From positions 1,553,001 to 1,617,000 of the forward strand of contig CP021371.1 of assembly GCA_002600635.1 (NCBI GenBank): DNA of 64,000 bases. The letters are read 5' to 3'. Shown here piece after piece: positions 1 through 64,000 of this stretch. The stretch's first letter is position 1. Each line of letters begins with the position of its first letter. The DNA is from Rhizobium sp. ACO-34A (lineage in GTDB: Bacteria; Pseudomonadota; Alphaproteobacteria; Rhizobiales; Rhizobiaceae). Made by a program: the position numbers and the translations under genes. The notes below the pieces were generated by a model, which saw only the letters and a program-made list of their open reading frames with translations, searched no databases and had not been told where the DNA came from.

Positions 1-70
1 CGCCTGCCTCTGCATAAAAATGCAGGAGCGCGGCCAGTTCGGCGGGCGTCATGTCGCGGGCAGGGGTCAT
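1..70 (-). CDS. Probable uracil-DNA glycosylase, N-terminal fragment
   Basis: Only the first 23 codons lie in the window, reading leftward from an ATG at 70; a second in-frame ATG is at 52. The visible residues include MTPAELAALLHFYAEAG. This resembles the opening of the family 4 uracil-DNA glycosylases (iron-sulfur base-excision repair enzymes) found in rhizobia, but no catalytic motif is present to confirm it. The call is recollection of the family's N-terminus and is tentative. Confidence 0.4.
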   Translation of the reverse strand, partial: MTPARDMTPAELAALLHFYAEAG

Positions 71-229
71 GAACGGGTCTTAACCCAAAGCGCGGCGGAC
101 AGGAAGGCCGGGGCGGCGATTATCGGGCAGCCGTGATCGCGGGTTGCCCGTTTTCGTCGTTCCTTCCGGTCTTGGCTTGCTCCGGTGTTCCTGTGCGTAC
201 GAGCGGTATGTCCCGCAGACCGTTTCCTA

Positions 230-1522
230 TCAGGCCGTCCACTGCTCGATATCGTCGCGCTCGCCGATGAGCGAGAGGCCGTGGGCGATCGACACCATTT
301 CGCCGCCGGTTTCGATCCGGTCGGTATCGAAGCGGTTGGTGAAGATGCGGCGGACGGCCGGAACGAAGGAGGTGCCGCCCGTCAGGAACACCTTGTCGAT
401 GCTTTCGGGCGCCGTACCGGTGCTTGCCAGTACGTCGTCGAGCGCGCCTTCGATGCGGGCGAGGTCGTCGGCGATCCAGTTTTCGAAGTCGCTGCGCTTC
501 ACGCTTTTGCGGCCGGCCGCGCCGAGTGGAGCGAAGTGGAATTCGGCCTCTTCGGCGCTTGAAAGCGCCATCTTGGTGGCCGACACGGCCTGATAGAGCG
601 GGTAGCCCTCGTCATGCTCGATGAGCTCGATGAAGAGTTCCAGCTTGTCAGGCTCGGTCGCCTGCCGCACCAGCGATTGCAGGTCGGCGAACTCGCGCGA
701 GGTCTTGAACACCGAAAGCTGGTTCCATCGCGAGAAGCTGAGGTAATAATTGCTCGGCACATCGAGCAATTTGCCGAAGCTCTTGAACTGGCTGCCCTTG
801 CCGATTTCCGGCGCTACCAGATGCTCGATGATGCGCGCGTCGAACTGGTCACCCGCAAGGCCGACACCGGAATGGCCGACCGGCGTGGCGCTGACGCGCC
901 CTGCATTTGTTTCGAAGCGGATCAGCGAATAGTCGGTAGTACCGCCGCCGAAGTCGGCGACCAGAACGGTCGCGTCCTTCTTGAGGTTGCGGGCGAAGTA
1001 GAAGGCCGCCGCCACCGGTTCGTAGACGTAATGCACTTCCGGAAAGCCGAAGCGGGAAAGCGCCTCGTTATAGCGGGTCATCGCGAGCTGAGGATCGGGA
1101 TTGGAGCCCGCGAAATGCACCGGGCGACCGGTGACGATGCGCTTCGCGTCAGAAGGCCAGCCATCGCCGGCATAGGCTTCCAGACGCCGCAGGAAGACCT
1201 CCATCAGATCCTCGAACTGGAAGCGGCGGGCATGGACGAGGGTGCCCTGAAAAAGCGCCGAAGCAGCAAACGTCTTGATCGACTGAAGGAAGCGGCACTC
1301 ACCGGGATTGTCGATGAATTGCCGGATGGCGGCCTGTCCTGCCTCGACCTTCAGGGCGCGTGCGCCGAGCTGGGCATCCTTCATGAAGGACAGCGCAGTG
1401 CGCATGCTGTCGGTCTCGCCGGCCGCCGAGGTGAAGGACACCGATTGCGTCGTGCCATCCGCATCCGCAAGCGCCATCACCGTATTGGTCGTGCCGAAAT
1501 CAAGCCCCAGCGCGTGAGCCAT
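230..1522 (-). CDS. yegD: Hsp70-family protein, YegD type
   Basis: This 430-residue protein is an actin/Hsp70-fold ATPase. The phosphate-1 loop LDFGTTNT is at residues 7-14, the second phosphate motif VADFGGGTTDYS at about 188-199, and the adenosine motif LTGGTSFVPA near residue 385. It ends soon after the nucleotide-binding domain, so it lacks the substrate-binding domain and lid of DnaK. That matches the YegD subfamily, whose role in vivo is poorly known; a chaperone-like function is inferred. The start ATG is followed directly by the canonical beta-strand and fits the family length. The gene stands alone between the probable glycosylase gene and ampR, with no obvious operon partner. Confidence 0.85.
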   Translation of the reverse strand: MAHALGLDFGTTNTVMALADADGTTQSVSFTSAAGETDSMRTALSFMKDAQLGARALKVEAGQAAIRQFIDNPGECRFLQSIKTFAASALFQGTLVHARRFQFEDLMEVFLRRLEAYAGDGWPSDAKRIVTGRPVHFAGSNPDPQLAMTRYNEALSRFGFPEVHYVYEPVAAAFYFARNLKKDATVLVADFGGGTTDYSLIRFETNAGRVSATPVGHSGVGLAGDQFDARIIEHLVAPEIGKGSQFKSFGKLLDVPSNYYLSFSRWNQLSVFKTSREFADLQSLVRQATEPDKLELFIELIEHDEGYPLYQAVSATKMALSSAEEAEFHFAPLGAAGRKSVKRSDFENWIADDLARIEGALDDVLASTGTAPESIDKVFLTGGTSFVPAVRRIFTNRFDTDRIETGGEMVSIAHGLSLIGERDDIEQWTA

Positions 1523-1660
1523 CGCCGCCGCTCCCTTTTGATCTGTCTGTCTCTGGAATCGGGCGTTGCCCGAACGTGAAAAGGGGCGCAGTCGATGCGC
1601 GCCGCAATGAAGAGCGCGCCTAATGGCATGGATGACGGGACGAAGGCAAGGCCCTTCGGG

Positions 1661-2548
1661 TCAGGCAATCGCCTCTTTCGTTTCCTGCGCCATTGCCATT
1701 ATCCAGGTACTGAAAGCCTGCATGGCGGGCGTCATGCTGCGCGATTTCAGCCGGGTCAGCCAGTAGCAGCCCTTGGAGACATGGATCGGAAAGGGTTGCT
1801 CGATAGCACCGCTGGCAAGATGACGGGAAAACATCAGCGGCGGTGCCAGCGCTACACCCGCGCCCTGCAGCGCGGCTTCCACCATGATGATCGAGGAATC
1901 GAAGACGGGGCCGCGAATCTGTGGTGGGCCGACCCCGGCCGCCTCGAACCATTCCGGCCATTCGTCGTGGCGGTAGGAGCGCAGCAGGCTCTGGCGGGCG
2001 ACGTCTTCGGGCTTTTCAAGCAGGCGGGCGATTTGTGGAATGCAAAGCACCGAAAGCGGCGCTTCGAACAGGGCCTCCGCCTCGATGTCGTGCCATGCGC
2101 CGTTGCCGAAACGGATGGTGTAATCGAGCCCTTCGGCGGCGATGTCGACCCGGTTGTTGTTGGTTGAGAGCCGGATGTCGACATAAGGGTGCAGTCGCCG
2201 GAAGTCGGCAAAGCGGGGCAGAAGCCATCCCACGGCAAATGTCCCGACGGCGCCGATGGCGAGCACCTCCTGCACATGTCCGCCCTGAAAACGCTCCAGC
2301 ATGTCGGCCATGCGGTCGAAGCTTTCCTGCAAGGATGGCAGAAGCGCCTGTCCCTCCTCGGTAATCAGCAGTCCGCGCGGCAGGCGGCGAAAAAGCGTTA
2401 CGCCGAGCCGCTGTTCGAGCAGCTTCACCTGATGGCTGACGGCCGCTTGCGTGACGCAGAGTTCTATGGCGGCACGGGTGAAGCTCAGGTGGCGGGCGGC
2501 GGCCTCGAAGGCGCGGAGCGCATTGAGCGGCAGATGCGGACGAACCAT
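1661..2548 (-). CDS. ampR: LysR-family regulator AmpR
   Basis: This 295-residue protein has an N-terminal winged helix-turn-helix (about residues 1-62) opening with LPLNALRAFEAAARHLSFT, followed by a periplasmic-binding-fold effector domain. Long stretches match the AmpR proteins of enterobacterial and Pseudomonas ampC systems as I recall them, including STNNNRVD, AAEGLDYTIRFGNGAWHD and LLRSYRHDEW. AmpR proteins bind muropeptides and UDP-MurNAc-pentapeptide and switch a divergent beta-lactamase gene on when murein recycling is disturbed. Here the divergent gene 102 bp away is a class D enzyme, not the usual class C, and is the obvious target. The effector specificity is inferred from family membership. 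Confidence 0.9.
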   Translation of the reverse strand: MVRPHLPLNALRAFEAAARHLSFTRAAIELCVTQAAVSHQVKLLEQRLGVTLFRRLPRGLLITEEGQALLPSLQESFDRMADMLERFQGGHVQEVLAIGAVGTFAVGWLLPRFADFRRLHPYVDIRLSTNNNRVDIAAEGLDYTIRFGNGAWHDIEAEALFEAPLSVLCIPQIARLLEKPEDVARQSLLRSYRHDEWPEWFEAAGVGPPQIRGPVFDSSIIMVEAALQGAGVALAPPLMFSRHLASGAIEQPFPIHVSKGCYWLTRLKSRSMTPAMQAFSTWIMAMAQETKEAIA

Positions 2549-2650
2549 CGTGAGGCCTTATTTTTCTAATGGCTCACCGCAGATATCATCGTTTGTCTAT
2601 CGCTCACAAGCCGACCTAGAAATACCGCGTTCAATCGCGGGAGTATTTCC
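2549..2650. promoter_or_regulatory. ampR / beta-lactamase divergent control region
   Basis: This 102-bp spacer must hold both promoters and the AmpR operator. A direct repeat GCTCAC occurs at 2572-2577 and 2602-2607, with GATA and TATC half-sites between the copies. A small hairpin CCGCG-N6-CGCGG lies at 2625-2640, just ahead of the beta-lactamase start and overlapping its GGGAG Shine-Dalgarno. The exact AmpR footprint cannot be fixed by eye. Confidence 0.5.
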
Positions 2651-3472
2651 ATGGCATTTTGCAGACGCATGTTTCTTGGCTTCTCATTCGGCTTTTCCGC
2701 CTTTGTTTCTGCCGGATTTCCGGCATTTTCGGCAGAGCCGGTTCATTGCACCGTTATCATCGATGAAGTGAGTGGAGATACGCTTTACCGGAAGGGGCAA
2801 TGCGGGGAAACCTTTTCGCCGATGTCGACATTCAAACTGCCTTTGGCCATGATGGGTTATGACGCGGGCATCCTTCAGGACGAAAGCAATCCTCGCTGGG
2901 ACTATCGCGCGGAACTCGACCGCCCGAAGCGGGAGCAGAAGGCGACTGATCCGACCATATGGGAAAAGGATTCGATCGTCTGGTATTCGCAGGAAATCAC
3001 CCGTCGTTTGGGTGAGCGCCGGTTTGCCGATTATGTCCAGCGTTTCGGCTATGGCAATCGCGATGTGGCCGGCAATTCCGGCAAGAAGGATGGTCTCACG
3101 CAATCCTGGCTGATGTCTTCGCTGAAGATTTCCCCGGACGAACAGGTGGCCTTCCTGCGGCGTTTCCTGACGGGTGGGCTTCCAGTCTCCGCACATGCCT
3201 CCGACATGACGCTTGCGATCGTCCCCCACTTCGCCGCCGGTGACGGCTGGGACATTCAGGGCAAGACCGGTAGCGGTCTCATGCGTGACAAGACGGGCAA
3301 GGCCGACCGGTCACGTCCGCTCGGCTGGTTCGTCGGATGGGCCACCAAGGGTGACCGCCGGGTTATCTTCGCCCGGCTGAATATAGCCAATCGCCCGAGC
3401 GATCAGCCTCTCAGCATCTCCACGCGCGATAGCCTGATCGCGGAGTTTCCGGGGATCGCAACCCGTTTCTGA
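2651..3472 (+). CDS. Class D (OXA-type) beta-lactamase
   Basis: This 273-residue exported serine beta-lactamase has a cleavable signal peptide (about residues 1-28, ending AFSA). All class D motifs are present in order: S59-T-F-K62 (nucleophile and the lysine usually carboxylated), S108-I-V110, Y134-G-N136, W153, and K205-T-G207. It should hydrolyse penicillins and possibly oxacillins in the periplasm; the spectrum cannot be read from sequence. The ATG at 2651 has GGGAG about 8 bases upstream. The gene is transcribed away from ampR, so induction by AmpR is likely. It has the same base composition as its neighbours and no mobile element nearby, so it looks like a resident chromosomal enzyme. 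Confidence 0.9.
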   Translation: MAFCRRMFLGFSFGFSAFVSAGFPAFSAEPVHCTVIIDEVSGDTLYRKGQCGETFSPMSTFKLPLAMMGYDAGILQDESNPRWDYRAELDRPKREQKATDPTIWEKDSIVWYSQEITRRLGERRFADYVQRFGYGNRDVAGNSGKKDGLTQSWLMSSLKISPDEQVAFLRRFLTGGLPVSAHASDMTLAIVPHFAAGDGWDIQGKTGSGLMRDKTGKADRSRPLGWFVGWATKGDRRVIFARLNIANRPSDQPLSISTRDSLIAEFPGIATRF

Positions 3473-3496
3473 TTTGGCAGACGGGGGAGCTCCCCG

Positions 3497-3709
3497 TCAG
3501 TTCTCGCGCATATAACTCTGCGCAGCCCAGATGACGCCCAGGCCGGCAATCATGGCCAGCATGCCATAGGCGATCCATTCGTTCTGGTTGATCATGAAAC
3601 TCGTGGCCGGATAGGGAAACAGTCCGGTTCCCTGTCCGACCCACACGAGGCCGGTCAGGCCCAGGATGAGCCCCATTGCGGTAAACAGCAGACGTGCAGT
3701 CGCAAACAT
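3497..3709 (-). CDS. Small two-helix membrane protein, paralogue A
   Basis: This 70-residue protein has two predicted transmembrane helices (about residues 6-25 and 45-63) joined by a short loop, VGQGTGLFPYPATSFMINQNEW. A GGAGGAAAG Shine-Dalgarno stands ahead of the ATG. It is clearly related to the next gene (3840-4064): both share the pattern Gly-Thr, a Phe/Ser-Leu/Tyr-Pro turn, Ser/Asp-Phe-Met and a Trp before helix 2. I recognise no named function. Proteins of this design occur in many alphaproteobacteria as hypothetical inner-membrane proteins. The two copies probably arose by tandem duplication. Confidence 0.7.
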   Translation of the reverse strand: MFATARLLFTAMGLILGLTGLVWVGQGTGLFPYPATSFMINQNEWIAYGMLAMIAGLGVIWAAQSYMREN

Positions 3710-3839
3710 TGCTTTCCTCCCGGTTTCCTCTTCTGGATCAGAGGCTTGGCATCTGTGCCAGAGAGGTGCTTCTTGCTCTGTTCAACGCAATCGGGCTCCC
3801 AGTCCGATTGCGCTATTCCTCACGTCGAGTGTGGAGCGG

Positions 3840-4064
3840 TCAGGCAGACGGCTCGTGATCGCGTGGAAGCAGGAAACGTGCGCCGACCAGCACGATCAGC
3901 CCGAATATGGCGACGAGTGAACCGTTGACGGTCCAGACGCTATCCTTGGGCATGAAGTCCGTGCCGGGCAGGCTCACCATATGTGTGCCGTGCGCGACCC
4001 AGGCCGCGCCGACAACAATGATCAGGCTCCCGACAATCGTCAGTAGCTGCCGAATATGCTCCAT
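3840..4064 (-). CDS. Small two-helix membrane protein, paralogue B
   Basis: This 74-residue protein starts at an ATG preceded by a strong AGGAGAAAT; a longer open frame upstream lacks a ribosome site and reads as low-complexity noise. Two hydrophobic helices (about residues 7-24 and 46-67) flank a loop containing VAHGTHMVSLPGTDFM. It aligns along its length with the 70-residue protein encoded 130 bp downstream, so the two are tandem paralogues on the same strand. The function is unknown. The C-terminal tail RDHEPSA is polar and probably cytoplasmic. Confidence 0.7.
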   Translation of the reverse strand: MEHIRQLLTIVGSLIIVVGAAWVAHGTHMVSLPGTDFMPKDSVWTVNGSLVAIFGLIVLVGARFLLPRDHEPSA

Positions 4065-4162
4065 ATTTCTCCTCCCATGGAACAAATTGTCGCATCTACT
4101 ATAGTCGATACGCGGCCGAAATCCAGTGTTTTCAGGGGTTTGAAAACCGCGCTGGAGTCGCA

Positions 4163-4197
4163 AGAAAAATCCCGCGCACCCTGCGATGCGCGGGATT
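4163..4197 (-). terminator. Rho-independent terminator of the SDR gene
   Basis: AATCCCGCGCA (4168-4178) pairs perfectly with TGCGCGGGATT (4187-4197). Read on the minus strand, the hairpin is followed by a T run (4163-4167 region). It lies 22 bp past the stop codon at 4219. Confidence 0.8.
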
Positions 4198-4218
4198 GTT
4201 GATCTCTGGGGTCTGATG

Positions 4219-5007
4219 TCAGATCGAGCTGGCTGCGCCGCCATCGACCCTGAGCATGGTGCCGGTGATGTAGCTGGCCTGCTGCGAGCAGAGGAATGCG
4301 GCGGCGGCGGCAAACTCCTCGACCGCACCCAGTCGCCCGGCCGGGATGGTCTTGATCGAGGCCGCGCGCACTTCCTCGATGCTGCGCCCGGTGCGCTGGG
4401 CATTGGCGCCATCGAGCTCGTCGATGCGGTCGGTGTGGATACGGCCCGGCAGGACCATGTTGGCGGTCACGCCATAGGAGGCGATTTCCGTGGAGATGGT
4501 CTTGTTCCAGCCGACGAGCGCCGAACGCAGGGTGTTGGAAAGCGCGAGGTTGGGGATCGGCTCGAAGACGCCGGATGAGGCGACGGTCACGATGCGTCCG
4601 AAGCCTTGAGTCTTCATCAGCGGCAGGAGCGCGTTGGTGAGCGTGATGACGCGGACCACCATGCTCTGGAAAAAGTTATAGAGCTTTTCCGGGGTCATGT
4701 CCTCGACCGTTCCGGGCGTCGGTCCCCCGGTATTATTGACGAGAATATCGATGCCGCCGAGTTTTTCGTGAACGGCGGCCAGCATGGTGTCGACGAAATC
4801 GGCATCCGAAATGTCTGCCACCACGTATTCGGCCTTGCCGGCTCCGGCGGCATTGATGGCTTCGCAATTGGCCTTCAGCTTTTCGCCGCTACGACCGCAC
4901 AGCAGCACATGCGCGCCCTCTGCCGCGAGCGCCTTGGCTATGCCGAGGCCAAGCCCGCGCGAAGACGCCAGCACGAGCGCGCGCTTTCCCTTGATGCCGA
5001 GATCCAT
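4219..5007 (-). CDS. Atypical short-chain dehydrogenase/reductase
   Basis: This 262-residue protein starts at MDLGIKGKRA with GAAGGA upstream; a longer frame upstream is unlikely. It has the Rossmann cofactor motif ASSRGLGLG (residues 14-22), NNTGG (91-95) in place of NNAGG, and the active-site serine region VASS (142-145). Where classical SDRs have YxxxK, this protein has S157-N-T-L-R161, so the catalytic Tyr and Lys are both missing. A recognisable SDR subgroup carries this change together with NTGGP, so it is probably a family trait and not decay. The reaction is unknown; NAD(P) binding is likely. It is divergent from the autotransporter gene with a 273-bp spacer. Confidence 0.75.
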   Translation of the reverse strand: MDLGIKGKRALVLASSRGLGLGIAKALAAEGAHVLLCGRSGEKLKANCEAINAAGAGKAEYVVADISDADFVDTMLAAVHEKLGGIDILVNNTGGPTPGTVEDMTPEKLYNFFQSMVVRVITLTNALLPLMKTQGFGRIVTVASSGVFEPIPNLALSNTLRSALVGWNKTISTEIASYGVTANMVLPGRIHTDRIDELDGANAQRTGRSIEEVRAASIKTIPAGRLGAVEEFAAAAAFLCSQQASYITGTMLRVDGGAASSI

Positions 5008-5187
5008 GATGTCAGTCCTTCTCTGGAAGTGATTGCGTTGCCGCCACGTTAGCAAGCGCGTGGTGAGAAAGGAAAGGTCCCTGCAAGCGATAACGGTTCG
5101 CCATCGTGTCCCACCGTCAGTGTCGGGATGTTTCTCTGTTCGACGTTGTTGCTGAACGTAAGCCATTCATCACGCGTTACATCCAAA

Positions 5188-5205
5188 ATGTCATAAAGGT
5201 TACAT
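5188..5205 (+). promoter_or_regulatory. PHO-box-like site upstream of the autotransporter
   Basis: ATGTCATAAAGGTTACAT matches 13 of 18 positions of the PhoB consensus CTGTCATAAATCTGTCAT, including the whole TGTCATAAA first half. It lies 76 bp before the start of the surface nuclease/phosphatase gene. This is read by eye against a remembered consensus. The second half-site is degenerate, so PhoB control is a hypothesis. Confidence 0.4.
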
Positions 5206-5280
5206 TTAACTTTGAGATAACCATTGGCGAACGGGAAGAAGCCCGGTTCTGAATAAGAAATATTTCGCCACGGTGATTAA

Positions 5281-8200
5281 ATGTCAAAAAAGTATCATTT
5301 TAATATGCGAAATGGACAGCCCTACGTTCTTCGGCGAAGCCTTGGAGCCTTGCTCTGTGGGGCCGCTTTTCTGGGGGTTGCCATGGCTCCCGCTCACGCT
5401 GCTGACGATGGCACCTTGCGCCTTCTCTCCCTCAACATCTGGAACAAGTTCAAGCAGACGCCGGCAGTAACCAGCGATTTCATGATCAACGGCAACTGGG
5501 ATGTGCTGATGTTCCAGGAGGCCAATGGCAGTAGATACGTGTCGGATATTCCCGGCATACTGAAGGATGCCGGTCTTGGAACCTATGGCGGCAATCTCGT
5601 TGGCGACGTTGGTATCATCTCCCGTCTTTCGGGGACCTACGGCAGCTATCAGGCCCCGGGTCTCAGCACGCAGGGGCGCTATGTCAGCTACCAGATAATC
5701 GACGGCGAAGCCGGAAGGCCGATGACAACCGTCGGCACCGTCCATCTGGACTATAGCGACGAGGCGACCAAGCGGGTTGCCGAGGCCAAGGCACTCAATG
5801 CCTGGGCGAAGACGCAAACCAATCCCCTGATCATCTCGGGCGACTTCAATGCCGGTGACGTTTCCGAACGCGGCCTGCACTCCAAGAGCCAGCAGGAACT
5901 CCTGTTGCGTATCTATACCAAGAGCCCGAACAACAGCTTCTACTACAGTCTCCTCGGGCAGTATGCGAAGGACAAGACGGCTCTGGACAAGTTCATCGCC
6001 GACTGGCGCGGAAAGGGATCAGCGGCAATCGATGCTGCCACAATCCCTTCGGATCTGTTTGCCGATGAGACCTATCCCGTCGCCGGCAACACGCCACAGA
6101 CGATGAACGTTCTGAAGAAGCAGTTCATGCTGCTGCAGACGGATGAGGAGCGTGAACAGTTTGCGCCGCATGAACTCAACGATGGCAGCGCCACATGGCC
6201 GTCGGCCGGTGAGGATGCGACCAACACCTGGGGCAGCTGGCACCGGGTCAAGATCGACCATTTCCTGGCATCGCGGCCGTTCGGCAAATGGTACACGATT
6301 GCCGACGATCCGAACGACCCCTATCTCGGCGTCATCAAGGATGTCTATGTCACCAAGCCTGATGGCTCGACGGCACCTCTGTCTGACCATGAGCCGGTCG
6401 CTCACGAATTCCGCTGGATCGGCCCCGTCCTCGAGACCTACAAGGAAACGGTCAGCGGCGTCGATGTCGACAAGACGCGGATCGTCTGGAGTGAAGATGC
6501 CAATACCTTCAGTGAAAACGGCAAGCAGTTCTACCTGACGCGCAACAACATGCGGCAGGACGTTTATCTCGGCCAGGTTTCCGACGAGAACGGCATGCCG
6601 ATCCTGACCGGTCTGACCGATGCCGAAAAGAAGACGCTTCTCGACTGCAAGAGCACGGATGCACGTTTCCAGCAGGCAATCGCGGAATACTGCATCGACG
6701 ATCACAGCTTTATCGGCGAGACCCTCATCACGGATGGCGGCACGGTCATCGTTGATGAGGATGCCGCTCTCGGCACGTCTGCTGCGGACCTTCGTCTCGA
6801 CAACGGTACCCTGCAGATTACCGGAACGGCCATGACCTCGCTCGACCGCTCTGTGATCCTTGAAGCCGGTGGCGGCACGATCGACGTCAACGACCCCTCG
6901 AACAAGGTGACGATCGTCCGCGAGATTTCCGGCACGGGTTCGTTCACCAAGGCCGGCGCGGGCACGCTGAACCTCACCGCCGACAACAGCTATACCGGCG
7001 AAACCATCGTTGCAGGCGGCCGTCTGGCGGTCAACAGTTCGATCGAGGACTCGGTCCTGACCACTGTTCTGAGTGGCGGCATCCTCGGCGGCAACGGCAC
7101 GGTTGGCGATCTCGTCGTCGAGGCCGGCGGTACGGTTGCCCCGGGCAATTCCATCGGCCGCCTGAACGTTGCCGGTGACGTTACCTTCGAGAAGGGCTCG
7201 ACTTATGAGGCCGAGGTCGATGGCAGTGGTAATTCCGACATGATCTCGACCACGGGCTCGATCACCATCAATGGTGGTTCGCTCTACTTCATCGCGGCCG
7301 GCAGCGGCTACGATCCGCTGACGGATTATACGGTCCTGTCGGCCGGAGCAGGGGTCACGGGCCGGTTCGACAGCGTCGGTTCGGATTTCGCCTTCCTGTC
7401 TCCGGATATGCTCTATTCTGCAACGGGTGTTACCCTGCGGCTTCTGCGTAACGACGTCGGCTTCAGCAGCGTCGGCTCGACGAGGAACCGCATGGCGGCC
7501 GCCGGCGGTATCGAAAGTCTCGGCGCGGGCAATGCTCTTTACGAGGCGGTCCTGCGGCTTGATGCGGCCACCGCTGATGAGGCCTTCCATCAGGTGTCGG
7601 GCGAAATGTATCCCTCGATTGCCGGTGCGCTGGCCGATGACAGCCGCTTTGTCCGGGATGCCGTCGAACAGCGTCTGAGCGGCATGGAAGCGGTAACCGG
7701 CACTGCCGGCCAGCCGGGTGAGGATGCTTCCGGATATCACGCCTGGACCCAGGGCTTCGGCTCCAAGGGTTCCACCGATGGCAGTGGCGTCGATCGGCTC
7801 GACCGCAGCACCGGTGGCCTGCTGATGGGTATCGACACCATGGTGACGGAAGACCTGCGTCTCGGCATCCTCGGCGGCTACGGACGGTCATCCTTCTCGC
7901 AGGGTGGTCAGCCTGCCTCTGCAGATGCCGACAGCTACATCCTCGGCTTTTACGGCTCCACCCGGTTCGACGCCCTGCGCCTGAGCTTCGGCGGCAGCTA
8001 CGGCTGGAACTCGATCGAGGCCGACCGTGACATCTCCTTCGGCAACTTCACCGACAGCCTGAATGCCGATTACGATGCTGCGACCGCCCAGATCTTCGGC
8101 GAGGCAGCCTATCGCATGCAGCTTGGCGATGCGCTGTTCGAGCCCTTCGCAGGGCTGGCCCAGGTCCATGTCTCGACGGATGGCTTCACCGAAGACGGCG

Positions 8201-8550
8201 GTGCTGCCGCACTCTCCGTCGACGACGCCACCTACAACGTGACCTTTGCCAATATCGGTCTGCGTGCGGCCACGGCCTTCGATGTCGGCGGCACCATGGT
8301 TCGCCTCAAGGGGCAGGCATCCTGGCGTCACGCCTTCAGCGACAACAATCCGGATGCGTCGATGGCGCTCGCCGGCGGCTCGGTCTTCGATATCCAGGGC
8401 GCTTCCGCCAGCCGTGATACGGCCGTCGTCAAGGCCGGTATCGACTTCGATGTCGCGAAGAACTCGTCGGTTTCCGTCAACTACGTCGGCGAATTCGCCG
8501 CTGGCGGCGCAGATCACGGCGTCAATGCCGGTTTCAAGCTGAAGTTCTGA
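5281..8550 (+). CDS. Autotransporter with endonuclease/exonuclease/phosphatase passenger
   Basis: This 1089-residue type Va secreted protein has a long signal peptide (residues 1-40, cleavage after AHA). The passenger (about 45-380) is an EEP-superfamily enzyme with all metal and catalytic motifs: N52 in LNIW, E80 in FQE, H155 in TVHLD, D188 and N190 in SGDFN, D326-H327, and D369-H370 in LSDHEP. This fold includes DNases, sphingomyelinases and inositol phosphatases; the substrate is unknown. Residues about 490-700 are Gly/Thr-rich beta-helix with a PATR-type repeat (GTGSFTKAGAGTLNL). The outer-membrane barrel is residues about 819-1089 and ends in Phe. The ribosome site is weak. Scavenging phosphate from extracellular DNA or phospholipid at the cell surface is inferred. 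Confidence 0.88.
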   Translation: MSKKYHFNMRNGQPYVLRRSLGALLCGAAFLGVAMAPAHAADDGTLRLLSLNIWNKFKQTPAVTSDFMINGNWDVLMFQEANGSRYVSDIPGILKDAGLGTYGGNLVGDVGIISRLSGTYGSYQAPGLSTQGRYVSYQIIDGEAGRPMTTVGTVHLDYSDEATKRVAEAKALNAWAKTQTNPLIISGDFNAGDVSERGLHSKSQQELLLRIYTKSPNNSFYYSLLGQYAKDKTALDKFIADWRGKGSAAIDAATIPSDLFADETYPVAGNTPQTMNVLKKQFMLLQTDEEREQFAPHELNDGSATWPSAGEDATNTWGSWHRVKIDHFLASRPFGKWYTIADDPNDPYLGVIKDVYVTKPDGSTAPLSDHEPVAHEFRWIGPVLETYKETVSGVDVDKTRIVWSEDANTFSENGKQFYLTRNNMRQDVYLGQVSDENGMPILTGLTDAEKKTLLDCKSTDARFQQAIAEYCIDDHSFIGETLITDGGTVIVDEDAALGTSAADLRLDNGTLQITGTAMTSLDRSVILEAGGGTIDVNDPSNKVTIVREISGTGSFTKAGAGTLNLTADNSYTGETIVAGGRLAVNSSIEDSVLTTVLSGGILGGNGTVGDLVVEAGGTVAPGNSIGRLNVAGDVTFEKGSTYEAEVDGSGNSDMISTTGSITINGGSLYFIAAGSGYDPLTDYTVLSAGAGVTGRFDSVGSDFAFLSPDMLYSATGVTLRLLRNDVGFSSVGSTRNRMAAAGGIESLGAGNALYEAVLRLDAATADEAFHQVSGEMYPSIAGALADDSRFVRDAVEQRLSGMEAVTGTAGQPGEDASGYHAWTQGFGSKGSTDGSGVDRLDRSTGGLLMGIDTMVTEDLRLGILGGYGRSSFSQGGQPASADADSYILGFYGSTRFDALRLSFGGSYGWNSIEADRDISFGNFTDSLNADYDAATAQIFGEAAYRMQLGDALFEPFAGLAQVHVSTDGFTEDGGAAALSVDDATYNVTFANIGLRAATAFDVGGTMVRLKGQASWRHAFSDNNPDASMALAGGSVFDIQGASASRDTAVVKAGIDFDVAKNSSVSVNYVGEFAAGGADHGVNAGFKLKF

Positions 8551-8573
8551 TTTGAAACAGCCATCCTGAAAAG

Positions 8574-8605
8574 CGAAGGCGGGTCACGGCCCGCCTTCGT
8601 TGTTT
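8574..8605 (+). terminator. Terminator of the autotransporter gene
   Basis: CGAAGGCGGG (8574-8583) pairs perfectly with CCCGCCTTCG (8590-8599) and is followed by the T-rich TTGTTTCTGTT. It is 23 bp after the stop codon. Confidence 0.85.
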
Positions 8606-8712
8606 CTGTTGGTGAAGCACGGCAGTTGCTTGCATTTTGCCGGCGATATGTTTCCCTCGCGGTAAATCGAAATCCGGGTAGGGGCGGACAGCCGGAGGGT
8701 ACGAAAAAGACA

Positions 8713-9495
8713 ATGGACAAGAAGACACGCCGTCAGGAAAGCCTGATGAAGCATCTCGAGCAATACCGCTACATCTCGCTTGAGGAGATAGCCACGCGGT
8801 TTTCCGTGACCACGCAGACCGCTCGGCGAGACATTCAGGATCTTGAAATGGCCGGCAAGGTGCGCCGGCTGCATGGCGGCGCAACGATCTCGCACCCGAT
8901 CGATCCTGGCGTCCTTCTGGCCCGGCGCGTCGAGAACGCCGAGGCCAAGGAACGGATCGGCGCCGCCGTCGTCGAGCGAATCAAGGACGGTTCGGCAATC
9001 TTCATCGATACCGGGACAACCTGCGAGGCCGTAGCCCGCGCTCTTCTCGGCCACAAGGGGCTGAGGGTCGTAACCTACAGCCTTCGCGTCGCGACCGTCC
9101 TCAGCGAAGGTGCTGATTTTACCGTCGCCGTGCCGGGCGGTTTCGTCCGCCGGGTGGATGGCGGCGTATTCCGTCAGGACACGCCTGAATTCATCAGCAG
9201 GTTCAAGTTCGATACCGCCATCATCTCGGTCAGCGGCATCGATTCCGCAGGCGACATCGGCGATGACGACCATGCCGAAGTGGCGGCCGTCCAGGCGGCC
9301 ATGAAACAGGCGGAAACCATCATCCTCGCCGTCGACAGCAGCAAGTTCGGCCGCCGTGCGCTGGTCAAGCTCGCAGCTCTGGCAGACATCCACGAACTGG
9401 TCAGCGATGCGCTGCCGGATGCCGATCTCTTGCACAAGCTGAACGAGGCAGGCGTGCGCCTGCTGGTCGCGAACGGATCGCAGGGCACAAGGTGA
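8713..9495 (+). CDS. DeoR/GlpR-family transcriptional regulator
   Basis: This 260-residue repressor has an N-terminal DeoR helix-turn-helix (about residues 6-58), with ISLEEIATRFSVTTQTARRD and the following RRLHGGA hinge. The C-terminal DeoRC sugar-phosphate sensor domain (about 78-235) carries the DTGTTC loop and VDSSKFG motif. The chosen start has GGAGGG 13 bases upstream; an upstream in-frame extension is not family-like. The ligand is probably a phosphorylated sugar or polyol. No transporter or kinase operon lies next to it, so the target is unknown. The neighbouring flavoprotein dehydrogenase is convergent and not an obvious partner. Confidence 0.85.
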   Translation: MDKKTRRQESLMKHLEQYRYISLEEIATRFSVTTQTARRDIQDLEMAGKVRRLHGGATISHPIDPGVLLARRVENAEAKERIGAAVVERIKDGSAIFIDTGTTCEAVARALLGHKGLRVVTYSLRVATVLSEGADFTVAVPGGFVRRVDGGVFRQDTPEFISRFKFDTAIISVSGIDSAGDIGDDDHAEVAAVQAAMKQAETIILAVDSSKFGRRALVKLAALADIHELVSDALPDADLLHKLNEAGVRLLVANGSQGTR

Positions 9496-9519
9496 TGCCG
9501 GGGAGAGCGCCTGAAAGGC

Positions 9520-10926
9520 TCAGGCGAAGGGCACCTTGCCCGGGTTGAAGATCCGCTTCGGGTCGATGGCCTGCTTGATCGTGCGGGCCAGCACCTGTTT
9601 TTCCTGCGAGACGTTGCTCTCGTAGCCGTGACGCTTCTCGAAGCCCACACCGTGCTCGGCGGAGAAGCTGCCGCCGGCTTCCTGCACGCCGGCATAGATC
9701 GCATCCTCCACGGCCAGCAGTTCTGCCTTCGGTAGCGGTCCCCGCTTGATCAGCGTGAGATGCAGGTTGCCGTCGGCGATATGGCCGTAGACATAGGCGT
9801 CATAGGTCGGATCGATGGCTCTCAGCCGTGCTTGAAGGCCGGCGACATAGGCGTCCAGACCGGTTGGGGGCACCGAGATATCGAAGGAGGGCGCGTCGGG
9901 GATGTCGGCGTAGTAGAAGCCGGAATCCTCGCGGATATCCCAGAACTTCCTCGCCTGGTCGAGCGACTGGGCGATGACGCCACCCTTGAGCCCGACGGGT
10001 TCCCAGAGCGTTTCGAGGCCTTCTTCGAGCACTCCGGTCGCCTGCTCTACCGTCTCGCCAGAAACCTCGACCAGCAAGGCACCGGCATCGTCTTCCAGCC
10101 ACGACAGGTCGAAGCTCTTCAGCTTTGCATGGTCGCGGATATAGCGCGGCCACATCATTTCCGCTCCTTCCAGCGTAACGGTTGGCTGCGAGCGGAAATG
10201 CCGGATGACGGAGAGCGCCGCAGTCGCATCCGATACCCCGATGAAGGCGGTGGCCCGGTGAGGGCGGATGGGCTCCAGCTTCAGAACGACCCTGGTAACG
10301 AAGCCGAAGGCACCTTCGCCTCCGATGAACAGGTGCTTGAGATCGGGGCCGGCCGAAACCTTCACCACCCGCGTCATGTCCGAATAGATTTCGCCCGACG
10401 GCAAAACGGCTTCCAGCCCGAGAACCTGATGGCGCATGACGCCGTTGCGAAAGGCGAGGATGCCGCCGGCATTGGTGGAAACCATGCCGCCGATGGTGGC
10501 GGTGCCGCGCGAGCCGAGGTCGATCCCGGTCGTCAGTCCGTGGGAAGCCACCGCCTGCTGCAGCGCCTCGAGCGCCACGCCCGCCTCGACCTCCACCGTC
10601 ATTTCGTCGGCATGAACAGCAAGGATGCGGTTCAGCCGCGAAGAGGAAACGATCACTTCGCCGGCATGGCTGACATTGCCGCCGACGAGGCCCGTCAGGC
10701 CGCCCTGCGGCACGATCGCCACGTTGTTTTGCGCGCACCAGCGGACAAGCGCGGCAGCCGCTTCGCTCGATCCCGGCTGGGCCATGACACCGCCGGCAAA
10801 ATTGTCGGGATGCTCGCCCGGATGCCGTCCGGCAAGTTCCAAGGGACCGAGAATGACGAGCTCGGGATGTAGCCCGGACAGGCGTTCGGCGAGGTCGGTT
10901 GGCGAGAGGCGGGAAGCGGCTGGCAT
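9520..10926 (-). CDS. FAD-binding D-2-hydroxyacid dehydrogenase family protein
   Basis: This 468-residue protein belongs to the GlcD/D-lactate and D-2-hydroxyglutarate dehydrogenase family. The PCMH FAD-binding domain shows VPQGGLTGLVGGN (near residue 85) and GSRGTATIGGMVSTNAGG (near residue 140). The C-terminal FAD-oxidase domain shows YGHIADGNLHL and AEHGVGFEKR, which hold substrate and metal-binding histidines in the family. It should oxidise a D-2-hydroxyacid to a 2-oxoacid and pass electrons to a quinone or ETF; the substrate cannot be assigned. The start was placed at MPAASRL because the frame further upstream is Cys/Arg-rich and unlike the family. The Shine-Dalgarno is weak. Confidence 0.85.
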   Translation of the reverse strand: MPAASRLSPTDLAERLSGLHPELVILGPLELAGRHPGEHPDNFAGGVMAQPGSSEAAAALVRWCAQNNVAIVPQGGLTGLVGGNVSHAGEVIVSSSRLNRILAVHADEMTVEVEAGVALEALQQAVASHGLTTGIDLGSRGTATIGGMVSTNAGGILAFRNGVMRHQVLGLEAVLPSGEIYSDMTRVVKVSAGPDLKHLFIGGEGAFGFVTRVVLKLEPIRPHRATAFIGVSDATAALSVIRHFRSQPTVTLEGAEMMWPRYIRDHAKLKSFDLSWLEDDAGALLVEVSGETVEQATGVLEEGLETLWEPVGLKGGVIAQSLDQARKFWDIREDSGFYYADIPDAPSFDISVPPTGLDAYVAGLQARLRAIDPTYDAYVYGHIADGNLHLTLIKRGPLPKAELLAVEDAIYAGVQEAGGSFSAEHGVGFEKRHGYESNVSQEKQVLARTIKQAIDPKRIFNPGKVPFA

Positions 10927-11263
10927 GATGATGAAATCCGGATGATTGGCCTCCCGGTGGAGAGAGAGGCGGAACTGTCCCGATTGCCATGCACCCGGGG
11001 AGCTTTTTTGGCAAGCATAGGCAAGCCTGGTCCGGCAGGCTTGCCTTCCTTCGTTAAACTTTTGCAATGCGGCATTTTGGGCTTGATCCTGCCGCGATTT
11101 AGGATCATCTGATCTGCGTCGCGATGGGATCGCGTCTCAATCCGAGGTTACCGTAATGGATCCTTCCAGTCGAAGTTCGAACCAAGTCCGCCGTCCCGTC
11201 CGGTAACAGGTCCGTTCTTCGCGCCTGCTCCGGATGGCTGAAAAGCCCTGAAGGAGCATGTCC
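10927..11263. other. Intergenic region with structured corA leader
   Basis: This 337-bp divergent spacer lies between the flavoprotein gene and corA. It holds a perfect 9-bp hairpin GCAAGCCTG-N6-CAGGCTTGC (11021-11044). Nearer corA there is a local stem GCGAT-GGG-ATCGC (about 11121-11133) and a 7-bp long-range pairing GTTACCG (11147-11153) with CGGTAAC (11201-11207). The last two would sit in the corA 5' leader and could form a regulatory RNA fold. I do not recognise a known magnesium riboswitch in it. No gene is visible. Confidence 0.35.
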
Positions 11264-12271
11264 ATGCTGCGCATCTATCTTCGCGAAGCAGAACGCCTTG
11301 TTCTGCGCAATGATTCCGAAATCGCTTCCGCTGAAAACGCCGTCCCCGAGGTTGCCGCTCCGGTGCTCTGGTATGACCTCGTAAGCCCGACCTCGGCCGA
11401 AAGCCGGCATGTCGAACAGGCCCTTCAGCTTTCCATCCCGACCCGCGACGAGATGGAGGAAATCGAGCTTTCCGCCCGCCTTTATCAGGAGGATGGTGCC
11501 GAGTTCATGACGCTGACGGCGCTGACCAATCTCGACAGCGGCGAACCGATGAAGACCCCCGTCACCTTCATCCTCAAGGGCACGACGCTGGTCACGGTTC
11601 GCTACGCCGATCCGAAGCCTTTCCTCGCCTTCGTTCACCGGGCCTTGCGCGTCAATGCCCAGGGCTACAGCTGTGGCGAGGAGGTCATGATCGGCGTGAT
11701 CGAGTCCATCGTCGATCGCATGGCGGACGTTCTGGAGCGGATCGGCAACGAGATCGACGGCATCTCGCGCGAGGTGTTCCGCAGCAAATCGGCGTCTTCC
11801 ACCAAGAAGACGCAGGATCTGCAGTCGCTGATCGAACAGCTTGGGCAGAAGGGTGATTTTCTGAGTGGCGTCCGTGAAAGCCTCGTCAGCATCTCCCGGC
11901 TGGTTGCCTATCACGCCGCGCTGGAGACGCCGCAGCGCAAGCCGAGCAAGGAAGTCCGCCAGCGGGTGAAGATGGTCCAGCGCGATGCATCGTCGCTCGG
12001 CGATCATGCCGCCTTCCTGTCCGGCAAGGTGAACTTCCTGCTGGATGCGACGCTCGGGCTCATCAATCTCGAGCAGAACCAGATCATCAAGATCTTCACG
12101 GTGGCCTCGGTGGTCTTCCTGCCGCCGACGCTGGTCGCCTCGGTCTATGGCATGAACTTCGAATCCATGCCGGAGTTGCATTGGGACATCGGCTATCCCT
12201 GGGCAATGATGCTGATGGTGGCGTCCGCTGCGCTGCCGTTCCTTTATTTCAAGCGCCGCGGCTGGCTGTAA
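11264..12271 (+). CDS. corA: CorA-family divalent cation transporter
   Basis: This 335-residue transporter has a large N-terminal cytoplasmic domain, a long helical stalk and two C-terminal transmembrane helices. The signature YGMNF stands at the end of the first helix and a basic tail (FKRRGWL) follows the second. Pentameric CorA channels import Mg2+ (also Co2+ or Ni2+) across the inner membrane. Two ATGs compete, at 11258 and 11264. AAGGAG is one base from the first and 7 bases from the second, so 11264 was chosen. The gene is monocistronic and has a potentially structured leader. Confidence 0.92.
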   Translation: MLRIYLREAERLVLRNDSEIASAENAVPEVAAPVLWYDLVSPTSAESRHVEQALQLSIPTRDEMEEIELSARLYQEDGAEFMTLTALTNLDSGEPMKTPVTFILKGTTLVTVRYADPKPFLAFVHRALRVNAQGYSCGEEVMIGVIESIVDRMADVLERIGNEIDGISREVFRSKSASSTKKTQDLQSLIEQLGQKGDFLSGVRESLVSISRLVAYHAALETPQRKPSKEVRQRVKMVQRDASSLGDHAAFLSGKVNFLLDATLGLINLEQNQIIKIFTVASVVFLPPTLVASVYGMNFESMPELHWDIGYPWAMMLMVASAALPFLYFKRRGWL

Positions 12272-12425
12272 GTCCCGCCGCTGTCAGCTGTTCGGGAAGA
12301 GGTCGCGCGGGATGCGAGGCCTTCTTCAATTCACGTCTCCCGTTTTCTTTTTTTTGCCACTTCGGATGGAGCTTTCGGTTGCAGGGTTACCGACATGGCG
12401 CGTCAGGATGGCGCGGCGCGAATAA

Positions 12426-12441
12426 TTGACGTGAACGTAAA
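12426..12441. promoter_or_regulatory. LiuR-like operator upstream of ETF-QO
   Basis: TTGACGTGAACGTAAA is a near-perfect palindrome (TTGACGT / ACGTAAA around GA) and fits the LiuR (MerR-family) motif as I recall it. LiuR controls branched-chain amino acid catabolism and electron-transfer flavoprotein genes in proteobacteria. A second inverted repeat ATTCT-N5-AGAAT follows at 12450-12464. The rest of the 305-bp gap 12272-12576 shows no gene. Confidence 0.5.
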
Positions 12442-12576
12442 CGGTAGATATTCTGATTGAGAATGATCCCATACCATAATTTCGAGCCAGAGCGTGTCGC
12501 ATCCCGGCTCGACAAGCCGCTTGTGTTTTGACAAGGAAGAAGCCGAATAAAAAAGGGGATCGGTTAAGCGGAGAGG

Positions 12577-14244
12577 ATGATGAGCGAAGCGATGGAACTG
12601 CCCGAACGCGAAAGCATGGAATTTGACGTTGTGATTGTCGGTGGAGGGCCTGCTGGTCTTTCGGCGGCGATCCGGCTGAAGCAGGTCAATCCTGACCTTT
12701 CCGTCGTCGTGCTGGAAAAGGGCGCCGAGGTCGGAGCCCACATTCTCTCGGGCGCGGTCGTCGATCCGATCGGTATCGACAGGCTGCTGCCGGACTGGCG
12801 TGACGAGGCGGATCATCCGTTCAAGACGCCCGTTACCGACGACCATTTTCTTGTCCTCGGTCCGGCCGGCTCCATCCGTCTTCCGAACTTCGCCATGCCG
12901 CCGCTGATGAACAATCACGGCAACTACATCGTCTCGCTCGGCAATGTCTGTCGGTGGCTGGCGACCCATGCGGAAGCGCTGGGCGTCGAGATCTATCCGG
13001 GCTTTGCCGCGACCGAAGTGCTCTACAATGACGAGGGCGCCGTGATCGGCGTCGCGACCGGCGACATGGGCATCGAGAAGAACGGCGAGCCCGGCCCGAA
13101 CTACACCCGCGGCATGGCGCTACTCGGCAAGTACGTGCTGATCGGCGAGGGCGTGCGGGGTTCGCTTGCCAAGCAGCTCATTGCAAAGTTCGATCTGCAG
13201 AAGGACCGCGAGCCGCAGAAGTTCGGCATCGGCCTCAAGGAACTCTGGCAGGTCAAGCCGGAAAACCACAAGCCCGGTCTCGTGCAGCACTCCTTCGGCT
13301 GGCCGCTCGGCATGAAGACCGGCGGCGGCTCCTTCCTCTATCATCTCGAAGACAACATGGTTGCGGTGGGCTTCGTCGTCCACCTGAACTACAAGAACCC
13401 TTATCTCTTCCCGTTCGAGGAGTTCCAGCGGTTCAAGACCCACCCGACCATCGCTCCGACCTTCGAAGGCGCGAAGCGCCTGTCCTATGGTGCCCGCGCG
13501 ATCACCGAAGGCGGCTACCAGTCGGTGCCGAAGCTCTCCTTCCCGGGCGGCGCGCTGATCGGCTGTTCTGCCGGCTTCGTCAACGTTCCGCGCATCAAGG
13601 GTTCGCACAACGCCGTGCTCTCCGGCATGCTGGCTGCGGAGAAGATCGCCGATGCGATCGCTGCCGGCCGCGCCAACGACGAACCGGTCGAGATCGAGAA
13701 CGAATGGCGTTCGACCGACATCGGCAAGGACCTGAAGCGCGTGCGCAACGTCAAGCCGCTGTGGTCGAAGTTCGGCACCGTCATCGGCGTGTCTCTCGGC
13801 GGTCTCGACATGTGGACCAACCAGCTCTTCGGCAAGTCGATCTTCGGCACGCTCAAGCACGGCAAGACCGACGCCCAGTCTCTGGAGCCGGCATCGAAGC
13901 ACAAGAAGATCGACTATCCGAAGCCGGATGGCGTTCTGACCTTCGACCGTCTGTCGTCGGTGTTCCTGTCCAACACCAACCATGAGGAAGATCAGCCGGT
14001 CCATCTTCAGGTGAAGGATATCGCCCTGCAGAAGTCGTCCGAACTCGGCATCTTTGCCGGTCCCTCGACACGCTACTGTCCGGCGGGCGTCTATGAATGG
14101 GTCGAGAAGGACGGCGAGATGAACTACGTCATCAACGCCCAGAACTGCGTCCACTGCAAGACCTGCGACATCAAGGACCCGAACCAGAACATCAACTGGG
14201 TGCCGCCACAAGGCGGCGAAGGTCCGGTCTACCCGAACATGTAA
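12577..14244 (+). CDS. Electron transfer flavoprotein-ubiquinone oxidoreductase
   Basis: This 555-residue iron-sulfur flavoprotein passes electrons from reduced ETF (fed by acyl-CoA and amino acid dehydrogenases) to ubiquinone at the inner membrane. The FAD-binding motif VIVGGGPAGLSAA starts near residue 14. The [4Fe-4S] cluster ligands are C501 in RYCPAGVYEW and C524, C527 and C530 in CVHCKTC. The typical C-terminal ending GEGPVYPNM is intact. Two adjacent ATGs (12577 and 12580) share a GGAGAGG site. The gene is monocistronic with a terminator at 14324. A LiuR-like box upstream fits a role in leucine/isovaline and fatty acid oxidation. Confidence 0.95.
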   Translation: MMSEAMELPERESMEFDVVIVGGGPAGLSAAIRLKQVNPDLSVVVLEKGAEVGAHILSGAVVDPIGIDRLLPDWRDEADHPFKTPVTDDHFLVLGPAGSIRLPNFAMPPLMNNHGNYIVSLGNVCRWLATHAEALGVEIYPGFAATEVLYNDEGAVIGVATGDMGIEKNGEPGPNYTRGMALLGKYVLIGEGVRGSLAKQLIAKFDLQKDREPQKFGIGLKELWQVKPENHKPGLVQHSFGWPLGMKTGGGSFLYHLEDNMVAVGFVVHLNYKNPYLFPFEEFQRFKTHPTIAPTFEGAKRLSYGARAITEGGYQSVPKLSFPGGALIGCSAGFVNVPRIKGSHNAVLSGMLAAEKIADAIAAGRANDEPVEIENEWRSTDIGKDLKRVRNVKPLWSKFGTVIGVSLGGLDMWTNQLFGKSIFGTLKHGKTDAQSLEPASKHKKIDYPKPDGVLTFDRLSSVFLSNTNHEEDQPVHLQVKDIALQKSSELGIFAGPSTRYCPAGVYEWVEKDGEMNYVINAQNCVHCKTCDIKDPNQNINWVPPQGGEGPVYPNM

Positions 14245-14323
14245 CGGGAGGTTGGTGGGACATCCGGACTGCCGCCGGAAGGGGGGGCGGCGGCACCCTG
14301 CCTAGCCGAACATTGAATGCTTG

Positions 14324-14350
14324 AAAGGCGGTCCATCGGGCCGCCTTTTG
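14324..14350 (+). terminator. Terminator of the ETF-QO gene
   Basis: The stem AAAGGCGG / CCGCCTTTT encloses TCCATCGGG and is followed by TTTTGCATTTTT. It lies about 80 bp after the stop codon. Confidence 0.75.
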
Positions 14351-14505
14351 CATTTTTCCTGTCAGGTCCGGGGCGCCGATCCGGCTGCCCTGTCAAATTT
14401 GATCGCCTGCCTCGATTTCCCTGTTTTAATGGCGCAACAGTTTTCCTAGATAAATAGGCATGATGGCGCGATGTCGCGCTTCGGTGCTGGTTGCGGAGCG
14501 AAATG

Positions 14506-15252
14506 ATGACGATCCTTTTTGGCGGGCGATTGCCGACGGGACAGGCTGCAGCTTTGGCGGCGGCGACGCTGTTTCTTTCGCTTGGGGCCGTAACCGGCAG
14601 CGCGATGGCCGGCGATTGCCGCAGTTACGCCCAGCAGGGTATCGACTGGAGCGGCTGCAAGAAGTCCATGCTCATCATTACCGATAGCGAACTCGACGGT
14701 GCCAATCTCACCAAGACCGATTTCTCCTTCACCGACCTGCGCGGTTCCTCCATGAAAGGGGCCAATCTCGAGAAGGGCAAGATGGTCCGCGCGTCCTTCG
14801 TTGCGGCCAAGCTGGAAGGTGCCAACTTCAACAAGGTCGAGGCCTATAGAAGCAATTTTGCCCGCAGCACTGCCGACCGCGCCACATTCGTCAATGCCGA
14901 GGTCCAGCGTGCCGATTTCCGCGAGGCACAACTGTCGGGTAGCGATTTCACCAAGGCCGAACTTGGTCGCGCCGATTTCCGCGGGGCAACCATTACCGGC
15001 AGCCGCTTCACCATGGCCAATCTGGCGCGGGCGCGGCTGAACGGTGCCGTATTCACCGGTCCGCTCGATTTCAGCAACGCCTTCCTGCTGCTGACGCGTA
15101 TCGAGGGGCTTGATCTGTCCGCGGCCACCGGCCTGGAGCAGGAGCAGGTGGATCTTGCCTGCGGGGATGCCTCCACCCGCCTGCCACCCGGACTGGTCGC
15201 TCCCGCTGGCTGGCCCTGCGCCGACGATCCGGACGACAGCAACGATCCGTGA
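14506..15252 (+). CDS. Exported pentapeptide-repeat protein
   Basis: This 248-residue protein has an N-terminal signal peptide (about residues 1-30, ending SAMA). Its body is a run of pentapeptide A(D/N)LXX-type repeats (ANLTKTDF, ANLEKGK, ADFREAQ, ADFRGAT, ANLARAR) over about residues 60-205, which fold as a right-handed quadrilateral helix. A C-terminal CGDASTRLPPGL-type motif and PAGWPC follow; this ending recurs in rhizobial pentapeptide proteins. The precise role is unknown and no DNA-gyrase protection should be assumed. Of two adjacent ATGs, 14506 has GGAG at 7 bases and was chosen. Confidence 0.8.
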   Translation: MTILFGGRLPTGQAAALAAATLFLSLGAVTGSAMAGDCRSYAQQGIDWSGCKKSMLIITDSELDGANLTKTDFSFTDLRGSSMKGANLEKGKMVRASFVAAKLEGANFNKVEAYRSNFARSTADRATFVNAEVQRADFREAQLSGSDFTKAELGRADFRGATITGSRFTMANLARARLNGAVFTGPLDFSNAFLLLTRIEGLDLSAATGLEQEQVDLACGDASTRLPPGLVAPAGWPCADDPDDSNDP

Positions 15253-15399
15253 CCGATCCCCGGCCCCGTTCAGCCCCTCCAGCGCAGTCGTTCGGCGCTG
15301 CCTGAGGGACTTTGCATCAGCCGCACGAAACGCCTTGAAAAATCCCGGCCAAAGGGGCAGTTTGCGCCACCTTAGAGATCAGTTGAAAGATCACCACTC

Positions 15400-16506
15400 A
15401 TGCAAGCCGAAACGCCTCGCCTTACCTTCGATATCAAGCCGAATAACAATCCGATGCCGGAAGCCGATCGCCTGAAGGCGTTTGAAAATCTCGGCTTCGG
15501 CACGCTCTTCTCCGACCACATGGCGGTGATCCGCTGGAGCGAAGGCAAGGGTTGGCATTCCGCGGAGGTGACGGCGCGCGCACCGTTCCCGATTGATCCG
15601 GCGTCGAGCGTTTTGCACTACGCCCAGGAAATCTTCGAAGGCATGAAGGCCTACCGCACTTCCGACGGTCGCGCGGTCCTGTTCCGCCCCGAGGAGAATG
15701 CCAGCCGTTTCAACGAATCCGCCCGCCGCATGGCCATGCCGGAACTGCCGGAAGCGGCCTTCCTCGAGGCCGTCGAAAAGCTTGTCCGTCTCGATGCCAA
15801 ATGGATCCCGCAGGGCGAGGGCGCGAGCCTTTATCTGCGCCCCTTCATGTTTGCGAGCGAGAACTTCCTCGGGGTCCGTCCGTCGAAGGAGTACATCTTC
15901 TGCGTTATCGCTTCACCGGTCGGTCCTTACTTCAAGGGTGGTGCCAAGCCGGTCAGCATCTGGGTTTCCGAGCACTACACGCGTGCGGCTCCCGGCGGTA
16001 CCGGTGCCGCGAAGTGCGGCGGCAACTATGCGGCCAGCCTCGTTGCGCAGGCGGAAGCCTATGCCAAGGGCTGCGATCAGGTCGTCTTCCTCGATGCAGC
16101 CGAGCACAAGTGGGTCGAGGAACTCGGCGGCATGAATGTTTTCTTCGTCTTCGAGGATGGTTCCATCGTCACCCCGCCGCTCGGCGGCACGATCCTCCCG
16201 GGCATCACCCGCAAGTCGCTGATCTCGCTTGCCCGCGAGGAAGGCGTTACCGTTCATGAGAAGCCCTATTCCTTCGAGGAATGGAAGGCAGACGTCGCAA
16301 GCGGCAAGCTCAGGGAAGCCTTTGCCTGCGGCACCGCCGCCGTGGTCGCGGCTATCGGTACGGTCAAGTTTCCGGAAGGCGAATTCCAGATCGGAGGCGG
16401 CCAGAACGGCCCGGTCACGACAAAGCTTCGCGATGCTCTCGTCGGCATCCAGCGCGGCCAGAGCAACGACCGGCACGGCTGGCTCCATGCCATCGACGGC
16501 ATCTGA
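15400..16506 (+). CDS. ilvE: Branched-chain amino acid aminotransferase
   Basis: This 368-residue fold-type IV PLP enzyme transfers amino groups between glutamate and the 2-oxoacids of leucine, isoleucine and valine. The PLP lysine is K205 in TGAAKCGGNY. The substrate loop YAQEIFEGMKAY is at residues 74-85 and the PLP-phosphate motif LGGTILPGITR is intact. Its length matches the eukaryote-like long IlvE subgroup common in alphaproteobacteria, not the ~310-residue enterobacterial type. It is followed by a strong terminator at 16531, so it is monocistronic. Confidence 0.95.
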   Translation: MQAETPRLTFDIKPNNNPMPEADRLKAFENLGFGTLFSDHMAVIRWSEGKGWHSAEVTARAPFPIDPASSVLHYAQEIFEGMKAYRTSDGRAVLFRPEENASRFNESARRMAMPELPEAAFLEAVEKLVRLDAKWIPQGEGASLYLRPFMFASENFLGVRPSKEYIFCVIASPVGPYFKGGAKPVSIWVSEHYTRAAPGGTGAAKCGGNYAASLVAQAEAYAKGCDQVVFLDAAEHKWVEELGGMNVFFVFEDGSIVTPPLGGTILPGITRKSLISLAREEGVTVHEKPYSFEEWKADVASGKLREAFACGTAAVVAAIGTVKFPEGEFQIGGGQNGPVTTKLRDALVGIQRGQSNDRHGWLHAIDGI

Positions 16507-16530
16507 GATAGCCGTCCCAGCCCATTTGAA

Positions 16531-16560
16531 AAAGGCCCGTCATCCCGACGGGCCTTTTTT
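16531..16560 (+). terminator. Terminator of ilvE
   Basis: AAAGGCCCGTC pairs with GACGGGCCTTT around a short loop and runs into TTTTTT. It may serve both strands, because the convergent doxX-type gene ends at 16593. Confidence 0.9.
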
Positions 16561-16592
16561 CTGTTTCGTGCGCATTCGCCGGTCCGCCAACC

Positions 16593-16988
16593 TCACTTTC
16601 CGGCTTTCCATGCCGCAACCATCAGGCCGCCGATCACGGTGATGTGCTCCATCACGACATAGAACTCGACGGTCTTCAGCGGCTCCTCCATGGTCCAGAA
16701 TGTATGGGCGATCGGAATGGTGAGCGCGGTGAAGACGCCGAGCGCGCCGGCACCCAGCCATGTCCAGCGATTGAGGATGACCAGAAGGGAACCGGCAAGC
16801 TGCACGAAGATGGTGGCGATGGCGAAGCTGGCCGGAGGTTTGAGGCCGAAATGCTGCATCTCCGCAACGGCAACCGGGAAATCCACGAGCTTCGAGATAC
16901 CACTCGCCCAGAATATGTAGGTCAGCAGGATGCGCGCCACATAGCCGAACCATGTGCTCGCCGTGAGCGATGTAATGACACTGTTCAT
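16593..16988 (-). CDS. DoxX-family membrane protein
   Basis: This 131-residue integral membrane protein has four predicted helices. The first contains ARILLTYIFWASGISKLVDF, the usual DoxX opening with a Ser-Lys after helix 1. The start was set at MNSVITSL, which has a GGGGGA site upstream; the longer frame above it is not family-like. DoxX proteins are linked to thiosulfate:quinone oxidoreduction in some organisms and to redox stress in others, so no specific reaction is claimed. The gene faces ilvE and shares the intervening terminator. Confidence 0.8.
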   Translation of the reverse strand: MNSVITSLTASTWFGYVARILLTYIFWASGISKLVDFPVAVAEMQHFGLKPPASFAIATIFVQLAGSLLVILNRWTWLGAGALGVFTALTIPIAHTFWTMEEPLKTVEFYVVMEHITVIGGLMVAAWKAGK

Positions 16989-17213
16989 CTTGAATCCCCC
17001 GTATGAACAGCGTCCGAGTGTGACCGAGTTTTGACGGCTGACAATAGTCATAATGGAGGTGGTCTCAGGGGTTTTCGGGCTATTCGCACGGTATCGCATG
17101 AAAATGCGTGGTGCGGATGCTCGTGGTGCCCCGTTATATCTTTCGCTTAACTCCGCATTAACCATGATTTCCTTAATTTGCCGTCATTCGACGAACACAT
17201 TGAGGACACTAAA

Positions 17214-17828
17214 ATGACGATTTCACGCCGGGGTCTGCTGATTGGATTGCCGCTTTTCGTGGCTGGTTGCCAGTCGGTTCCGAACCAGCAGGCGATGTAT
17301 GGAGATCGTCCGGAAGAGCCTCATCCGATGAAGCAGATCCCGATCGACAAGATCAAGCCGGAACTGCGCCGGCAGGAAGTGGCTTATGCAACCACGGAAG
17401 CCGCTGGCACCGTGGTGGTCGATACGCCGGCCCGCCGCCTTTATTACGTCCTGGGCGAGGGGCGCGCCATGCGCTACGGCGTCGGCGTTGGCCGTAATGG
17501 CTATGCGCTGGCCGGAACCGCCTATATCGGCCGCAAGGCCGAATGGCCGACATGGACGCCGACCGCCAACATGCTTCGCCGCGATCCGGAAAAGAACATG
17601 AAATATGCCGGCGGCCTGCCGGGCGGCATCAACAATCCGCTCGGCGCTCGCGCCATCTATCTCTACCGCGGCGGTAACGACACCATGTTCCGCCTCCATG
17701 GCACCAACCAGCCATGGTCGATCGGCGAGGCGATGTCGTCCGGTTGCGTGCGGATGATGAACCACGACGTCATCGATCTCTATGAGCGCGTCAAGGTCGG
17801 CGGTCGGGTCGTCGTCATGCAGGCCTGA
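17214..17828 (+). CDS. L,D-transpeptidase lipoprotein (YkuD domain)
   Basis: This 204-residue murein cross-linking enzyme has a lipobox V16-A-G-C19 after a short signal peptide with an SRR twin-basic start, so it is probably a lipoprotein. The YkuD domain shows the HGTNQPWSIG motif near residue 162 and the catalytic SSGCVRM with C178 and R180. Such enzymes make 3-3 cross-links in peptidoglycan or attach proteins to it. L,D-transpeptidases are numerous in polar-growing Rhizobiales. The ATG at 17214 has GAGGA 7 bases upstream, which decides the start against a longer frame. Confidence 0.9.
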   Translation: MTISRRGLLIGLPLFVAGCQSVPNQQAMYGDRPEEPHPMKQIPIDKIKPELRRQEVAYATTEAAGTVVVDTPARRLYYVLGEGRAMRYGVGVGRNGYALAGTAYIGRKAEWPTWTPTANMLRRDPEKNMKYAGGLPGGINNPLGARAIYLYRGGNDTMFRLHGTNQPWSIGEAMSSGCVRMMNHDVIDLYERVKVGGRVVVMQA

Positions 17829-17840
17829 GGGCTGAAACCA

Positions 17841-18746
17841 TCAGGAGCGGCGTGAGAGGATGCCGGTGGAAAGAAGCACGCCGGCGCCCGTGACCAGCGT
17901 CGCGGCAATCGTCAGCGCGCCGAGAGGTTCTCCGAGCAGGATTGCGCCACCGAGCGCGGCGGCAATCGGCGTGACGGCGGTGTAGGCGGCGGCCTGTGTG
18001 CCGCCGAGCGCCCTGACGGCGTTGCCATAGAGGATCGTCGCCAGCAGGCCTGACAACAGGCCCTGTGTTACCATCTGCAGGCCAGTCTCGCTGATTGGAG
18101 CCTCCAGCAGATGCGTGCCGAAAAAGGGGATGAGCGCAAGGTTGATGATCGTCGACCAGACACAGATCAGCGCGCCGCCCTCATAGGCGGAAAGCCCCGA
18201 ATGGCGGAAGGCGTGGGTGTAGACAGCCCAGAGCGCTGCGCCGATTGGCAGGATGACATAGCTCTTCCAGCTCAACGCGCCAGTCGAAAGGCTACCGAGC
18301 AGCAAAAGCACACCGCCGCAGAAGATTGCGGCCATTCCGAACCGGCGCATGCGGTCCGGTCTTTCTCCAAGCAGCACGACGCCGATCAACGCGACCGCGA
18401 GAGGCATGACGCCAGGCAGCAGGACACCCGCAGCCGATGCCGGCGTTGCCTTCATACCGAAGGCGACCACCTGAAAGAACGGTGCGCCAGAGCCCAGAAC
18501 CATCAGGATCAGCGGCAGCTTGGGCGTCTTTTTCGGCCAGAGCCCCGTCTTCAGCCAGACAGGGGCAAGCACCAGAGCCGGTATGCCGTACCGCAGCAGG
18601 CTGAGATCGAGGGAGGAAAGCGAAGTGCCGACACTGTGGCGCGTCGAGATCAGCCACGCGGCCCAGATCAGAACCACCGAAAGCGCGGATATGGCTCCGA
18701 GGCCTGCTGAAAGCGGAGGTCGGGTGGCGGTGCTGATGGTGGTCAT
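17841..18746 (-). CDS. EamA/DMT-family exporter
   Basis: This 301-residue inner-membrane protein has ten predicted helices in two EamA repeats, typical of drug/metabolite transporters. The ATG follows AGGAGCCTCCC. A divergent Lrp-family regulator lies 125 bp away, an arrangement seen for amino acid exporters. Export of an amino acid or analogue is therefore a reasonable inference, but the substrate is not readable. The gene converges closely with the L,D-transpeptidase gene, with a 12-bp gap between stop codons. Confidence 0.85.
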   Translation of the reverse strand: MTTISTATRPPLSAGLGAISALSVVLIWAAWLISTRHSVGTSLSSLDLSLLRYGIPALVLAPVWLKTGLWPKKTPKLPLILMVLGSGAPFFQVVAFGMKATPASAAGVLLPGVMPLAVALIGVVLLGERPDRMRRFGMAAIFCGGVLLLLGSLSTGALSWKSYVILPIGAALWAVYTHAFRHSGLSAYEGGALICVWSTIINLALIPFFGTHLLEAPISETGLQMVTQGLLSGLLATILYGNAVRALGGTQAAAYTAVTPIAAALGGAILLGEPLGALTIAATLVTGAGVLLSTGILSRRS

Positions 18747-18827
18747 GGGAGGCTCCTGATGCGATCACATAAAGGTAGTCCCGGATAGAGAGGTATGTCC
18801 TTGCCATTTGTGCTTGCGGGGTTCGGC

Positions 18828-18842
18828 ATATTGGCAGAATAT
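18828..18842. promoter_or_regulatory. Candidate Lrp-family operator
   Basis: The perfect inverted repeat ATATT-GGCAG-AATAT lies 29 bp upstream of the Lrp-type gene and about 80 bp from the divergent exporter start. It is placed for autoregulation and control of the exporter. No experimental consensus is available for this protein. Confidence 0.45.
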
Positions 18843-18871
18843 TGCGTAATGAAACTCTGAGGATGAGAAGC

Positions 18872-19348
18872 ATGCCAAAACTCGATAAATTCGATCTGGC
18901 GATCCTTGAGGCCCTGCAGCAGGACGCCCGCGCAACCAATGTCGAGATTGCCGAGCGGGTGAACCTCTCGCCTTCGCCCTGCCTTCGCCGGATACGGTTA
19001 CTGGAGGAGAGCGGTGTCATTCGTGGCTACCGCGCCGATATCGATCGCGGAACGGTCGGGCTGGATCTCACGGTCTTCGTGACCTTCAAGGTCGTCCATC
19101 ACACACGGGAACATGCTCATGCCTTCCAGCAGGCGCTCCAGGCGCTGCCCGAGGTCGTCGGCTGCTACATGATCTCGGGGAATTCCGATTTTCTGGCCGA
19201 AGTGGTGGTCGAAAACCTCGCGGCTTACGAGGCGCTGCTGACCGACAAGTTGCTTGTCCTGCCGCATGTGACCGACATCCAGTCGAATTTCGCGATCCGC
19301 AGCGTCAAGACGAGCGGGCCGCTGAAACTGCCGGCGGCGAAGAACTAG
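18872..19348 (+). CDS. Lrp/AsnC-family transcriptional regulator
   Basis: This 158-residue protein has an N-terminal helix-turn-helix (about residues 5-62, LDKFDLAILEALQQDARATN then NLSPSPCLRRI) and a C-terminal RAM (ACT-like) amino acid-binding domain. Several upstream in-frame starts exist. MPKLDKF at 18872 was chosen for its GAGG at 9 bases and the normal family length. It is divergent from the EamA exporter and probably controls it in response to an amino acid. Confidence 0.88.
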   Translation: MPKLDKFDLAILEALQQDARATNVEIAERVNLSPSPCLRRIRLLEESGVIRGYRADIDRGTVGLDLTVFVTFKVVHHTREHAHAFQQALQALPEVVGCYMISGNSDFLAEVVVENLAAYEALLTDKLLVLPHVTDIQSNFAIRSVKTSGPLKLPAAKN

Positions 19349-19372
19349 CTCCGCCGCCGTATCTCTTTTGCC

Positions 19373-20389
19373 TCAAAAGCCTTGCAGCACGACCTTGCCG
19401 GTTGTGCGGCCGCTCTCGATGAGCGCATGGGCCTTCTTGAGGTTTTCGGCGTTGATGGTCCCGAGCGTCTGTGACAGGGTCGTGCGGATCTTGCCCGCGT
19501 CGACGAGATCGGCGACGTGGTTGAGGAGCTTGTGCTGCTCGATCATATCGGCGGTCTGGTGTACGGGGCGGGCGAACATCATCTCCCAGTGAACCGAAAC
19601 GGCCTTACCCTTGAAGGGCATGATGTCATAGCCGTCCTTCATGTCGTCGATCAGCACCACGCGGCCCTGCGGCGCGATCAGTTCGGCGATCTGCAGGCGG
19701 TGCTGGGCGCTGCCGGTGACGGAGAACACGAAGGCCGGAGCGCCGATGCCAAGTGCCGCATATTCGGCGGCGAGCGGCTTCGAATGGTCTATCACATGAT
19801 GGGCGCCGAGCGCCTTGGCCCATTCGGCGGATTCCGGCCGCGATGCGGTGGCGATCACGGTGAGGTCCGTCAAGGCGCGGGCAAGCTGGATGGCGATGGA
19901 GCCGACCCCGCCGGCACCGCCGGTAATCAGGATGGCATTGTTGGCGCCGGGCACCTTGTCGGCAACCTTCAGCCGGTGAAAGATCGACTCATAGGCCGTG
20001 ATTGCGGTGAGCGGCAGGGCAGCCGCTTCGGCAAAGCCGAGCGAGGAGGGCATCCGTCCAACGATCCGTTCGTCGACCAGATGAAATTCGCTGTCGGTGC
20101 CGGGCCGGTTGATGGCGCCGGCATAGAATACCCTGTCGCCCGGCTTGAACAGCGTGACTTTTTCTCCGACCGCCTTGACGACGCCTGCGGCATCGAAGCC
20201 GAGGATGCGGTATTCGCCTTCCGGAGGCGTGGCGCCTGCGCGGACCTTGGTGTCGACCGGGTTGACGGACACGGCCTTGACCTCGACCAGCAGGTCGTGA
20301 CCGGCTGCGACGGGTTCGGGCAGGGTAATGTCGAGAAGGGAAGCATCGGCCGAGATGGGGCCAGACTTCAGATAACCGACTGCGCGCAT
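19373..20389 (-). CDS. Zinc-independent quinone oxidoreductase / MDR-family reductase
   Basis: This 338-residue medium-chain dehydrogenase/reductase of the zeta-crystallin/QOR type has a GroES-like N-terminal half (GFDAAGVVKAVGEKV near residue 60). Its Rossmann half holds ITGGAGGVGSIAIQLAR (near residue 150). No structural zinc Cys cluster is visible. It should use NADPH to reduce quinones or enals. The start has a strong AGGAGATTTCC. A divergent HxlR regulator 123 bp away strongly suggests induction by quinones, diamide-like electrophiles or aldehydes, as in other HxlR/QOR pairs. Confidence 0.88.
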   Translation of the reverse strand: MRAVGYLKSGPISADASLLDITLPEPVAAGHDLLVEVKAVSVNPVDTKVRAGATPPEGEYRILGFDAAGVVKAVGEKVTLFKPGDRVFYAGAINRPGTDSEFHLVDERIVGRMPSSLGFAEAAALPLTAITAYESIFHRLKVADKVPGANNAILITGGAGGVGSIAIQLARALTDLTVIATASRPESAEWAKALGAHHVIDHSKPLAAEYAALGIGAPAFVFSVTGSAQHRLQIAELIAPQGRVVLIDDMKDGYDIMPFKGKAVSVHWEMMFARPVHQTADMIEQHKLLNHVADLVDAGKIRTTLSQTLGTINAENLKKAHALIESGRTTGKVVLQGF

Positions 20390-20491
20390 GGAAATCTCCT
20401 TGGGATTGTGAGCACGCCATTCAATTGATACATATGTTCTGACTTCGCAAGAATGCACATTTTCTGTCCGTAGAGACATAAAATGTAGGTA

Positions 20492-20509
20492 GTATCAAAA
20501 AGGATACTG
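20492..20509. promoter_or_regulatory. Candidate HxlR operator overlapping the ribosome site
   Basis: The inverted repeat AGTATC-N6-GATACT ends 3 bp before the regulator's start codon and covers its AAGGA Shine-Dalgarno. A further GATAC half-site occurs at 20427-20431, near the quinone reductase start. Placement suggests autorepression. Confidence 0.5.
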
Positions 20510-20512
20510 TAG

Positions 20513-20935
20513 ATGTCCCGACCCCGCGCCAAGCTCACCAACAATTTTCCCGGCTGCCCGGTGGAATCCACGCTCAGTTTTCTGGATGGAAAATGGAAGG
20601 GCGTTATTCTCTATCACCTGATCACCAGCGGCACGTTGCGCTTCTCGGAACTGCAGCGCAAGCTGCAGAGCATCACCCAGCGCATGCTGACCAAGCAACT
20701 GAGGGAACTGGAAGAGAGCGGCATCGTCACGCGCACGGTTTTCCCGGTCGTGCCGCCGCGGGTCGATTACAGCCTGACGCCGCTCGGTCTCAGTCTGGAA
20801 CCGGTCATCCTGGCGCTCGAGCAATGGGGGCAGCGCCACGTCGTCTGCCGCAACGGCGCGAAATACGCGGTTGCGCCGGACGATCCGTCAAAGGAAGTGG
20901 AATTGAAGCGGGCCGAGCAGCTGACCGCGGCCTGA
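20513..20935 (+). CDS. HxlR-family transcriptional regulator
   Basis: This 140-residue winged-helix protein carries the HxlR pattern: GCPVESTLSFLDGKWKG, then ITQRMLTKQLRELEESGIV and the RVDYSLTPLG wing. HxlR proteins often sense electrophiles through a conserved N-terminal Cys; here the Cys sits in FPGCPVE (residue 13). It is divergent from an NADPH:quinone reductase gene, its likely target. It ends 12 bp before the convergent MFS gene's stop codon. Confidence 0.9.
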   Translation: MSRPRAKLTNNFPGCPVESTLSFLDGKWKGVILYHLITSGTLRFSELQRKLQSITQRMLTKQLRELEESGIVTRTVFPVVPPRVDYSLTPLGLSLEPVILALEQWGQRHVVCRNGAKYAVAPDDPSKEVELKRAEQLTAA

Positions 20936-20946
20936 TCGCGCTGCGA

Positions 20947-22188
20947 TCAGGCGTTCGCCTGCGCAGTCGCCGGTGCCTTCCGTTCCAGCGCAATCGAGAT
21001 CAGGAAGACCACGAGACCCAACAGCGATAGCGCCGAGCCGACATAGCCGGTGGCACCGTAACCATAGCCATTGGCAATCACGAGGCCGCCGAGCCATGCA
21101 CCAAGCGCGTTGGCGATGTTGAAGGCGGAGTGGTTGGAAGCGGCTGCAAGCGTCTGCGCATCGGCCGCGACATCCATCAGGCGGGTCTGCACCGCCGGGC
21201 AGGCGGCAAAGCCGCAGCCGGTGAGGAAGACGCAGATGCACAACATCACCGGATCGGCCGCCGTCAGCGAGAAGATCGCCATCAGCACCACGTTGAATGC
21301 CAGCATGCAGCCGATCGTGCCCTTCAGCGAATAATCCGCCATGCGGGATCCCGCGATGTTACCGACATTCATGCCGATACCGAACAGCGCCAGAACGACC
21401 GCCACCATGCTGGTCGGCATGCCGGCGGTATCGGTGGTGGTCTTGGCGATATAGCTGAAGATCGAGAACATGCCGCCGAAGCCGACGGCTGCAACCGCGA
21501 GCGTCAGCCAGACCTGAAGGCGGCCGAATGCGCCGAGTTCACGCCGGATGCTCGCACCCTCCGCAACCTTGTCCTTCGGCAGGTAGAGCGCGATCAGCAA
21601 CACGGTCAGCGCACCGATGGCGCCAACCATGAAGAAGGCCGAGCGCCAGCTCATCTGCTGGCCGATAAAGGTTGCGATTGGCGTGCCGATAAGGGTGGCG
21701 ATGGTGAGGCCGAGCATGACGCGCCCGACGGCGCGCGCGCGCCGATGCGGCGGCACCATGGAAGCCGCGACAAGGGCCGCCACGCCGAAATAAGCGCCGT
21801 GCGGCAGGCCGGTGATGAAGCGCAGAGCCGTGAAGCTCCAGAAACCCGGAGCCAGCGCCGACAGGATATTGCCGAGGGCAAAGACGCCCATCAGGGCGAG
21901 CAGCAGTGTCTTGCGGGGCAGCTTCGCCGCCAGCACCGCAATGATCGGCGCGCCGACGACGACACCCAGCGCATAAGCGGTTATGACCGTGCCCGCATCG
22001 GGAACACTGACGCCATAGGTGGTTGCCACATCCGGCAGCAGGCCCATGATGACGAATTCGCCGGTGCCGATACCGAAGCCACCGGCGGCAAGTGCAATCT
22101 CGATCAGCAATATCATCATCGGCGTCAAGGCAGGCAAAGCCTGTTCGCGGCTGGATGACGAGGAGGGCAGGGCGGTACAGTCGGTCAT
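20947..22188 (-). CDS. MFS transporter, AraJ/sugar-efflux-like
   Basis: This 413-residue protein has 12 predicted helices with the N-terminal DHA1 signature GIGTGEFVIMGLLPDVA and the loop 2-3 region AAKLPRKT. The start at MTDCTALP has AAGGTGG upstream. It belongs to the arabinose/sugar and drug efflux branch of the major facilitator superfamily; the substrate is unknown. It is divergent from a lipid kinase gene with 269 bp between them. Confidence 0.85.
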   Translation of the reverse strand: MTDCTALPSSSSSREQALPALTPMMILLIEIALAAGGFGIGTGEFVIMGLLPDVATTYGVSVPDAGTVITAYALGVVVGAPIIAVLAAKLPRKTLLLALMGVFALGNILSALAPGFWSFTALRFITGLPHGAYFGVAALVAASMVPPHRRARAVGRVMLGLTIATLIGTPIATFIGQQMSWRSAFFMVGAIGALTVLLIALYLPKDKVAEGASIRRELGAFGRLQVWLTLAVAAVGFGGMFSIFSYIAKTTTDTAGMPTSMVAVVLALFGIGMNVGNIAGSRMADYSLKGTIGCMLAFNVVLMAIFSLTAADPVMLCICVFLTGCGFAACPAVQTRLMDVAADAQTLAAASNHSAFNIANALGAWLGGLVIANGYGYGATGYVGSALSLLGLVVFLISIALERKAPATAQANA

Positions 22189-22291
22189 GGAGCCACCTTC
22201 AACGGACAACGGGTCGCGGTCCTGTCAACGGAGATGAAATTGGAGGGTGAGAGACGGCCGGGAAATACGACACTTCTCTGCGAATGTGATT

Positions 22292-22303
22292 TGATACTTA
22301 TCA
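22292..22303. promoter_or_regulatory. Perfect palindrome TGATACTTATCA
   Basis: A 12-bp imperfect-centre palindrome (TGATA-CT-TATCA) lies in the spacer between the MFS and lipid-kinase genes, about 104 bp from the MFS start. It is a possible operator, but no local regulator gene points to a binding protein. Confidence 0.25.
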
Positions 22304-22457
22304 TGCATTTGTGCGTTGCCGCAAAGGCCTTTCGCGCTGTGGCTTGAATTTTGCTCGCCGTCTCACGATTTCTCCTTTGACAAGAAACCATTGGCTCGCA
22401 TGCGCGTTGGAACCCGATGGCGGTGCCGCATGCCGGGCAGACAGCAATCGAGGGAAA

Positions 22458-23363
22458 ATGAAGGTCAGGGCAGTCTTCAATCGGGATGGCGGTACGTTCA
22501 GGACCACCGACATGAAAGAGTATTGCGCCCGCGCGAACGAGGCGTTTCATGCTGCCGGCCACGAAATCGAATGCAGTGTCGTCGCGGGGCGTGATGTGCT
22601 CGACGCCTTGCAACGCGCCGCCAGCGAACCGGGAGTGGAAGCACTGGTCGCAGGCGGCGGCGATGGCACGATTTCGGCCGCCGCGGCGATTGCCTGGAAG
22701 GCCGGCCTGCCGCTGGGTGTCATTCCCGCTGGCACGATGAACCTGTTTGCCCGCTCGCTGAAGGTTCCGCTCGATATCCGTGCCGCACTTCCCGCGCTCG
22801 CGGCGGGGAGGGTTCAGTCGGTCGATATTTCGACGGCCAATGGGAAGCCCTTCGTCCATCAGTTTTCCGCAGGCATGCATGCCCGCATGGTGCGCATGCG
22901 AGACTCGATGAGTTACGCTTCCCGCTTCGGAAAGATGCGGGCGAGCATGCGCGCGGCTCTGGGCGTGATGTTGAGACCTTCCCGTTTCGAGGTGATCTTC
23001 GACATCGACCACGATGGCCGCCGCGATCATCGCGAGGTGTCGGCGATCTCGGTGTCCAACAATCCTTTCGGCAGCAACCCGCTGTTCTTTGCCGACGATC
23101 TGACGAGCGGCAAGCTCGGTGTCTACCTCACCGATCCCGTGGGGCCGGCGGGTGTCGTGAAACTGGCGGTCGATATCCTGCGCGGGCGGATGAAGGACAA
23201 CGAGGCCGTCACCGCTGCCACCGCCGAAGTCGTCAGGCTGCATTTTCCCAAACGCCGTCATGGCGCGCTCTGCGTCATGGACGGAGAATTGCTGCACATG
23301 CCGCGCGATGTGGAACTGCGCCAGCATGCCCGCGAGCTGAAGGTGCTCGTGCCGGCTGTCTGA
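22458..23363 (+). CDS. Diacylglycerol kinase-family lipid kinase
   Basis: This 301-residue protein has the DAGK catalytic signature GGGDGTISAAAAIAW followed by GVIPAGTMNLFAR (residues about 62-100), which binds ATP. The C-terminal half carries the beta-sandwich with SVSNNPFGSNPLFF. Members phosphorylate diacylglycerol, sphingosine or related lipids on the cytoplasmic face of the membrane, and the exact lipid is unknown. The ATG has GAGGG 4 bases upstream; upstream in-frame extensions are not conserved-looking. Confidence 0.85.
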   Translation: MKVRAVFNRDGGTFRTTDMKEYCARANEAFHAAGHEIECSVVAGRDVLDALQRAASEPGVEALVAGGGDGTISAAAAIAWKAGLPLGVIPAGTMNLFARSLKVPLDIRAALPALAAGRVQSVDISTANGKPFVHQFSAGMHARMVRMRDSMSYASRFGKMRASMRAALGVMLRPSRFEVIFDIDHDGRRDHREVSAISVSNNPFGSNPLFFADDLTSGKLGVYLTDPVGPAGVVKLAVDILRGRMKDNEAVTAATAEVVRLHFPKRRHGALCVMDGELLHMPRDVELRQHARELKVLVPAV

Positions 23364-23384
23364 CGCAGTTGCCTGGCCGTATTC

Positions 23385-24743
23385 TCAGATGCGTGTCAGG
23401 TAGGTCTGGTAATCGAAGCTCGAGACAGTGCGCAGGTAGGTCATGGCTTCCTTGCGCTTGGTGTCGCCGAAAATCCGCTGGTATTCGGAGCCGAAGATGT
23501 CGGCAATAAAAGACGAGCTCCTGAAACGATCGACCGCCGTCAGGAAGTCGTGGGTCAGGATCTCTGGATTTTCCGGCGCGGTGTCGGGGCTGGTGACCGG
23601 ACCCGGATCGAGTGTTTCGTCGAGGCCGAGCAGTATGCCGCCGAGGATTGCCGCAAGCAGCAGGTAGGGGTTGGCATCTGCACCGGCGACGCGATGCTCG
23701 ATGCGGGCGGCGGGACCGTCCTTGTCCGGGATGCGGATTGCCGTGCCGCGATTGCCAAAGCCCCAGTCGATCTTGTCGGGCGCAAACGAACCCGGCTGGA
23801 AGCGGCGGAAGGAATTGGCGAAGGGCGCAAAGACGAGCTGGGCTTCCTGCATGGTTTTCAGCATGCCGGCGGTGATCGACTTCAGCTTCACCGGATCGCC
23901 GCCCTTGGCGTCGAGGATGTTCTTGCCGTCCTTATCGATGATCGACGCATGCACGTGCAGGCCGGAGCCCGCCTGATCGCCATAGGGCTTGGCCATGCAG
24001 GTGGCTTTCAGGCCATGACGGCGCGCGGCGAAATCGACGACCCGCTTCAGGTAGATGCAGTCGTCGGCCGCTGCCAGCGCATCGGGCCGGTGCAGGAGAT
24101 TGACCTCGAACTGGCCGGGGCCGAATTCGGCGGTGGTGGCATCGGCCGGCAGTTCCATCTCGTCGCAGTAGCGGCGCACCGTATCGAGATAGGCTTCCAT
24201 CGCGGCGGTTGCGCGCATGTCGTAGAGCTGGAAGCCTTCGGCTTCACCCTGCATCACCAGTTCCTTCGGCGGCATCGGCTTGCCGGTTTCGCGGAAGTCA
24301 GGCTGCACGACGTAGAATTCAAGCTCGGTCGCTACGACGGGGGTAAGGCCGCGTTCCTCGTAGCGCTTCAGCACGTTGGCGAGGATTGCGCGCGGGCAGA
24401 TGTAATGCGGGTTGACGTCCAGCGTATGCATGGTGGCCAGCACCTGCTTCGAACCAGCCGGGCCCCAGGGAAGGGTGGTCAGCGAGCGCTTGTCGGCAAC
24501 GCAGATGCCATCGGGATCGCCAAGGGTCAGCGAGATGCGGGTGATGTCGTCATTGTCGTCGCCCCAGATGTCGAGCGACTGGGTGGAGGCCGGCAGGCGC
24601 ACTGCGTTTTTCCAGACTTTGTCCTCGGCCTTTATTGGGACCATCTTGCCGCGCAGGTCGCCGTTCATGCCGACAAGCAGGACTTCGATGCGCGCAGACG
24701 GGTCGGCTGCGGAGTTTGAGGCGGCCTTGGATAAATCAGTCAT
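23385..24743 (-). CDS. Glutamine synthetase-family ligase, probably gamma-glutamylpolyamine synthetase
   Basis: This 452-residue GS-fold enzyme has the family motifs in modified form: ELEFYV (glutamate/metal), GSGLHVHAS in place of GSGMHCHQS, NSFRRFQPGSFAP (ATP), and NRGTAIRIP. It lacks the adenylylation-site context of the housekeeping GlnA. Such divergent GS proteins ligate glutamate to putrescine or other amines (PuuA type). The divergent neighbour 206 bp away is an omega-aminotransferase of the putrescine/beta-alanine class, which supports polyamine catabolism. The activity is inferred from family and context. The ribosome site is weak. Confidence 0.82.
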   Translation of the reverse strand: MTDLSKAASNSAADPSARIEVLLVGMNGDLRGKMVPIKAEDKVWKNAVRLPASTQSLDIWGDDNDDITRISLTLGDPDGICVADKRSLTTLPWGPAGSKQVLATMHTLDVNPHYICPRAILANVLKRYEERGLTPVVATELEFYVVQPDFRETGKPMPPKELVMQGEAEGFQLYDMRATAAMEAYLDTVRRYCDEMELPADATTAEFGPGQFEVNLLHRPDALAAADDCIYLKRVVDFAARRHGLKATCMAKPYGDQAGSGLHVHASIIDKDGKNILDAKGGDPVKLKSITAGMLKTMQEAQLVFAPFANSFRRFQPGSFAPDKIDWGFGNRGTAIRIPDKDGPAARIEHRVAGADANPYLLLAAILGGILLGLDETLDPGPVTSPDTAPENPEILTHDFLTAVDRFRSSSFIADIFGSEYQRIFGDTKRKEAMTYLRTVSSFDYQTYLTRI

Positions 24744-24949
24744 GAAAAATGCTTCTCGCTGGCGAATTTGAGGGGTGATTTGGCCGCAGGAAGTGGGAAA
24801 TGGACGCCCTTGCCAAACGCATTTTGGAAGGTCATGTTCGTAGCCGATAAACTTCCGCCTTTCAATCAGGCAAGGTAGACGACCCCTCGGACCGGCCCTT
24901 ACGGGCTCATCCGGCTCGGTCGTTCGCGCTTGCTCCGGGGAATAACGAA
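24744..24949. promoter_or_regulatory. Divergent control region of the polyamine gene pair
   Basis: This 206-bp spacer contains a perfect inverted repeat CCAAA-CGCAT-TTTGG at 24813-24827, roughly midway and well placed for joint control of both genes. The local regulator is not encoded beside it. Confidence 0.4.
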
Positions 24950-26320
24950 ATGACGATAACTGCTGCTGCCCTTTCCAATCTCGCCGCCATCGACGCCGCC
25001 CATCACCTGCATCCCTTCTCCGACATGAAGAAGCTGAATGCAGCCGGTACCAAGATCATCAACCGGGCTGAGGGCGTGCACATCTGGGATTCGAACGGCA
25101 AGCAGTATCTCGACGCTTTCGCCGGTCTGTGGTGCGTCAATGTCGGCTATGGCCGCAACTCGATTGCCGAGGCAGCCTATGCCCAGATGCAGGAACTGCC
25201 CTACTACAACACCTTCTTCGGCACCACGACGCCGCCGACCACGCTGCTGGCCCAGAAGATCGCAAGCGTAACCGGCCCGACGCTGAAGCATGTCTTCTTC
25301 ACCAATTCCGGTTCCGAGGCTTCCGATACCTGGTTCCGCATGGCGCGCGTCTACTGGAAGGCGCTGGGCCATGAAACCAAGACGATGGTGATCGCCCGCA
25401 AGAACGCCTATCACGGCTCGACCGTTGCCGGCGCTTCGCTCGGTGGCATGAAGTGGATGCATGAGCAGGGCAACCTGCCGATCCCCGGAATCGCCCATAT
25501 CAACCAGCCCTACTGGTATGCCGAGGGCGGCGATCTTTCGCCTGAGGAATTCGGTCTCAAGGTTGCCAAGGAACTCGAGGACAAGATCCTTGAACTCGGC
25601 GAAGAAAACGTCGCGGCCTTCGTTGCCGAACCGATCCAGGGTGCCGGCGGTGTTATCGTTCCGCCGTCCACCTACTGGCCGGAAATCAAGCGTATCGCCA
25701 AGAAGTACAACATCCTGCTCGTTGCCGATGAAGTCATCTGCGGCTTCGGCCGTCTCGGCACCTGGTTCGGTCACCAGTATTACGATTTTGAGCCGGATCT
25801 TGCCCCGATCGCCAAGGGCCTGTCTTCCGGCTACCTGCCGATCGGGGGCGTGCTCGTTTCCGACCGCGTTGCCAAGGTCATGGTCGAGGAATTGGGCGAC
25901 TTCTATCACGGCTATACCTATTCCGGTCATCCGGTTGCCGCAGCCGCAGCCATCGAGAACCTGCGGATCATCGAGGAAGAGCGGCTGGTCGAGCGTGTAC
26001 GCGACGACGTCGGTCCCTATCTCGCCCAGGCGCTTGCCTCGCTCGCAGATCACGACCTCGTCGGCGAAGCCGTCAGCGTCGGTCTCATGGGCGCGGTCCA
26101 GATCGCAGCCGACAAGTCGACCCGACGCCGCTACTCCAAGCCGGATGATGTCGGCACGCTGGTGCGTAACCAGTGCGTCGCCGACGGCGTCATCCTGCGC
26201 GCCACCGGCGACCGCATGCTGTTCTCGCCGCCGCTCGTCATCTCCCGTTCGGAGATCGATCAGGCGGTCGACACGCTGCGCAAGGGTCTCGACTGGTTGA
26301 AGGACAACCACAAGGAATAA
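24950..26320 (+). CDS. Class III omega-aminotransferase (putrescine/beta-alanine:pyruvate type)
   Basis: This 456-residue fold-type I PLP enzyme has the glycine-rich FTNSGSEASDTWFRMAR motif near residue 118, VADEVICGFGRLG with the PLP-binding Asp near residue 261, and the catalytic lysine in LAPIAKGLSSGY (about residue 288). It matches the SpuC-like branch that moves amino groups from putrescine or gamma-glutamylputrescine-type amines to pyruvate. It is divergent from the GS-like ligase, and together they suggest polyamine use as carbon and nitrogen source. A terminator follows at 26330. Confidence 0.88.
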   Translation: MTITAAALSNLAAIDAAHHLHPFSDMKKLNAAGTKIINRAEGVHIWDSNGKQYLDAFAGLWCVNVGYGRNSIAEAAYAQMQELPYYNTFFGTTTPPTTLLAQKIASVTGPTLKHVFFTNSGSEASDTWFRMARVYWKALGHETKTMVIARKNAYHGSTVAGASLGGMKWMHEQGNLPIPGIAHINQPYWYAEGGDLSPEEFGLKVAKELEDKILELGEENVAAFVAEPIQGAGGVIVPPSTYWPEIKRIAKKYNILLVADEVICGFGRLGTWFGHQYYDFEPDLAPIAKGLSSGYLPIGGVLVSDRVAKVMVEELGDFYHGYTYSGHPVAAAAAIENLRIIEEERLVERVRDDVGPYLAQALASLADHDLVGEAVSVGLMGAVQIAADKSTRRRYSKPDDVGTLVRNQCVADGVILRATGDRMLFSPPLVISRSEIDQAVDTLRKGLDWLKDNHKE

Positions 26321-26329
26321 GCGAACAGC

Positions 26330-26359
26330 AAAAAGGCCGGCGAAACGCCGGCCTTTTTC
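26330..26359 (+). terminator. Terminator of the aminotransferase gene
   Basis: AAAAAGGCCGGCG and CGCCGGCCTTTTT pair perfectly around AAA. The hairpin starts 10 bp after the stop codon. Confidence 0.92.
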
Positions 26360-26362
26360 GTT

Positions 26363-26416
26363 CTAGAGCAATTCCAGCAAAAGTGGGAACCGGTTTTGCG
26401 TCCGGAATTGCGTGAA
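26363..26416 (+). repeat. Rhizobiales dispersed intergenic repeat, copy 1
   Basis: The core GTGGGAACCGGTTTTGCGTC followed by CGGAATTGCGT is a familiar intergenic repeat of Rhizobium-group genomes. A diverged second copy lies at 49359-49409. The flanks CTAGAGCAATTCC and AAAGAGATGGAGCATT extend the resemblance. The role is unknown; it sits just after a terminator. Confidence 0.7.
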
Positions 26417-26483
26417 ACCAAAGAGATGGAGCATTGGAGGCGATTCCGTTATCGCCGGTAATGCCCTATTGGCTGCCGATTGC

Positions 26484-26771
26484 TCAGGCGGCCCTCCAGT
26501 CGAAAGGAAGCGGTGCCTCGCGGAAGGCGAAGCGGTCGAGATGGCTCGATACGACGCCCTTCATCCGCTCGAGAACTTCCGGGGAAACCGCTTCGAGTTC
26601 GACCGTCAGCGCAGTGTCGTCAGCGCTCATCGTGGCGACCGCTTCGGAAAAGCGGACGATACCGCTCTTCTCTCCGAGTTCGACCTCGAGCTTGTGCGAC
26701 CAGTGCTTGCAGAGCTGCTGCACATATTTCCAGCCGCTTTCGGTCGGTACGATGGCGATTGCCTTGGTCAT
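26484..26771 (-). CDS. DUF2218 family protein
   Basis: This 95-residue protein contains WKYVQQLCKHWSHKLEVE and the paired acidic strands of DUF2218, a small family often encoded beside PadR regulators or siderophore-interacting reductases. It starts 2 bp after the upstream padR-type gene's stop codon, so the two are co-transcribed. The biochemical function is unknown. An iron or metal link is suggested only by gene context in other genomes and by the His-rich partner here. Confidence 0.8.
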   Translation of the reverse strand: MTKAIAIVPTESGWKYVQQLCKHWSHKLEVELGEKSGIVRFSEAVATMSADDTALTVELEAVSPEVLERMKGVVSSHLDRFAFREAPLPFDWRAA

Positions 26772-26773
26772 GG

Positions 26774-27355
26774 TCAGATCCTTTCGATCTTGCTGGCCGC
26801 TTCGTCGAGAACGCGGGCGACTTCGAGCTGCGTCTCGCGGCTGACGCCATCCTGCGAGAGACGGTCCTGCAGGGCGGCCTTGAGGTTCTGCATGGCGCGG
26901 CGCACCGGAGCTGCGTCCGTGCGTTCGCTGACCTTGGCAAGCGCCTCGAGGCGGGCCATGGCGACCTTGACCTCTTCCGCCCGTTCCGTCAGATGCTGGC
27001 GCCCGGCTTCAGTGATGGCGAGCAGTTTGCGCGGGCCTTCGCTGGTTTCTTCCTCGGCGAGCCCCATGTCGAGAAGCAGCGTCATGGTGGGGTAGACCAC
27101 GCCCGGGCTCGGCGCATAGGCGCCGCCGGAGCGGTTTTCGATCTCCCGGATCAGGTCGTAGCCATGGCGGGGCTGTTCCTCGATGAGCTTCAGGAGCACG
27201 AGCCGCAGCTCGCCGCCTTCGAACATGCGGCGGCGTTCACCGCCCCGGCCGCGTCCGCGCGGGCCTTCCGGGCCGCCGCCGAAGAAGCCGTGCCGCATGG
27301 CATGCCAGCCGCGATCATGTTCATGTCCGTGTCGTCCAAAATGAGAGTGTCTCAT
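26774..27355 (-). CDS. PadR-family regulator with His-rich N-terminus
   Basis: The start MRHSHF has AAGGAA 9 bases upstream; in-frame ATGs at 27361, 27364 and 27385 are alternatives. From there the protein is 193 residues. Residues 1-20 contain seven His (HSHFGRHGHEHDRGWH), then an Arg/Gly linker. The PadR winged helix follows (about 45-125, LRLVLLKLIEEQPRHGYDL, SPGVVYPTMTLLLDMGL) and a C-terminal coiled dimerisation helix. PadR proteins are repressors that usually autoregulate. The His cluster suggests direct metal sensing; that is inference. It forms an operon with the DUF2218 gene. Confidence 0.85.
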   Translation of the reverse strand: MRHSHFGRHGHEHDRGWHAMRHGFFGGGPEGPRGRGRGGERRRMFEGGELRLVLLKLIEEQPRHGYDLIREIENRSGGAYAPSPGVVYPTMTLLLDMGLAEEETSEGPRKLLAITEAGRQHLTERAEEVKVAMARLEALAKVSERTDAAPVRRAMQNLKAALQDRLSQDGVSRETQLEVARVLDEAASKIERI

Positions 27356-27385
27356 GGTCATCATTTCCTTTTGAGTGTGTTTCAT

Positions 27386-27420
27386 TGCATCTAAGATATA
27401 TCGTAAACCTATCTAAACAA
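27386..27420. promoter_or_regulatory. Candidate PadR operator/promoter
   Basis: Read on the minus strand, TTTAGATA and ATATATCTTAGA form an imperfect inverted repeat around an 8-base spacer just upstream of the padR gene. Such AT-rich ATATATCT-type sites resemble PadR autoregulatory operators. It is an eye-read candidate. Confidence 0.4.
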
Positions 27421-27540
27421 GATGGGCGTCGAATTTTTTCCGGTGCGTGGATTCGCGAGCGGGAGGAATGCGGCTCTTGGAGGCGTAAACGCGTTGGCGT
27501 ATCGTCCGTCGCATCGAGGTATCAGGAAGGCATTGAAGAC

Positions 27541-28014
27541 ATGGCTGGAAAGCAGCACGAATACCGCGTCACGGTGACCTGGCAGGGAAATCTGGGAACC
27601 GGCACGTCCGGCTATCGCGAATACGGTCGGGACCATGTGATCTCGGCGGAGGGCAAGCCGGACATTCCCGGATCGTCCGATCCGGTATTCCGCGGCGATG
27701 CGGCTCGCTGGAACCCCGAGGATCTGCTGGTTGCCTCGCTGTCAGCCTGTCACAAGCTCTGGTACCTGCATTTCTGTGCGGTATCGGGCGTTATCGTGAC
27801 CGCATACGAGGATCGCGCCGAAGGCACGATGGCGATGGACGAGGATGGGGCCGGTCGCTTCACCGAAGTCATCCTGAAACCGCGGGTGACGATCAAGGCC
27901 GGCACCTATCCGCAGATCGCAGCCGAGCTGCATGGCGATGCGCATGAGAAGTGTTTCATCGCCAATTCGGTCAATTTCCCGGTGCGGTGCGAACCGGTGA
28001 TTATCGAGGAGTGA
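27541..28014 (+). CDS. OsmC-family peroxiredoxin-like protein
   Basis: This 157-residue OsmC/Ohr-fold protein carries the two redox cysteines C70 (SLSACHKLWYL) and C138 (HEKCFIAN), which reduce organic or inorganic peroxides as a dithiol pair. The domain opens with EYRVTVTW and ends VRCEPVI. It starts at MAGKQHE; an upstream in-frame extension has no ribosome site. It lies alone between the padR operon and a convergent glycosyltransferase gene, 9 bp from the latter's stop. Confidence 0.88.
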   Translation: MAGKQHEYRVTVTWQGNLGTGTSGYREYGRDHVISAEGKPDIPGSSDPVFRGDAARWNPEDLLVASLSACHKLWYLHFCAVSGVIVTAYEDRAEGTMAMDEDGAGRFTEVILKPRVTIKAGTYPQIAAELHGDAHEKCFIANSVNFPVRCEPVIIEE

Positions 28015-28023
28015 GGGAAGCCC

Positions 28024-29529
28024 TCACTCCGCCTTGGGATAGATGTAGCTGTAGGCGAAATTGTAGCGATCGTCGCTCCAGCTGAAATGATAGGGCAGGG
28101 CAACCGTCCGGATATCGGAAACGGCAAGTCCGCCATGTTCGGATAGCCAGGCGGCAAGGCCTTCCGGCAAGGGCAGGTCGGCCTTGCCGCGATTGCGCCA
28201 GATGACAAGGATCGGGTGCGTGCTGTCGAAGGCGAAAGGCTTGAGGAAGGCTTCGTATCCCGGCAGCATCACCTGAACGTCCGGTTCCTGCAGGCGGATA
28301 TTGCCGGCCATCTGCTGGTCCGAGGTAATGATCAGCGAAGGCTTGTTCGCTTCGCTCGCGATGATTTCCTGCACGGCCTGCCCATAGGGCACGTTGTTCT
28401 TTTCATAGCGACCCGTCATGCCATGGACCGGAATGCGGACCAGCAGGATGAGCGGGATAATCACCATCGCGCCGATGCCGATCGGCAGGAAGCGGGGCAG
28501 CAGCCTCTCGCTTGCAAGGCCGGCCGCTTCCAGCTTCAGACAGAGGTAGAGCGGCAGCACGATGAAGAACGGCGTCAACCAGCGATCCTTGATCTGGGTC
28601 GCGCCGCCGAAGATCACGAGCAGCACGACGGCCACCACCGTGATCAGCATGATGCGCCCGATCAGCCGGCTCCAGGGGCTGGAAGCGGACAATGCACGGG
28701 TGAAGTCGCGTCCAAAGGCGATGGCGAACACCACCAGCGTGATGACCGAGAACCCGATTGCCGCCGCCACCAGCGAAAACAGGCCGGTATTGATCTGTCC
28801 CAACTTGCTGGTCGCGCCTGTAGAGGTCAGCTTTCCGATCGTCCGCCCGGTTGCCACATCGAGATTGTCGAGGAACCAGAGCCCGTGTGGCAGGGCGACA
28901 AGGGCGGCAACGACGATCATCACGAGAACGCGCCAGTCCAGCACGCGGCGACGGAACTCCGGATCCATCAGCATGGCAAGCGCCGCCGCTGCCGGCAGCA
29001 GTACGAAATTGTACTTGGCGATGAAGCCGAGCCCGATGGCAACGCCGGTCAGCGCATAGGCGAGGATACTCGGCGACTTGATGGCCCGGATCAGCGCGAA
29101 GAAGAACAGGCAGGCCGCAAAGATCACCGCGACGGTGTGGGTAAGGTCACGCTGGGCCTCGAAGCTGACCTGCGGCATGGTGAGCAGGCCAAGCGTTGCC
29201 ACGATGACCAGATCGCGTGAGCGCAGGACCATCGCTGCCGTCAGGGCAAACAGCGAATAGGAGGCAAACAGGATGAGGTTCTTCAGAACGGAGAGGGACG
29301 CAAGCGTCGGCCCCAGAATCTGTTCCGCGCCATATTGCAGCCAGTTGTAGAGTGGCGGCTGGCTGTCATATCCCACGGCAAGCCACTGCGCGAGGAACAG
29401 CTGCTGCCCCTCGTCGAGTTCCAGCTCATGCGGAAGGATGAGCCGAACGGCAACGTTCGCGATGAAGTAGACCGCCAGCAGCAGGAAGAGAAGCTGCGGC
29501 CGCTGCCGAAGCGCGGCGACCACGCTCAC
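28024..29529 (-). CDS. GT39/ArnT-like membrane glycosyltransferase
   Basis: This 501-residue GT-C protein has about 10-12 transmembrane helices. The first periplasmic loop holds the acidic motif LDEGQQLFLAQW (near residue 38), equivalent to the catalytic Asp-Glu of PMT/ArnT enzymes, and YDSQPPLYNWLQ follows. These enzymes transfer a sugar from a polyprenyl-phosphate donor to lipid A, LPS core or protein at the periplasmic face. It starts at GTG and overlaps the stop of the GT2 gene by 4 bp (GTGA), so the two form a translationally coupled pair. By analogy with rhizobial RgtA-D it may move galacturonic acid; the sugar is not provable here. Confidence 0.85.
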   Translation of the reverse strand: MSVVAALRQRPQLLFLLLAVYFIANVAVRLILPHELELDEGQQLFLAQWLAVGYDSQPPLYNWLQYGAEQILGPTLASLSVLKNLILFASYSLFALTAAMVLRSRDLVIVATLGLLTMPQVSFEAQRDLTHTVAVIFAACLFFFALIRAIKSPSILAYALTGVAIGLGFIAKYNFVLLPAAAALAMLMDPEFRRRVLDWRVLVMIVVAALVALPHGLWFLDNLDVATGRTIGKLTSTGATSKLGQINTGLFSLVAAAIGFSVITLVVFAIAFGRDFTRALSASSPWSRLIGRIMLITVVAVVLLVIFGGATQIKDRWLTPFFIVLPLYLCLKLEAAGLASERLLPRFLPIGIGAMVIIPLILLVRIPVHGMTGRYEKNNVPYGQAVQEIIASEANKPSLIITSDQQMAGNIRLQEPDVQVMLPGYEAFLKPFAFDSTHPILVIWRNRGKADLPLPEGLAAWLSEHGGLAVSDIRTVALPYHFSWSDDRYNFAYSYIYPKAE

Positions 29530-30527
29530 GCGTCCTTCTGGTAGGTCTTGCGTACCACGTAGTTCTTCTGCATGTCGGAGGATCGCGTCAGCATCTCGGC
29601 GAGAATGCCCGTCGTGATCATCTGGATCGAGGTCAGGAACAGCATGACGCCGATCAGCAACAGCGGACGCGTTCCGATGTTCTCGCCGAGGCCGAACTTC
29701 ACCCAGAAGAGATAGAGCAGGATCAGCGAGCTGATGGCGCCGATGACGAGGCCGATCGTGCCGAAGAAATGACCCGGGCGCTGCTTGAAGCGCATGAAGA
29801 ACAGCACCGACAGAAGGTCGAGGAACACGCGGATGGTCCGCGAGATGCCGTACTTCGATTCACCGAACTGGCGGGCATGGTGCGTAACGACCACTTCCCC
29901 GATCCGCGAGCTGGGAACCACGGAGGCGACCCAGGCCGGAATGAACCGGTGCATGCCGCCGAGGATGCGGACCTGCTTGATGACGGCGGAGCGATAGAGC
30001 TTCAGCCCGCAGCCATTATCATGGATCTTCACGCCCGTGACGGAGCCGATGAGATAGTTGGCGCACCAGGACGGGATCTTGCGCAGAACCAGAGCGTCCT
30101 GCCGTGCCTTGCGCCAGCCGCAGAGCAGGTCGAGGTCGCGGGCGTTCAGTTCGGCCACCATGGACGGAATGTCGTACGGGTCGTTCTGCAGGTCGCCGTC
30201 GAGCGTCGCGATCAGTCGGCCGCGCGAGGCGTCGAAACCGGCCTGGAGACCCGAAGCCTTGCCGAAATTGCGCTGGAATTCGACGATGCGCAGGTCGAGG
30301 CCCTCGCGGTCGAGGTAGGAGCGCGCATAGGCAAGCGTGCGGTCCGTCGAGCCGTCATCGATCAGGATGAGTTCCCAGCTCTTGTCGAAGCCCTTCATCG
30401 CGTCGCAGATGCGGTCGATCAGCGGGCCAAGGCTCTCCTCTTCGTTCATGACGGGCACGACGAGCGACAACTCGACCTCGTAGGCGGCACCGTCTTCAAT
30501 AGGCTGGGAGAGGCGTTCGAATGACAC
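29526..30527 (-). CDS. GT2 polyprenyl-phosphate sugar transferase, ArnC/RgtE-like
   Basis: This 333-residue enzyme has an N-terminal GT-A domain with VVPVMNEEESL, LIDDGSTDRT and the metal-binding LDGDLQNDP, then two C-terminal transmembrane helices. It matches the DPM1/ArnC/RgtE group that loads a sugar from a nucleotide donor onto undecaprenyl or dodecaprenyl phosphate at the cytoplasmic face. Its product would feed the coupled GT39 enzyme encoded directly downstream. The start is GTG, with GGAG about 10 bases upstream. The sugar (galacturonic acid in characterised rhizobial RgtE) is an inference. Confidence 0.87.
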   Translation of the reverse strand: MSFERLSQPIEDGAAYEVELSLVVPVMNEEESLGPLIDRICDAMKGFDKSWELILIDDGSTDRTLAYARSYLDREGLDLRIVEFQRNFGKASGLQAGFDASRGRLIATLDGDLQNDPYDIPSMVAELNARDLDLLCGWRKARQDALVLRKIPSWCANYLIGSVTGVKIHDNGCGLKLYRSAVIKQVRILGGMHRFIPAWVASVVPSSRIGEVVVTHHARQFGESKYGISRTIRVFLDLLSVLFFMRFKQRPGHFFGTIGLVIGAISSLILLYLFWVKFGLGENIGTRPLLLIGVMLFLTSIQMITTGILAEMLTRSSDMQKNYVVRKTYQKDA

Positions 30528-30618
30528 GGGGAAAGGACTCCGGAAATTGCTGGCTTTTGCTGGGCCGTTTGTTATAGGAACTACGCATTGAGCGCAATTC
30601 GGAACTTTTCATACCGCC

Positions 30619-31593
30619 ATGCAGAGTGATGCGGCCATGCGCCGCCCTTCGGCATTCGCCCGTCATCGGCTGACGCTGATCGCGCTGGCCGCCATTGTCG
30701 CCTATGCCGTCTTCGTGCATTACATCTGGGGCTGGTCGACGATTTTCGCCGAATGGCGTGCGATCGGATATGGCACCGTGGCACTCGCCATCGGGCTTCT
30801 CGTCTCGACCTATTTCGTCCGCGCCTGGCGGCTTTACGATTACTTCCCCAGGCAGACGGGCGGGCGTTTCATCGAGCTCTTCCATCTTGCCCAGGTGCAC
30901 AACCTCCTGAACATCATGCTGCCCTTCCGCAGCGGCGAGACCAGTTTTCCGCTGCTGATGCGCACCGAATTCGGCGTGCCGCTGCTGCACGGCACCTCGG
31001 CGCTGCTGGTGATGCGGCTTCTTGACCTGCATGCGCTTCTGGCCGCGGGCGGTCTCGGGCTGGTTCTGGAATCCGAGAACAAGCTGTGGCCGGCGCTGAT
31101 GTGGCTTGCCTTCCTGCTTGCCCCCATTCCGGCCTACCTCGTCAAGGGACCGGTCCTCCGGCTCCTGAAGCCGAAGCTAAAGGGTAAGCTCGGCCGTATT
31201 CTCGATGGTATCGAAGACGGTTTGCCTGCAACGCTTGGCGGGCTTCTGCGCGCCTGGGTCGTCACGGTGATCAACTGGGGTGTCAAGGTGGCGGTGTTCG
31301 CATGGGCGCTTGGCCTGATGGGCGTCGCGCCGATCGCCGCGAGCTTCGGCGGCGCGCTCGGCGGAGAGCTTTCTTCGGTTCTCCCCTTCCATGCTCCGGC
31401 GGGCGTCGGTACCTATCCGGCAGGCATCGTTGCCGGCGCGCTTGCGCTGGGTGCTCCGGCCGGCAAGGCCGCGGTTGAATTGCTCGGCAAGGCGGCGGTC
31501 AACATGCATCTTATCATCATGCTGGCCGCCCTGATCGGAGCTGCCGTCTCGCTGGCTCTGAATAGCCTTCGAAAGTGGGTCACCGGTCGCTGA
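30619..31593 (+). CDS. Flippase-like membrane protein (LPG synthase TM / UPF0104)
   Basis: This 324-residue inner-membrane protein has about eight helices with the family signature in STYFVRAWRLYDYF (near residue 60) and the LPFRSGETSFP loop (near residue 110). Relatives include YbhN, AglD and the membrane half of MprF. It is divergent from the polyprenyl-sugar synthase/transferase pair with a 91-bp spacer. It could take part in moving the polyprenyl-phosphate sugar across the membrane or in the same glycan pathway. That is context inference; the family has no single function. An alternative ATG is at 30637. Confidence 0.75.
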   Translation: MQSDAAMRRPSAFARHRLTLIALAAIVAYAVFVHYIWGWSTIFAEWRAIGYGTVALAIGLLVSTYFVRAWRLYDYFPRQTGGRFIELFHLAQVHNLLNIMLPFRSGETSFPLLMRTEFGVPLLHGTSALLVMRLLDLHALLAAGGLGLVLESENKLWPALMWLAFLLAPIPAYLVKGPVLRLLKPKLKGKLGRILDGIEDGLPATLGGLLRAWVVTVINWGVKVAVFAWALGLMGVAPIAASFGGALGGELSSVLPFHAPAGVGTYPAGIVAGALALGAPAGKAAVELLGKAAVNMHLIIMLAALIGAAVSLALNSLRKWVTGR

Positions 31594-31620
31594 TCGCGAC
31601 CGGCGTTTTCTGGCCATATC

Positions 31621-33123
31621 TTACTGGAACGCGGTTTCGAAGAAGCTGCGCAGCTTGCGCGAATGCAGCGTTTCCTTCGGCATGGCGCCGAGCTTCTGCA
31701 GGGCGCGGATACCGATCTGCAGATGCTGGCGGACCTGCGTCTTGTAGAACGCTGTTGCCATTCCCGGCAGTTTCAGTTCGCCATGCAGCGGTTTGTCGGA
31801 AACGCACAGCAGCGTGCCGTAGGGAACGCGGAAGCGGAAACCGTTTGCCGCGATCGTCGCGGATTCCATGTCGAGCGCGATGGCGCGAGCCTGTGACAAT
31901 CGCTTGACCGGCCCGCGCTGGTCGCGAAGCTCCCAGTTGCGGTTGTCGATCGTGGCGACGGTGCCGGTGCGCATGATCCGCTTCAGCTCAAAACCTTCGT
32001 AACCGGTGATTTCCTCGACGGCATCCTCGAGAGCCAGTTGCACTTCGGCAAGTGCGGGGATCGGTACCCAGACCGGAAGATCGTCGTCGAGTACGTGATC
32101 CTCACGCATATAGGCATGCGCCAGCACATAGTCGCCGAGACGCTGGCTGTTGCGCAGGCCGGCGCAATGGCCGAGCATCAGCCATGCATGAGGTCTCAGC
32201 ACCGCGATGTGGTCGGTGATCGTCTTGGCGTTCGACGGGCCGACGCCGATGTTCACCATGGTGATGCCGGCGTGTCCCTTCATCTTCAGGTGATAGGCGG
32301 GCATCTGCGGCAGGCGCCCGACCGACGCGCCGCCCTCGGGCTCGCTGTGGCCGGGAAGCGTGACGACATTGCCAGGCTCGACGAAAGCGGAATAACCGCC
32401 GCCGCCTTCTGCCATCATGTTGCGCGCATAGGCGCAGAACTCGTCGATGTAGAACTGGTAGTTCGTGAACAGCACGAAGTTCTGGAAATGCGCGGAACTG
32501 GTCGCCGTGTAGTGCGAGAGGCGGGCGAGCGAATAGTCGATGCGCTGGGCCGTGAAGGCCGCCAGCGGATGCGGCTCACCGGGAAGCGGCTCGTATTCGC
32601 CATTGGCAATTTCGTCGTCCGTGGTGGTGAGATCCGGCGTATCGAAGAGATCGCGCAGCGGCATGTCGACGAGGCCGCTCGCCGCAGCTTCCACATGCGC
32701 GCCTTCGCCGAAGGCGAAATGCAGCGGGATCGGCGTTTCCGATTCCGACACCACGACCGGGACCTGATGATTGCGCATCAACAGGTTGAGCTGCTCCACC
32801 AGATAGTGTCGGAAGAGCTGCGGCTTGGTGACGGTCGTCGTGTAAAGGCCGGGGGAGGTGACGTGACCATAGGAGAGGCGCGAGTCGATATGACCGAAGC
32901 TCGTGGTCTCGATGCCGACCTGCGGATAGAAGGCCCTGTAGCGCCCGGTGATCGGAGCCCCCCTGGCGAGCCCGGAAAAGGCGTCGATCAGGAAGGAGGC
33001 GTTCCGCTCGTAGAGCTCGATCAACGCATCCACCGCAGGCTCCGCCTCGGTGAAGACCCTGGGTTCGTACGACTCGGGCAGGATGAAATTGACGGGTGAC
33101 TGAATATGGATTCGCTTGTTCAT
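31621..33123 (-). CDS. amn: AMP nucleosidase
   Basis: This 500-residue enzyme splits AMP into adenine and ribose 5-phosphate. The N-terminal regulatory domain (about residues 1-190) opens with the Amn-specific SPVNFILPESYEPRVF region. The C-terminal catalytic half is phosphorylase-like, with MVNIGVGPSNAKTITDH, GHCAGLRNSQ and the purine-site ALDMESATIAANGF. The length fits Amn and excludes shorter MTA/SAH nucleosidases. It is monocistronic, and the ATG at 33123 is the only family-consistent start. The role is purine salvage and AMP pool control. Confidence 0.93.
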   Translation of the reverse strand: MNKRIHIQSPVNFILPESYEPRVFTEAEPAVDALIELYERNASFLIDAFSGLARGAPITGRYRAFYPQVGIETTSFGHIDSRLSYGHVTSPGLYTTTVTKPQLFRHYLVEQLNLLMRNHQVPVVVSESETPIPLHFAFGEGAHVEAAASGLVDMPLRDLFDTPDLTTTDDEIANGEYEPLPGEPHPLAAFTAQRIDYSLARLSHYTATSSAHFQNFVLFTNYQFYIDEFCAYARNMMAEGGGGYSAFVEPGNVVTLPGHSEPEGGASVGRLPQMPAYHLKMKGHAGITMVNIGVGPSNAKTITDHIAVLRPHAWLMLGHCAGLRNSQRLGDYVLAHAYMREDHVLDDDLPVWVPIPALAEVQLALEDAVEEITGYEGFELKRIMRTGTVATIDNRNWELRDQRGPVKRLSQARAIALDMESATIAANGFRFRVPYGTLLCVSDKPLHGELKLPGMATAFYKTQVRQHLQIGIRALQKLGAMPKETLHSRKLRSFFETAFQ

Positions 33124-33247
33124 GCTTCATTATAGTGGAGCTTGCTTGACAAGCAAACGACGTGAATACGCGCCAGACGCGAAAAAGTCCCGGCATCCCG
33201 CCATGCTCAATGCAACTCTCGGGCCGCTATGGACGAGAAATGCGCTT

Positions 33248-33424
33248 TCAGCTCAACGACTGGCGCTGCAGGCTGACGAAAAGCACGAGGCCTGCGCCGC
33301 GCTTCTCCATGCGGAACTCCTGCGAATGCGCGACGCCGAGGGCCAGAACCGGCCCGAGTATCAAGGTGGCGGCCAGCGCCATGCGCATGAAGGACGACGT
33401 CAGGATGTTCATGGATGCCGCCAT
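33248..33424 (-). CDS. Small membrane or secreted peptide, 58 residues
   Basis: This short frame has an excellent GGAAAGGAC ribosome site directly before its ATG. Residues about 13-33 (RMALAATLILGPVLALGVA) are a hydrophobic helix or signal peptide, followed by SQEFRMEKRGAGLVLFVSLQ, which is amphipathic. It lies 21 bp downstream of a similar tiny gene on the same strand. I do not recognise the family. The ribosome site and paired arrangement support a real gene. Confidence 0.55.
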   Translation of the reverse strand: MAASMNILTSSFMRMALAATLILGPVLALGVAHSQEFRMEKRGAGLVLFVSLQRQSLS

Positions 33425-33445
33425 CGGATCGTCCTTTCCTGTTGT

Positions 33446-33616
33446 TCAGAGTGTTGCCATGCAGAGCGGGCTTGCCGGGTTGACGCAGCCGGAGGCGACG
33501 CCGACCTGCATGCGGCGGGGGTTCTCGCTGGTCGAGATCACGAGTTGGGCAAGCAGGATGGCGAAGATCGCCATGACCAGCGTCATGATGGTGATGCGTC
33601 TCGAAAGCTTTGCCAT
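33446..33616 (-). CDS. Small membrane peptide, 56 residues
   Basis: Residues about 8-27 (TIMTLVMAIFAILLAQLVI) form a single transmembrane helix after a basic start (MAKLSRR). The tail has two Cys (C44, C52) in ASGCVNPASPLC, which could pair if periplasmic. AGGAAAGGGCG lies upstream of the ATG. It is the first gene of a two-gene set with the 58-residue peptide 21 bp downstream. The function is unknown. Confidence 0.55.
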   Translation of the reverse strand: MAKLSRRITIMTLVMAIFAILLAQLVISTSENPRRMQVGVASGCVNPASPLCMATL

Positions 33617-33860
33617 TTCCGTCGCCCTTTCCTGCTGCGTTGTCGTCTTTATGACGGCAACGCCCTGAATGGCGCCTGAGATACGGGTTCATCCATCGTT
33701 CATTTGAGTTAACGATAGTCAGGATGTGTGTCCCTCCGGACACTGGACATTCACGCTTCCGTGAACTTTACTGCCCTCGCATGGCGAGTCTGGACCAGAG
33801 TTCGCATTTTTGAGGCGTGTGTTAGCAAGCGGTGCATGAAGAACCGCAAACGGGGGGCAG

Positions 33861-34382
33861 ATGGACGGACGGCTTGCTGTTTTGTTTTGGCTGATGAGCC
33901 TGCCATCCGCCGAGGTTCAGGGGGACAAGTTCTCCATTCATCGACCCGAACTGACCGACCGTCTCGCTGTCTCGATGGGCACGACGCTCTATCAGGATGA
34001 AGCCAAGAGCTTTGAAACCCGTCTTTCCTATATCTATGGCGAAAAGCTGTTCGATCGCCTGCATCCTATGATCGATCTGTCGGTGACAAGCTCGGGCGGT
34101 ACGTGGATCGGCGCCGGTTTCTACCAGCAGATCGACTTTTCCATCAACGATATCGACCTCTTCGCAGGCTTCTCCTTCGCCCCCGGCCTCTATATGCGCG
34201 GCGACGAGGTGGATCTGGGCTACCCGCTCGAATTCCGCTCCGGCGTCGAACTCGGCTGGAAGGCGCCCAACGACTGGCAGTTCTCCGTTCTTTACGACCA
34301 TCGGTCGAATGCCGACCTCGGCAAGAAGAACCCCGGCATGGAAACGCTGCAGTTCCGTATCTCGAAGCCGATCACCTGGTAG
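33861..34382 (+). CDS. pagL: PagL-type lipid A 3-O-deacylase
   Basis: This 173-residue outer-membrane enzyme is predicted to be a small beta-barrel after a short N-terminal hydrophobic signal (about residues 4-18). The PagL catalytic set is present with exact spacing: H147-x-S149-N150 and E161, twelve residues after the Ser, as in the characterised Pseudomonas enzyme. The C-terminus ends in an aromatic residue (TW). It should remove the 3-O-linked acyl chain of lipid A. Rhizobial PagL activity is known. Polyprenyl-sugar glycosylation genes lie 3-6 kb upstream, so this stretch groups envelope-lipid modification functions. GGGGG precedes the ATG. Confidence 0.85.
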   Translation: MDGRLAVLFWLMSLPSAEVQGDKFSIHRPELTDRLAVSMGTTLYQDEAKSFETRLSYIYGEKLFDRLHPMIDLSVTSSGGTWIGAGFYQQIDFSINDIDLFAGFSFAPGLYMRGDEVDLGYPLEFRSGVELGWKAPNDWQFSVLYDHRSNADLGKKNPGMETLQFRISKPITW

Positions 34383-34517
34383 GCTGATCGCCGCGGCTCA
34401 AGCGCCATCAGGCGCTTGAATATCGTTTCGTCATCTCCATTTTCTTTAGACGTCCGATCCGGGGTAGCTCTGCCGCGGCCGGTCTGAGCGTGATTGCTGT
34501 CAGCAGAAAGAAACCGA

Positions 34518-35210
34518 ATGACCAAACCGATCGAACTTCATTACTGGCCGACCCCGAACGGCTGGAAGATTTCCATCATGCTAGAGGAACTCGGCGTTCC
34601 CTATGAGGTGAAATACGTCAACATCGGCAAGGGCGAGCAGTTCGAACCGGATTTCCTCAAGATCTCGCCCAACAACCGCATGCCGGCGATCGTCGATCCC
34701 GATGGCCCGGGCGGTGAGCCGATCTCGGTCTTCGAATCCGGTGCCATCCTGCAATATCTCGGCCGCAAGTTCGGCAAGTTCTATCCCTCCGATGAGCGGG
34801 GTCGGGTTGAGGTGGACCAATGGCTTTTCTGGCAGATGGGTGGTCTCGGACCGATGGCCGGGCAGGCTCACCATTTCCGCCAATATGCGCCGGAAAAGAT
34901 CGAATATGGCATCAACCGCTACACCAACGAGGTGAACCGCCTCTATGGCGTGATGAACAAGCGGCTTGCCGACCGCGAATTCCTTGCCGGCGACTATTCC
35001 ATCGCCGATATCGCCTGCATCGGCTGGGTGGTCCCGCACAAGAACCAGGGGCAGGATCTGGACGATTTCCCGAACCTCAAGCGCTGGTTCGAGACCATGA
35101 TGGCCCGCCCGGCCGTCAAGCGCGGCATCGCCGTCGGTCAGGAGCGACGCAGCAATGTCGCGCAGGACGAGGAGGCCAAGAAGGTGCTCTTCGGCCAGCG
35201 GGCACGCTGA
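34518..35210 (+). CDS. Glutathione S-transferase, Ure2p/YfcG-like
   Basis: This 230-residue protein has a thioredoxin-like N-terminal domain (YWPTPNGWKISIMLEEL, glutathione-contact FESGAILQYL near residue 75) and an all-helical C-terminal domain with ADIACIGWV. The TPNGWK opening is typical of the YfcG/YghU (Nu-class-like) proteins, which use Thr/Asn in place of the classic catalytic Tyr/Ser and show disulfide reductase activity. The ATG at 34518 has AGAAAG upstream. A terminator follows at 35228. Confidence 0.88.
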   Translation: MTKPIELHYWPTPNGWKISIMLEELGVPYEVKYVNIGKGEQFEPDFLKISPNNRMPAIVDPDGPGGEPISVFESGAILQYLGRKFGKFYPSDERGRVEVDQWLFWQMGGLGPMAGQAHHFRQYAPEKIEYGINRYTNEVNRLYGVMNKRLADREFLAGDYSIADIACIGWVVPHKNQGQDLDDFPNLKRWFETMMARPAVKRGIAVGQERRSNVAQDEEAKKVLFGQRAR

Positions 35211-35227
35211 AGCATTTCCCTGGAAAC

Positions 35228-35258
35228 TGAGCCCGGCCATGTCGGGCTCATCTCTTTG
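35228..35258 (+). terminator. Terminator of the GST gene
   Basis: TGAGCCCG pairs with CGGGCTCA around GCCATGT and is followed by TCTCTTT. The convergent LysR gene ends at 35266, so it may act on both strands. Confidence 0.75.
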
Positions 35259-35265
35259 GATGGTT

Positions 35266-36159
35266 TCAGATCCGCGCCGTGGAGAAAATTTCCGACAGCC
35301 AGTCGAGGAATGCCCGAACCCTTGCCGAGGTATGGCGGTTCTGCGGGTAGAGCGCCGAAAGCGGGGTAGGCGAGGGCGGGTAATCTCTCAGAACTTCCAC
35401 GAGTGTGCCCTTTTCCAGATCCGGTTCCAGACGGTAGCGCGGAGCCTGTATCAGGCCGAAGCCGAGGCGAGCGAGATCGGCCATGGTGTCGGAATCATTG
35501 ACGGTAACCCGGCTTGGCAAGGGCACCGGTTGCGGCGCTCCGCCGACCATGAATTCGAGCGGCATCGTTTCGCGGGTGCGCGACGAGACGAAACCCACGC
35601 AGATATGTCCTTCCAGATCCCGAGGCGATAACGGCATTCCATGCCGGGCGATGTAATCGGGGCTGGCGCAGGTGATTTCCGAAAGGAAGGTGAGCCTTCG
35701 AGCGATCATGCCGCTGTCGGGAAGCGCGCCGGCCCGGATCGCGCAATCCACACCTTCGCGCACGAGGTCGACCAGACGGTCTCCCTGTCCGATATGCAGA
35801 TCGAGTTCCGGGTAGCGCGCCAGAAAATCCGGCAGGTGCGGCAGCAGGAAAGTGCGGGTCAGCAGCGGATGCGCATCAATCCGCAACAGGCCGCGCGGTC
35901 GGGCGTCGCGAAAGGCGTTGTCGGCTTCCTCCACCTCGGCAAGAATTCCTACACAGCGCTCGTAATAGGCGCTGCCGTCCAGTGTCGTCGTCACATGGCG
36001 CGTCGTGCGCTCCAGCAGCCGCACGCCGAGATCCGTTTCCAGCTGCTTGATCGCCTCGGTCGCCGTCGACCGCGAAAGGCCGAGATCGGACGCCGCCGCT
36101 GAAAAGCTTCGGCGTTCCACGACACGGATGAAGAGCTGCATGCGGTCCAGACGATCCAT
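35266..36159 (-). CDS. LysR-family regulator of the adjacent SDR/tautomerase operon
   Basis: This 297-residue LysR-type protein has an HTH (MDRLDRMQLFIRVVERRSFS) of the DmlR/CrgA-like group and a C-terminal effector-binding fold. It is divergent from an SDR gene 104 bp away, and a palindromic T-N11-A box lies in between (36168-36182). Regulation of the SDR and tautomerase genes is the natural reading. The inducer is unknown. Confidence 0.85.
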   Translation of the reverse strand: MDRLDRMQLFIRVVERRSFSAAASDLGLSRSTATEAIKQLETDLGVRLLERTTRHVTTTLDGSAYYERCVGILAEVEEADNAFRDARPRGLLRIDAHPLLTRTFLLPHLPDFLARYPELDLHIGQGDRLVDLVREGVDCAIRAGALPDSGMIARRLTFLSEITCASPDYIARHGMPLSPRDLEGHICVGFVSSRTRETMPLEFMVGGAPQPVPLPSRVTVNDSDTMADLARLGFGLIQAPRYRLEPDLEKGTLVEVLRDYPPSPTPLSALYPQNRHTSARVRAFLDWLSEIFSTARI

Positions 36160-36167
36160 ATGGATTG

Positions 36168-36182
36168 TTCGCCACGAGCGAA
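36168..36182. promoter_or_regulatory. LysR-type T-N11-A operator
   Basis: TTCGC-CACGA-GCGAA is a perfect inverted repeat obeying the T-N11-A rule, 8 bp from the LysR start codon. It is well placed for autorepression and control of the divergent SDR gene. Confidence 0.6.
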
Positions 36183-36263
36183 TTCAAATGTCAATTATCC
36201 GATGATTGTTTTCTCAGTCCGAAATCGCGATTTTTCCGTCAGACGAAAACAAGGAGTGTCATC

Positions 36264-37004
36264 ATGACAGGAAACATCACCAGGGCAGCCATCGTAACCG
36301 GTTCATCCAAGGGCATCGGCGCTGCCATCGCCCATCGCCTCGCCGCGGATGGCTTCGCCGTCATCGTCAATTATTCAAGCGGTGCGGAAGCCGCAGCCAC
36401 CGTCGTCAAGGAAATTGCGGACGCCGGCGGGCGGGCCATCGCCGTTCAGGCCGACATTGCCGCCACCGACGGCATGAAGACGCTGTTCGATGCCGCCGAA
36501 CAGGCTTTCGGCGGGGTGGACGTGCTGGTCAACAATGCCGGCGTCATGCAGCTCTCGCCGATTGCCGATACCACGGACGAGGCTTTCGAGCGGCAGGTGG
36601 CGATCAATCTTGGCGGTGTCTTCCGTGGTGTTCGCGAGGCGGCCCGACGGCTGCGCGAAGGTGGCCGCATCGTCAATTTCTCATCGAGCGTCGTTGGCCT
36701 CTACCAGCCGGCATATGGGGTTTATGCCGCGACCAAGGCGGCTGTGGAAGCAATGACCCATATCCTTGCCAAGGAGCTGGGGCCGAGAAGCATCACGGTC
36801 AATGCGGTGGCGCCGGGACCGGTCGAGACGGATCTCTTCATGAAAGGCAAGTCGGAAGATCTTGTGAAGACCATCATCGGCATGAACCCGCTGAAACGTC
36901 TCGGCCAGCCGGAGGATATCGCCGCGGTCGTCTCTTTCCTCGCCGGACCGGATGGCGGCTGGGTCAACGGCCAGATCATCCGCGCCAATGGCGTCGTGGT
37001 GTGA
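36264..37004 (+). CDS. Classical short-chain dehydrogenase (FabG-like)
   Basis: This 246-residue SDR has the cofactor motif TGSSKGIG (residues 12-19), NNAG (about 90-93), S141 and the catalytic Y154-A-A-T-K158, so all classical residues are intact. AAGGAG stands 7 bases before the ATG. It is probably a 3-oxoacyl/ketone reductase using NADPH (an Asn-Tyr-Ser-Ser sequence follows the second beta strand). It heads a two-gene set with a tautomerase, divergent from a LysR regulator. The substrate is unknown. Confidence 0.88.
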   Translation: MTGNITRAAIVTGSSKGIGAAIAHRLAADGFAVIVNYSSGAEAAATVVKEIADAGGRAIAVQADIAATDGMKTLFDAAEQAFGGVDVLVNNAGVMQLSPIADTTDEAFERQVAINLGGVFRGVREAARRLREGGRIVNFSSSVVGLYQPAYGVYAATKAAVEAMTHILAKELGPRSITVNAVAPGPVETDLFMKGKSEDLVKTIIGMNPLKRLGQPEDIAAVVSFLAGPDGGWVNGQIIRANGVVV

Positions 37005-37066
37005 GGCAAGGACAACGGTAATCCCGTTTCGCTGTCTATCTCATCATAATGTGAAAGGAGAACGCA

Positions 37067-37279
37067 ATGCCGTTCGTGAACATCAAGACGCCCGAGGGCG
37101 CTCTGTCGAGAAAGCAGAAGGAAGAGATCGTCCACCGCGCTACGGATATGCTGGTGGAATATTTCAGCGAGGCCGCACGGCCTCATACCATGGTGCTGAT
37201 CGAGGAAATTCGCGATGGCGGCTATGCCCGCGCCGACGAAGTCTTCGTGATCCCGGAAGCCTACCGGGCGAAGGACTGA
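37067..37279 (+). CDS. 4-Oxalocrotonate tautomerase-family protein
   Basis: This 70-residue protein starts MPFVNIK, so Pro2 becomes the catalytic N-terminal proline after Met removal. The KEEIVHRATDMLVEYF helix and the EEIRDGGYARADE strand are typical of 4-OT-like enzymes. AAAGGAG precedes the ATG. It follows the SDR gene by 62 bp and is probably co-transcribed. The substrate is unknown; enol-keto tautomerisation or dehalogenation are family possibilities. Confidence 0.85.
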   Translation: MPFVNIKTPEGALSRKQKEEIVHRATDMLVEYFSEAARPHTMVLIEEIRDGGYARADEVFVIPEAYRAKD

Positions 37280-37352
37280 AGCATCTTGCGCAAAACTGTG
37301 CCGCGATTTCGCGGTAACGATATACAGTAAAGTAGAGCATCAAGGGGTGACC

Positions 37353-37437
37353 GCCCGCTGGTCGAGGCCAGCGGGCGCGCAGTGTCCTGTTCAAGGCTCC
37401 TTATTTCGGAGCGGCGAGCCAGAGGCCCAGCCGCTCC
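37353..37437. terminator. Two hairpins between convergent genes
   Basis: GCCCGCTGG-N6-CCAGCGGGC (37353-37376) and GGAGCGGC-N14-GCCGCTCC (37408-37437) are both perfect. They lie between the tautomerase gene and the convergent DUF2147 gene. Neither has a strong T run, so a role in termination on either strand is only likely. Confidence 0.45.
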
Positions 37438-37452
37438 GCCCCACCCCTGGGT

Positions 37453-37788
37453 TCAAAGCCGTGTCCAGGTCTGCGACTTGCAGAGGACTGCCAGAACGCA
37501 GCCCTTCATCTTCAGCGAGTCGCCGGAAACAGTGCCCGAGCCGGAATAGGTCTTGTCTGCTTCCGGATCGGTGATCTCGCCCTTGTAGGAGCCGCCGGTG
37601 CCGGCCATCTTGCCGATCTGCTTACCGGCATGCTTGCCCGATTTCAACGTGACGCAGAAGCTTCCGCCGCAGGGAGCGATTTCCGCGGTTGCTCCGCTGG
37701 CGGTCTTCCAGTTGCCCTCGATAGGCTCTGCTGCCTGGGCCGTGACGGCCGCAAGGGCCAATGCTGCTGCGATGATGATGGAACGCAT
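37453..37788 (-). CDS. Exported DUF2147 family protein
   Basis: This 111-residue protein has a signal peptide (residues 1-20, AAVTAQA). The mature domain has the DUF2147 beta-barrel pattern GNWKTASG, APCGGSFCVTL, and the closing CVLAVLCKSQTWTRL. Four cysteines remain in the mature protein and may form disulfides in the periplasm. A GGAGGAAG site decides the start at MRSII. The family is widespread in proteobacteria and without an assigned reaction; an envelope role or lipid binding is only suspected. Confidence 0.8.
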   Translation of the reverse strand: MRSIIIAAALALAAVTAQAAEPIEGNWKTASGATAEIAPCGGSFCVTLKSGKHAGKQIGKMAGTGGSYKGEITDPEADKTYSGSGTVSGDSLKMKGCVLAVLCKSQTWTRL

Positions 37789-38317
37789 GTTGATGTCTTC
37801 CTCCCGAAACAAGCGTGAATATTGACGGAACCCTTTGCCTTCCTCTCCGGCCGGACAGTCTTGTCCCCCAGGCGGGCTCGATCAACGAGGGGAAATTATC
37901 TTACGCGGACGTAAAGGTAAATAGTGCTTCTGCGCCGCGAAGGCCAGCGGCGCACGCCTCTTTTAGAGGGTCCGAGAATAGGCAGACGATTTTCATGGTT
38001 AGCTTTCGGTTTAAAGCCGAGCGTGAATCATTCGTAAATTTTATTCGAAAGTCCTTAATATGCAGGCGAAGTGATGTTTAACAAAAAGCCAAGTTTACCA
38101 AGCGTTTGTACTTTGTTTTCAGCAAATTAAGCATGCATTTTAAGCGCATGTTGAAAGGCTTTTGGCATATTGGGGTCATCAAACGAGCAGGGAATAACCC
38201 GCCGGCCGGAAGGATCTTAACAAAGCCGCGAATGAGACGGCAGGGATCCGGAAGGGGCTCCTAAAAGGGGCAAAACAGGGACAGTACAAACCGTTAGGCT
38301 AGACAGGGACAAAAACG
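37789..38317. other. Long AT-richer intergenic region
   Basis: This 529-bp spacer precedes the Sel1-like gene. Its middle (about 38020-38160) is clearly more AT-rich than the surroundings and reads like a promoter or nucleoid-protein target. GGGACAGTAC and AGACAGGGACA lie close to the start of the next gene and partly repeat each other. I see no convincing gene or RNA fold. Confidence 0.4.
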
Positions 38318-38584
38318 ATGGCACGCTTTGAAATGCATAATTCCGGAATGGCCACGATGGGTGGCGAAACTCGCGCCGATGTCTTCTGCGACATGGGTCT
38401 GATGTATGCAACCGGCCGCGGTTGCTCCATCGATCTCGTCTCGGCGCACAAGTGGCTGAACATCGCCGCCATCAAGGGCTGCGAACGCGCCGCCGAGCTG
38501 CGCGCCGATCTGGCCCAGACGATGAGCAAGCCCCAGCTGGCGGAAGCCCTTCGCGCCGCCCGCGAATGGATGACGATGCACTGA
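38318..38584 (+). CDS. Short Sel1-like repeat protein
   Basis: This 88-residue protein contains one Sel1-type helix-turn-helix unit (FCDMGLMYATGRGCSIDLVSAHKWLNIAAIKG, residues about 23-55), followed by a helical tail EWMTMH. Single-repeat cytosolic proteins of this size are common and conserved in Rhizobiales, but their partner is unknown. There is no signal peptide. GGGAC is the nearest ribosome-site match. It is monocistronic, with a strong terminator at 38695. Confidence 0.75.
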   Translation: MARFEMHNSGMATMGGETRADVFCDMGLMYATGRGCSIDLVSAHKWLNIAAIKGCERAAELRADLAQTMSKPQLAEALRAAREWMTMH

Positions 38585-38694
38585 TAAATTTAGATACCAG
38601 AGCCGGCGCAATGCCGGCCGGGGGCAACAAGAAAAACCCTGGGAGAGGGGAAAGTGGCGGGGGTCTTTTGGACGGGGCCGATGCCAACACATGA

Positions 38695-38737
38695 GAACCG
38701 CGACCGGCAGGGAACAAGGCCGGCGCGGTTCTTTTTA
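38695..38737 (+). terminator. Terminator of the Sel1-like gene
   Basis: GAACCGCGACCGGC pairs with GCCGGCGCGGTTC (one bulge) and is followed by TTTTTATT. It also separates the convergent aminotransferase gene ending at 38757. Confidence 0.85.
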
Positions 38738-38756
38738 TTGTGCTGATGGCAAAGTT

Positions 38757-39866
38757 TCAGAGGGAAGCGAGCACCTTCGGCAATGCTTCCTCGAAAAGGT
38801 CGAGCGCCTCCGGCAGGCCGGTGGAGACGCGGATGCAGCGATTGAGCGGCGCCACGCCCGGCATGCGGATGAAAACGCCGTGCTGCATCAGCCCATCGAC
38901 GATCGAGCGCGCATAGGTTCCGTCGCGTCCGCAATCGATGGCGACGAAGTTCGTGGCCGAGGGCAGTGGCTGAAGGCCGTTTGCGATCGCGATTGCCGCG
39001 ATCCGCTCCCGCGCGGCGCTGATCTTGCCGACGACTTCTTTCAGATAGGCCTGGTCCGCAAGCGCAGCCAGTGCTGCCTCGGTGGAAAGCCGGGGCATGC
39101 CGAAATGGTTGCGGATCTTGTCGAAGGCGACGATCGTTTCCGGCGCGCCGAAAGCATAACCGACGCGAGCGCCGGCAAGACCATAAGCCTTGGAGAAGGT
39201 GCGCGTACGGATCACGTTGGGCAGGTCGATCAGCGCATCGGAAGCCGGCGTGGAGCCGGCCGGGCCGCATTCGCTATAGGCTTCGTCGAGAACGAGAAGC
39301 GTCGTCTCCGGCAGGGCGCGGGCAAAGGCGACGACATCTTCGGCATCCCACCAGCTTCCCATCGGATTGTCGGGATTGGCGAAATAGACGAGCGGCGCGT
39401 TTTCCCGCTTCGCTGCCGCGAGCAACCCGTTCATATCCTCCCGGTCTCCGGTGTAGGGCACCGTGACCAGCCTGCCGCCGAAACCGCTGACATGGAAGTT
39501 GAAGGTCGGATAGCCGCCGAACGAGGTGACGACCGGCATGCCGGGCTCGATCACGAGGCGAACGATGAGGCCGAGCAGATCGTCCACGCCTTCACCGACC
39601 GCAATATTGGCGGGCGAAAGGCCATGATGGGCGGCAAGTGCCGCCTTGAGAGCGAAGTTTTCAGGATCGTTGTACTGCCAGATGTCTCCGGCTTTTTCAC
39701 GAATGGCGGCAAGGACGGAGGGAGCCGGACCGAAACCGCTCTCATTGGCGCCGATACGGGCCTTGACCGAGAGGCCGCGGCCTCGTTCGATGGCCTCGGG
39801 GCCTACGAAGGGAACAGTTGCGGGAAGGGCGTCGACGAGCGGCGTGAAGCGCGAAAAACCTGGCAT
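38757..39866 (-). CDS. HisC-like class I/II aminotransferase
   Basis: This 369-residue fold-type I PLP enzyme resembles histidinol-phosphate/aromatic aminotransferases: ANESGFGPAPS, GYPTFNFHVSGFGG, ANPDNPMGSWW, LDEAYSE and the PLP lysine in RTFSKAYGLAGARVGYA (about residue 222). It lies outside any his operon, so it may be a second HisC, an aromatic or a phenylalanine aminotransferase. The specificity is not assigned. The start was placed at MPGFSRF because upstream residues are not family-like; the ribosome site is weak. Confidence 0.82.
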   Translation of the reverse strand: MPGFSRFTPLVDALPATVPFVGPEAIERGRGLSVKARIGANESGFGPAPSVLAAIREKAGDIWQYNDPENFALKAALAAHHGLSPANIAVGEGVDDLLGLIVRLVIEPGMPVVTSFGGYPTFNFHVSGFGGRLVTVPYTGDREDMNGLLAAAKRENAPLVYFANPDNPMGSWWDAEDVVAFARALPETTLLVLDEAYSECGPAGSTPASDALIDLPNVIRTRTFSKAYGLAGARVGYAFGAPETIVAFDKIRNHFGMPRLSTEAALAALADQAYLKEVVGKISAARERIAAIAIANGLQPLPSATNFVAIDCGRDGTYARSIVDGLMQHGVFIRMPGVAPLNRCIRVSTGLPEALDLFEEALPKVLASL

Positions 39867-39987
39867 TCTGAATGTATATCCTGGGCAGTCTTGAAAGTCG
39901 GCCCAACATAGGCCCTTGCGCTGAGGGCGCAAGGGCAAGCTCTTCGCTATCTGGTGATGAGGAGGAGGAAAATGGTGTCGCTGATGG

Positions 39988-40386
39988 TCAGCGGCGCTTC
40001 GGCTTTTCGATCTTTTCGCCCATCATGAAGTCGGCACGGACGATGGTGTGCAGCAGGGGTTCGGGAATGATCGCAATGAACTTCACGCCGACCCGGCTGC
40101 CGCTGCGATAGACTTCCGCACAGCCGATGCGGTCGGCAAGGCCGAGGACCTGCAGGTAATAATGGGCCGAAAGGCCGATCGTGGTGGTGATCTCGAGGGC
40201 TGCACCGCCCTGCGAGATGTCGACGACCTCACAGCTCCGCATGGTGATTCCGCTGAGGCCCGGGCTGACGGCCATGATGCGGGCCGGGCGGCGCACATAG
40301 AAGCGCTCAAACTTGCGCTCGTACATTTCCGACCTGACCGACGCCAGATGCGTAGCACCCAGCATCTGCCCCTGTACATTCTCCAT
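39988..40386 (-). CDS. PilZ domain protein, first copy
   Basis: This 132-residue protein contains the c-di-GMP-binding RxxxR in FYVRRPARI and the second motif as VDISQGGAAL (usual D/NxSxxG) over about residues 30-75. A beta-barrel remainder ends VGVKFIAII. AGGAGCAG precedes the ATG. It is divergent from the host-attachment gene; a second PilZ gene lies on that gene's other side. It probably binds c-di-GMP and adjusts motility, polysaccharide or attachment; the effector is unknown. Confidence 0.85.
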   Translation of the reverse strand: MENVQGQMLGATHLASVRSEMYERKFERFYVRRPARIMAVSPGLSGITMRSCEVVDISQGGAALEITTTIGLSAHYYLQVLGLADRIGCAEVYRSGSRVGVKFIAIIPEPLLHTIVRADFMMGEKIEKPKRR

Positions 40387-40630
40387 CTGCTCCTGCCTCC
40401 TCGGTAACGGCTATGAGAAGGAGTGTCCGCGAAAACAATTGTGGCCATGTCAAAACGATGATTACAGTTTTACCAATCCAGCGGTTTTGCCCTGATTTTT
40501 CGTGAGAATCTCGATCTGGCATGCCATTTTTTGATCCGGCTCATGAAATTCGTCGCGTCGATCCTATACTTTAGGAAGTGCCCCCGCCGCACAGGCGGAG
40601 GAGCGGCATGCCGCGGAAACGGAGGAAGTC

Positions 40631-41077
40631 ATGGAACGCATCGTTATCGCGTCGAAGTCCTGGGTCGTTGTCTGTGATGGCGCGAAAGCGCTGTTCCTGC
40701 AGAACGCCGGAGACTCCCGGGCGCTGAACCTGAAGGTCATGGAAACACTGACGCAACCCGACCAGCCCAGCCGCGAGCAGGGGACGGCCCGTCCCGGCCG
40801 GGTGTACCAGTCGGTGGGTGGGGCCCGCAGCTCCATGGAGGAGACCGACTTGCATGAACAGGCGGAAGCCGGGTTCCTGAAGGAGGTTGCGGAAAAACTC
40901 GGCCGCATGGCCCGAAGCGGTGAAATCGAGAACGCCGTGCTGGTCGCGCCGCCGAAGGCGCTGGGTATTCTTCGGGAACAACTGGGCGAAGAGGCTGCCG
41001 GAGTGATCCGTGGCGAGGTGGCCAAAGACTTTGTGAAGATGCCCGTGCCCGATATCGAGAAGCATCTCGCCGCATAG
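40631..41077 (+). CDS. Host attachment protein family (AtsE-like)
   Basis: This 148-residue protein matches the family described as required for attachment to host cells in Agrobacterium: it opens with VIASKSWVVVCDGAKALFLQN, has HEQAEAGFLKEVAEKL in the middle, and shows LVAPPKALGILREQL with VRGEVAKDF-like ending. The fold is related to release-factor-1/pelota-like (baeRF) domains, so a cytoplasmic role is more likely than an adhesin. GGAGGAAG precedes the ATG. It lies between two PilZ-domain genes, which suggests a link to c-di-GMP-controlled surface behaviour. Confidence 0.85.
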   Translation: MERIVIASKSWVVVCDGAKALFLQNAGDSRALNLKVMETLTQPDQPSREQGTARPGRVYQSVGGARSSMEETDLHEQAEAGFLKEVAEKLGRMARSGEIENAVLVAPPKALGILREQLGEEAAGVIRGEVAKDFVKMPVPDIEKHLAA

Positions 41078-41135
41078 GCGCTTTGGATATGCCAGTTCGA
41101 GACGCCGGCCGCATTCGCGGCCGGGGCAACGGTTG

Positions 41136-41489
41136 TTACTGGCCGAGTTCGAAGGACAGGCGGACGACGTGGTGCAGGAATTCCGCGTTGATCAGCATGT
41201 TGAAGCCGACAGTCACCTTTTCTGCCTCGCGGCGGATCAGCGTGCAGCCGATCTCGTCGTGGATGCCGAGGATCTCCAGGAAGAAATGATCGGGCAGCGC
41301 AACATGCGGGCTGACTTCGACTTCCGCGCCATAGAGGGAGATATTGCGGATCAGGCAACGCAGCTTGGTCTTCGTGCTCAGGTGACGGCCGACGAAGATG
41401 ATCTTGCCCGGCCGGTCGACCGTGAACTTCTCGTAGACACGGTCCGGCGGTATGTTCTGCTTTGCGTCGGGTGTGGCCTGCAAGGGCAT
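41136..41489 (-). CDS. PilZ domain protein, second copy
   Basis: This 117-residue protein has a PilZ core with KFTVDRPGKIIFVGRHLSTKTKLRC and RNISLYGAEVEV (the N-x-S-x-x-G motif) near residues 20-60. The first Arg-rich motif is weaker than in a canonical RxxxR (only RPGK), so c-di-GMP binding is uncertain. It resembles the first PilZ copy in its second half (FFLEILGIHDEIGC versus YYLQVLGLADRIGC), so the two are paralogues. GAGGGTAAT decides the start at MPLQATP. It converges with the host-attachment gene. Confidence 0.82.
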   Translation of the reverse strand: MPLQATPDAKQNIPPDRVYEKFTVDRPGKIIFVGRHLSTKTKLRCLIRNISLYGAEVEVSPHVALPDHFFLEILGIHDEIGCTLIRREAEKVTVGFNMLINAEFLHHVVRLSFELGQ

Positions 41490-41538
41490 GATTACCCTCC
41501 CTCGATTATCTTTTGGTCTCAATATAACGCAACTTCCC

Positions 41539-41576
41539 TTATGCTTCCTCAACGCTAAGCATAAAATCCCGGGATT
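41539..41576. promoter_or_regulatory. Two perfect palindromes upstream of the glyoxalase-related gene
   Basis: TTATGCTT-N10-AAGCATAA (41539-41564) is an 8-bp perfect inverted repeat, immediately followed by the 12-bp palindrome AATCCCGGGATT (41565-41576). They lie 50 bp from the PilZ start and about 230 bp from the next gene. The rest of the 319-bp gap 41490-41808 is GC-rich, may be structured, and shows no gene. Confidence 0.45.
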
Positions 41577-41808
41577 GTGCGCCGTTCCGCCGCGGAGCCG
41601 GTTTCAGTTTGCTCCCGCCGTCGAAGATCTTGACAGCAGAGGTCCGACTTTCCATATCTGCGCGTGGTTGGAGGCGCCGGCCGCCCGCGGGCAACAGCCC
41701 TTGGTGAAGTCCTCCCGACACATGGAAGAACCCTCGTCTGCGCATGCATGGGAGGGGCAATGCGGGTCCCCTTCGATTTTTGCATGCGGTGAAAAGAGAG
41801 AGGTTGCC

Positions 41809-42252
41809 ATGTCGATGGCTCAATTGACGATTGATGAATTGAAATCCCAGGCCAGGCGCTTGCGCGACGCCATGGCTGGTAACGGCGCGCCCGTAAGCCA
41901 CAGCGCCGCACTGGAACTGGTTGCGAAGAGCCACGGCGTGCGTGACTGGAACACGCTTTCGGCCATGGCCGCCCGCAGCGACAATGCCGAAGTGGCGCCG
42001 GTTGCCGTGGGAGCGCAGGTGAGTGGCGAATATCTCGGCCAGCGTTTCACCGGTCGCGTCCTCGCCTTGTCGCGGCTCTCGCAGAGCAGCTATTATGCGA
42101 TCACGTTGCATTTCGACGAGCCGGTGGATGTCGTGACGTTCGACAGTTTTTCGGCATTCCGCAGCCGGGTGAACGCTACCATCGACGGCAAGGGCGTTTC
42201 CCCGCGCCACACGTCGAACGGGCGTCCTCATCTGGTGCTCGATCTGCGATAA
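41809..42252 (+). CDS. Glyoxalase-related domain protein
   Basis: This 147-residue protein opens with LTIDELKSQARRLRDAM and the motif HSAALELVAKSHGVRDWNTLSAM. That is the small helical domain found in rhizobial proteins annotated as glyoxalase superfamily-related; it also occurs fused to true glyoxalase folds elsewhere. The C-terminal half (VSGEYLGQRFTGRVLALSRL) is a beta-rich barrel with no catalytic residues that I can name. The GAGAGAGG site supports the start. The function is unknown. A terminator follows at 42256. Confidence 0.65.
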   Translation: MSMAQLTIDELKSQARRLRDAMAGNGAPVSHSAALELVAKSHGVRDWNTLSAMAARSDNAEVAPVAVGAQVSGEYLGQRFTGRVLALSRLSQSSYYAITLHFDEPVDVVTFDSFSAFRSRVNATIDGKGVSPRHTSNGRPHLVLDLR

Positions 42253-42255
42253 TAA

Positions 42256-42300
42256 GAAGAGACCCCGATCCCCATTGTTTGCGGGTATCGGGGCCTCTTT
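42256..42300 (+). terminator. Terminator of the glyoxalase-related gene
   Basis: AGACCCCGAT pairs with ATCGGGGCCT across a 16-base loop region and runs into CTTT. It lies 3 bp after the stop codon. Confidence 0.75.
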
Positions 42301-42474
42301 ACCGCAAGCCAGACTGCTTGACGGGTCGGTGCCGCCGCGCTACCCCTTTCGCCATCCTTACGCGCAGGCTCTGACGGCCATTGGCGCGATCTTCCAGACA
42401 CGTATGTCACGCGGAGCCGGGCAACGGTTTTGTGGTTACGGCATGCGAAGAGAACATGGCATCGGGAGACTGAC

Positions 42475-43692
42475 GTGACGGGCAGACTGGTCATCATCGG
42501 GGCAGGGCAGGCTGGTTTTGCCCTTGCGGCAAAGCTTCGGGCTCTGAAGGACACCAGACCGATCACCATCCTCGGAGCGGAAGACGTTCTGCCATACCAG
42601 CGTCCGCCGCTTTCCAAGAAATATCTGCTGGGCGAGATGAGTTTCGACCGGCTGCTCTACCGTCCTGAAGCCTGGTACGGCGAAAACGACGTCGAGGTTC
42701 GCCTGTCGACGCCCGTGGAGGAAATCGACCGCGCGAACAAGACCGTGCGCCTGTTCGATGGTTCCACACTGGCTTACGAGACGCTGGCAATCGCCACCGG
42801 TTCGACGCCCCGCCGCCTGCCGGCGTCGATCGGTGGCGATCTGGACGGCGTTTATACGGTTCGCGACAAGGCGGATGCCGACAGGCTGGCAGAGGAGATG
42901 AAACCCGGCCGACGCCTGCTGATCATCGGTGGTGGCTATATTGGCCTCGAGGCTGCCGCCGTCGCGCGTCACCTCGGACTGGAAGTGACCCTGATCGAGA
43001 TGGCCGATCGTATTCTTGCGCGCGTTGCCGCCGCCGCGACCGCCGATGCCATGCGCGCGATCCATCAGGCCCGTGATGTCGTCATTCGAGAAAAGACTGG
43101 CCTCGTGCGCCTGATCGGGCGGGAGGGCCGGGTGACGGGAGCCGAGCTTTCGGATGGTTCTGTCATCGATGCCGACATCGTCATTGCAGGTATCGGTGTT
43201 ACGCCGAACGACCGGCTTGCGACCGATGCCGGTATCGCGACTGCCAATGGCATTCTCGTCGACGCCTTCGCCCGGACCTCTGATCCCTCGGTTTTCGCCA
43301 TGGGAGATTGCGCCGTCTTCGACTGGAAGGGTCAGAAGGTCCGGCTGGAATCGGTGCAGAACGCCGTCGATCAGGCGGAAGCCGCGGCAGCCGTGATGGT
43401 AGGTGGTGTCGAACCTTACCAGCCGAAGCCGTGGTTCTGGTCGGACCAGTATGACGTCAAGCTGCAGATCGCCGGCTTCAATCTCGGTTACGACGACACC
43501 GTCGTCAGGCCCGGCGCCCGCGAGGGCAGCCTTTCCATCTGGTACTTCGCTGGCGGAGAGTTCATTGCCGTCGACGCGATCAACGATGCGAAGGCCTATG
43601 TCACTGGCAAGAAACTGCTGGAGCTCGGGCGAAGCGTGGACAAGGCCGTGATTGCGGATCCCTCCGCGGATTTGAAGCTTCTTCTGGCCTGA
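42475..43692 (+). CDS. FAD-dependent ferredoxin reductase (rhodocoxin/putidaredoxin reductase type)
   Basis: This 405-residue flavoprotein starts at GTG with GGGAG 6 bases upstream; this start puts the FAD motif VIIGAGQAGFALAAKL at residue 5, as in the family. It has the NAD-binding IIGGGYIGLEAA near residue 160, ATGSTPR, and the FAD ribityl motif AMGDCA near residue 278. It should pass electrons from NADH to a 2Fe-2S ferredoxin for a P450 or dioxygenase. No partner gene is adjacent, so the acceptor is unknown. Confidence 0.9.
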   Translation: MTGRLVIIGAGQAGFALAAKLRALKDTRPITILGAEDVLPYQRPPLSKKYLLGEMSFDRLLYRPEAWYGENDVEVRLSTPVEEIDRANKTVRLFDGSTLAYETLAIATGSTPRRLPASIGGDLDGVYTVRDKADADRLAEEMKPGRRLLIIGGGYIGLEAAAVARHLGLEVTLIEMADRILARVAAAATADAMRAIHQARDVVIREKTGLVRLIGREGRVTGAELSDGSVIDADIVIAGIGVTPNDRLATDAGIATANGILVDAFARTSDPSVFAMGDCAVFDWKGQKVRLESVQNAVDQAEAAAAVMVGGVEPYQPKPWFWSDQYDVKLQIAGFNLGYDDTVVRPGAREGSLSIWYFAGGEFIAVDAINDAKAYVTGKKLLELGRSVDKAVIADPSADLKLLLA

Positions 43693-43778
43693 TCGACAAG
43701 CCCGGGCGGTCTCGAACCCGCTCCAGATGTCGTTCCGAAAGGCAGTCGCAGCTTACTTTATATATAGGCACGCATCAG

Positions 43779-43917
43779 CAAGAGGCCGGATCCGAAAGGG
43801 TTTGGCCTCTTGCGTCTCGGCTTGAAAATCGGAATCGACTTCGAAAAAGCTCGATACATGGCTTCAACATACAAGAGCGCCCTGCATCCGAGTGGACGTA
43901 GGGCGCTTTGTTTTTTC
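43779..43917 (+). ncRNA. Candidate small RNA
   Basis: Between the reductase and the integrase is a gene-free stretch with two stable stems. CAAGAGGCC-N16-GGCCTCTTG (43779-43812) is perfect. AGCGCCCT-N16-AGGGCGCT (43876-43907) is followed by TTGTTTTTT, a good terminator. A TATATATAG element 12-20 bases upstream could be a promoter -10. A transcript of about 140 nt fits rhizobial sRNA architecture, but I cannot match it to a named family. It could also just be the reductase gene's 3' end. Confidence 0.35.
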
Positions 43918-43961
43918 CAATGTGACAGTTTCTTGACCACGTGCTCACGATCCGATCACGG

Positions 43962-43981
43962 AAATGTTAGCGCTAACATTT
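43962..43981. promoter_or_regulatory. Perfect 20-bp palindrome, LacI-family operator type
   Basis: The palindrome, centred on TGTTAGCGCTAACA, is complete over 20 bases and has the form of many LacI/GntR-family sugar-repressor operators (ATGTTA...TAACAT with a central CG). No sugar gene or LacI gene is adjacent: it stands just 3' of the sRNA candidate's terminator and 21 bp from the 3' end of the integrase gene. It therefore looks orphaned. The remainder of the 310-bp gap 43693-44002 holds only the sRNA candidate. Confidence 0.55.
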
Positions 43982-44002
43982 ACCTCTCAAAAAAAAGGGT
44001 AT

Positions 44003-44938
44003 TCAGCAAGCAGCAGCGCGCTCCAGAACGGGGACGCACATATCGAGGTCATGTGAGGCAAGATGCGCGTAACGCATGGTCATCGACAGGGTCTGGTGAC
44101 CGAGCCACATCTGGACACGGCGGATATCGATCCCGCCCTGAACCAGACGCGATGCGCAGGTATGACGCAGCACGTGCGGAACCACATCCTTGTCGTCGCC
44201 GAGGCCAACCGCTTCCTTTGCCTGGTGCCAGGCGATGCGGAAACGTTGCTGGTCGATTTCGCAGAATGGGCCGGGCTGGCGCTTGCTCGAACGACCGATG
44301 GCCTCGAAGGCCCGGTGGGTGAGGGGAACCGAGCGGCTACGGCCCGATTTCGTGACCCAGAAGGTGACCCGCGTGGAGTTCATGTCGCCCCAGCGCAGGT
44401 TCAGGCCCTCGCTCAGGCGAGCGCCCGTATCGACGAGGAAGATGCAGAACCGGTAGTAGAGATCGGAATGAGCCTTCATTTCATTGAAGAGCGCGTTTTC
44501 CTCATCCTTGTCGAGAAAACGGATTCGTCCCGCTTTCTCCTTCTGACGTTTGAATTCAGGTAAGCTGTATACGTCTCCCATCTTTAACGCCTTTCGCAGT
44601 AGTTTGCTTAAAGCCGCCATCTTTCTGTTGATGGTAGCGTTGCTGTTACCGCGTTTGCGCAACTTTCCAATGAGTTCATCGAGCATGCCGTCCGAAAACG
44701 TCGAGAAGCTCGGGCAATCCAGCATATCGTGGAGTTCGGCGATGAAATTGGTGACGTTGTATTTGTGGCTGCCATTGAGCCAGAGGATGTCACCATATTT
44801 CGCAAACAGCGTACGGAGAGAAGTGTCACGAACTTCGTTCAGCTTGCTCGTGGAGCCGTACTGGTAATGAACGGAATAGAAAGGCACTTCGACGCCAGTG
44901 TCGAATGTCTCCCTATCTTCCGATGCCATGCCGTTCAC
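44003..44938 (-). CDS. Tyrosine site-specific recombinase/integrase
   Basis: This 311-residue phage-type integrase has all catalytic residues: R174 in DTGARLSEG, H255-x-x-R258 in HVLRHTC, H281 in WLGH and the nucleophile Y290 in MRYAH. A SAM-like core-binding domain fills about residues 35-125. The start is GTG with GAGG 5 bases upstream; an ATG at 44929 is the alternative. No excisionase, phage or transfer genes flank it. The protein appears intact, so it may be a remnant of an element or a domesticated recombinase. A tRNA-Ser lies 1.5 kb to the right, but no duplicated tRNA end was found. Confidence 0.88.
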   Translation of the reverse strand: MNGMASEDRETFDTGVEVPFYSVHYQYGSTSKLNEVRDTSLRTLFAKYGDILWLNGSHKYNVTNFIAELHDMLDCPSFSTFSDGMLDELIGKLRKRGNSNATINRKMAALSKLLRKALKMGDVYSLPEFKRQKEKAGRIRFLDKDEENALFNEMKAHSDLYYRFCIFLVDTGARLSEGLNLRWGDMNSTRVTFWVTKSGRSRSVPLTHRAFEAIGRSSKRQPGPFCEIDQQRFRIAWHQAKEAVGLGDDKDVVPHVLRHTCASRLVQGGIDIRRVQMWLGHQTLSMTMRYAHLASHDLDMCVPVLERAAAC

Positions 44939-45156
44939 GCCTGCCTCACTACGATCCCCACCCCCTGGTGGGCCTTGCGGGACTGAATATGGTTATGATG
45001 TATAAAAATTATAGATTGAAAGTTGCGCAATACCGCGAAAAATCGAGTTTTCCTCACATAACGTTGCAGGCCGGCAACAGTCGTCATAACTGGCCAGCTT
45101 GAGGCATTTCCAATTTTCTACGTACAAAACCGCTGATTTTTCAGAGTTTTAGGGGT

Positions 45157-45182
45157 GAGACCCGGCCGCAAGGCCGGATCTC
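45157..45182 (-). terminator. Probable terminator hairpin of porin A
   Basis: GAGACCCGGCC and GGCCGGATCTC pair (one mismatch) around a 4-base loop, 18 bp after the stop codon on the minus strand. The T run is poor. The matching porin B terminator at 48262 has a similar GC stem and the same GCAA on the plus strand. Confidence 0.5.
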
Positions 45183-45199
45183 TGGTCCGATAAATCGGA

Positions 45200-46240
45200 T
45201 TAGAACGAACGCTGGAGGCGAACGAAGCCGCTCCACAGACCGTCTTCATAGTCGCCGTGGTCTTCTTCGAAGTAGTTGACGGTGACCTTGGTGGCGAGAC
45301 CTTCGGCCAGCTTGTAGTCGAGGGTTACGCCAGCCTTCCATGCATCGTTGTCGTCGTCGAAGTCGTCGACATCAACCAGACCATAGCTGCCCCAGTACTG
45401 GAATGCCGGAGTAAGGCTCAGCTTGTCGGTGAGCTTGGCTTCGTACTGAGCAGCAACGGTCCATTCGGACAGATCATAGTAGGCGTTTGCACCCGAGGAC
45501 CAGATGCCGGCGACGCCGAGGGTGCCCGGGCCGATATCGGCGAGGACCATACCGCGGATGGCACCGTTTTCGGCTGCGAAGTCGTAGGAGCCAAGCAGTT
45601 CGGCAGTAACGACGCCGAAGGTTGCCACGACATGCGCGTCGAGACCGACGTTGTCGTTGTCACCGTAGAAGTCGTAGGTCTCGCTGTAGGTCTTGGTCAG
45701 TTCTTCAGCGAAGAGGCCGACCTTGAAGGCGTCGGTTGCGTATTCGTAACCGATAGCGTTGACGCGGTTAGAACCGATATCGTCGGTTTCGCCGGACAGG
45801 TCGTTATCCCAGTAGTTGTACATGTAACCGACCTTGAAGCCGCCAACAGTGATGTAGGCTTCGTCGATTTCAAGCTCGCCACCGTCATAGTCGCCTTCAG
45901 CCCAGGTGCGGATCGCGATGTACGAACCGATGGTGCCGAGTTCGGAGTCGTTCTTGGCTTCGAAGTTGATCTTGGCACGGGTACGAGCGTTCCAGTCGAA
46001 GTCGTCGTCGCCGGCGCCACGGTCGTAGCTGTCAAAACCAAGCTCGGTACGGACGTAACCGCTGACCTTGAGGCAGGTTTCGGTGCCGGGGATGTAGAAG
46101 TAGCCAGTGCCGAAAGCGTCGCAAACGCGAACGTATTCAACCGGCTCGGGCTCGGCAGCAACGATAGCGTCAGCAGCCTGAGCGCCGGATACTACTGCCA
46201 GAGCAGCAGCGGAGCCGAGAAGAAGGCTCTTGATGTTCAT
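45200..46240 (-). CDS. Outer-membrane porin A, RopA/Omp2 family
   Basis: This 346-residue trimeric-porin-type protein has a signal peptide (residues 1-22, ending AQA), the Rhizobiales porin start EPVEYVRVCDAFGTGYFYIPG with two Cys (C40, C56), Asp/Gly-rich beta strands and a C-terminal LQRSF with terminal Phe for BAM recognition. It forms water-filled channels for small solutes. It is the closer copy to the integrase. It shares long identical DNA segments with the divergent porin B (47201-48238), mixed with diverged loops. Its Shine-Dalgarno GGAGG sits in a hairpin loop (46242-46256). Confidence 0.93.
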   Translation of the reverse strand: MNIKSLLLGSAAALAVVSGAQAADAIVAAEPEPVEYVRVCDAFGTGYFYIPGTETCLKVSGYVRTELGFDSYDRGAGDDDFDWNARTRAKINFEAKNDSELGTIGSYIAIRTWAEGDYDGGELEIDEAYITVGGFKVGYMYNYWDNDLSGETDDIGSNRVNAIGYEYATDAFKVGLFAEELTKTYSETYDFYGDNDNVGLDAHVVATFGVVTAELLGSYDFAAENGAIRGMVLADIGPGTLGVAGIWSSGANAYYDLSEWTVAAQYEAKLTDKLSLTPAFQYWGSYGLVDVDDFDDDNDAWKAGVTLDYKLAEGLATKVTVNYFEEDHGDYEDGLWSGFVRLQRSF

Positions 46241-46256
46241 ATTGACCTCCAGTCAA
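46049..46256 (-). repeat. Left arm of a 208-bp inverted repeat
   Basis: This covers the first 64 codons of porin A plus 16 bp of leader. It is identical to 47185-47392 on the opposite strand except at one base (codon 59, GTC against ATC). The arms are separated by 928 bp that hold a tRNA-Ser. Confidence 0.85.
46242..46256 (-). promoter_or_regulatory. Hairpin presenting the porin A Shine-Dalgarno
   Basis: TTGAC-TGGAG-GTCAA forms a perfect 5-bp stem with the ribosome-binding GGAG in its loop, one base before the ATG. The same element precedes porin B. It may control translation. Confidence 0.5.
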
Positions 46257-46405
46257 TTATAAATTCGACCGGATGAAGAGCCTTGATTTTAATTATTGAT
46301 TTCAAGTGTTTATGTGTTTCGTCGTTTCCTGGCCCCGCGGAAAAAGCGTCATCGGGCATGTCTAATCGCCTTTTGGGGTGCTCAAAATCGGGCTCGGGAG
46401 AACGC

Positions 46406-46426
46406 AAAAAGCTCCGGTCAGGAGCT
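46406..46426 (-). terminator. Terminator of tRNA-Ser
   Basis: On the minus strand AGCTCC-TGACC-GGAGCT is followed by TTTT. It lies about 35 bp past the tRNA 3' end. Confidence 0.8.
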
Positions 46427-46458
46427 CGTGGGGAATAGCTGTGTCTGGGAAATTTGAT

Positions 46459-46548
46459 GGCGGAGAGGAAGGGATTCGAACCCTCGATACGCTTTTGACG
46501 TATACTCCCTTAGCAGGGGAGCGCCTTCGACCACTCGGCCACCTCTCC
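46459..46548 (-). tRNA. tRNA-Ser (anticodon GCU)
   Basis: The 90-nt gene includes an encoded CCA. The acceptor stem GGAGAGG / CCTCTCC is perfect, followed by discriminator G. The anticodon GCT is at 46512-46514 in the loop CTGCTAA. A long variable arm (GTATACG region) and the T-loop GGTTCGAATCC are typical of class II tRNA-Ser. It reads AGC and AGU codons. It stands between the two divergent porin genes. Confidence 0.97.
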
Positions 46549-47184
46549 GGTCCGGCCTGATTATTTGCTTGGTTGGTCGAATGCAAGGCCTTTTCCGCAG
46601 TTTGATGACGATTTCCAACGTTGCCGAAAGGCAAGCGACCGAAACACACGCTCTCCATATTAAGCTCGTGCGATATCGAGTGTTTTTGTCCTCATGTCGA
46701 ATCGACGAGGCTTTCATGCATTGCCGAGTCGCGCTTCCCTGGCGAGTCGCGATCCCGGAAAAGGGTACGATTCGACACTTGGCCAGGCCTCGCAGCATCG
46801 CTTCAACGGTCCGGACACCATATAAGGCAGGCCTGATTGTCTCAACGCAGCGTGCGGAATCTGTCCTCTTTTGGGAAAATCCGGCATTTGAAGCATCGCC
46901 AAATCCGCGTAAAAATCCCTCTAAGTCCGTCTTTCATAACGACTTTCTTAACAGAGGGTAAATGGAAGTGCCGGTCCGGTGGCGACTTTGTGTCCTTTCA
47001 GCAACAGCCATTTGGGAAGGCTACATGGAAACCTTCCTTTCTCCTGTTTGGTGATTGCATGACGGGCGGCGTTTTGTATTTTCAATCTCGGAAGCGAGGC
47101 GGTGGATCGTCCGTCTTCTGAAACCGACGGGGATGGGGCAGGGAATGCTGTCCTTCAGCCAAAGAACCCAGACCCATACGAAAC
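46549..47184. other. Gene-free region between tRNA-Ser and porin B
   Basis: This 636-bp stretch holds the tRNA promoter and a long porin B leader. Frames on both strands lack ribosome sites and coding-like composition. AT-rich patches near 46900-46965 (with AAAATCC repeats) could hold the porin promoter. I see nothing further. Confidence 0.5.
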
Positions 47185-47199
47185 TTGACTGGAGGTCAA
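47185..47199 (+). promoter_or_regulatory. Hairpin presenting the porin B Shine-Dalgarno
   Basis: This is the same TTGAC-TGGAG-GTCAA element as ahead of porin A, ending one base before the start codon. GGAG lies in the loop. Confidence 0.5.
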
Positions 47200-47392
47200 T
47201 ATGAACATCAAGAGCCTTCTTCTCGGCTCCGCTGCTGCTCTGGCAGTAGTATCCGGCGCTCAGGCTGCTGACGCTATCGTTGCTGCCGAGCCCGAGCCGG
47301 TTGAATACGTTCGCGTTTGCGACGCTTTCGGCACTGGCTACTTCTACATCCCCGGCACCGAAACCTGCCTCAAGATCAGCGGTTACGTCCGT
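47185..47392 (+). repeat. Right arm of the 208-bp inverted repeat
   Basis: This covers 16 bp of leader and the first 64 codons of porin B and matches 46049-46256 with one mismatch at 47375. A further identical block of at least 60 bp occurs mid-gene (around 47600-47660). Confidence 0.85.
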
Positions 47393-48238
47393 GCTGAAGT
47401 GCAGTGGTCCAGCTTTGATCGCGGCGCCGGCGAAGACGACTTCGACTGGAACGCTCGTACCCGCGGCCTCGTAAACTTCGATGCCAAGAACGACTCCGAG
47501 CTCGGCACCATCGGTTCGCACATCGCATTCCGCGTATGGGGCGAAGGCGATTACGACAGCCACGATTCGTTCGAACTTGACGAAGCCTACATCACTGTTG
47601 GCGGCTTCAAGGTCGGTTACATGTACAACTACTGGGATAACGACCTGTCCGGCGAAACCGACGACCTCGGTTCCAACCGCGTCAACGCTATCGGTTACGA
47701 ATACGCAACCGACGCCTTCAAGGCTGGCGTATTCGTTGACGAGCTGACCAAGAACTACACCGGTGGTCTCGCAGCCTACGACGGCAACGACAACGTTGGT
47801 GTTGAAGCCCAGATCGCAGCAACCTTCGGCGTTGTTACCGGCGAACTGCTCGGTTCCTACGACTTCGCAGCTGAAAACGGTGCAGTTCGCGCCAAGCTGC
47901 TTGCTGACATCGGCCCGGGCACCCTCGGCCTCGCAGCGATCTACTCCTCCGGTGCAAACGCCTACTACGACGTTTCCGAATGGACCGTTGCTGCTCAGTA
48001 CGAAGCCAAGCTCACCGACAAGCTGAGCCTGACCCCGGCTGCTCAGTACTGGTGGAACTACGGCCTCGTTTCGCAGGACGAATTCGACGGCGACAACGAT
48101 GCCTGGAAGGCTGGCGTAACCCTCGACTACAAGCTGGCCGAAGGTCTTACCACCAAGGTTTCGGTTCAGTACTTCGACGAAGACGCTGCTGACGATGGCG
48201 CATGGGAAGGCTTCGTTCGCCTCCAGCGTTCGTTCTAA
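47201..48238 (+). CDS. Outer-membrane porin B, RopA/Omp2 family
   Basis: This 345-residue porin has the same signal peptide and N-terminal 58 residues as porin A and the same LQRSF end; external loops differ (for example GGLAAYDGNDNVG and DSHDSFELDEAY). It is divergent from porin A, with tRNA-Ser between. Alternation of identical and diverged segments suggests gene conversion, as described for Brucella omp2a/omp2b. The loop differences may change channel selectivity. A strong terminator follows at 48262. Codon use is markedly biased to preferred codons, fitting very high expression. Confidence 0.93.
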   Translation: MNIKSLLLGSAAALAVVSGAQAADAIVAAEPEPVEYVRVCDAFGTGYFYIPGTETCLKISGYVRAEVQWSSFDRGAGEDDFDWNARTRGLVNFDAKNDSELGTIGSHIAFRVWGEGDYDSHDSFELDEAYITVGGFKVGYMYNYWDNDLSGETDDLGSNRVNAIGYEYATDAFKAGVFVDELTKNYTGGLAAYDGNDNVGVEAQIAATFGVVTGELLGSYDFAAENGAVRAKLLADIGPGTLGLAAIYSSGANAYYDVSEWTVAAQYEAKLTDKLSLTPAAQYWWNYGLVSQDEFDGDNDAWKAGVTLDYKLAEGLTTKVSVQYFDEDAADDGAWEGFVRLQRSF

Positions 48239-48261
48239 TAAGATCTCCAGATCTTATAGGG

Positions 48262-48289
48262 AAAGCCCGGTCGCAAGACCGGGCTTTTC
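48262..48289 (+). terminator. Terminator of porin B
   Basis: AAAGCCCGGTC-GCAA-GACCGGGCTTT is a perfect stem with a GCAA tetraloop and a TTTTCT tail. Confidence 0.92.
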
Positions 48290-48441
48290 TCGTGTTAGGC
48301 GCGAGTTGCCGGATGATCCGTCGGGGGAGAGGCGATAAGGCTCTCTTCGCCGGGATGGGTGAGATTTCCACGCATGCAGGTTTTGCGTGTTTTTTCGCGC
48401 TGTCTCGTTTGCTTTACGACGCGGTGTCGAGGTTTGCAGAC

Positions 48442-49323
48442 TCAGCGAACGCCGGTGAGAAATGTGTGGAGTTCTGCAGGAATGCCACCGAGGTGCAGGA
48501 TGGGGGCGTGCCCCTGACCCGGAGCCGTCAACAGACGCATGTCCGGATGCCGTTCAGCCATGGCTTCCGCGGTTTGCTTTGAAAGCAATCGCGAGTTTTC
48601 CCCTCGTATAGCCATGAGCGGCAGAGAGCGAAACAGGTCGAATTGCGCCCATAGATCGGGGATGGCCTGACTGAGATCCGCGGCGCGAAACTGTTCGGCG
48701 ATTGCCGGATCAAAATCCGCCACGAGCTTTCCATCGATTTCGCGGTAGATTGCATCGGCCATGTCGCGCCAGTCCGCCTCGGAGAGGGCGGGAAAGCTTG
48801 GGCCGTGCGTTTCCTTGAGGATTGCTGCGGCATCGTCGAAATTTTCGGGTCGGCGCTCCCTGCCGAGATAATCCTGGATCTGCTTTAGCCCCTCGGTCTC
48901 GATCACAGGCCCGATATCGTTGAGAACCACGCCCGCCAGCCGTTCTGGATGGGTAGCCGCTAATATATGCAGGATAAGCCCGCCGCGGGAGGTGCCGATA
49001 AAGAGGGCGCGCTCCAATCCGAAGTGATCGAGGACCGCAATCGCGTCCTGGGCTTCGGTCGGTATCGTGTAGCGCTCCTTCTTCTCGTCCTTATCGGAAA
49101 GGCCACGTCCGCGCGAATCGATGGTAATTACCCGGAGAGGAGTAGGGGATCGGGACGAGAGCAGAAGCGCCAATTGATGGAAGTCGCGGGAATTGCGCGA
49201 CAGGCCGGGCAGGCAAACGACCGGCAGACCGCCATGCTCCGCGCCATAAACCCGCGAATAAAGCTTCAGTCCATCCGCAACCGGGATGTAGTGACTCACG
49301 AAACCGCTGCTATAATCGCTCAC
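48442..49323 (-). CDS. Alpha/beta hydrolase
   Basis: This 293-residue protein starts at GTG with GGAGG 8 bases upstream. The oxyanion region is LPGLSRNSRDFHQL, the nucleophile elbow is GTSRGG (Ser near residue 113) and the catalytic His is in GQGHAPILH near residue 275. These give a complete Ser-Asp-His hydrolase. It belongs to the MhpC/epoxide hydrolase-like crowd; the substrate is unknown. It stands alone between porin B and the lytic transglycosylase gene. Confidence 0.85.
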   Translation of the reverse strand: MSDYSSGFVSHYIPVADGLKLYSRVYGAEHGGLPVVCLPGLSRNSRDFHQLALLLSSRSPTPLRVITIDSRGRGLSDKDEKKERYTIPTEAQDAIAVLDHFGLERALFIGTSRGGLILHILAATHPERLAGVVLNDIGPVIETEGLKQIQDYLGRERRPENFDDAAAILKETHGPSFPALSEADWRDMADAIYREIDGKLVADFDPAIAEQFRAADLSQAIPDLWAQFDLFRSLPLMAIRGENSRLLSKQTAEAMAERHPDMRLLTAPGQGHAPILHLGGIPAELHTFLTGVR

Positions 49324-49358
49324 TGACAAAACCTCCCGCAAACCGGTGATACGCAGTC

Positions 49359-49409
49359 TAGAGGAAGTTTAGCGCGAGTGGGAACCGGTTTTGGGTCCAC
49401 AATTGCGTT
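49359..49409 (+). repeat. Rhizobiales dispersed intergenic repeat, copy 2
   Basis: GTGGGAACCGGTTTTGGGTC followed by CACAATTGCGTT aligns with the core of copy 1 (26363-26416) with a few changes. CTAGAGGAA precedes it as CTAGAGCAA does there. It lies upstream of the hydrolase gene. Confidence 0.65.
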
Positions 49410-49569
49410 GAGATAGCGATGGCTGGCTGGGCTGAGAAAGAATGTCGAACGACTCTGCCATGGCGACGTGCCACGGGTTGGAAATCAGGAAATCCTGGGC
49501 AAACCGCAAAGATTGCGAAGCGTTGGTGTTCGCCCGATAGAAGTCAAGAACGCGCGCCTCGCTGATCCG

Positions 49570-51663
49570 TCAGCGGCCATAGCGCAGATCGTGAACGATG
49601 TCGGTCTTCTGGCCAAGCCTGCTCTTGTAGATCTGGTAGTTCTCCATCACCCGCTGCACGTAATTGCGTGTCTCGGGAAAGGGGATGCGTTCGATCCAGT
49701 CGACCACCTCATCGATGGAGCGCCCGCGCGGATCGCCATAGCGGTCGAGCCACTCGGGCACGCGCTTCGGACCGGCATTATAGGCGATGAAGGTCAGGAT
49801 GTAGGAGCCTCCGAAGGCGTCGATCTGCTCGCCGAGATAATGCGCGCCGAGCGTGGCGTTGTAGCCGGCATCGCTCGTCAGCTTTTCCTGGGAATAGGCG
49901 AGACCATGACGCGTCGCCACACCCTTTGCCGTCGTCGGCAGAAGTTGAAGCAGGCCACGCGCATTGGCGGGAGAGACAGCCGCGGGATTGAAGGCGCTTT
50001 CCTGCCGGGCAATGGCATAGGCAAGTGCCTTTCCCGACCCTTCTATATTGGCATTGGCCGGAATGACGCCAATCGGGAAGGCAAGCGCCGGCACGTCGAT
50101 ACCCCGCGCATAGGCCGTCTTGCCGATCTGCAGGGATAGCTGGTGATTGCCGGCCTTTTCCGCCTTTGATGTGAGAAGTGCCAGTTCGCCCGGGCTGTCG
50201 AGCTGTTGCGCAAGCGCCCGGTAAAGACTGTCGCCCCGCCAGCCATGGCCCGCGGCTTCGAAACGGGCAATGGCCTGCACCGCCTCGCGATTGGCGAAAC
50301 GCTGCCGCTCTTCGGCGCTCGGCTGCGGATAGGGGAATTGCAGGCTGCCGCTCGTCGCGCGAGCGCTGGCCAGCTGACCGTAGAAGGTACTCGGGAAGCG
50401 GGATGCTTTGGCGAAATATTCCTGCGCCTTGCCGTCACGGCTCACTTCGGACGCGCGGCCCAGCCAGTACCATGCGCGCGATGCCGAGAGCGGCCGTTCG
50501 GAAACCTGAAGGATCTTGCGGAAGTGGTTTGCCGCCGTCTGCCCGTCCTGCAGGCCGCGCAGCGCAAAGAAGCCGGCGTGAAATTCCGCATCCACCACAT
50601 CCACCGTTTCGGTGGCGGAGTGACGGGAGACGATCTGGTAGGCAGCCTTGAACTTGCCGAGATCGGCAAGCCCCCGCGCAACGATCCGTTGCTCGTTCCA
50701 CCATTCCGTGGTGTTGACGAGTTTCGAGGCTTCGCGTGGCGCCTGCGCCAGCAGCTTGGCGGCGTCTTCGTATTTTTCCTGCCGCCTCAGGTTCTCGATG
50801 CGCGCAAACAGAAACGCCGGGTCGGAAGCCCACTTGGCATCCACCGCCTTCAGCAGGGCAGGCGCCTGCGCGGAACGGTTCAGCACGGCAGCCCACGCAT
50901 TATAAAGCGATTGCGCCTGACCGAGGCTCGAGAAGCGCTTCGCCTGGCTGATCCGGCTCCGGTACATCAGATAGTCCATGCGGGCCTTGTGGTCCGCCGG
51001 CGTCAGAAGCGTCGGGAACTCGGCGATGACCTTGTCCTCAAGAGACGTGTCCAGCGCCTGTTCCCGCCAAACCTTGCGCAGCACCTTGGCTGCCGCGGCA
51101 GCATCGCCGTTCGCCACAAGCGCGCGGGCAAGAATGATGGCGCCTTCCGCGGTTTCGGGCGCGGTGGTGCCGAATGCGGAGAGAACGTCGGAGGCCCGCG
51201 GATTTTCGCGATAAAGAGCCCGCTCGGAATTGGCTCGGAATGCGGCAAGACCCGGCCATCCCTTCAACTCGTTCTGCGCGGCTGCGATTTCAGCCGAGGG
51301 AATACCGGGCAGGCCGGACATGGCGATGGACCAGGTGAGCATATGCCGGTCGAGACCCGCCGGCATCCGGTCGCGGATGGCGAGCGCATCGGCACCCTTC
51401 TTGTTGGAGAGCGCGTCGAGACCGCTCTTGAGTAATGGATTTGCTGCGCCGACCCGTGCAGTGCGCGGGATCGCGCCTGTGACTTCCGAGGAGGGCACTT
51501 CGGAGGAGGGCGGGATGATGGCGGCCACATCCTGCTGGGCTGGTTTGGGAGACGGCGTGGGTATGGATTCGGCAAGCACGGAGAAACCGTTGCTGGCCAG
51601 TACGGCAAGCCCAAGTCCGAAGATGGATATCGAAAGTCCGACCCGTCTCATCCCGCTACTCAT
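49570..51663 (-). CDS. Soluble lytic transglycosylase
   Basis: This exported murein hydrolase is 697 residues from the ATG at 51663 (an ATG at 51651 is equally possible). It has a signal peptide in MRRVGLSISIFGLGLAVLA. A superhelical TPR-like U/L-domain fills about residues 90-520. The C-terminal SLT domain shows the catalytic Glu in ARQESAFNP, then ARGLLQLLPTTAK and FIAYNAGPKRV. It cleaves MurNAc-GlcNAc bonds to 1,6-anhydro products, which feed the recycling that AmpR senses. The gene is divergent from dapA, the usual rhizobial arrangement. Confidence 0.92.
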   Translation of the reverse strand: MSSGMRRVGLSISIFGLGLAVLASNGFSVLAESIPTPSPKPAQQDVAAIIPPSSEVPSSEVTGAIPRTARVGAANPLLKSGLDALSNKKGADALAIRDRMPAGLDRHMLTWSIAMSGLPGIPSAEIAAAQNELKGWPGLAAFRANSERALYRENPRASDVLSAFGTTAPETAEGAIILARALVANGDAAAAAKVLRKVWREQALDTSLEDKVIAEFPTLLTPADHKARMDYLMYRSRISQAKRFSSLGQAQSLYNAWAAVLNRSAQAPALLKAVDAKWASDPAFLFARIENLRRQEKYEDAAKLLAQAPREASKLVNTTEWWNEQRIVARGLADLGKFKAAYQIVSRHSATETVDVVDAEFHAGFFALRGLQDGQTAANHFRKILQVSERPLSASRAWYWLGRASEVSRDGKAQEYFAKASRFPSTFYGQLASARATSGSLQFPYPQPSAEERQRFANREAVQAIARFEAAGHGWRGDSLYRALAQQLDSPGELALLTSKAEKAGNHQLSLQIGKTAYARGIDVPALAFPIGVIPANANIEGSGKALAYAIARQESAFNPAAVSPANARGLLQLLPTTAKGVATRHGLAYSQEKLTSDAGYNATLGAHYLGEQIDAFGGSYILTFIAYNAGPKRVPEWLDRYGDPRGRSIDEVVDWIERIPFPETRNYVQRVMENYQIYKSRLGQKTDIVHDLRYGR

Positions 51664-51869
51664 GGAACACTGTGTATCGCATCCATTAGCCATCCGGCAG
51701 ATTAACGAAACCTTTCCGAAAAGCCAGAAATTCGATGTTCCGCTAGTCTAAATCCGTCACAAAACCGTCAGCGTTCCGCTTGTCGCGCTTCATTCTGCAA
51801 AGTAATGTGCCGGCGTCTTAATCGAGGAATACGGCCGAAGCGTGAGCGCAGGCCGTCAGGAGTCTATGC

Positions 51870-52754
51870 ATGTTCCAGGGATCCATTCCCGCTCTCGTCA
51901 CGCCGTTCACCGATACGGGCGCCGTGGACGAAGCCGTCTTTGCCGCTCATGTGGAATGGCAGATCGCCGAGGGAAGCACCGGCCTCGTGCCGGTCGGTAC
52001 CACCGGTGAATCTCCGACCCTTTCCCATGGCGAGCACAAACGGGTCGTGGAACTCTGTGTCGAAGTGGCGGCCAAGCGCGTGCCCGTCATCGCCGGAGCG
52101 GGCTCCAACAACACCCGGGAAGCGGTCGAACTCGCCCTTCATGCCGAAAGCGTCGGTGCGGATGCCCTGCTGGTTGTCACTCCTTATTATAACAAGCCGA
52201 CACAGAAAGGCCTGTTTGCCCATTTCTCGGCTATTGCCGAAACGGTGAAGTTGCCGATCTTCATCTACAACATTCCCGGCCGTTCGGTGATCGACATGTC
52301 GCCCGAGACCATGGGCGCGCTGGCGAAGGCTCACAAGAACATCGTTGGCGTCAAGGATGCGACGGGCAAGCTCGAACGCGTTTCCGACCAGCGCATCACC
52401 TGCGGCCCTGATTTCATCCAGCTTTCCGGTGAGGATGGTACGGCGCTCGGCTTTAACGCCCATGGCGGCGTCGGCTGTATTTCGGTCACGGCGAATGCTG
52501 CGCCGAAGCTCTGTGCGGAATTCCAGGCAGCAACGCTTGCCGGCGATTACAAGACGGCGCTCGCCTATCAGGATCGCCTGATGCCGCTGCACAAGGCAAT
52601 CTTCATGGAGCCTGGTCTCTGTGGCGTCAAATATGCGCTGTCCAGGCTTGGCCGGATGAGCCGCAATGTGCGCCTGCCGCTCCTGCCGACGCTGGAACCG
52701 GCGACCGAAGCCGCCATCGACGCGGCGCTGGTACATGCCGGCCTGATCAACTGA
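51870..52754 (+). CDS. dapA: 4-Hydroxy-tetrahydrodipicolinate synthase
   Basis: This 294-residue (beta/alpha)8 aldolase condenses pyruvate with aspartate semialdehyde, the first committed step to lysine and meso-diaminopimelate. The Schiff-base lysine is K162 in VGVKDATG, with Y107-region VTPYYNKP, T45-T46 in PVGTTGES and R139 for substrate carboxylate. The start and length are standard. It is followed by a terminator and then smpB, a gene order typical of Rhizobiaceae. Confidence 0.96.
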
Positions 52755-52761
52755 CCGACGG

Positions 52762-52790
52762 GCCGGGCGTCCGCCGCCCGGCTTCTTCCC
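52762..52790 (+). terminator. Terminator of dapA
   Basis: GCCGGGCG pairs with CGCCCGGC around a short loop, followed by TTCTTCCCTT. Confidence 0.75.
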
Positions 52791-52889
52791 TTCCGGCGGT
52801 CGCTATATTACATAGAGACGACAAAAGCCGGACGGGATGCCCGCCGTCCGCAAGATAACAAGCATTCCGGGCGGAACGGACTTTTCATC

Positions 52890-53369
52890 ATGGCACCCCG
52901 AGGCAGCCAACGCGTCGTCAACAAGGTCGTTGCGGAAAACCGCAAGGCCCGCTTCAACTACGAGATCCTCGATACCTACGAGGCCGGTCTTGTGCTGACC
53001 GGCACCGAGGTCAAGTCGTTGCGTGAAGGCAAGGCGAATATCGCGGAATCCTACGCCTCGGATGAAGGGGACGAGATCTGGCTGATCAACTCCTATCTGC
53101 CGGAATACCTGCAGGCCAACCGCTTCAATCATGAGACCCGCCGCCGCCGCAAGCTGCTGTTGAACAAGCGCGAGATCAACCGCATGCGCGCCGCCATCAA
53201 TCGCGAAGGCATGACGCTCGTGCCGCTGAAGATCTACTTCAACGAAAAGGGCAGGGCGAAGATGGAACTGGCGCTCGCCAAGGGCAAGAAGCTGCACGAC
53301 AAGCGCGAGACGTCGAAGGAACGGGACTGGAACCGCCAGAAGTCGCGTCTTCTCAAGACCGGCGGCTGA
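52890..53369 (+). CDS. smpB: SsrA-binding protein SmpB
   Basis: This 159-residue protein is the tmRNA partner for ribosome rescue. It has the OB-fold core with [32 protein letters not shown]-like loop and the C-terminal basic tail [17 protein letters not shown] that enters the mRNA channel. The length is normal. It follows dapA by 135 bp. The tmRNA gene itself is not in this window. Confidence 0.96.
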
Positions 53370-53522
53370 TTATTTTTCGCAAGTTGCAGCCAATCAGGGC
53401 TGGATGGTGATCCTCAATGCCGGCCTCGAATTGCAGCGGCTCTTGAAACCCTCACGAAGCCCGGGGCTTTTCAATTCCTGCCGAATTCGGGAGGTTCACG
53501 CGTCCTCCCCCTCGCGGCAACG

Positions 53523-54401
53523 TTACTCCGCCGCCGCTGCCTGTTCCGGCCCGGCGAAGAGTGCCGAATGGACCTGAAGCAGCTTTGCCAGTCTGTCGAT
53601 CATCAGACGAACCTCCGGGCGGCTGCGGTCATCGTCATGCATGGTGATCCACAAATCCGCTGTCAGCGCTGCGACCGGTGCCCCGATCCTGACAAGCCTT
53701 GTCTCCTGTTCACCGATGAAGCAGGGCAGAATGGCCCGGCCGCCGCCTGAGCAAACCAGTTCCAGAAGGGCAGGCGGCGTCGTGGTCCAGATGCTGATCC
53801 ATTTGTCCGGCTGGCGGGAAATCCATTTATCGGCTGCGGCCGTCGCCTGCTCGCGGCCGATTGAAACCCATCTTTCCTGTTCCTCGTCTGCAACTTCCTG
53901 CGTCGCATAGGCGGCGTAGCAGATGCGGACGGATTGGCGCGCCGCCAGATTGCCGGCGGCAGGTCGCTGGTGCGTGAGCTCGATCTCGGCTTCGCGGAAG
54001 ATCAGGTCCACTCCGGCATCGCTCGCTTTGATGCAGAGCCGGAAGGGATCCTCAGGGCTCCAGATCGCGGACAGATGCCGGGCGAGAAACATCGACAGCC
54101 AGCTGTTGCCGGCGACGGAGACGATGGGCAGGCAATAACCATTCTCGTTCCAGCGTCGGATGGCGACTGCCTCCGCCTCCATCCGCTGCACATGCTGCAG
54201 CAGGACTTCGCCATCCGGCGCGAGGCCGTAGCCCTTGCTGTGACGAATGAAGAGACTGTGGCCCGTTGCCCTTTCGAGTGCCAGCATCCGGCGGCCGATC
54301 GTCGGCGCGCTGATGCCCGTGCGTTCGGCCGCACCGACGAGCCCGCCTGCCTGCGCCACCTGCAGGAAAAGCCTGAGATCATCCCAGTTCTCGTCTTTCA
54401 T
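53523..54401 (-). CDS. LysR-family transcriptional regulator
   Basis: This 292-residue protein has a LysR HTH (WDDLRLFLQVAQAGGLVGAA, ISAPTIGRRMLALE) and a divergent C-terminal domain rich in Trp. Members starting this way often regulate a neighbouring gene in divergent orientation. Here the only such frame is a 48-codon open frame at 54492. The effector and target are unknown. The 153-bp spacer to smpB shows no gene. Confidence 0.82.
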   Translation of the reverse strand: MKDENWDDLRLFLQVAQAGGLVGAAERTGISAPTIGRRMLALERATGHSLFIRHSKGYGLAPDGEVLLQHVQRMEAEAVAIRRWNENGYCLPIVSVAGNSWLSMFLARHLSAIWSPEDPFRLCIKASDAGVDLIFREAEIELTHQRPAAGNLAARQSVRICYAAYATQEVADEEQERWVSIGREQATAAADKWISRQPDKWISIWTTTPPALLELVCSGGGRAILPCFIGEQETRLVRIGAPVAALTADLWITMHDDDRSRPEVRLMIDRLAKLLQVHSALFAGPEQAAAAE

Positions 54402-54491
54402 GGCTGAAACGCTCCGTTCATTCCCGCATCTACACCCTGAAAAACCAAAGGCTTAACAGAGAGGGGCGACAACAGTCTGGAGGAAAACGCC

Positions 54492-54638
54492 ATGCGGCTC
54501 AACTGGCTTCTGCTCTTTCAGGCGGCAAGGCCAAACCGGTTTCGGCAGCATCCGCTTGCCGATCCGCTGGAACGGCCGGAATGGCAGGGCAGGGAACGGG
54601 TCATCCGCTTGCTCTGCCGGCTGGTCCGGATTCTGTAA
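54492..54638 (+). CDS. Possible 48-residue basic peptide
   Basis: A short frame with GGAGGAAAA ahead of its ATG encodes a protein with a hydrophobic start (MRLNWLLLFQAA) and an Arg-rich rest (about ten Arg), ending in VRIL. It sits divergently 90 bp from the LysR gene and convergent to ada, 13 bp from the latter's stop. The ribosome site is the best support; the sequence matches nothing I know. Confidence 0.35.
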   Translation: MRLNWLLLFQAARPNRFRQHPLADPLERPEWQGRERVIRLLCRLVRIL

Positions 54639-54651
54639 GGGGGCAGGAACT

Positions 54652-55728
54652 CTAGCCCGTAACAGAGCTTTCGCGCTTTGCGGCCATGCGCCGCTCATGC
54701 TCGATCAGCCAGCGTTTGCGCCAGAGGCCACCGCCATAGCCGGTCAGGCTGCCATCGGCACCGAGGATCCGGTGGCAGGGAATGAGTATGGCGATCTGGT
54801 TTGCTCCGTTGGCCCGTGCGACGGCGCGAACAGCCGACTCTCGGCCCATCTTTCTGGCGAGTTGGGAATAGCTCATCGTCTCGCCTGCGGGGATTGCTCG
54901 CAGGGCCGTCCATACGTCGCGTTCGAACCCCGTTCCATGGCCGGCGATGCGGATGCCGAATTCGGAACTCTTCCCGGAAAAGTAGCGATCGAGCACTGCG
55001 GCCAGCATGTCCGTTACCGGCGTGCGTCCGCTGGCGATGGACATTCGCGAGCTTTCCTTCAGGCGACGGATCTCGTTAGGCAGGGCGGGACGGTCGGCAA
55101 ATTCCAGAAGATGCAGCGAGTGGTCATCGACGATGGCCATCATCGGGCCGAGCGGCGTTTCAAGCCAGTCGGCCTTGAGCAATGTCTGGCCGCGAAGCCC
55201 GGCCGGGGCCTCGCCGACGAGCGCGTTGATGGCGGCGCGAAAACCGCTGCCCGACTCGAAACCGGCGTCGATCTGTGCGTCGATGACCCGGCCGCCTTCG
55301 GCAAGCGTTTCGGCAGCCTGGCCGACCCGCCGCAGACGCGCCATTTCGAGGAAGCTCATGCCGAACTGGCGCTTGAAGGCGCGGCGCACGGTCGAGAGAT
55401 CATATCCCGCCGCCTTCAGGTCATCCTCGCGCCAGCGCCGCGCCGGCTCCTTTTCCAGAGCGTCGAGCAAGGCGCTGACCGTAGGGTCCTGATCCTTGTA
55501 TTTGAGCAGCGGACGGCAGCGCTTGCAGGGACGAAAGCCGGCTTCGAGGCAGGCCGCCACGTTGTCCTGAAAGATGCAGTTTTCCGGCTTCGGTTTGCGC
55601 GCGGGGCAGGTCAGCCGGCAGAAGATGCGGGTGGAGGTGACGCAGACATAGGCGAACCCGTCATAGGCCGGATCGCGGGCGATCAGCGCGTCATAGAGAA
55701 CTTCATCGGTGGGGCGAGTGAACAACAT
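54652..55728 (-). CDS. ada: Bifunctional Ada DNA-repair/regulatory protein
   Basis: This 358-residue protein has the N-terminal zinc methyltransferase/sensor with C37, C41, C68 and C71 (methyl-phosphotriester repair at the first). An AraC-type HTH (about residues 85-175) and a C-terminal O6-methylguanine methyltransferase with P317-C318-H-R follow. It repairs alkylated DNA and, once methylated, activates the adaptive response. All three domains are intact and spaced as in E. coli Ada. It stands alone here; alkA or alkB are not adjacent. Confidence 0.93.
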   Translation of the reverse strand: MLFTRPTDEVLYDALIARDPAYDGFAYVCVTSTRIFCRLTCPARKPKPENCIFQDNVAACLEAGFRPCKRCRPLLKYKDQDPTVSALLDALEKEPARRWREDDLKAAGYDLSTVRRAFKRQFGMSFLEMARLRRVGQAAETLAEGGRVIDAQIDAGFESGSGFRAAINALVGEAPAGLRGQTLLKADWLETPLGPMMAIVDDHSLHLLEFADRPALPNEIRRLKESSRMSIASGRTPVTDMLAAVLDRYFSGKSSEFGIRIAGHGTGFERDVWTALRAIPAGETMSYSQLARKMGRESAVRAVARANGANQIAILIPCHRILGADGSLTGYGGGLWRKRWLIEHERRMAAKRESSVTG

Positions 55729-55841
55729 GACATTGTTTTACCCCGACCGGAGAAACGCCGCCGCCAAAAAAAGAGCATGGATGTCTTTTTCTGGCGGCAC
55801 CGGAATGCTGTAAAAAGGGCGCGGTCACGCCGCCCTGTCGA

Positions 55842-57356
55842 TCAGGCTGCGTAACGCGGGCGATATTCGGACGAGGTCGACGACGCGCGATAGGAGCGGG
55901 AAACCGAGAAGCGGGAAACCAGCCGCGTCAGATGGGTGGAAACATCCATCAGCGTATGGGTCGCTGCATTGGTCTGCTCGACCATGGCGGCGTTCTGCTG
56001 GGTCATGTGATCCATGCTGTTGATCGCGGCGTTGATCTCGTTGATCCCGGAGGACTGTTCCTGCGAAGACGTGGCGATTGCCGCAATGTGCTCGTTGATG
56101 GCGTGAACCTGCTCGCCGATGGTCCTCAACGCATCGCCGGTCCGGTTCACCAGCGAGACGCCGCGCGCGACATCCTGCGATGAGCGGTCGATCAGAGTCT
56201 TGATTTCCTTGGCGGCGGCAGCCGAACGTTGGGCGAGTTCTCGTACCTCCTGCGCGACGACTGCAAAGCCGCGGCCGCTTTCGCCGGCGCGGGCGGCCTC
56301 GACGCCGGCATTGAGCGCCAGAAGGTTGGTCTGGAAGGAGATCTCGTCGATCACGCTGATGATATGGGTGATCTTGCGCGAGGATTCCTCGATGTCGCCC
56401 ATGGCCTCCACAGCTTCCGAAACGATCTCGCCGGAGCGAATAGCCTCTTCCGCAGACGTTCTGGCCGCGACGCGAGCTTCCTGGGTCCGCGTTGCTGCAA
56501 GCTTGGAAACGGTGGTGATTTCTTCCAGCGCCGCGGCGGTCTCTTCCAGAGCCGCAGCCTGCTGTTCGGTGCGTTTCGCCATTTCGTCGGTAGCCGTGGT
56601 CAGTTCACGGGTGTTGGACGTGACGCGGTCTGCCTCCTGGACGATGTCGCCGAATGCGGTGGCGAGCGACGAGATGGCCTTGTTGTAGTTCACACGCAGG
56701 CCGTCGAACTTCGGAGCGAGATCGTGCTCGATCGTGGCCGTCAGGTCGCCGGAACTCAGATGCTCGAGGGCGCCGTCAAGCGCTTTCAGTGCATCTTCCT
56801 GCTCGGCTTCGAGGCGGTTGCGTTCTTCTTCTGCGCGGGCGCGCTCGGCGGCAAGAGCTTCGAGATAGACGGAAATGGAGTAGTCCATATCCAGCATCGC
56901 GGCCTTCATGATCGCGCTGATGCTGGCGGAGAGGCGCTTTGCCTTGCGGGACTGGCCGAAGCCATTGAGTTCCTCACCGATGACGCGCTCGATGATTCCG
57001 TCGAGGATCAAGGCGTAGCCGCCGATATACCACCGTGGCTCTAGGCCGAGCCGCGCATGGGTGCGGCCGATCGCCGAGACAGCATCGACATAGTCATCGT
57101 CATAGCGGCCGGAAGCGATGAGTGCCCAGTGGCTCTCCTGCCTGCTCTTGGCATGCTGGATGTGGGCATCGCTGGAAAAGAAGCGTGCAGTTTCGGGATG
57201 AGCCTTTGCACGACGATAGAATTCGTCGAGTGCCGGGCCGATGGCGGCTTCGATCACGGGCTTCAGGGCTGCGAGTGTGTCCTTCTGCTTGGCGCCCAGA
57301 TCGAGGAAATTCAATCGGTCGTTCAGTTGGGACGGGTCCCTGCGAAAGTTGCCCAT
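55842..57356 (-). CDS. Soluble globin-coupled chemoreceptor (HemAT-like MCP)
   Basis: This 504-residue cytoplasmic methyl-accepting protein has no transmembrane helix. The N-terminal protoglobin domain (about residues 10-170) carries the proximal heme His H100 in [20 protein letters not shown] short HAMP-like linker ([18 protein letters not shown]) leads to the MCP signalling hairpin with [22 protein letters not shown] (about 330-350). It probably senses O2 for aerotaxis through CheA/CheW. The start was set at MGNFRRD; an in-frame ATG 45 bases upstream (57401) is possible. The C-terminus lacks the NWETF-type methylase tether. Confidence 0.9.
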
Positions 57357-57700
57357 GTCAAAAAGCCCATAATGTAAGAGAAGAACTCTGGACGACTGCA
57401 TTTCGCCCAGGAAAATTGAGGTGCTGCATGCATGAATATGCGGGGTCTGATCAACTCCGCATAATGAATTTAGCCCGAATGCCTTAATGGAATGATAATA
57501 GTTAAGCTCAAAGCGATTTGGGAAAACTGTCTCAAAAATGCGACAAAGCTTGCTGCGGACGCTTTTATTCGCATCCAGAGCAATATTGGATTTACCGATT
57601 ATTGAATTCTGTCAATTTCACAGTCGTTATCGCCGCCGGCCCAAAGCCGGAAGCACACACTGCTGAAGCAATTGTGATCGGTGTTCGGCCCTGATGGGCC
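57357..57700. other. Intergenic region between chemoreceptor and NYN genes
   Basis: This 344-bp spacer holds a perfect inverted repeat TATGCGG-N13-CCGCATA (57437-57463) about 80 bp upstream of the chemoreceptor start, and small stems near 57640-57690 that may end the NYN gene's transcript. No gene is visible. Confidence 0.35.
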
Positions 57701-58279
57701 TTATTCAGCGTCGGACGCGGGAAGGGGATCCAAGGGACGCTGCGGGCGCTCGCTGGGGTCCCGTCCGATCTCACCCTTGAGCGAAACGAGATCGATGAAA
57801 TAGTCGGCCTGACGGCGCAGGTCGTCGGCGATCATCGGGGGTTGGGTTGCCATGGTGGAGACCACGGAAACCTTGCGTCCCTTACGCTGAAGAGCCTCGA
57901 CGAGAGTCGTAAAGTCGCCATCGCCGGAGAAGATCACCAGATGATCGACGGTCTCGGACTGTTCCATCGCGTCGATGGCCAGTTCGATATCCATGTTGCC
58001 CTTTACCTTGCGGCGGCCCATGGAATCCGTAAATTCCTTGGCGGGCTTGGTGACGACCTTGTAACCGTTATAGTCCAGCCAGTCGATCAGGGGACGAATG
58101 GAAGAATACTCCTGATCTTCGATCAGCGCGGTGTAGTAATATGCCCTGAGAAGATAGCCGCGCTTCTGAAACGCCTTGAGCAATTTCCGATAGTCAATGT
58201 CAAAGCCCAAGCTCTTCGAGGCTGCATAAAGATTGGCGCCGTCGATGAAGAGAGCTATTTTTTCCCGTGGGTCGAACAT
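57701..58279 (-). CDS. NYN-domain (LabA/DUF88) RNase-like protein
   Basis: This 192-residue PIN-like fold protein has the acidic metal site spread over FIDGANLY (residues 11-18), KGNMDIELAIDAM (near residue 93) and FSGDGDFTTLVEAL (near residue 117). These give the Asp cluster of NYN nucleases. They often cut structured RNA. LabA in cyanobacteria affects clock output, but no such role applies here. The C-terminal tail is Pro/Asp-rich and probably disordered. It is monocistronic. Confidence 0.88.
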   Translation of the reverse strand: MFDPREKIALFIDGANLYAASKSLGFDIDYRKLLKAFQKRGYLLRAYYYTALIEDQEYSSIRPLIDWLDYNGYKVVTKPAKEFTDSMGRRKVKGNMDIELAIDAMEQSETVDHLVIFSGDGDFTTLVEALQRKGRKVSVVSTMATQPPMIADDLRRQADYFIDLVSLKGEIGRDPSERPQRPLDPLPASDAE

Positions 58280-58579
58280 CGCGCAATTATCCTTGAATAG
58301 GAATATGAGTTATCTGGCAAATGATAATCAAAACAGAACCTTGCCTGCACGCCAATGGATAGCTCCTGTAAATTATGAACTATTCATATAAGAATGATTT
58401 AGGGCACGATTCGCAATATTCCAAGCACGTCTAGGTTGAAATACCCGGAATGAGTCCTGCTTTTTTTGCCCCTGGCGCTCCCGTGGGGGCGCGTCGGTGA
58501 CGAAAAACTTGAATTTGCCTTCCATTGCCTGTATCGGGCTGTTAATTCCTGAAAAGTTCACGACCGCAAAGGACAGGCA
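58280..58579. other. Divergent region NYN / rpoZ
   Basis: These 300 bp contain both promoters. A GC hairpin GCCCC...GGGGC lies near 58469-58493, preceded by a T run at 58460-58467. The left part (58300-58420) is AT-rich. No gene or known RNA is recognised. Confidence 0.4.
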
Positions 58580-58981
58580 ATGGCCCGCGTCACCGTTGAA
58601 GATTGCATCGACAAAGTAGACAACCGCTTCGAGCTCGTGCTGCTCGCAAGCCACCGCGCGCGCCAGATCTCGCAGGGCGCCCCGATCACCGTAGATCGCG
58701 ACAAGGACAAGAACCCGGTCGTGGCTCTGCGCGAAATCGCCGACGAGACCCTCTCGCCCGACGATCTCAAGGAAGACCTGATCCACTCGCTGCAGAAGCA
58801 TGTCGAGGTTGACGAGCCCGAGCAGGAAGCCGGCTCGATGATCTCCAACACCGTTGCCTCCGCAAAGGGTGATGACGAGGATGAACTGCCGGAAACCCTT
58901 ACTTTTGACCAGATGTCGGAAGAAGAATTGCTGGCCGGCATTGAAGGTCTCGTTCCGCCGGAAAAGAGCGACGATTACTAA
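58580..58981 (+). CDS. rpoZ: RNA polymerase omega subunit
   Basis: This 133-residue subunit starts [24 protein letters not shown], the universal omega helix region, and has the ALREIADE motif. Its C-terminal acidic extension of about 60 residues is usual in Rhizobiales. It assists beta-prime folding and with Rsh-made ppGpp forms part of the stringent-response site. A terminator separates it from rsh, so linkage is partial. Confidence 0.96.
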
Positions 58982-59028
58982 TCGTCAATTTATTCCGTCA
59001 TATCCTGACGGGTAGAATGCAGTGACGT

Positions 59029-59062
59029 GCGCCAATCGTGCTGATTGGCGCGCTTTTCTTTT
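59029..59062 (+). terminator. Terminator between rpoZ and rsh
   Basis: GCGCCAATC-N5-GATTGGCGC is a perfect 9-bp stem followed by GCTTTTCTTTT. It overlaps the rsh leader, so read-through may be controlled. Confidence 0.85.
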
Positions 59063-59077
59063 GTGGAGCAGCTTTGC

Positions 59078-61303
59078 ATGATGAGGCAATACGAGCTCGT
59101 TGAGCGGGTTCAGAAGTACAAGCCCGATGCCAATGAAGCCCTCCTCAACAAGGCCTATGTCTATGCCATGCAGAAGCATGGCAAGCAGAAGCGCGCCAGC
59201 GGCGACCCCTATATCTCGCATCCGCTCGAAGTCGCCGCCATCCTCACTGACATGCATCTCGACGAGTCGACCATCGCGGTCGCGCTTCTGCACGACACGA
59301 TCGAGGACACCACGGCGACCCGCGCCGAAATCGATGAACTGTTCGGCGAGGATATCGGCCGGCTGGTCGAGGGGCTGACAAAGCTCAAGAAGCTCGACCT
59401 CGTCACCAAGAAGGCGAAGCAGGCGGAAAACCTGCGCAAGCTGCTGCTGGCCATTTCCGATGACGTGCGTGTTCTGCTGGTCAAGCTTGCCGACCGCTTG
59501 CACAACATGCGCACGCTCGAGCATATGCGCGACGACAAGCGCGCCCGCATTTCCGAAGAGACGATGGAAATCTATGCGCCGCTCGCCGGCCGCATGGGTA
59601 TGCAGGACATGCGCGACGAGCTGGAGGACCTTTCCTTCCGCTATATCAATCCCGAGGCCTACGAGACCGTCACGCAGCGGCTGGCCGAGCTTTCCCAGCG
59701 CAATGAAGGACTGATCAAGAAGATCGAGGACGAACTGCGCGAGCTGCTGGTCGCCAATGGCCTCGTCAAGGCATCCGTCAAGGGACGGCAGAAGAAGCCC
59801 TATTCGGTCTTCCGCAAGATGCAGTCGAAGTCGCTCTCTTTCGAGCAGCTGTCCGACGTCTATGGTTTCCGCATCCTGGTGGACGATATTCCGGGCTGTT
59901 ATCGGGCTCTCGGTATCGTGCATTCCCGCTGGCGCGTGGTTCCGGGCCGTTTCAAGGACTACATCTCGACGCCGAAACAGAACGACTACCGCTCGATCCA
60001 CACCACGATCGTCGGTCCGTCCCGCCAGCGTATCGAACTGCAGATCCGCACCCGCCGCATGCACGAGATCGCGGAATTCGGTATTGCGGCCCATGCGCTT
60101 TACAAGGATGGTGAAAACGGCGAGCCGGGCGAACTTCTGTCGCGCGAAAGCAACGCCTATTCCTGGCTGCGCCACACCATCGAGGCACTGGCCGAAGGTG
60201 ACAATCCGGAAGAATTCCTCGAACACACCAAGCTCGAACTTTTCCAGGATCAGGTGTTCTGCTTCACGCCGAAGGGCAAGCTGATCGCGCTGCCGCGCGG
60301 AGCGACCCCGATCGACTTCGCCTATGCCGTCCATACGAACATCGGCGACACCTGCGTCGGCGCCAAGATCAACGGCTCGATCATGCCGCTGGTCACCCGG
60401 TTGTCGAACGGCGATGAAGTGGAGATCATCCGTTCCGGCGTGCAGGTGCCGCCGGCTGCGTGGGAAGAGATCGTCGTCACCGGCAAGGCCCGCGCCGCCA
60501 TTCGCCGGGCGACCCGCATGGCGATCCGCAAGCAGTATTCCGGCCTCGGCTATCGCATTCTCGAGCGCACCTTCGAGCGTGCCGGCAAGGTATTCTCGCG
60601 TGACGGCCTGCGTCCGGTATTGCACCGCCTTGGGCAGCGCGATGTCGAGGATGCAATCGCTGCCGTCGGTCGCGGCGAAATCTCCTCGCTCGATGTCCTT
60701 CGTGCCGTCTATCCCGACTATCAGGACGAGCGCGTGACGGTGAAGCCGTCGAGCGACGAGGGCTGGTTCGCCATGAGCACGGCGAACGGCATGGTGTTCA
60801 AGATCCCCAGCAAGGCACGCCCCACGGAGGGCGGCAATGCTGCGGAAGGTCCGGAACCTTTGCCGATCCGTGGCCTGTCGGGTAATGCCGAGGTGCATTT
60901 CGGACCGGCCGGTGCCGTTCCCGGTGACCGCATTGTCGGCATCATGGAAGATGGCAAAGGTATCACCATCTATCCTATCCAGGCATCGAGCCTGCAGCGC
61001 TTCGATGACGAACCGGAGCGCTGGATCGATGTGCGCTGGGATCTCGACGAGGCGAACAAGTCGCGCTTCGTTGCCCGCATCATGATCAACGCGCTGAATG
61101 AGCCCGGGACGCTCGCCACCGTCGCCCAGACGATTGCCCGCCTCGACATCAACATCCGCACTCTCAGCATGACGAGCGTCGCTATCGATTTCACTGAAAT
61201 GGCGATCGATCTGGAGGTGTGGGACCTGCGTCAGCTGAATCAGTTGATCTCCGAACTGAAGGCTCTCGACTGCATTTCCACGACACGGCGCGTCTACGAC
61301 TGA
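59078..61303 (+). CDS. rsh: Bifunctional (p)ppGpp synthetase/hydrolase Rsh
   Basis: This 741-residue protein is the single Rel/SpoT enzyme of rhizobia. The hydrolase HD domain shows H48 and H72-D73 in LLHDTIEDT. The synthetase domain (about 235-350) has YRSIHTTI. A TGS domain (about 390-450, TPKGKLIALPRGATPIDFAYAVH) and a C-terminal ACT domain (about 665-741) follow. Both catalytic halves look intact. The start was chosen at 59078, with GGAGC about 9 bases upstream; a longer frame would overlap the terminator. It sets ppGpp levels in response to starvation. Confidence 0.95.
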   Translation: MMRQYELVERVQKYKPDANEALLNKAYVYAMQKHGKQKRASGDPYISHPLEVAAILTDMHLDESTIAVALLHDTIEDTTATRAEIDELFGEDIGRLVEGLTKLKKLDLVTKKAKQAENLRKLLLAISDDVRVLLVKLADRLHNMRTLEHMRDDKRARISEETMEIYAPLAGRMGMQDMRDELEDLSFRYINPEAYETVTQRLAELSQRNEGLIKKIEDELRELLVANGLVKASVKGRQKKPYSVFRKMQSKSLSFEQLSDVYGFRILVDDIPGCYRALGIVHSRWRVVPGRFKDYISTPKQNDYRSIHTTIVGPSRQRIELQIRTRRMHEIAEFGIAAHALYKDGENGEPGELLSRESNAYSWLRHTIEALAEGDNPEEFLEHTKLELFQDQVFCFTPKGKLIALPRGATPIDFAYAVHTNIGDTCVGAKINGSIMPLVTRLSNGDEVEIIRSGVQVPPAAWEEIVVTGKARAAIRRATRMAIRKQYSGLGYRILERTFERAGKVFSRDGLRPVLHRLGQRDVEDAIAAVGRGEISSLDVLRAVYPDYQDERVTVKPSSDEGWFAMSTANGMVFKIPSKARPTEGGNAAEGPEPLPIRGLSGNAEVHFGPAGAVPGDRIVGIMEDGKGITIYPIQASSLQRFDDEPERWIDVRWDLDEANKSRFVARIMINALNEPGTLATVAQTIARLDINIRTLSMTSVAIDFTEMAIDLEVWDLRQLNQLISELKALDCISTTRRVYD

Positions 61304-61355
61304 CGAGTGCTTGCGTTAGCAAAGCGGTAACCATGACGTCGTCGCTATCCGGCGC

Positions 61356-61375
61356 GCGGGCAAGTTTTTGCCCGC
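61356..61375 (+). terminator. Hairpin after rsh
   Basis: GCGGGCAA-GTTT-TTGCCCGC is a perfect 8-bp stem 52 bp after the rsh stop. The T run is weak, so termination is likely but not certain. Confidence 0.5.
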
Positions 61376-61544
61376 TGGTTATGCGTATGTGCGACAAAAT
61401 GCCTCCGATATGGGCACTCATTGGTCAGTTGAAGCGCAAGGCATGCGTTTCGCGCATGGCTGAGGCTATTTATCGGAACTGGTGGTTTTTGCACCGCACA
61501 ATTACATTGTCCTCACATAAGAGAGAAAGAACGAGGACAGAAAA

Positions 61545-61697
61545 ATGTTTGAACCTATCCGCAAGCTGGCCAAGGCTCTTCGCGTACCGAGCGTTGCAGA
61601 TCGCGAAATGGCATACCTGAACGGCGCCCGTGACATGGTTGACCTGGAGTTCCGCCAGCGTCAGATCGATCGCGGCATGTTCCGTCGCGGCTTCTGA
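61545..61697 (+). CDS. DUF3563 family small protein
   Basis: This 50-residue protein contains the family pattern PSVADREMAYLNGARDMVDLEFRQRQIDRG followed by an Arg/Phe tail. GAGGAC precedes the ATG. Such proteins are short, cytoplasmic, probably helical and common in Rhizobiales and beta-proteobacteria, without a known function. The relatively long AT-containing leader (61376-61544) suggests its own promoter. Confidence 0.8.
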   Translation: MFEPIRKLAKALRVPSVADREMAYLNGARDMVDLEFRQRQIDRGMFRRGF

Positions 61698-61825
61698 GCC
61701 GACCCAACGTCCGGAGGCGCGCGGCGGCTTGCCCTGCGCCTTAATTTCGCCGGGAGCGATGGCGAATATATACAGGCTCTCGGCCGGTCTTGTAGACACC
61801 GGGGCTCTCGATTACATGTGCCCCC

Positions 61826-62413
61826 ATGCTGTTTCGCCGACGTAAACCCGCAGGACTAGCCGAAAAGTTGCGCGCCCTCTTCTGGTCGCCAAAAGGCTTC
61901 GTGCGTCCGTTTCAGTATTTTCGCATGCGTATCGTCCGCCTGGCGGCGTCGCCGCATGCGGTCGCGGCCGGATTTGCCGCCGGCATCGCATCGTCCTGGA
62001 CGCCCTTCATCGGCCTGCATTTCGTTGTTTCCTTCGCTCTGGCTTATGTCATCGCAGGAAACATGGTTGCGGCGGCGCTGGGTACCGCGTTCGGCAATCC
62101 GTTGACCTTTCCCTTCATCTGGGCGGCGACCTGGGAAATCGGGACGCTGATCCTTGGCGGTGGCGACTCCAGTATTGGGCGTCATATCGACCTTCATCAT
62201 CTTTTCAGCAATTTCGAACTGTCGCAGCTGTGGCGGCCGGTGCTTGAGCCGATGCTGATCGGCGCCATCCCGCCGGCGCTGGTGACCGGATTCGCTGTCT
62301 ATGGCCTGACCTTCTATGCAGTCCGTGGTTTTCAGTCTCGTCGCCGCGCGAGGCTTTCGCTCCGCGCCAGAACCCGTCTCTCCGAGGCGATTGATGGCGG
62401 CGTAAGCGTTTGA
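61826..62413 (+). CDS. DUF2062 membrane protein
   Basis: This 195-residue inner-membrane protein has three to four helices with the family signature SPHAVAAGFAAGIASSWTPFIGLH (near residue 42) and FGNPLTFPFIWAATWEIG (near residue 90). DUF2062 proteins commonly precede acpS in rhizobia. The function is unknown. The Shine-Dalgarno is poor. The acpS gene follows after 27 bp, so this probably starts the acpS-lepB-rnc operon. Confidence 0.83.
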   Translation: MLFRRRKPAGLAEKLRALFWSPKGFVRPFQYFRMRIVRLAASPHAVAAGFAAGIASSWTPFIGLHFVVSFALAYVIAGNMVAAALGTAFGNPLTFPFIWAATWEIGTLILGGGDSSIGRHIDLHHLFSNFELSQLWRPVLEPMLIGAIPPALVTGFAVYGLTFYAVRGFQSRRRARLSLRARTRLSEAIDGGVSV

Positions 62414-62440
62414 TGTCGGCGTTGTAGGGCAAGGAAAACC

Positions 62441-62845
62441 ATGATCATCGGCATTGGCAGCGACCTCATCGATATCCGCCGCGTCGAGCAATCGCTCGAA
62501 CGTTTCGGCGCACGCTTCACCAACCGCTGTTTCACCGATATCGAGCAACACAAGTCCGACGGTCGCAAGAACCGGGCCGCCTCCTACGCCAAGCGTTTCG
62601 CTGCGAAGGAAGCGATGTCCAAGGCGCTCGGGACCGGCATGGCGCAGGGCGTTTTCTGGAAGGACATGGGCGTCGTCAACTTGCCGTCGGGCAAGCCGAC
62701 CATGCAGCTGACCGGAGGCGCGGCGGCCCATCTGGAAAAGATGCTGCCGCCTGACCATCACGCGGTGATCCACCTGACGATCACCGACGACCATCCGCTG
62801 GCGCAGGCTTTTGTGATTATCGAGGCCTTGCCCGGCCATGGTTGA
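62441..62845 (+). CDS. acpS: Holo-[acyl-carrier-protein] synthase
   Basis: This 134-residue enzyme transfers 4'-phosphopantetheine from CoA to acyl carrier protein. The Mg2+ ligands are D8 in GIGSDLIDI and E57 in KRFAAKEA, with the closing [20 protein letters not shown] precedes the ATG. It lies in the conserved acpS-lepB-rnc cluster, which joins lipid synthesis, secretion and RNA processing genes. Confidence 0.96.
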
Positions 62846-62938
62846 GCCCGAATGGGCGACCAAATGCGTGCCAGTGCCGTTGCCGCGGACGCCCGAAACG
62901 TCTAGAGAGTGCAGGATTTCAGAGAAGGAAAAGACGGC

Positions 62939-63682
62939 GTGACCGATCGAGCAGACAAGAAGCAGAGTGCCCTCTGGGAGAATATCAAGGTCGTTATCCA
63001 GGCGCTTCTGCTGGCGATGGTGATCCGCACCGTGTTGTTCCAGCCCTTCACCATTCCGTCCGGCTCCATGATGCCGACGCTTTTGGTGGGTGACTACATC
63101 TTCGTCAACAAGTTCTCCTACGGCTATTCGAAGTATTCGCTGCCCTTCTCGCCGGACCTCTTCGAAGGCCGCATCTTCGCCAGCGAACCGAAGCGCGGCG
63201 ATATCGTGGTCTTCCGCTTCCCGCCGAACCCGCAGATCGATTACATCAAGCGCCTGGTCGGCCTGCCGGGCGACCATATCCAGGTCATCAACGGCGTGCT
63301 GAACATCAACGGCAAGCCGGTTCCGAAGGAACCCGATGGCAGCTTCACCTCCGATTATCGCCTCGATCCAGGTGCCGACGTTCCGGTATTCCGCGAAACG
63401 ATGGACAACGGCGTCACCTATGACACGCTGGACCAGTCCCCGGATTCCCGCGGTGACAACACCCGCGAATTCATCGTCCCGGAAGGCCATTACTTCATGA
63501 TGGGCGATAACCGCGACAACTCGCTCGACAGCCGTTTCGACGTTGGCTTCGTGCCGGCCGAAAACCTGATCGGCAAGGCCTCCGTCATCTTCTTCTCGCT
63601 CGGCAACGACACCTCGTTCCGCGAAATCTGGAAGTGGCCGTCCAACATGCGTTGGGACCGTCTGTTCAAGGTGGTTGAATGA
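62939..63682 (+). CDS. lepB: Signal peptidase I
   Basis: This 247-residue membrane protease has one N-terminal anchor helix (about residues 16-35). The catalytic dyad is S43 in PSGSMMPTL and K104 in DYIKRLVGLPGD, with MGDNRDNSLDSR near residue 190. It removes signal peptides of exported proteins such as the porins and autotransporter here. A GTG start with GAAGGA 8 bases upstream fits better than an earlier in-frame codon. The next gene, rnc, overlaps its stop codon. Confidence 0.95.
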   Translation: MTDRADKKQSALWENIKVVIQALLLAMVIRTVLFQPFTIPSGSMMPTLLVGDYIFVNKFSYGYSKYSLPFSPDLFEGRIFASEPKRGDIVVFRFPPNPQIDYIKRLVGLPGDHIQVINGVLNINGKPVPKEPDGSFTSDYRLDPGADVPVFRETMDNGVTYDTLDQSPDSRGDNTREFIVPEGHYFMMGDNRDNSLDSRFDVGFVPAENLIGKASVIFFSLGNDTSFREIWKWPSNMRWDRLFKVVE

Positions 63683-64000
63683 AAAAGCCGAAAGGCCTGA
63701 GAGAAGAGGACCGGTCGTGGCTCGAAGCCGCGATCGGTCATCGCTTTGTCGAGAAGGAGCGCCTTGACCGGGCGCTCACCCATTCGAGCGCCAAGGCCGG
63801 TGCGAAGGGGGGCGACTACGAGCGTCTGGAGTTCCTGGGCGACCGGGTGCTCGGCCTCTGCGTCGCAGAGCTTTTGTTCAAGACCTACAAGACCGCCTCC
63901 GAGGGTGAACTTTCCGTGCGCTTCAACCAGTTGGTCAGCGCCGAGGCCTGCGCCGAGATTGCCGACCAGCTCGAACTGCATCGCTTCATCCGAACCGGCG
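63679..64000 (+). CDS. rnc: Ribonuclease III, 5' part
   Basis: The first 107 codons are present; the gene runs off the window. The RNase III signature YERLEFLGDRVLGL (residues about 51-64) holds the metal-binding acidic residues. It overlaps the lepB stop by 4 bp (ATGA), showing translational coupling. It cuts double-stranded RNA in rRNA maturation. Confidence 0.96.
   Translation, partial: MKKPKGLREEDRSWLEAAIGHRFVEKERLDRALTHSSAKAGAKGGDYERLEFLGDRVLGLCVAELLFKTYKTASEGELSVRFNQLVSAEACAEIADQLELHRFIRTG

Follow-up and report, generated by a model that had tools for sequence, protein, structure and literature searches.

Type Va autotransporters with enzyme passengers, such as the EprS type with its serine protease passenger, are single polypeptides that join the passenger to a PATR linker and a C-terminal barrel. 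In the accessible text of a review of type V passenger functions, phospholipases and CDI nucleases are named, and the words phosphatase, sphingomyelinase and DNase are absent (PMC6555100). Members of the EEP superfamily (DNase I, TDP2, sphingomyelinase, BT3783 mannosyl-6-phosphatase) have in common a fold and the invariant residues N, E, H, D-x-N and D-H. Repressors of the GlpR/DeoR family combine a DeoR-type HTH with a DeoRC sensor domain. E. coli DeoR senses nucleoside- or deoxyribose-phosphate and is released by deoxyribose-5-phosphate; E. coli GlpR has the recognition helix QTIRRD and operators with the arm spacing of AATGT-N10-ACATT. The accessible parts of two papers describe the release of GlpR by glycerol-3-phosphate (PMC4659176, PMC7567609). 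Among the papers listed by our literature search, largely from openly accessible journals, we saw neither an EEP enzyme on a classical autotransporter nor a DeoR-controlled autotransporter. Here we describe a locus of Rhizobium sp. ACO-34A in which features of these systems meet, within a 64-kb window (the whole stretch of DNA analysed).

Architecture of the autotransporter gene

The gene at 5281..8550 on the plus strand is an intact open reading frame for 1089 amino acids. We found that its C-terminal part matches the autotransporter beta-barrel (residues 821-1068; 7741..8484, plus strand; PF03797, 223.2 bits, cut-off 26), in one reading frame with the passenger, and that the linker contains a PATR repeat (residues 555-584; 6943..7032, plus strand; PF12951, 39.1 bits, cut-off 27), a combination that assigns the protein to type Va. 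The EEP catalytic domain, at residues 50-370 (5428..6390, plus strand), was recognized by Pfam (PF03372, Exo_endo_phos, 33.4 bits, cut-off 24.5), by alignment and by comparison of structure model m5d19c9c15725 with the PDB, which recovered the EEP fold. Residues N52, E80, H155, D188, N190, D326, H327, D369 and H370 were invariant in an alignment of 22 sequences. A sequence-only reading of this DNA had described a surface-anchored EEP-family hydrolase that retains the catalytic motifs (N52, E80, H155, D188, N190, D369 and H370) and is fused to a PATR linker and a barrel, a description that sequence and predicted fold support. Overall, these analyses support the assignment of 5281-8550 to an EEP-family hydrolase autotransporter, with predicted display at the cell surface.

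The fold comparison placed TDP2, neutral sphingomyelinase and Bacteroides EEP phosphatases within about 1 Z of each other, on a list that lacks ExeM and does not exclude the families absent from it; no one subfamily stood out. DNA, phospholipid and inositol phosphates, the substrates suggested by the sequence-only reading, are candidates that these comparisons neither favour nor disfavour. A phmmer search of solved structures with the passenger returned no EEP chain, only chance matches. The hydrophobic N-terminus ends, by eye only, in AHA-A near residue 40. A search for passenger homologues of similar length, a limit that bars full-length autotransporters, returned 7 proteins. The nearest named relative found is Rhizobium daejeonense, with 97% amino acid identity over residues 1-430.

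Upstream, on the minus strand, lies a short-chain dehydrogenase gene identified by domain search (4219-5166). A terminator-like stem-loop of 13 pairs, a pattern match only, separates the autotransporter from the regulator gene (8572..8601, plus strand); the region has three such stem-loops against 2.9 expected in shuffles. A sigma-70 promoter scan gave one minus-strand match, equal to shuffles.

Inverted repeats before the gene and the PHO-box reading

The sequence-only reading had also reported a PHO-box-like string at 5188-5205 and proposed PhoB control under phosphate shortage. The string is present, with 13 of 18 PHO consensus positions, and it sits inside a palindrome at 5187..5206, AATGTCATAAAGGTTACATT, our candidate operator 1, which fits AATGTNA-N6-TNACATT at 12/12 positions and is kept in relatives. 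This 12/12 form occurs only once in the 6.28-Mb genome, at 5187-5206. Candidate operator 2, AATGTCAAAAAAGTATCATT, lies 93 bp from operator 1 at 5280..5299, fits 11/12 positions and includes the ATG start codon within its left arm; it is among four places genome-wide with a one-mismatch palindrome. With up to two mismatches allowed, we counted 62 palindromes in the genome against 15 for a reversed control, so other regulators with the same geometry may exist.

The motif was spotted by eye on the upstream regions of the window and of loci L018-L035, where it is therefore in-sample. An unbiased 5-base dyad scan ranked AATGT-N10-ACATT first, with exact matches in 9 of 12 representative upstream regions, whereas across 200 shuffled sets no inverted dyad was present in more than 2 regions. 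Among direct repeats, the leading one occurred in 3 of 12 regions, against up to 2 in shuffles, and its period is other than 11 bp.

We then counted sites in 57 loci (the window, L018-L035, L071-L075 and L083-L115, with L083 and L094 repeating L023 and L032). In 53 of them, the 620 bp before the passenger include a site that fits at 10/12 positions or more; the exceptions are L024, L034, L112 and L113. Outside the discovery set, with the two repeats left out, 34 of 36 loci have one. Elsewhere in the same loci, only 13 such sites occur in 757,152 positions, or 0.011 expected per 650 bp. Two sites of at least 10/12 are present in 26 of the 57 loci, spaced by 30, 71, 83 or 93-96 bp. Loci of the window's type (the window, L018, L071-L075 and L093) have the second site 93-96 bp on, and in all eight its left arm holds an ATG in the autotransporter frame. 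The AATGT and ACATT arms hardly vary among 45 distinct sites, partly by construction because the sites were chosen for them (the dyad scan is the unbiased test), and the inner bases are A-rich. Three of the four inner pairs match less often than when shuffled, so the symmetry of the site rests on its arms.

As given in the accessible part of the source, a PHO box consists of two CTGTCAT direct repeats with a 4-nt spacer (PMC3131613). PhoB bound to such a direct repeat would induce the surface enzyme when phosphate is short. In line with this, shuffling the 320-bp upstream region gave 13/18 or better in only 3 of 100 trials, and 13/18 is the best score in 14 of 19 upstream regions, nearly always at the palindrome, because the ATGT...ACAT arms resemble the repeats. 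However, scores of this quality are common. Within the window, 13/18 is also reached at three places other than the site and operator 2, a rate at which about 295 (~300) are expected per genome. Over the repeat positions alone the site has 10 of 14, and about 3,800 (3,831) equally good places are expected per genome, and its second repeat, GTTACAT, agrees with CTGTCAT at only 4 of 7 bases. Furthermore, the dyad scan was led by an inverted repeat and not by a direct one with an 11-bp period, and in the Cereibacter locus, where the palindrome is retained, the PHO score is 10/18, a value that shuffles also reach. The genome does have a 14/14 CTGTCAT-N4-CTGTCAT box elsewhere, at C1:937707.

The sequence-only reading had named a PhoB score below genomic background as evidence against its proposal; in our test, which counted consensus matches in place of a PhoB matrix, the score lies at background, close to that mark. 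What is conserved is an inverted, not a direct, repeat, which tracks the neighbouring DeoR/GlpR-type gene. We therefore rejected PhoB control, which we regard as very improbable. As this case shows, an operator of another kind, itself conserved, can lie hidden beneath a 13/18 match to the PHO box. Separately, the C1:937707 locus includes an open reading frame that resembles, by eye, a Pit phosphate transporter.

The DeoR/GlpR-type gene and its co-inheritance with the enzyme

Behind the autotransporter, a gene at 8713..9495 on the plus strand encodes a DeoR/GlpR-family regulator of 260 amino acids, the proposed reader of both operators. Its start was set by alignment at ATG 8713; the mechanical open reading frame begins at TTG 8626. 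Both family domains were found well above their cut-offs (HTH_DeoR, PF08220, 59.5 bits against 21; DeoRC, PF00455, 153.9 bits against 31.8), and the recognition-helix motif VT-x-QTARRD is invariant in 14 aligned regulators. The protein is nearest to GlpR models, below their cut-off (NCBIfam equivalog PRK10906, 200.5 bits against 331), and it matches a solved deoxyribose operon repressor in a profile search (E 2.4e-17).

Two roles of the enzyme were considered. It may be a phosphodiesterase or phosphatase acting on phospholipids or phosphorylated glycans, with the freed glycerol- or sugar-phosphate as the repressor signal, a role that we find plausible but somewhat short of an even chance: the GlpR equivalog cut-off was missed, and the Martelella neighbours are not shared by most lineages; near L085, L088-L090 and L099 there are ABC ATPase-permease pairs of lower similarity. 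More doubtful is a role as a secreted-side DNase, or another nuclease, for which extracellular DNA would be a food source or a material to remodel; in that case the regulator would sense a nucleoside- or deoxyribose-phosphate, like DeoR of E. coli.

A similar DeoR-type gene (at least 227 bits) adjoins the enzyme gene in 48 of the 57 loci, either behind it on the same strand or divergent in front; in L033 it is upstream on the same strand. No adjacent regulator was seen in L023, L024, L083, L101, L108, L110, L111, L112 or L113. Eight genomes were searched for an unlinked orthologue, with G400 as the positive control. Four (G109, G200, G207 and G438) have sites before the enzyme and an orthologue elsewhere in the genome, which in G438 lies beside its other enzyme copy. 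No orthologue was found in G111, G323 or G085; the last two also lack a site, and G111 (locus L111) has an 11/12 site and only a paralogue-level match of 212 bits. Conversely, L034 has an adjacent regulator and no site at 10/12. Over 55 loci, adjacent regulator and site occurred together in 46, regulator alone in 1, site alone in 5 and neither in 3 (Fisher p 0.008, from related loci, so that the counts are not independent). The regulator gene of the window is itself preceded by no site that reaches 10/12, leaving autoregulation unsupported there. Around the unlinked regulator copies (L128-L130) we saw no shared metabolic neighbour. Open reading frames that resemble RepA/RepB by eye lie near the copies in L128 and L129.

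The presence of the two genes is closely matched. Among 60 genomes (its own and relatives), regulator (E <= 1e-60) and enzyme occur in exactly the same 7. Among 394 family genomes, for which the best four or six candidates at most were scored per genome, 32 have the enzyme (E <= 1e-15), and 29 of these 32 also have the regulator orthologue (E <= 1e-95), which none of the 362 genomes without the enzyme has. The three enzyme-bearing genomes that lack the orthologue are G085, G111 and G323. The 1e-95 threshold was set after we saw a gap between orthologues (3e-104 or stronger) and paralogues (2e-62 or weaker). In a sample of the class, 2 of 385 genomes carry the enzyme. Apart from antisense frames and the synteny between L018 and the window, enzyme and regulator alone recur widely in 19 loci; the next recurring cluster, of ABC-ATPase-like open reading frames, appears in 6 of the 19, in varying places.

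This co-inheritance with a DeoR-type gene is left unexplained if the palindrome is read by a global regulator of the CRP/FNR type, for example Clr with cAMP. Such sites have TGT-N10-ACA geometry too: the half-site spacing here equals that of the Clr consensus HGTYHCNNNNGRWACA in the accessible part of its source (PMC10127613), and the genome-wide excess of near-matches over the control points the same way. However, the published core, GTNNCNNNNGNNAC, fits only 3 of the 45 distinct sites, and the window's site, which lacks the C of this core, is not among them (PMC10127613). We do not favour Clr/CRP control and judge it quite unlikely.

The passenger is also found on 15 plasmid records, from Ensifer, Martelella, Shinella, Qingshengfaniella, Phyllobacterium and one labelled Dysgonomonadaceae. 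Three were inspected; both annotated ones have a DeoR/GlpR gene beside the passenger, and the third lists no genes. In place of a barrel, the Qingshengfaniella plasmid homologue (P0003, 724 amino acids) has a VPLPA-CTERM-like C-terminal tail, which scored 21.5 bits against a cut-off of 25.35. Even so, its gene is preceded by a 10/12 site and followed, 37 bp on, by a DeoR/GlpR gene, which suggests from this one case that the regulator goes with the EEP module and not with the barrel.

The locus is also present in G020 (L075) and G001 (L074), both of the same genus, with most flanking DNA 86-91% identical to the window's; 5185-5442 is 75% identical in G001. The regulator is 99% identical in amino acid sequence in G020 and 94% in G001, and residues 441 onward of the autotransporter are mostly 82-100% identical, except near 721 (72%) and near 801 (65% in G001). 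Over the EEP part (residues 41-440), identity is only 42-72%, and around residues 201-240, where the G020/G001 version has an insertion, it drops to 15-32%. The DNA alignment breaks at 5442 and resumes near 6063. Outside the pair, the front half of the G020 protein is nearest to L115 (66%) and L034 (54%). These alignments are most simply read as an exchange of the EEP module at a constant locus, with regulator and barrel retained.

A proposed cassette and its closest known systems

We consider it likely that the locus is a two-gene cassette, in which a surface EEP enzyme is paired with its own DeoR/GlpR-type repressor, which acts via palindromic operators and is released by a phosphorylated small metabolite. 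The proposal builds on the architecture, the conserved active site, the predicted fold, the conserved sites and the near-perfect co-inheritance of enzyme, sites and regulator that we observed. Gene 1, the type Va autotransporter, would expose a phosphohydrolase or nuclease of the EEP fold on the outside of the cell, and gene 2 would encode the enzyme's own DeoR/GlpR-type repressor, which would bind the AATGTNA-N6-TNACATT operators before gene 1. On comparative grounds, the regulator at 8713-9495 probably reads both operators, and we infer that it represses. The second operator would act across the start codon, 93-96 bp on; at roughly nine helical turns from the first, looping or start-site occlusion is possible. 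A phosphorylated small metabolite would then lift repression, as known for GlpR. Because GlpR and DeoR are both released by phosphorylated ligands, the analogy suggests a phosphorylated product of the enzyme as the signal; the regulator's ligand, presumed to derive from that product, would probably be a sugar- or polyol-phosphate. With a dedicated repressor, the enzyme's substrate becomes a testable question: the phosphorylated metabolite that frees the repressor from its DNA site should indicate what the enzyme breaks down.

More speculatively, the EEP enzyme might move horizontally across alpha-proteobacteria as a unit with a DeoR-type repressor and operators that serve it alone. Such a unit would swap the anchor (barrel or VPLPA-CTERM tail) and preserve the switch as divergent alleles of the EEP module replace one another, and the repressor would report the enzyme's own imported product.

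Compared with EprS, the linker and barrel are similar in sequence (NF051851, residues 552-1088, 424 bits, cut-off 1700), whereas the passenger is an EEP-fold metallohydrolase instead of a serine protease. The passenger shares the fold and invariant residues of the EEP superfamily but has its own signature, GDxNAGDVxERG (22 sequences), and a long insert between residues 190 and 326. Similarly, the product of 8713-9495 has the two domains of GlpR/DeoR repressors, but its recognition helix reads QTARRD where E. coli GlpR differs, it falls below the GlpR equivalog cut-off, and its gene is coupled to that of a surface enzyme and not to a catabolic operon.

Barrel fragments and a beta-lactamase-like neighbour

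We searched the whole genome for autotransporter barrels and obtained eight matches, seven of which were above the cut-off. Among the eight was a barrel fragment (L007) at G000:C1:1539112-1539477, in an open frame of 151 aa, ∼13.5 kb before the window. Within the window, a class D beta-lactamase-like ORF lies at 2651-3472 (+); it scored 339 bits against NF000270, exceeding the cut-off of 280, and 364 bits against the OXA-18 model, under that model's cut-off of 540.

Divergent and interrupted copies among relatives

At the sister-species loci L075 and L074, the EEP module (window 5443-6062) is divergent from that of the window, while the rest of the locus is ∼90% identical. Both loci carry an insertion in their version of the module, to which the versions of L115 and L034 are nearest. 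We also observed the autotransporter frame split into pieces in two relatives (L019, 5845-9226; L035, 5944-7736), and one in-frame stop codon in the match of L096 to the DeoR/GlpR-family regulator (G264:C38:211534-212298).

The passenger in other hosts and on plasmids

A passenger 66% identical to that of the window was found at L024 in Biostraticola tofi, an enterobacterial genome; neither the regulator nor a site with at least 10 of 12 matches to the palindromic operator was present in the 13 kb of locus examined. Two plasmid records matched the passenger at equal identity (H11 and H12): CP070278.1 (246,192 bases), labeled Dysgonomonadaceae, and NZ_CP066788.1 (246,197 bases), from Martelella. 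The taxonomic label of one may therefore be wrong. On a Qingshengfaniella plasmid (L133, 4896-7070), an EEP and PATR passenger as in the window ends in a VPLPA-CTERM-like tail that replaces the barrel.
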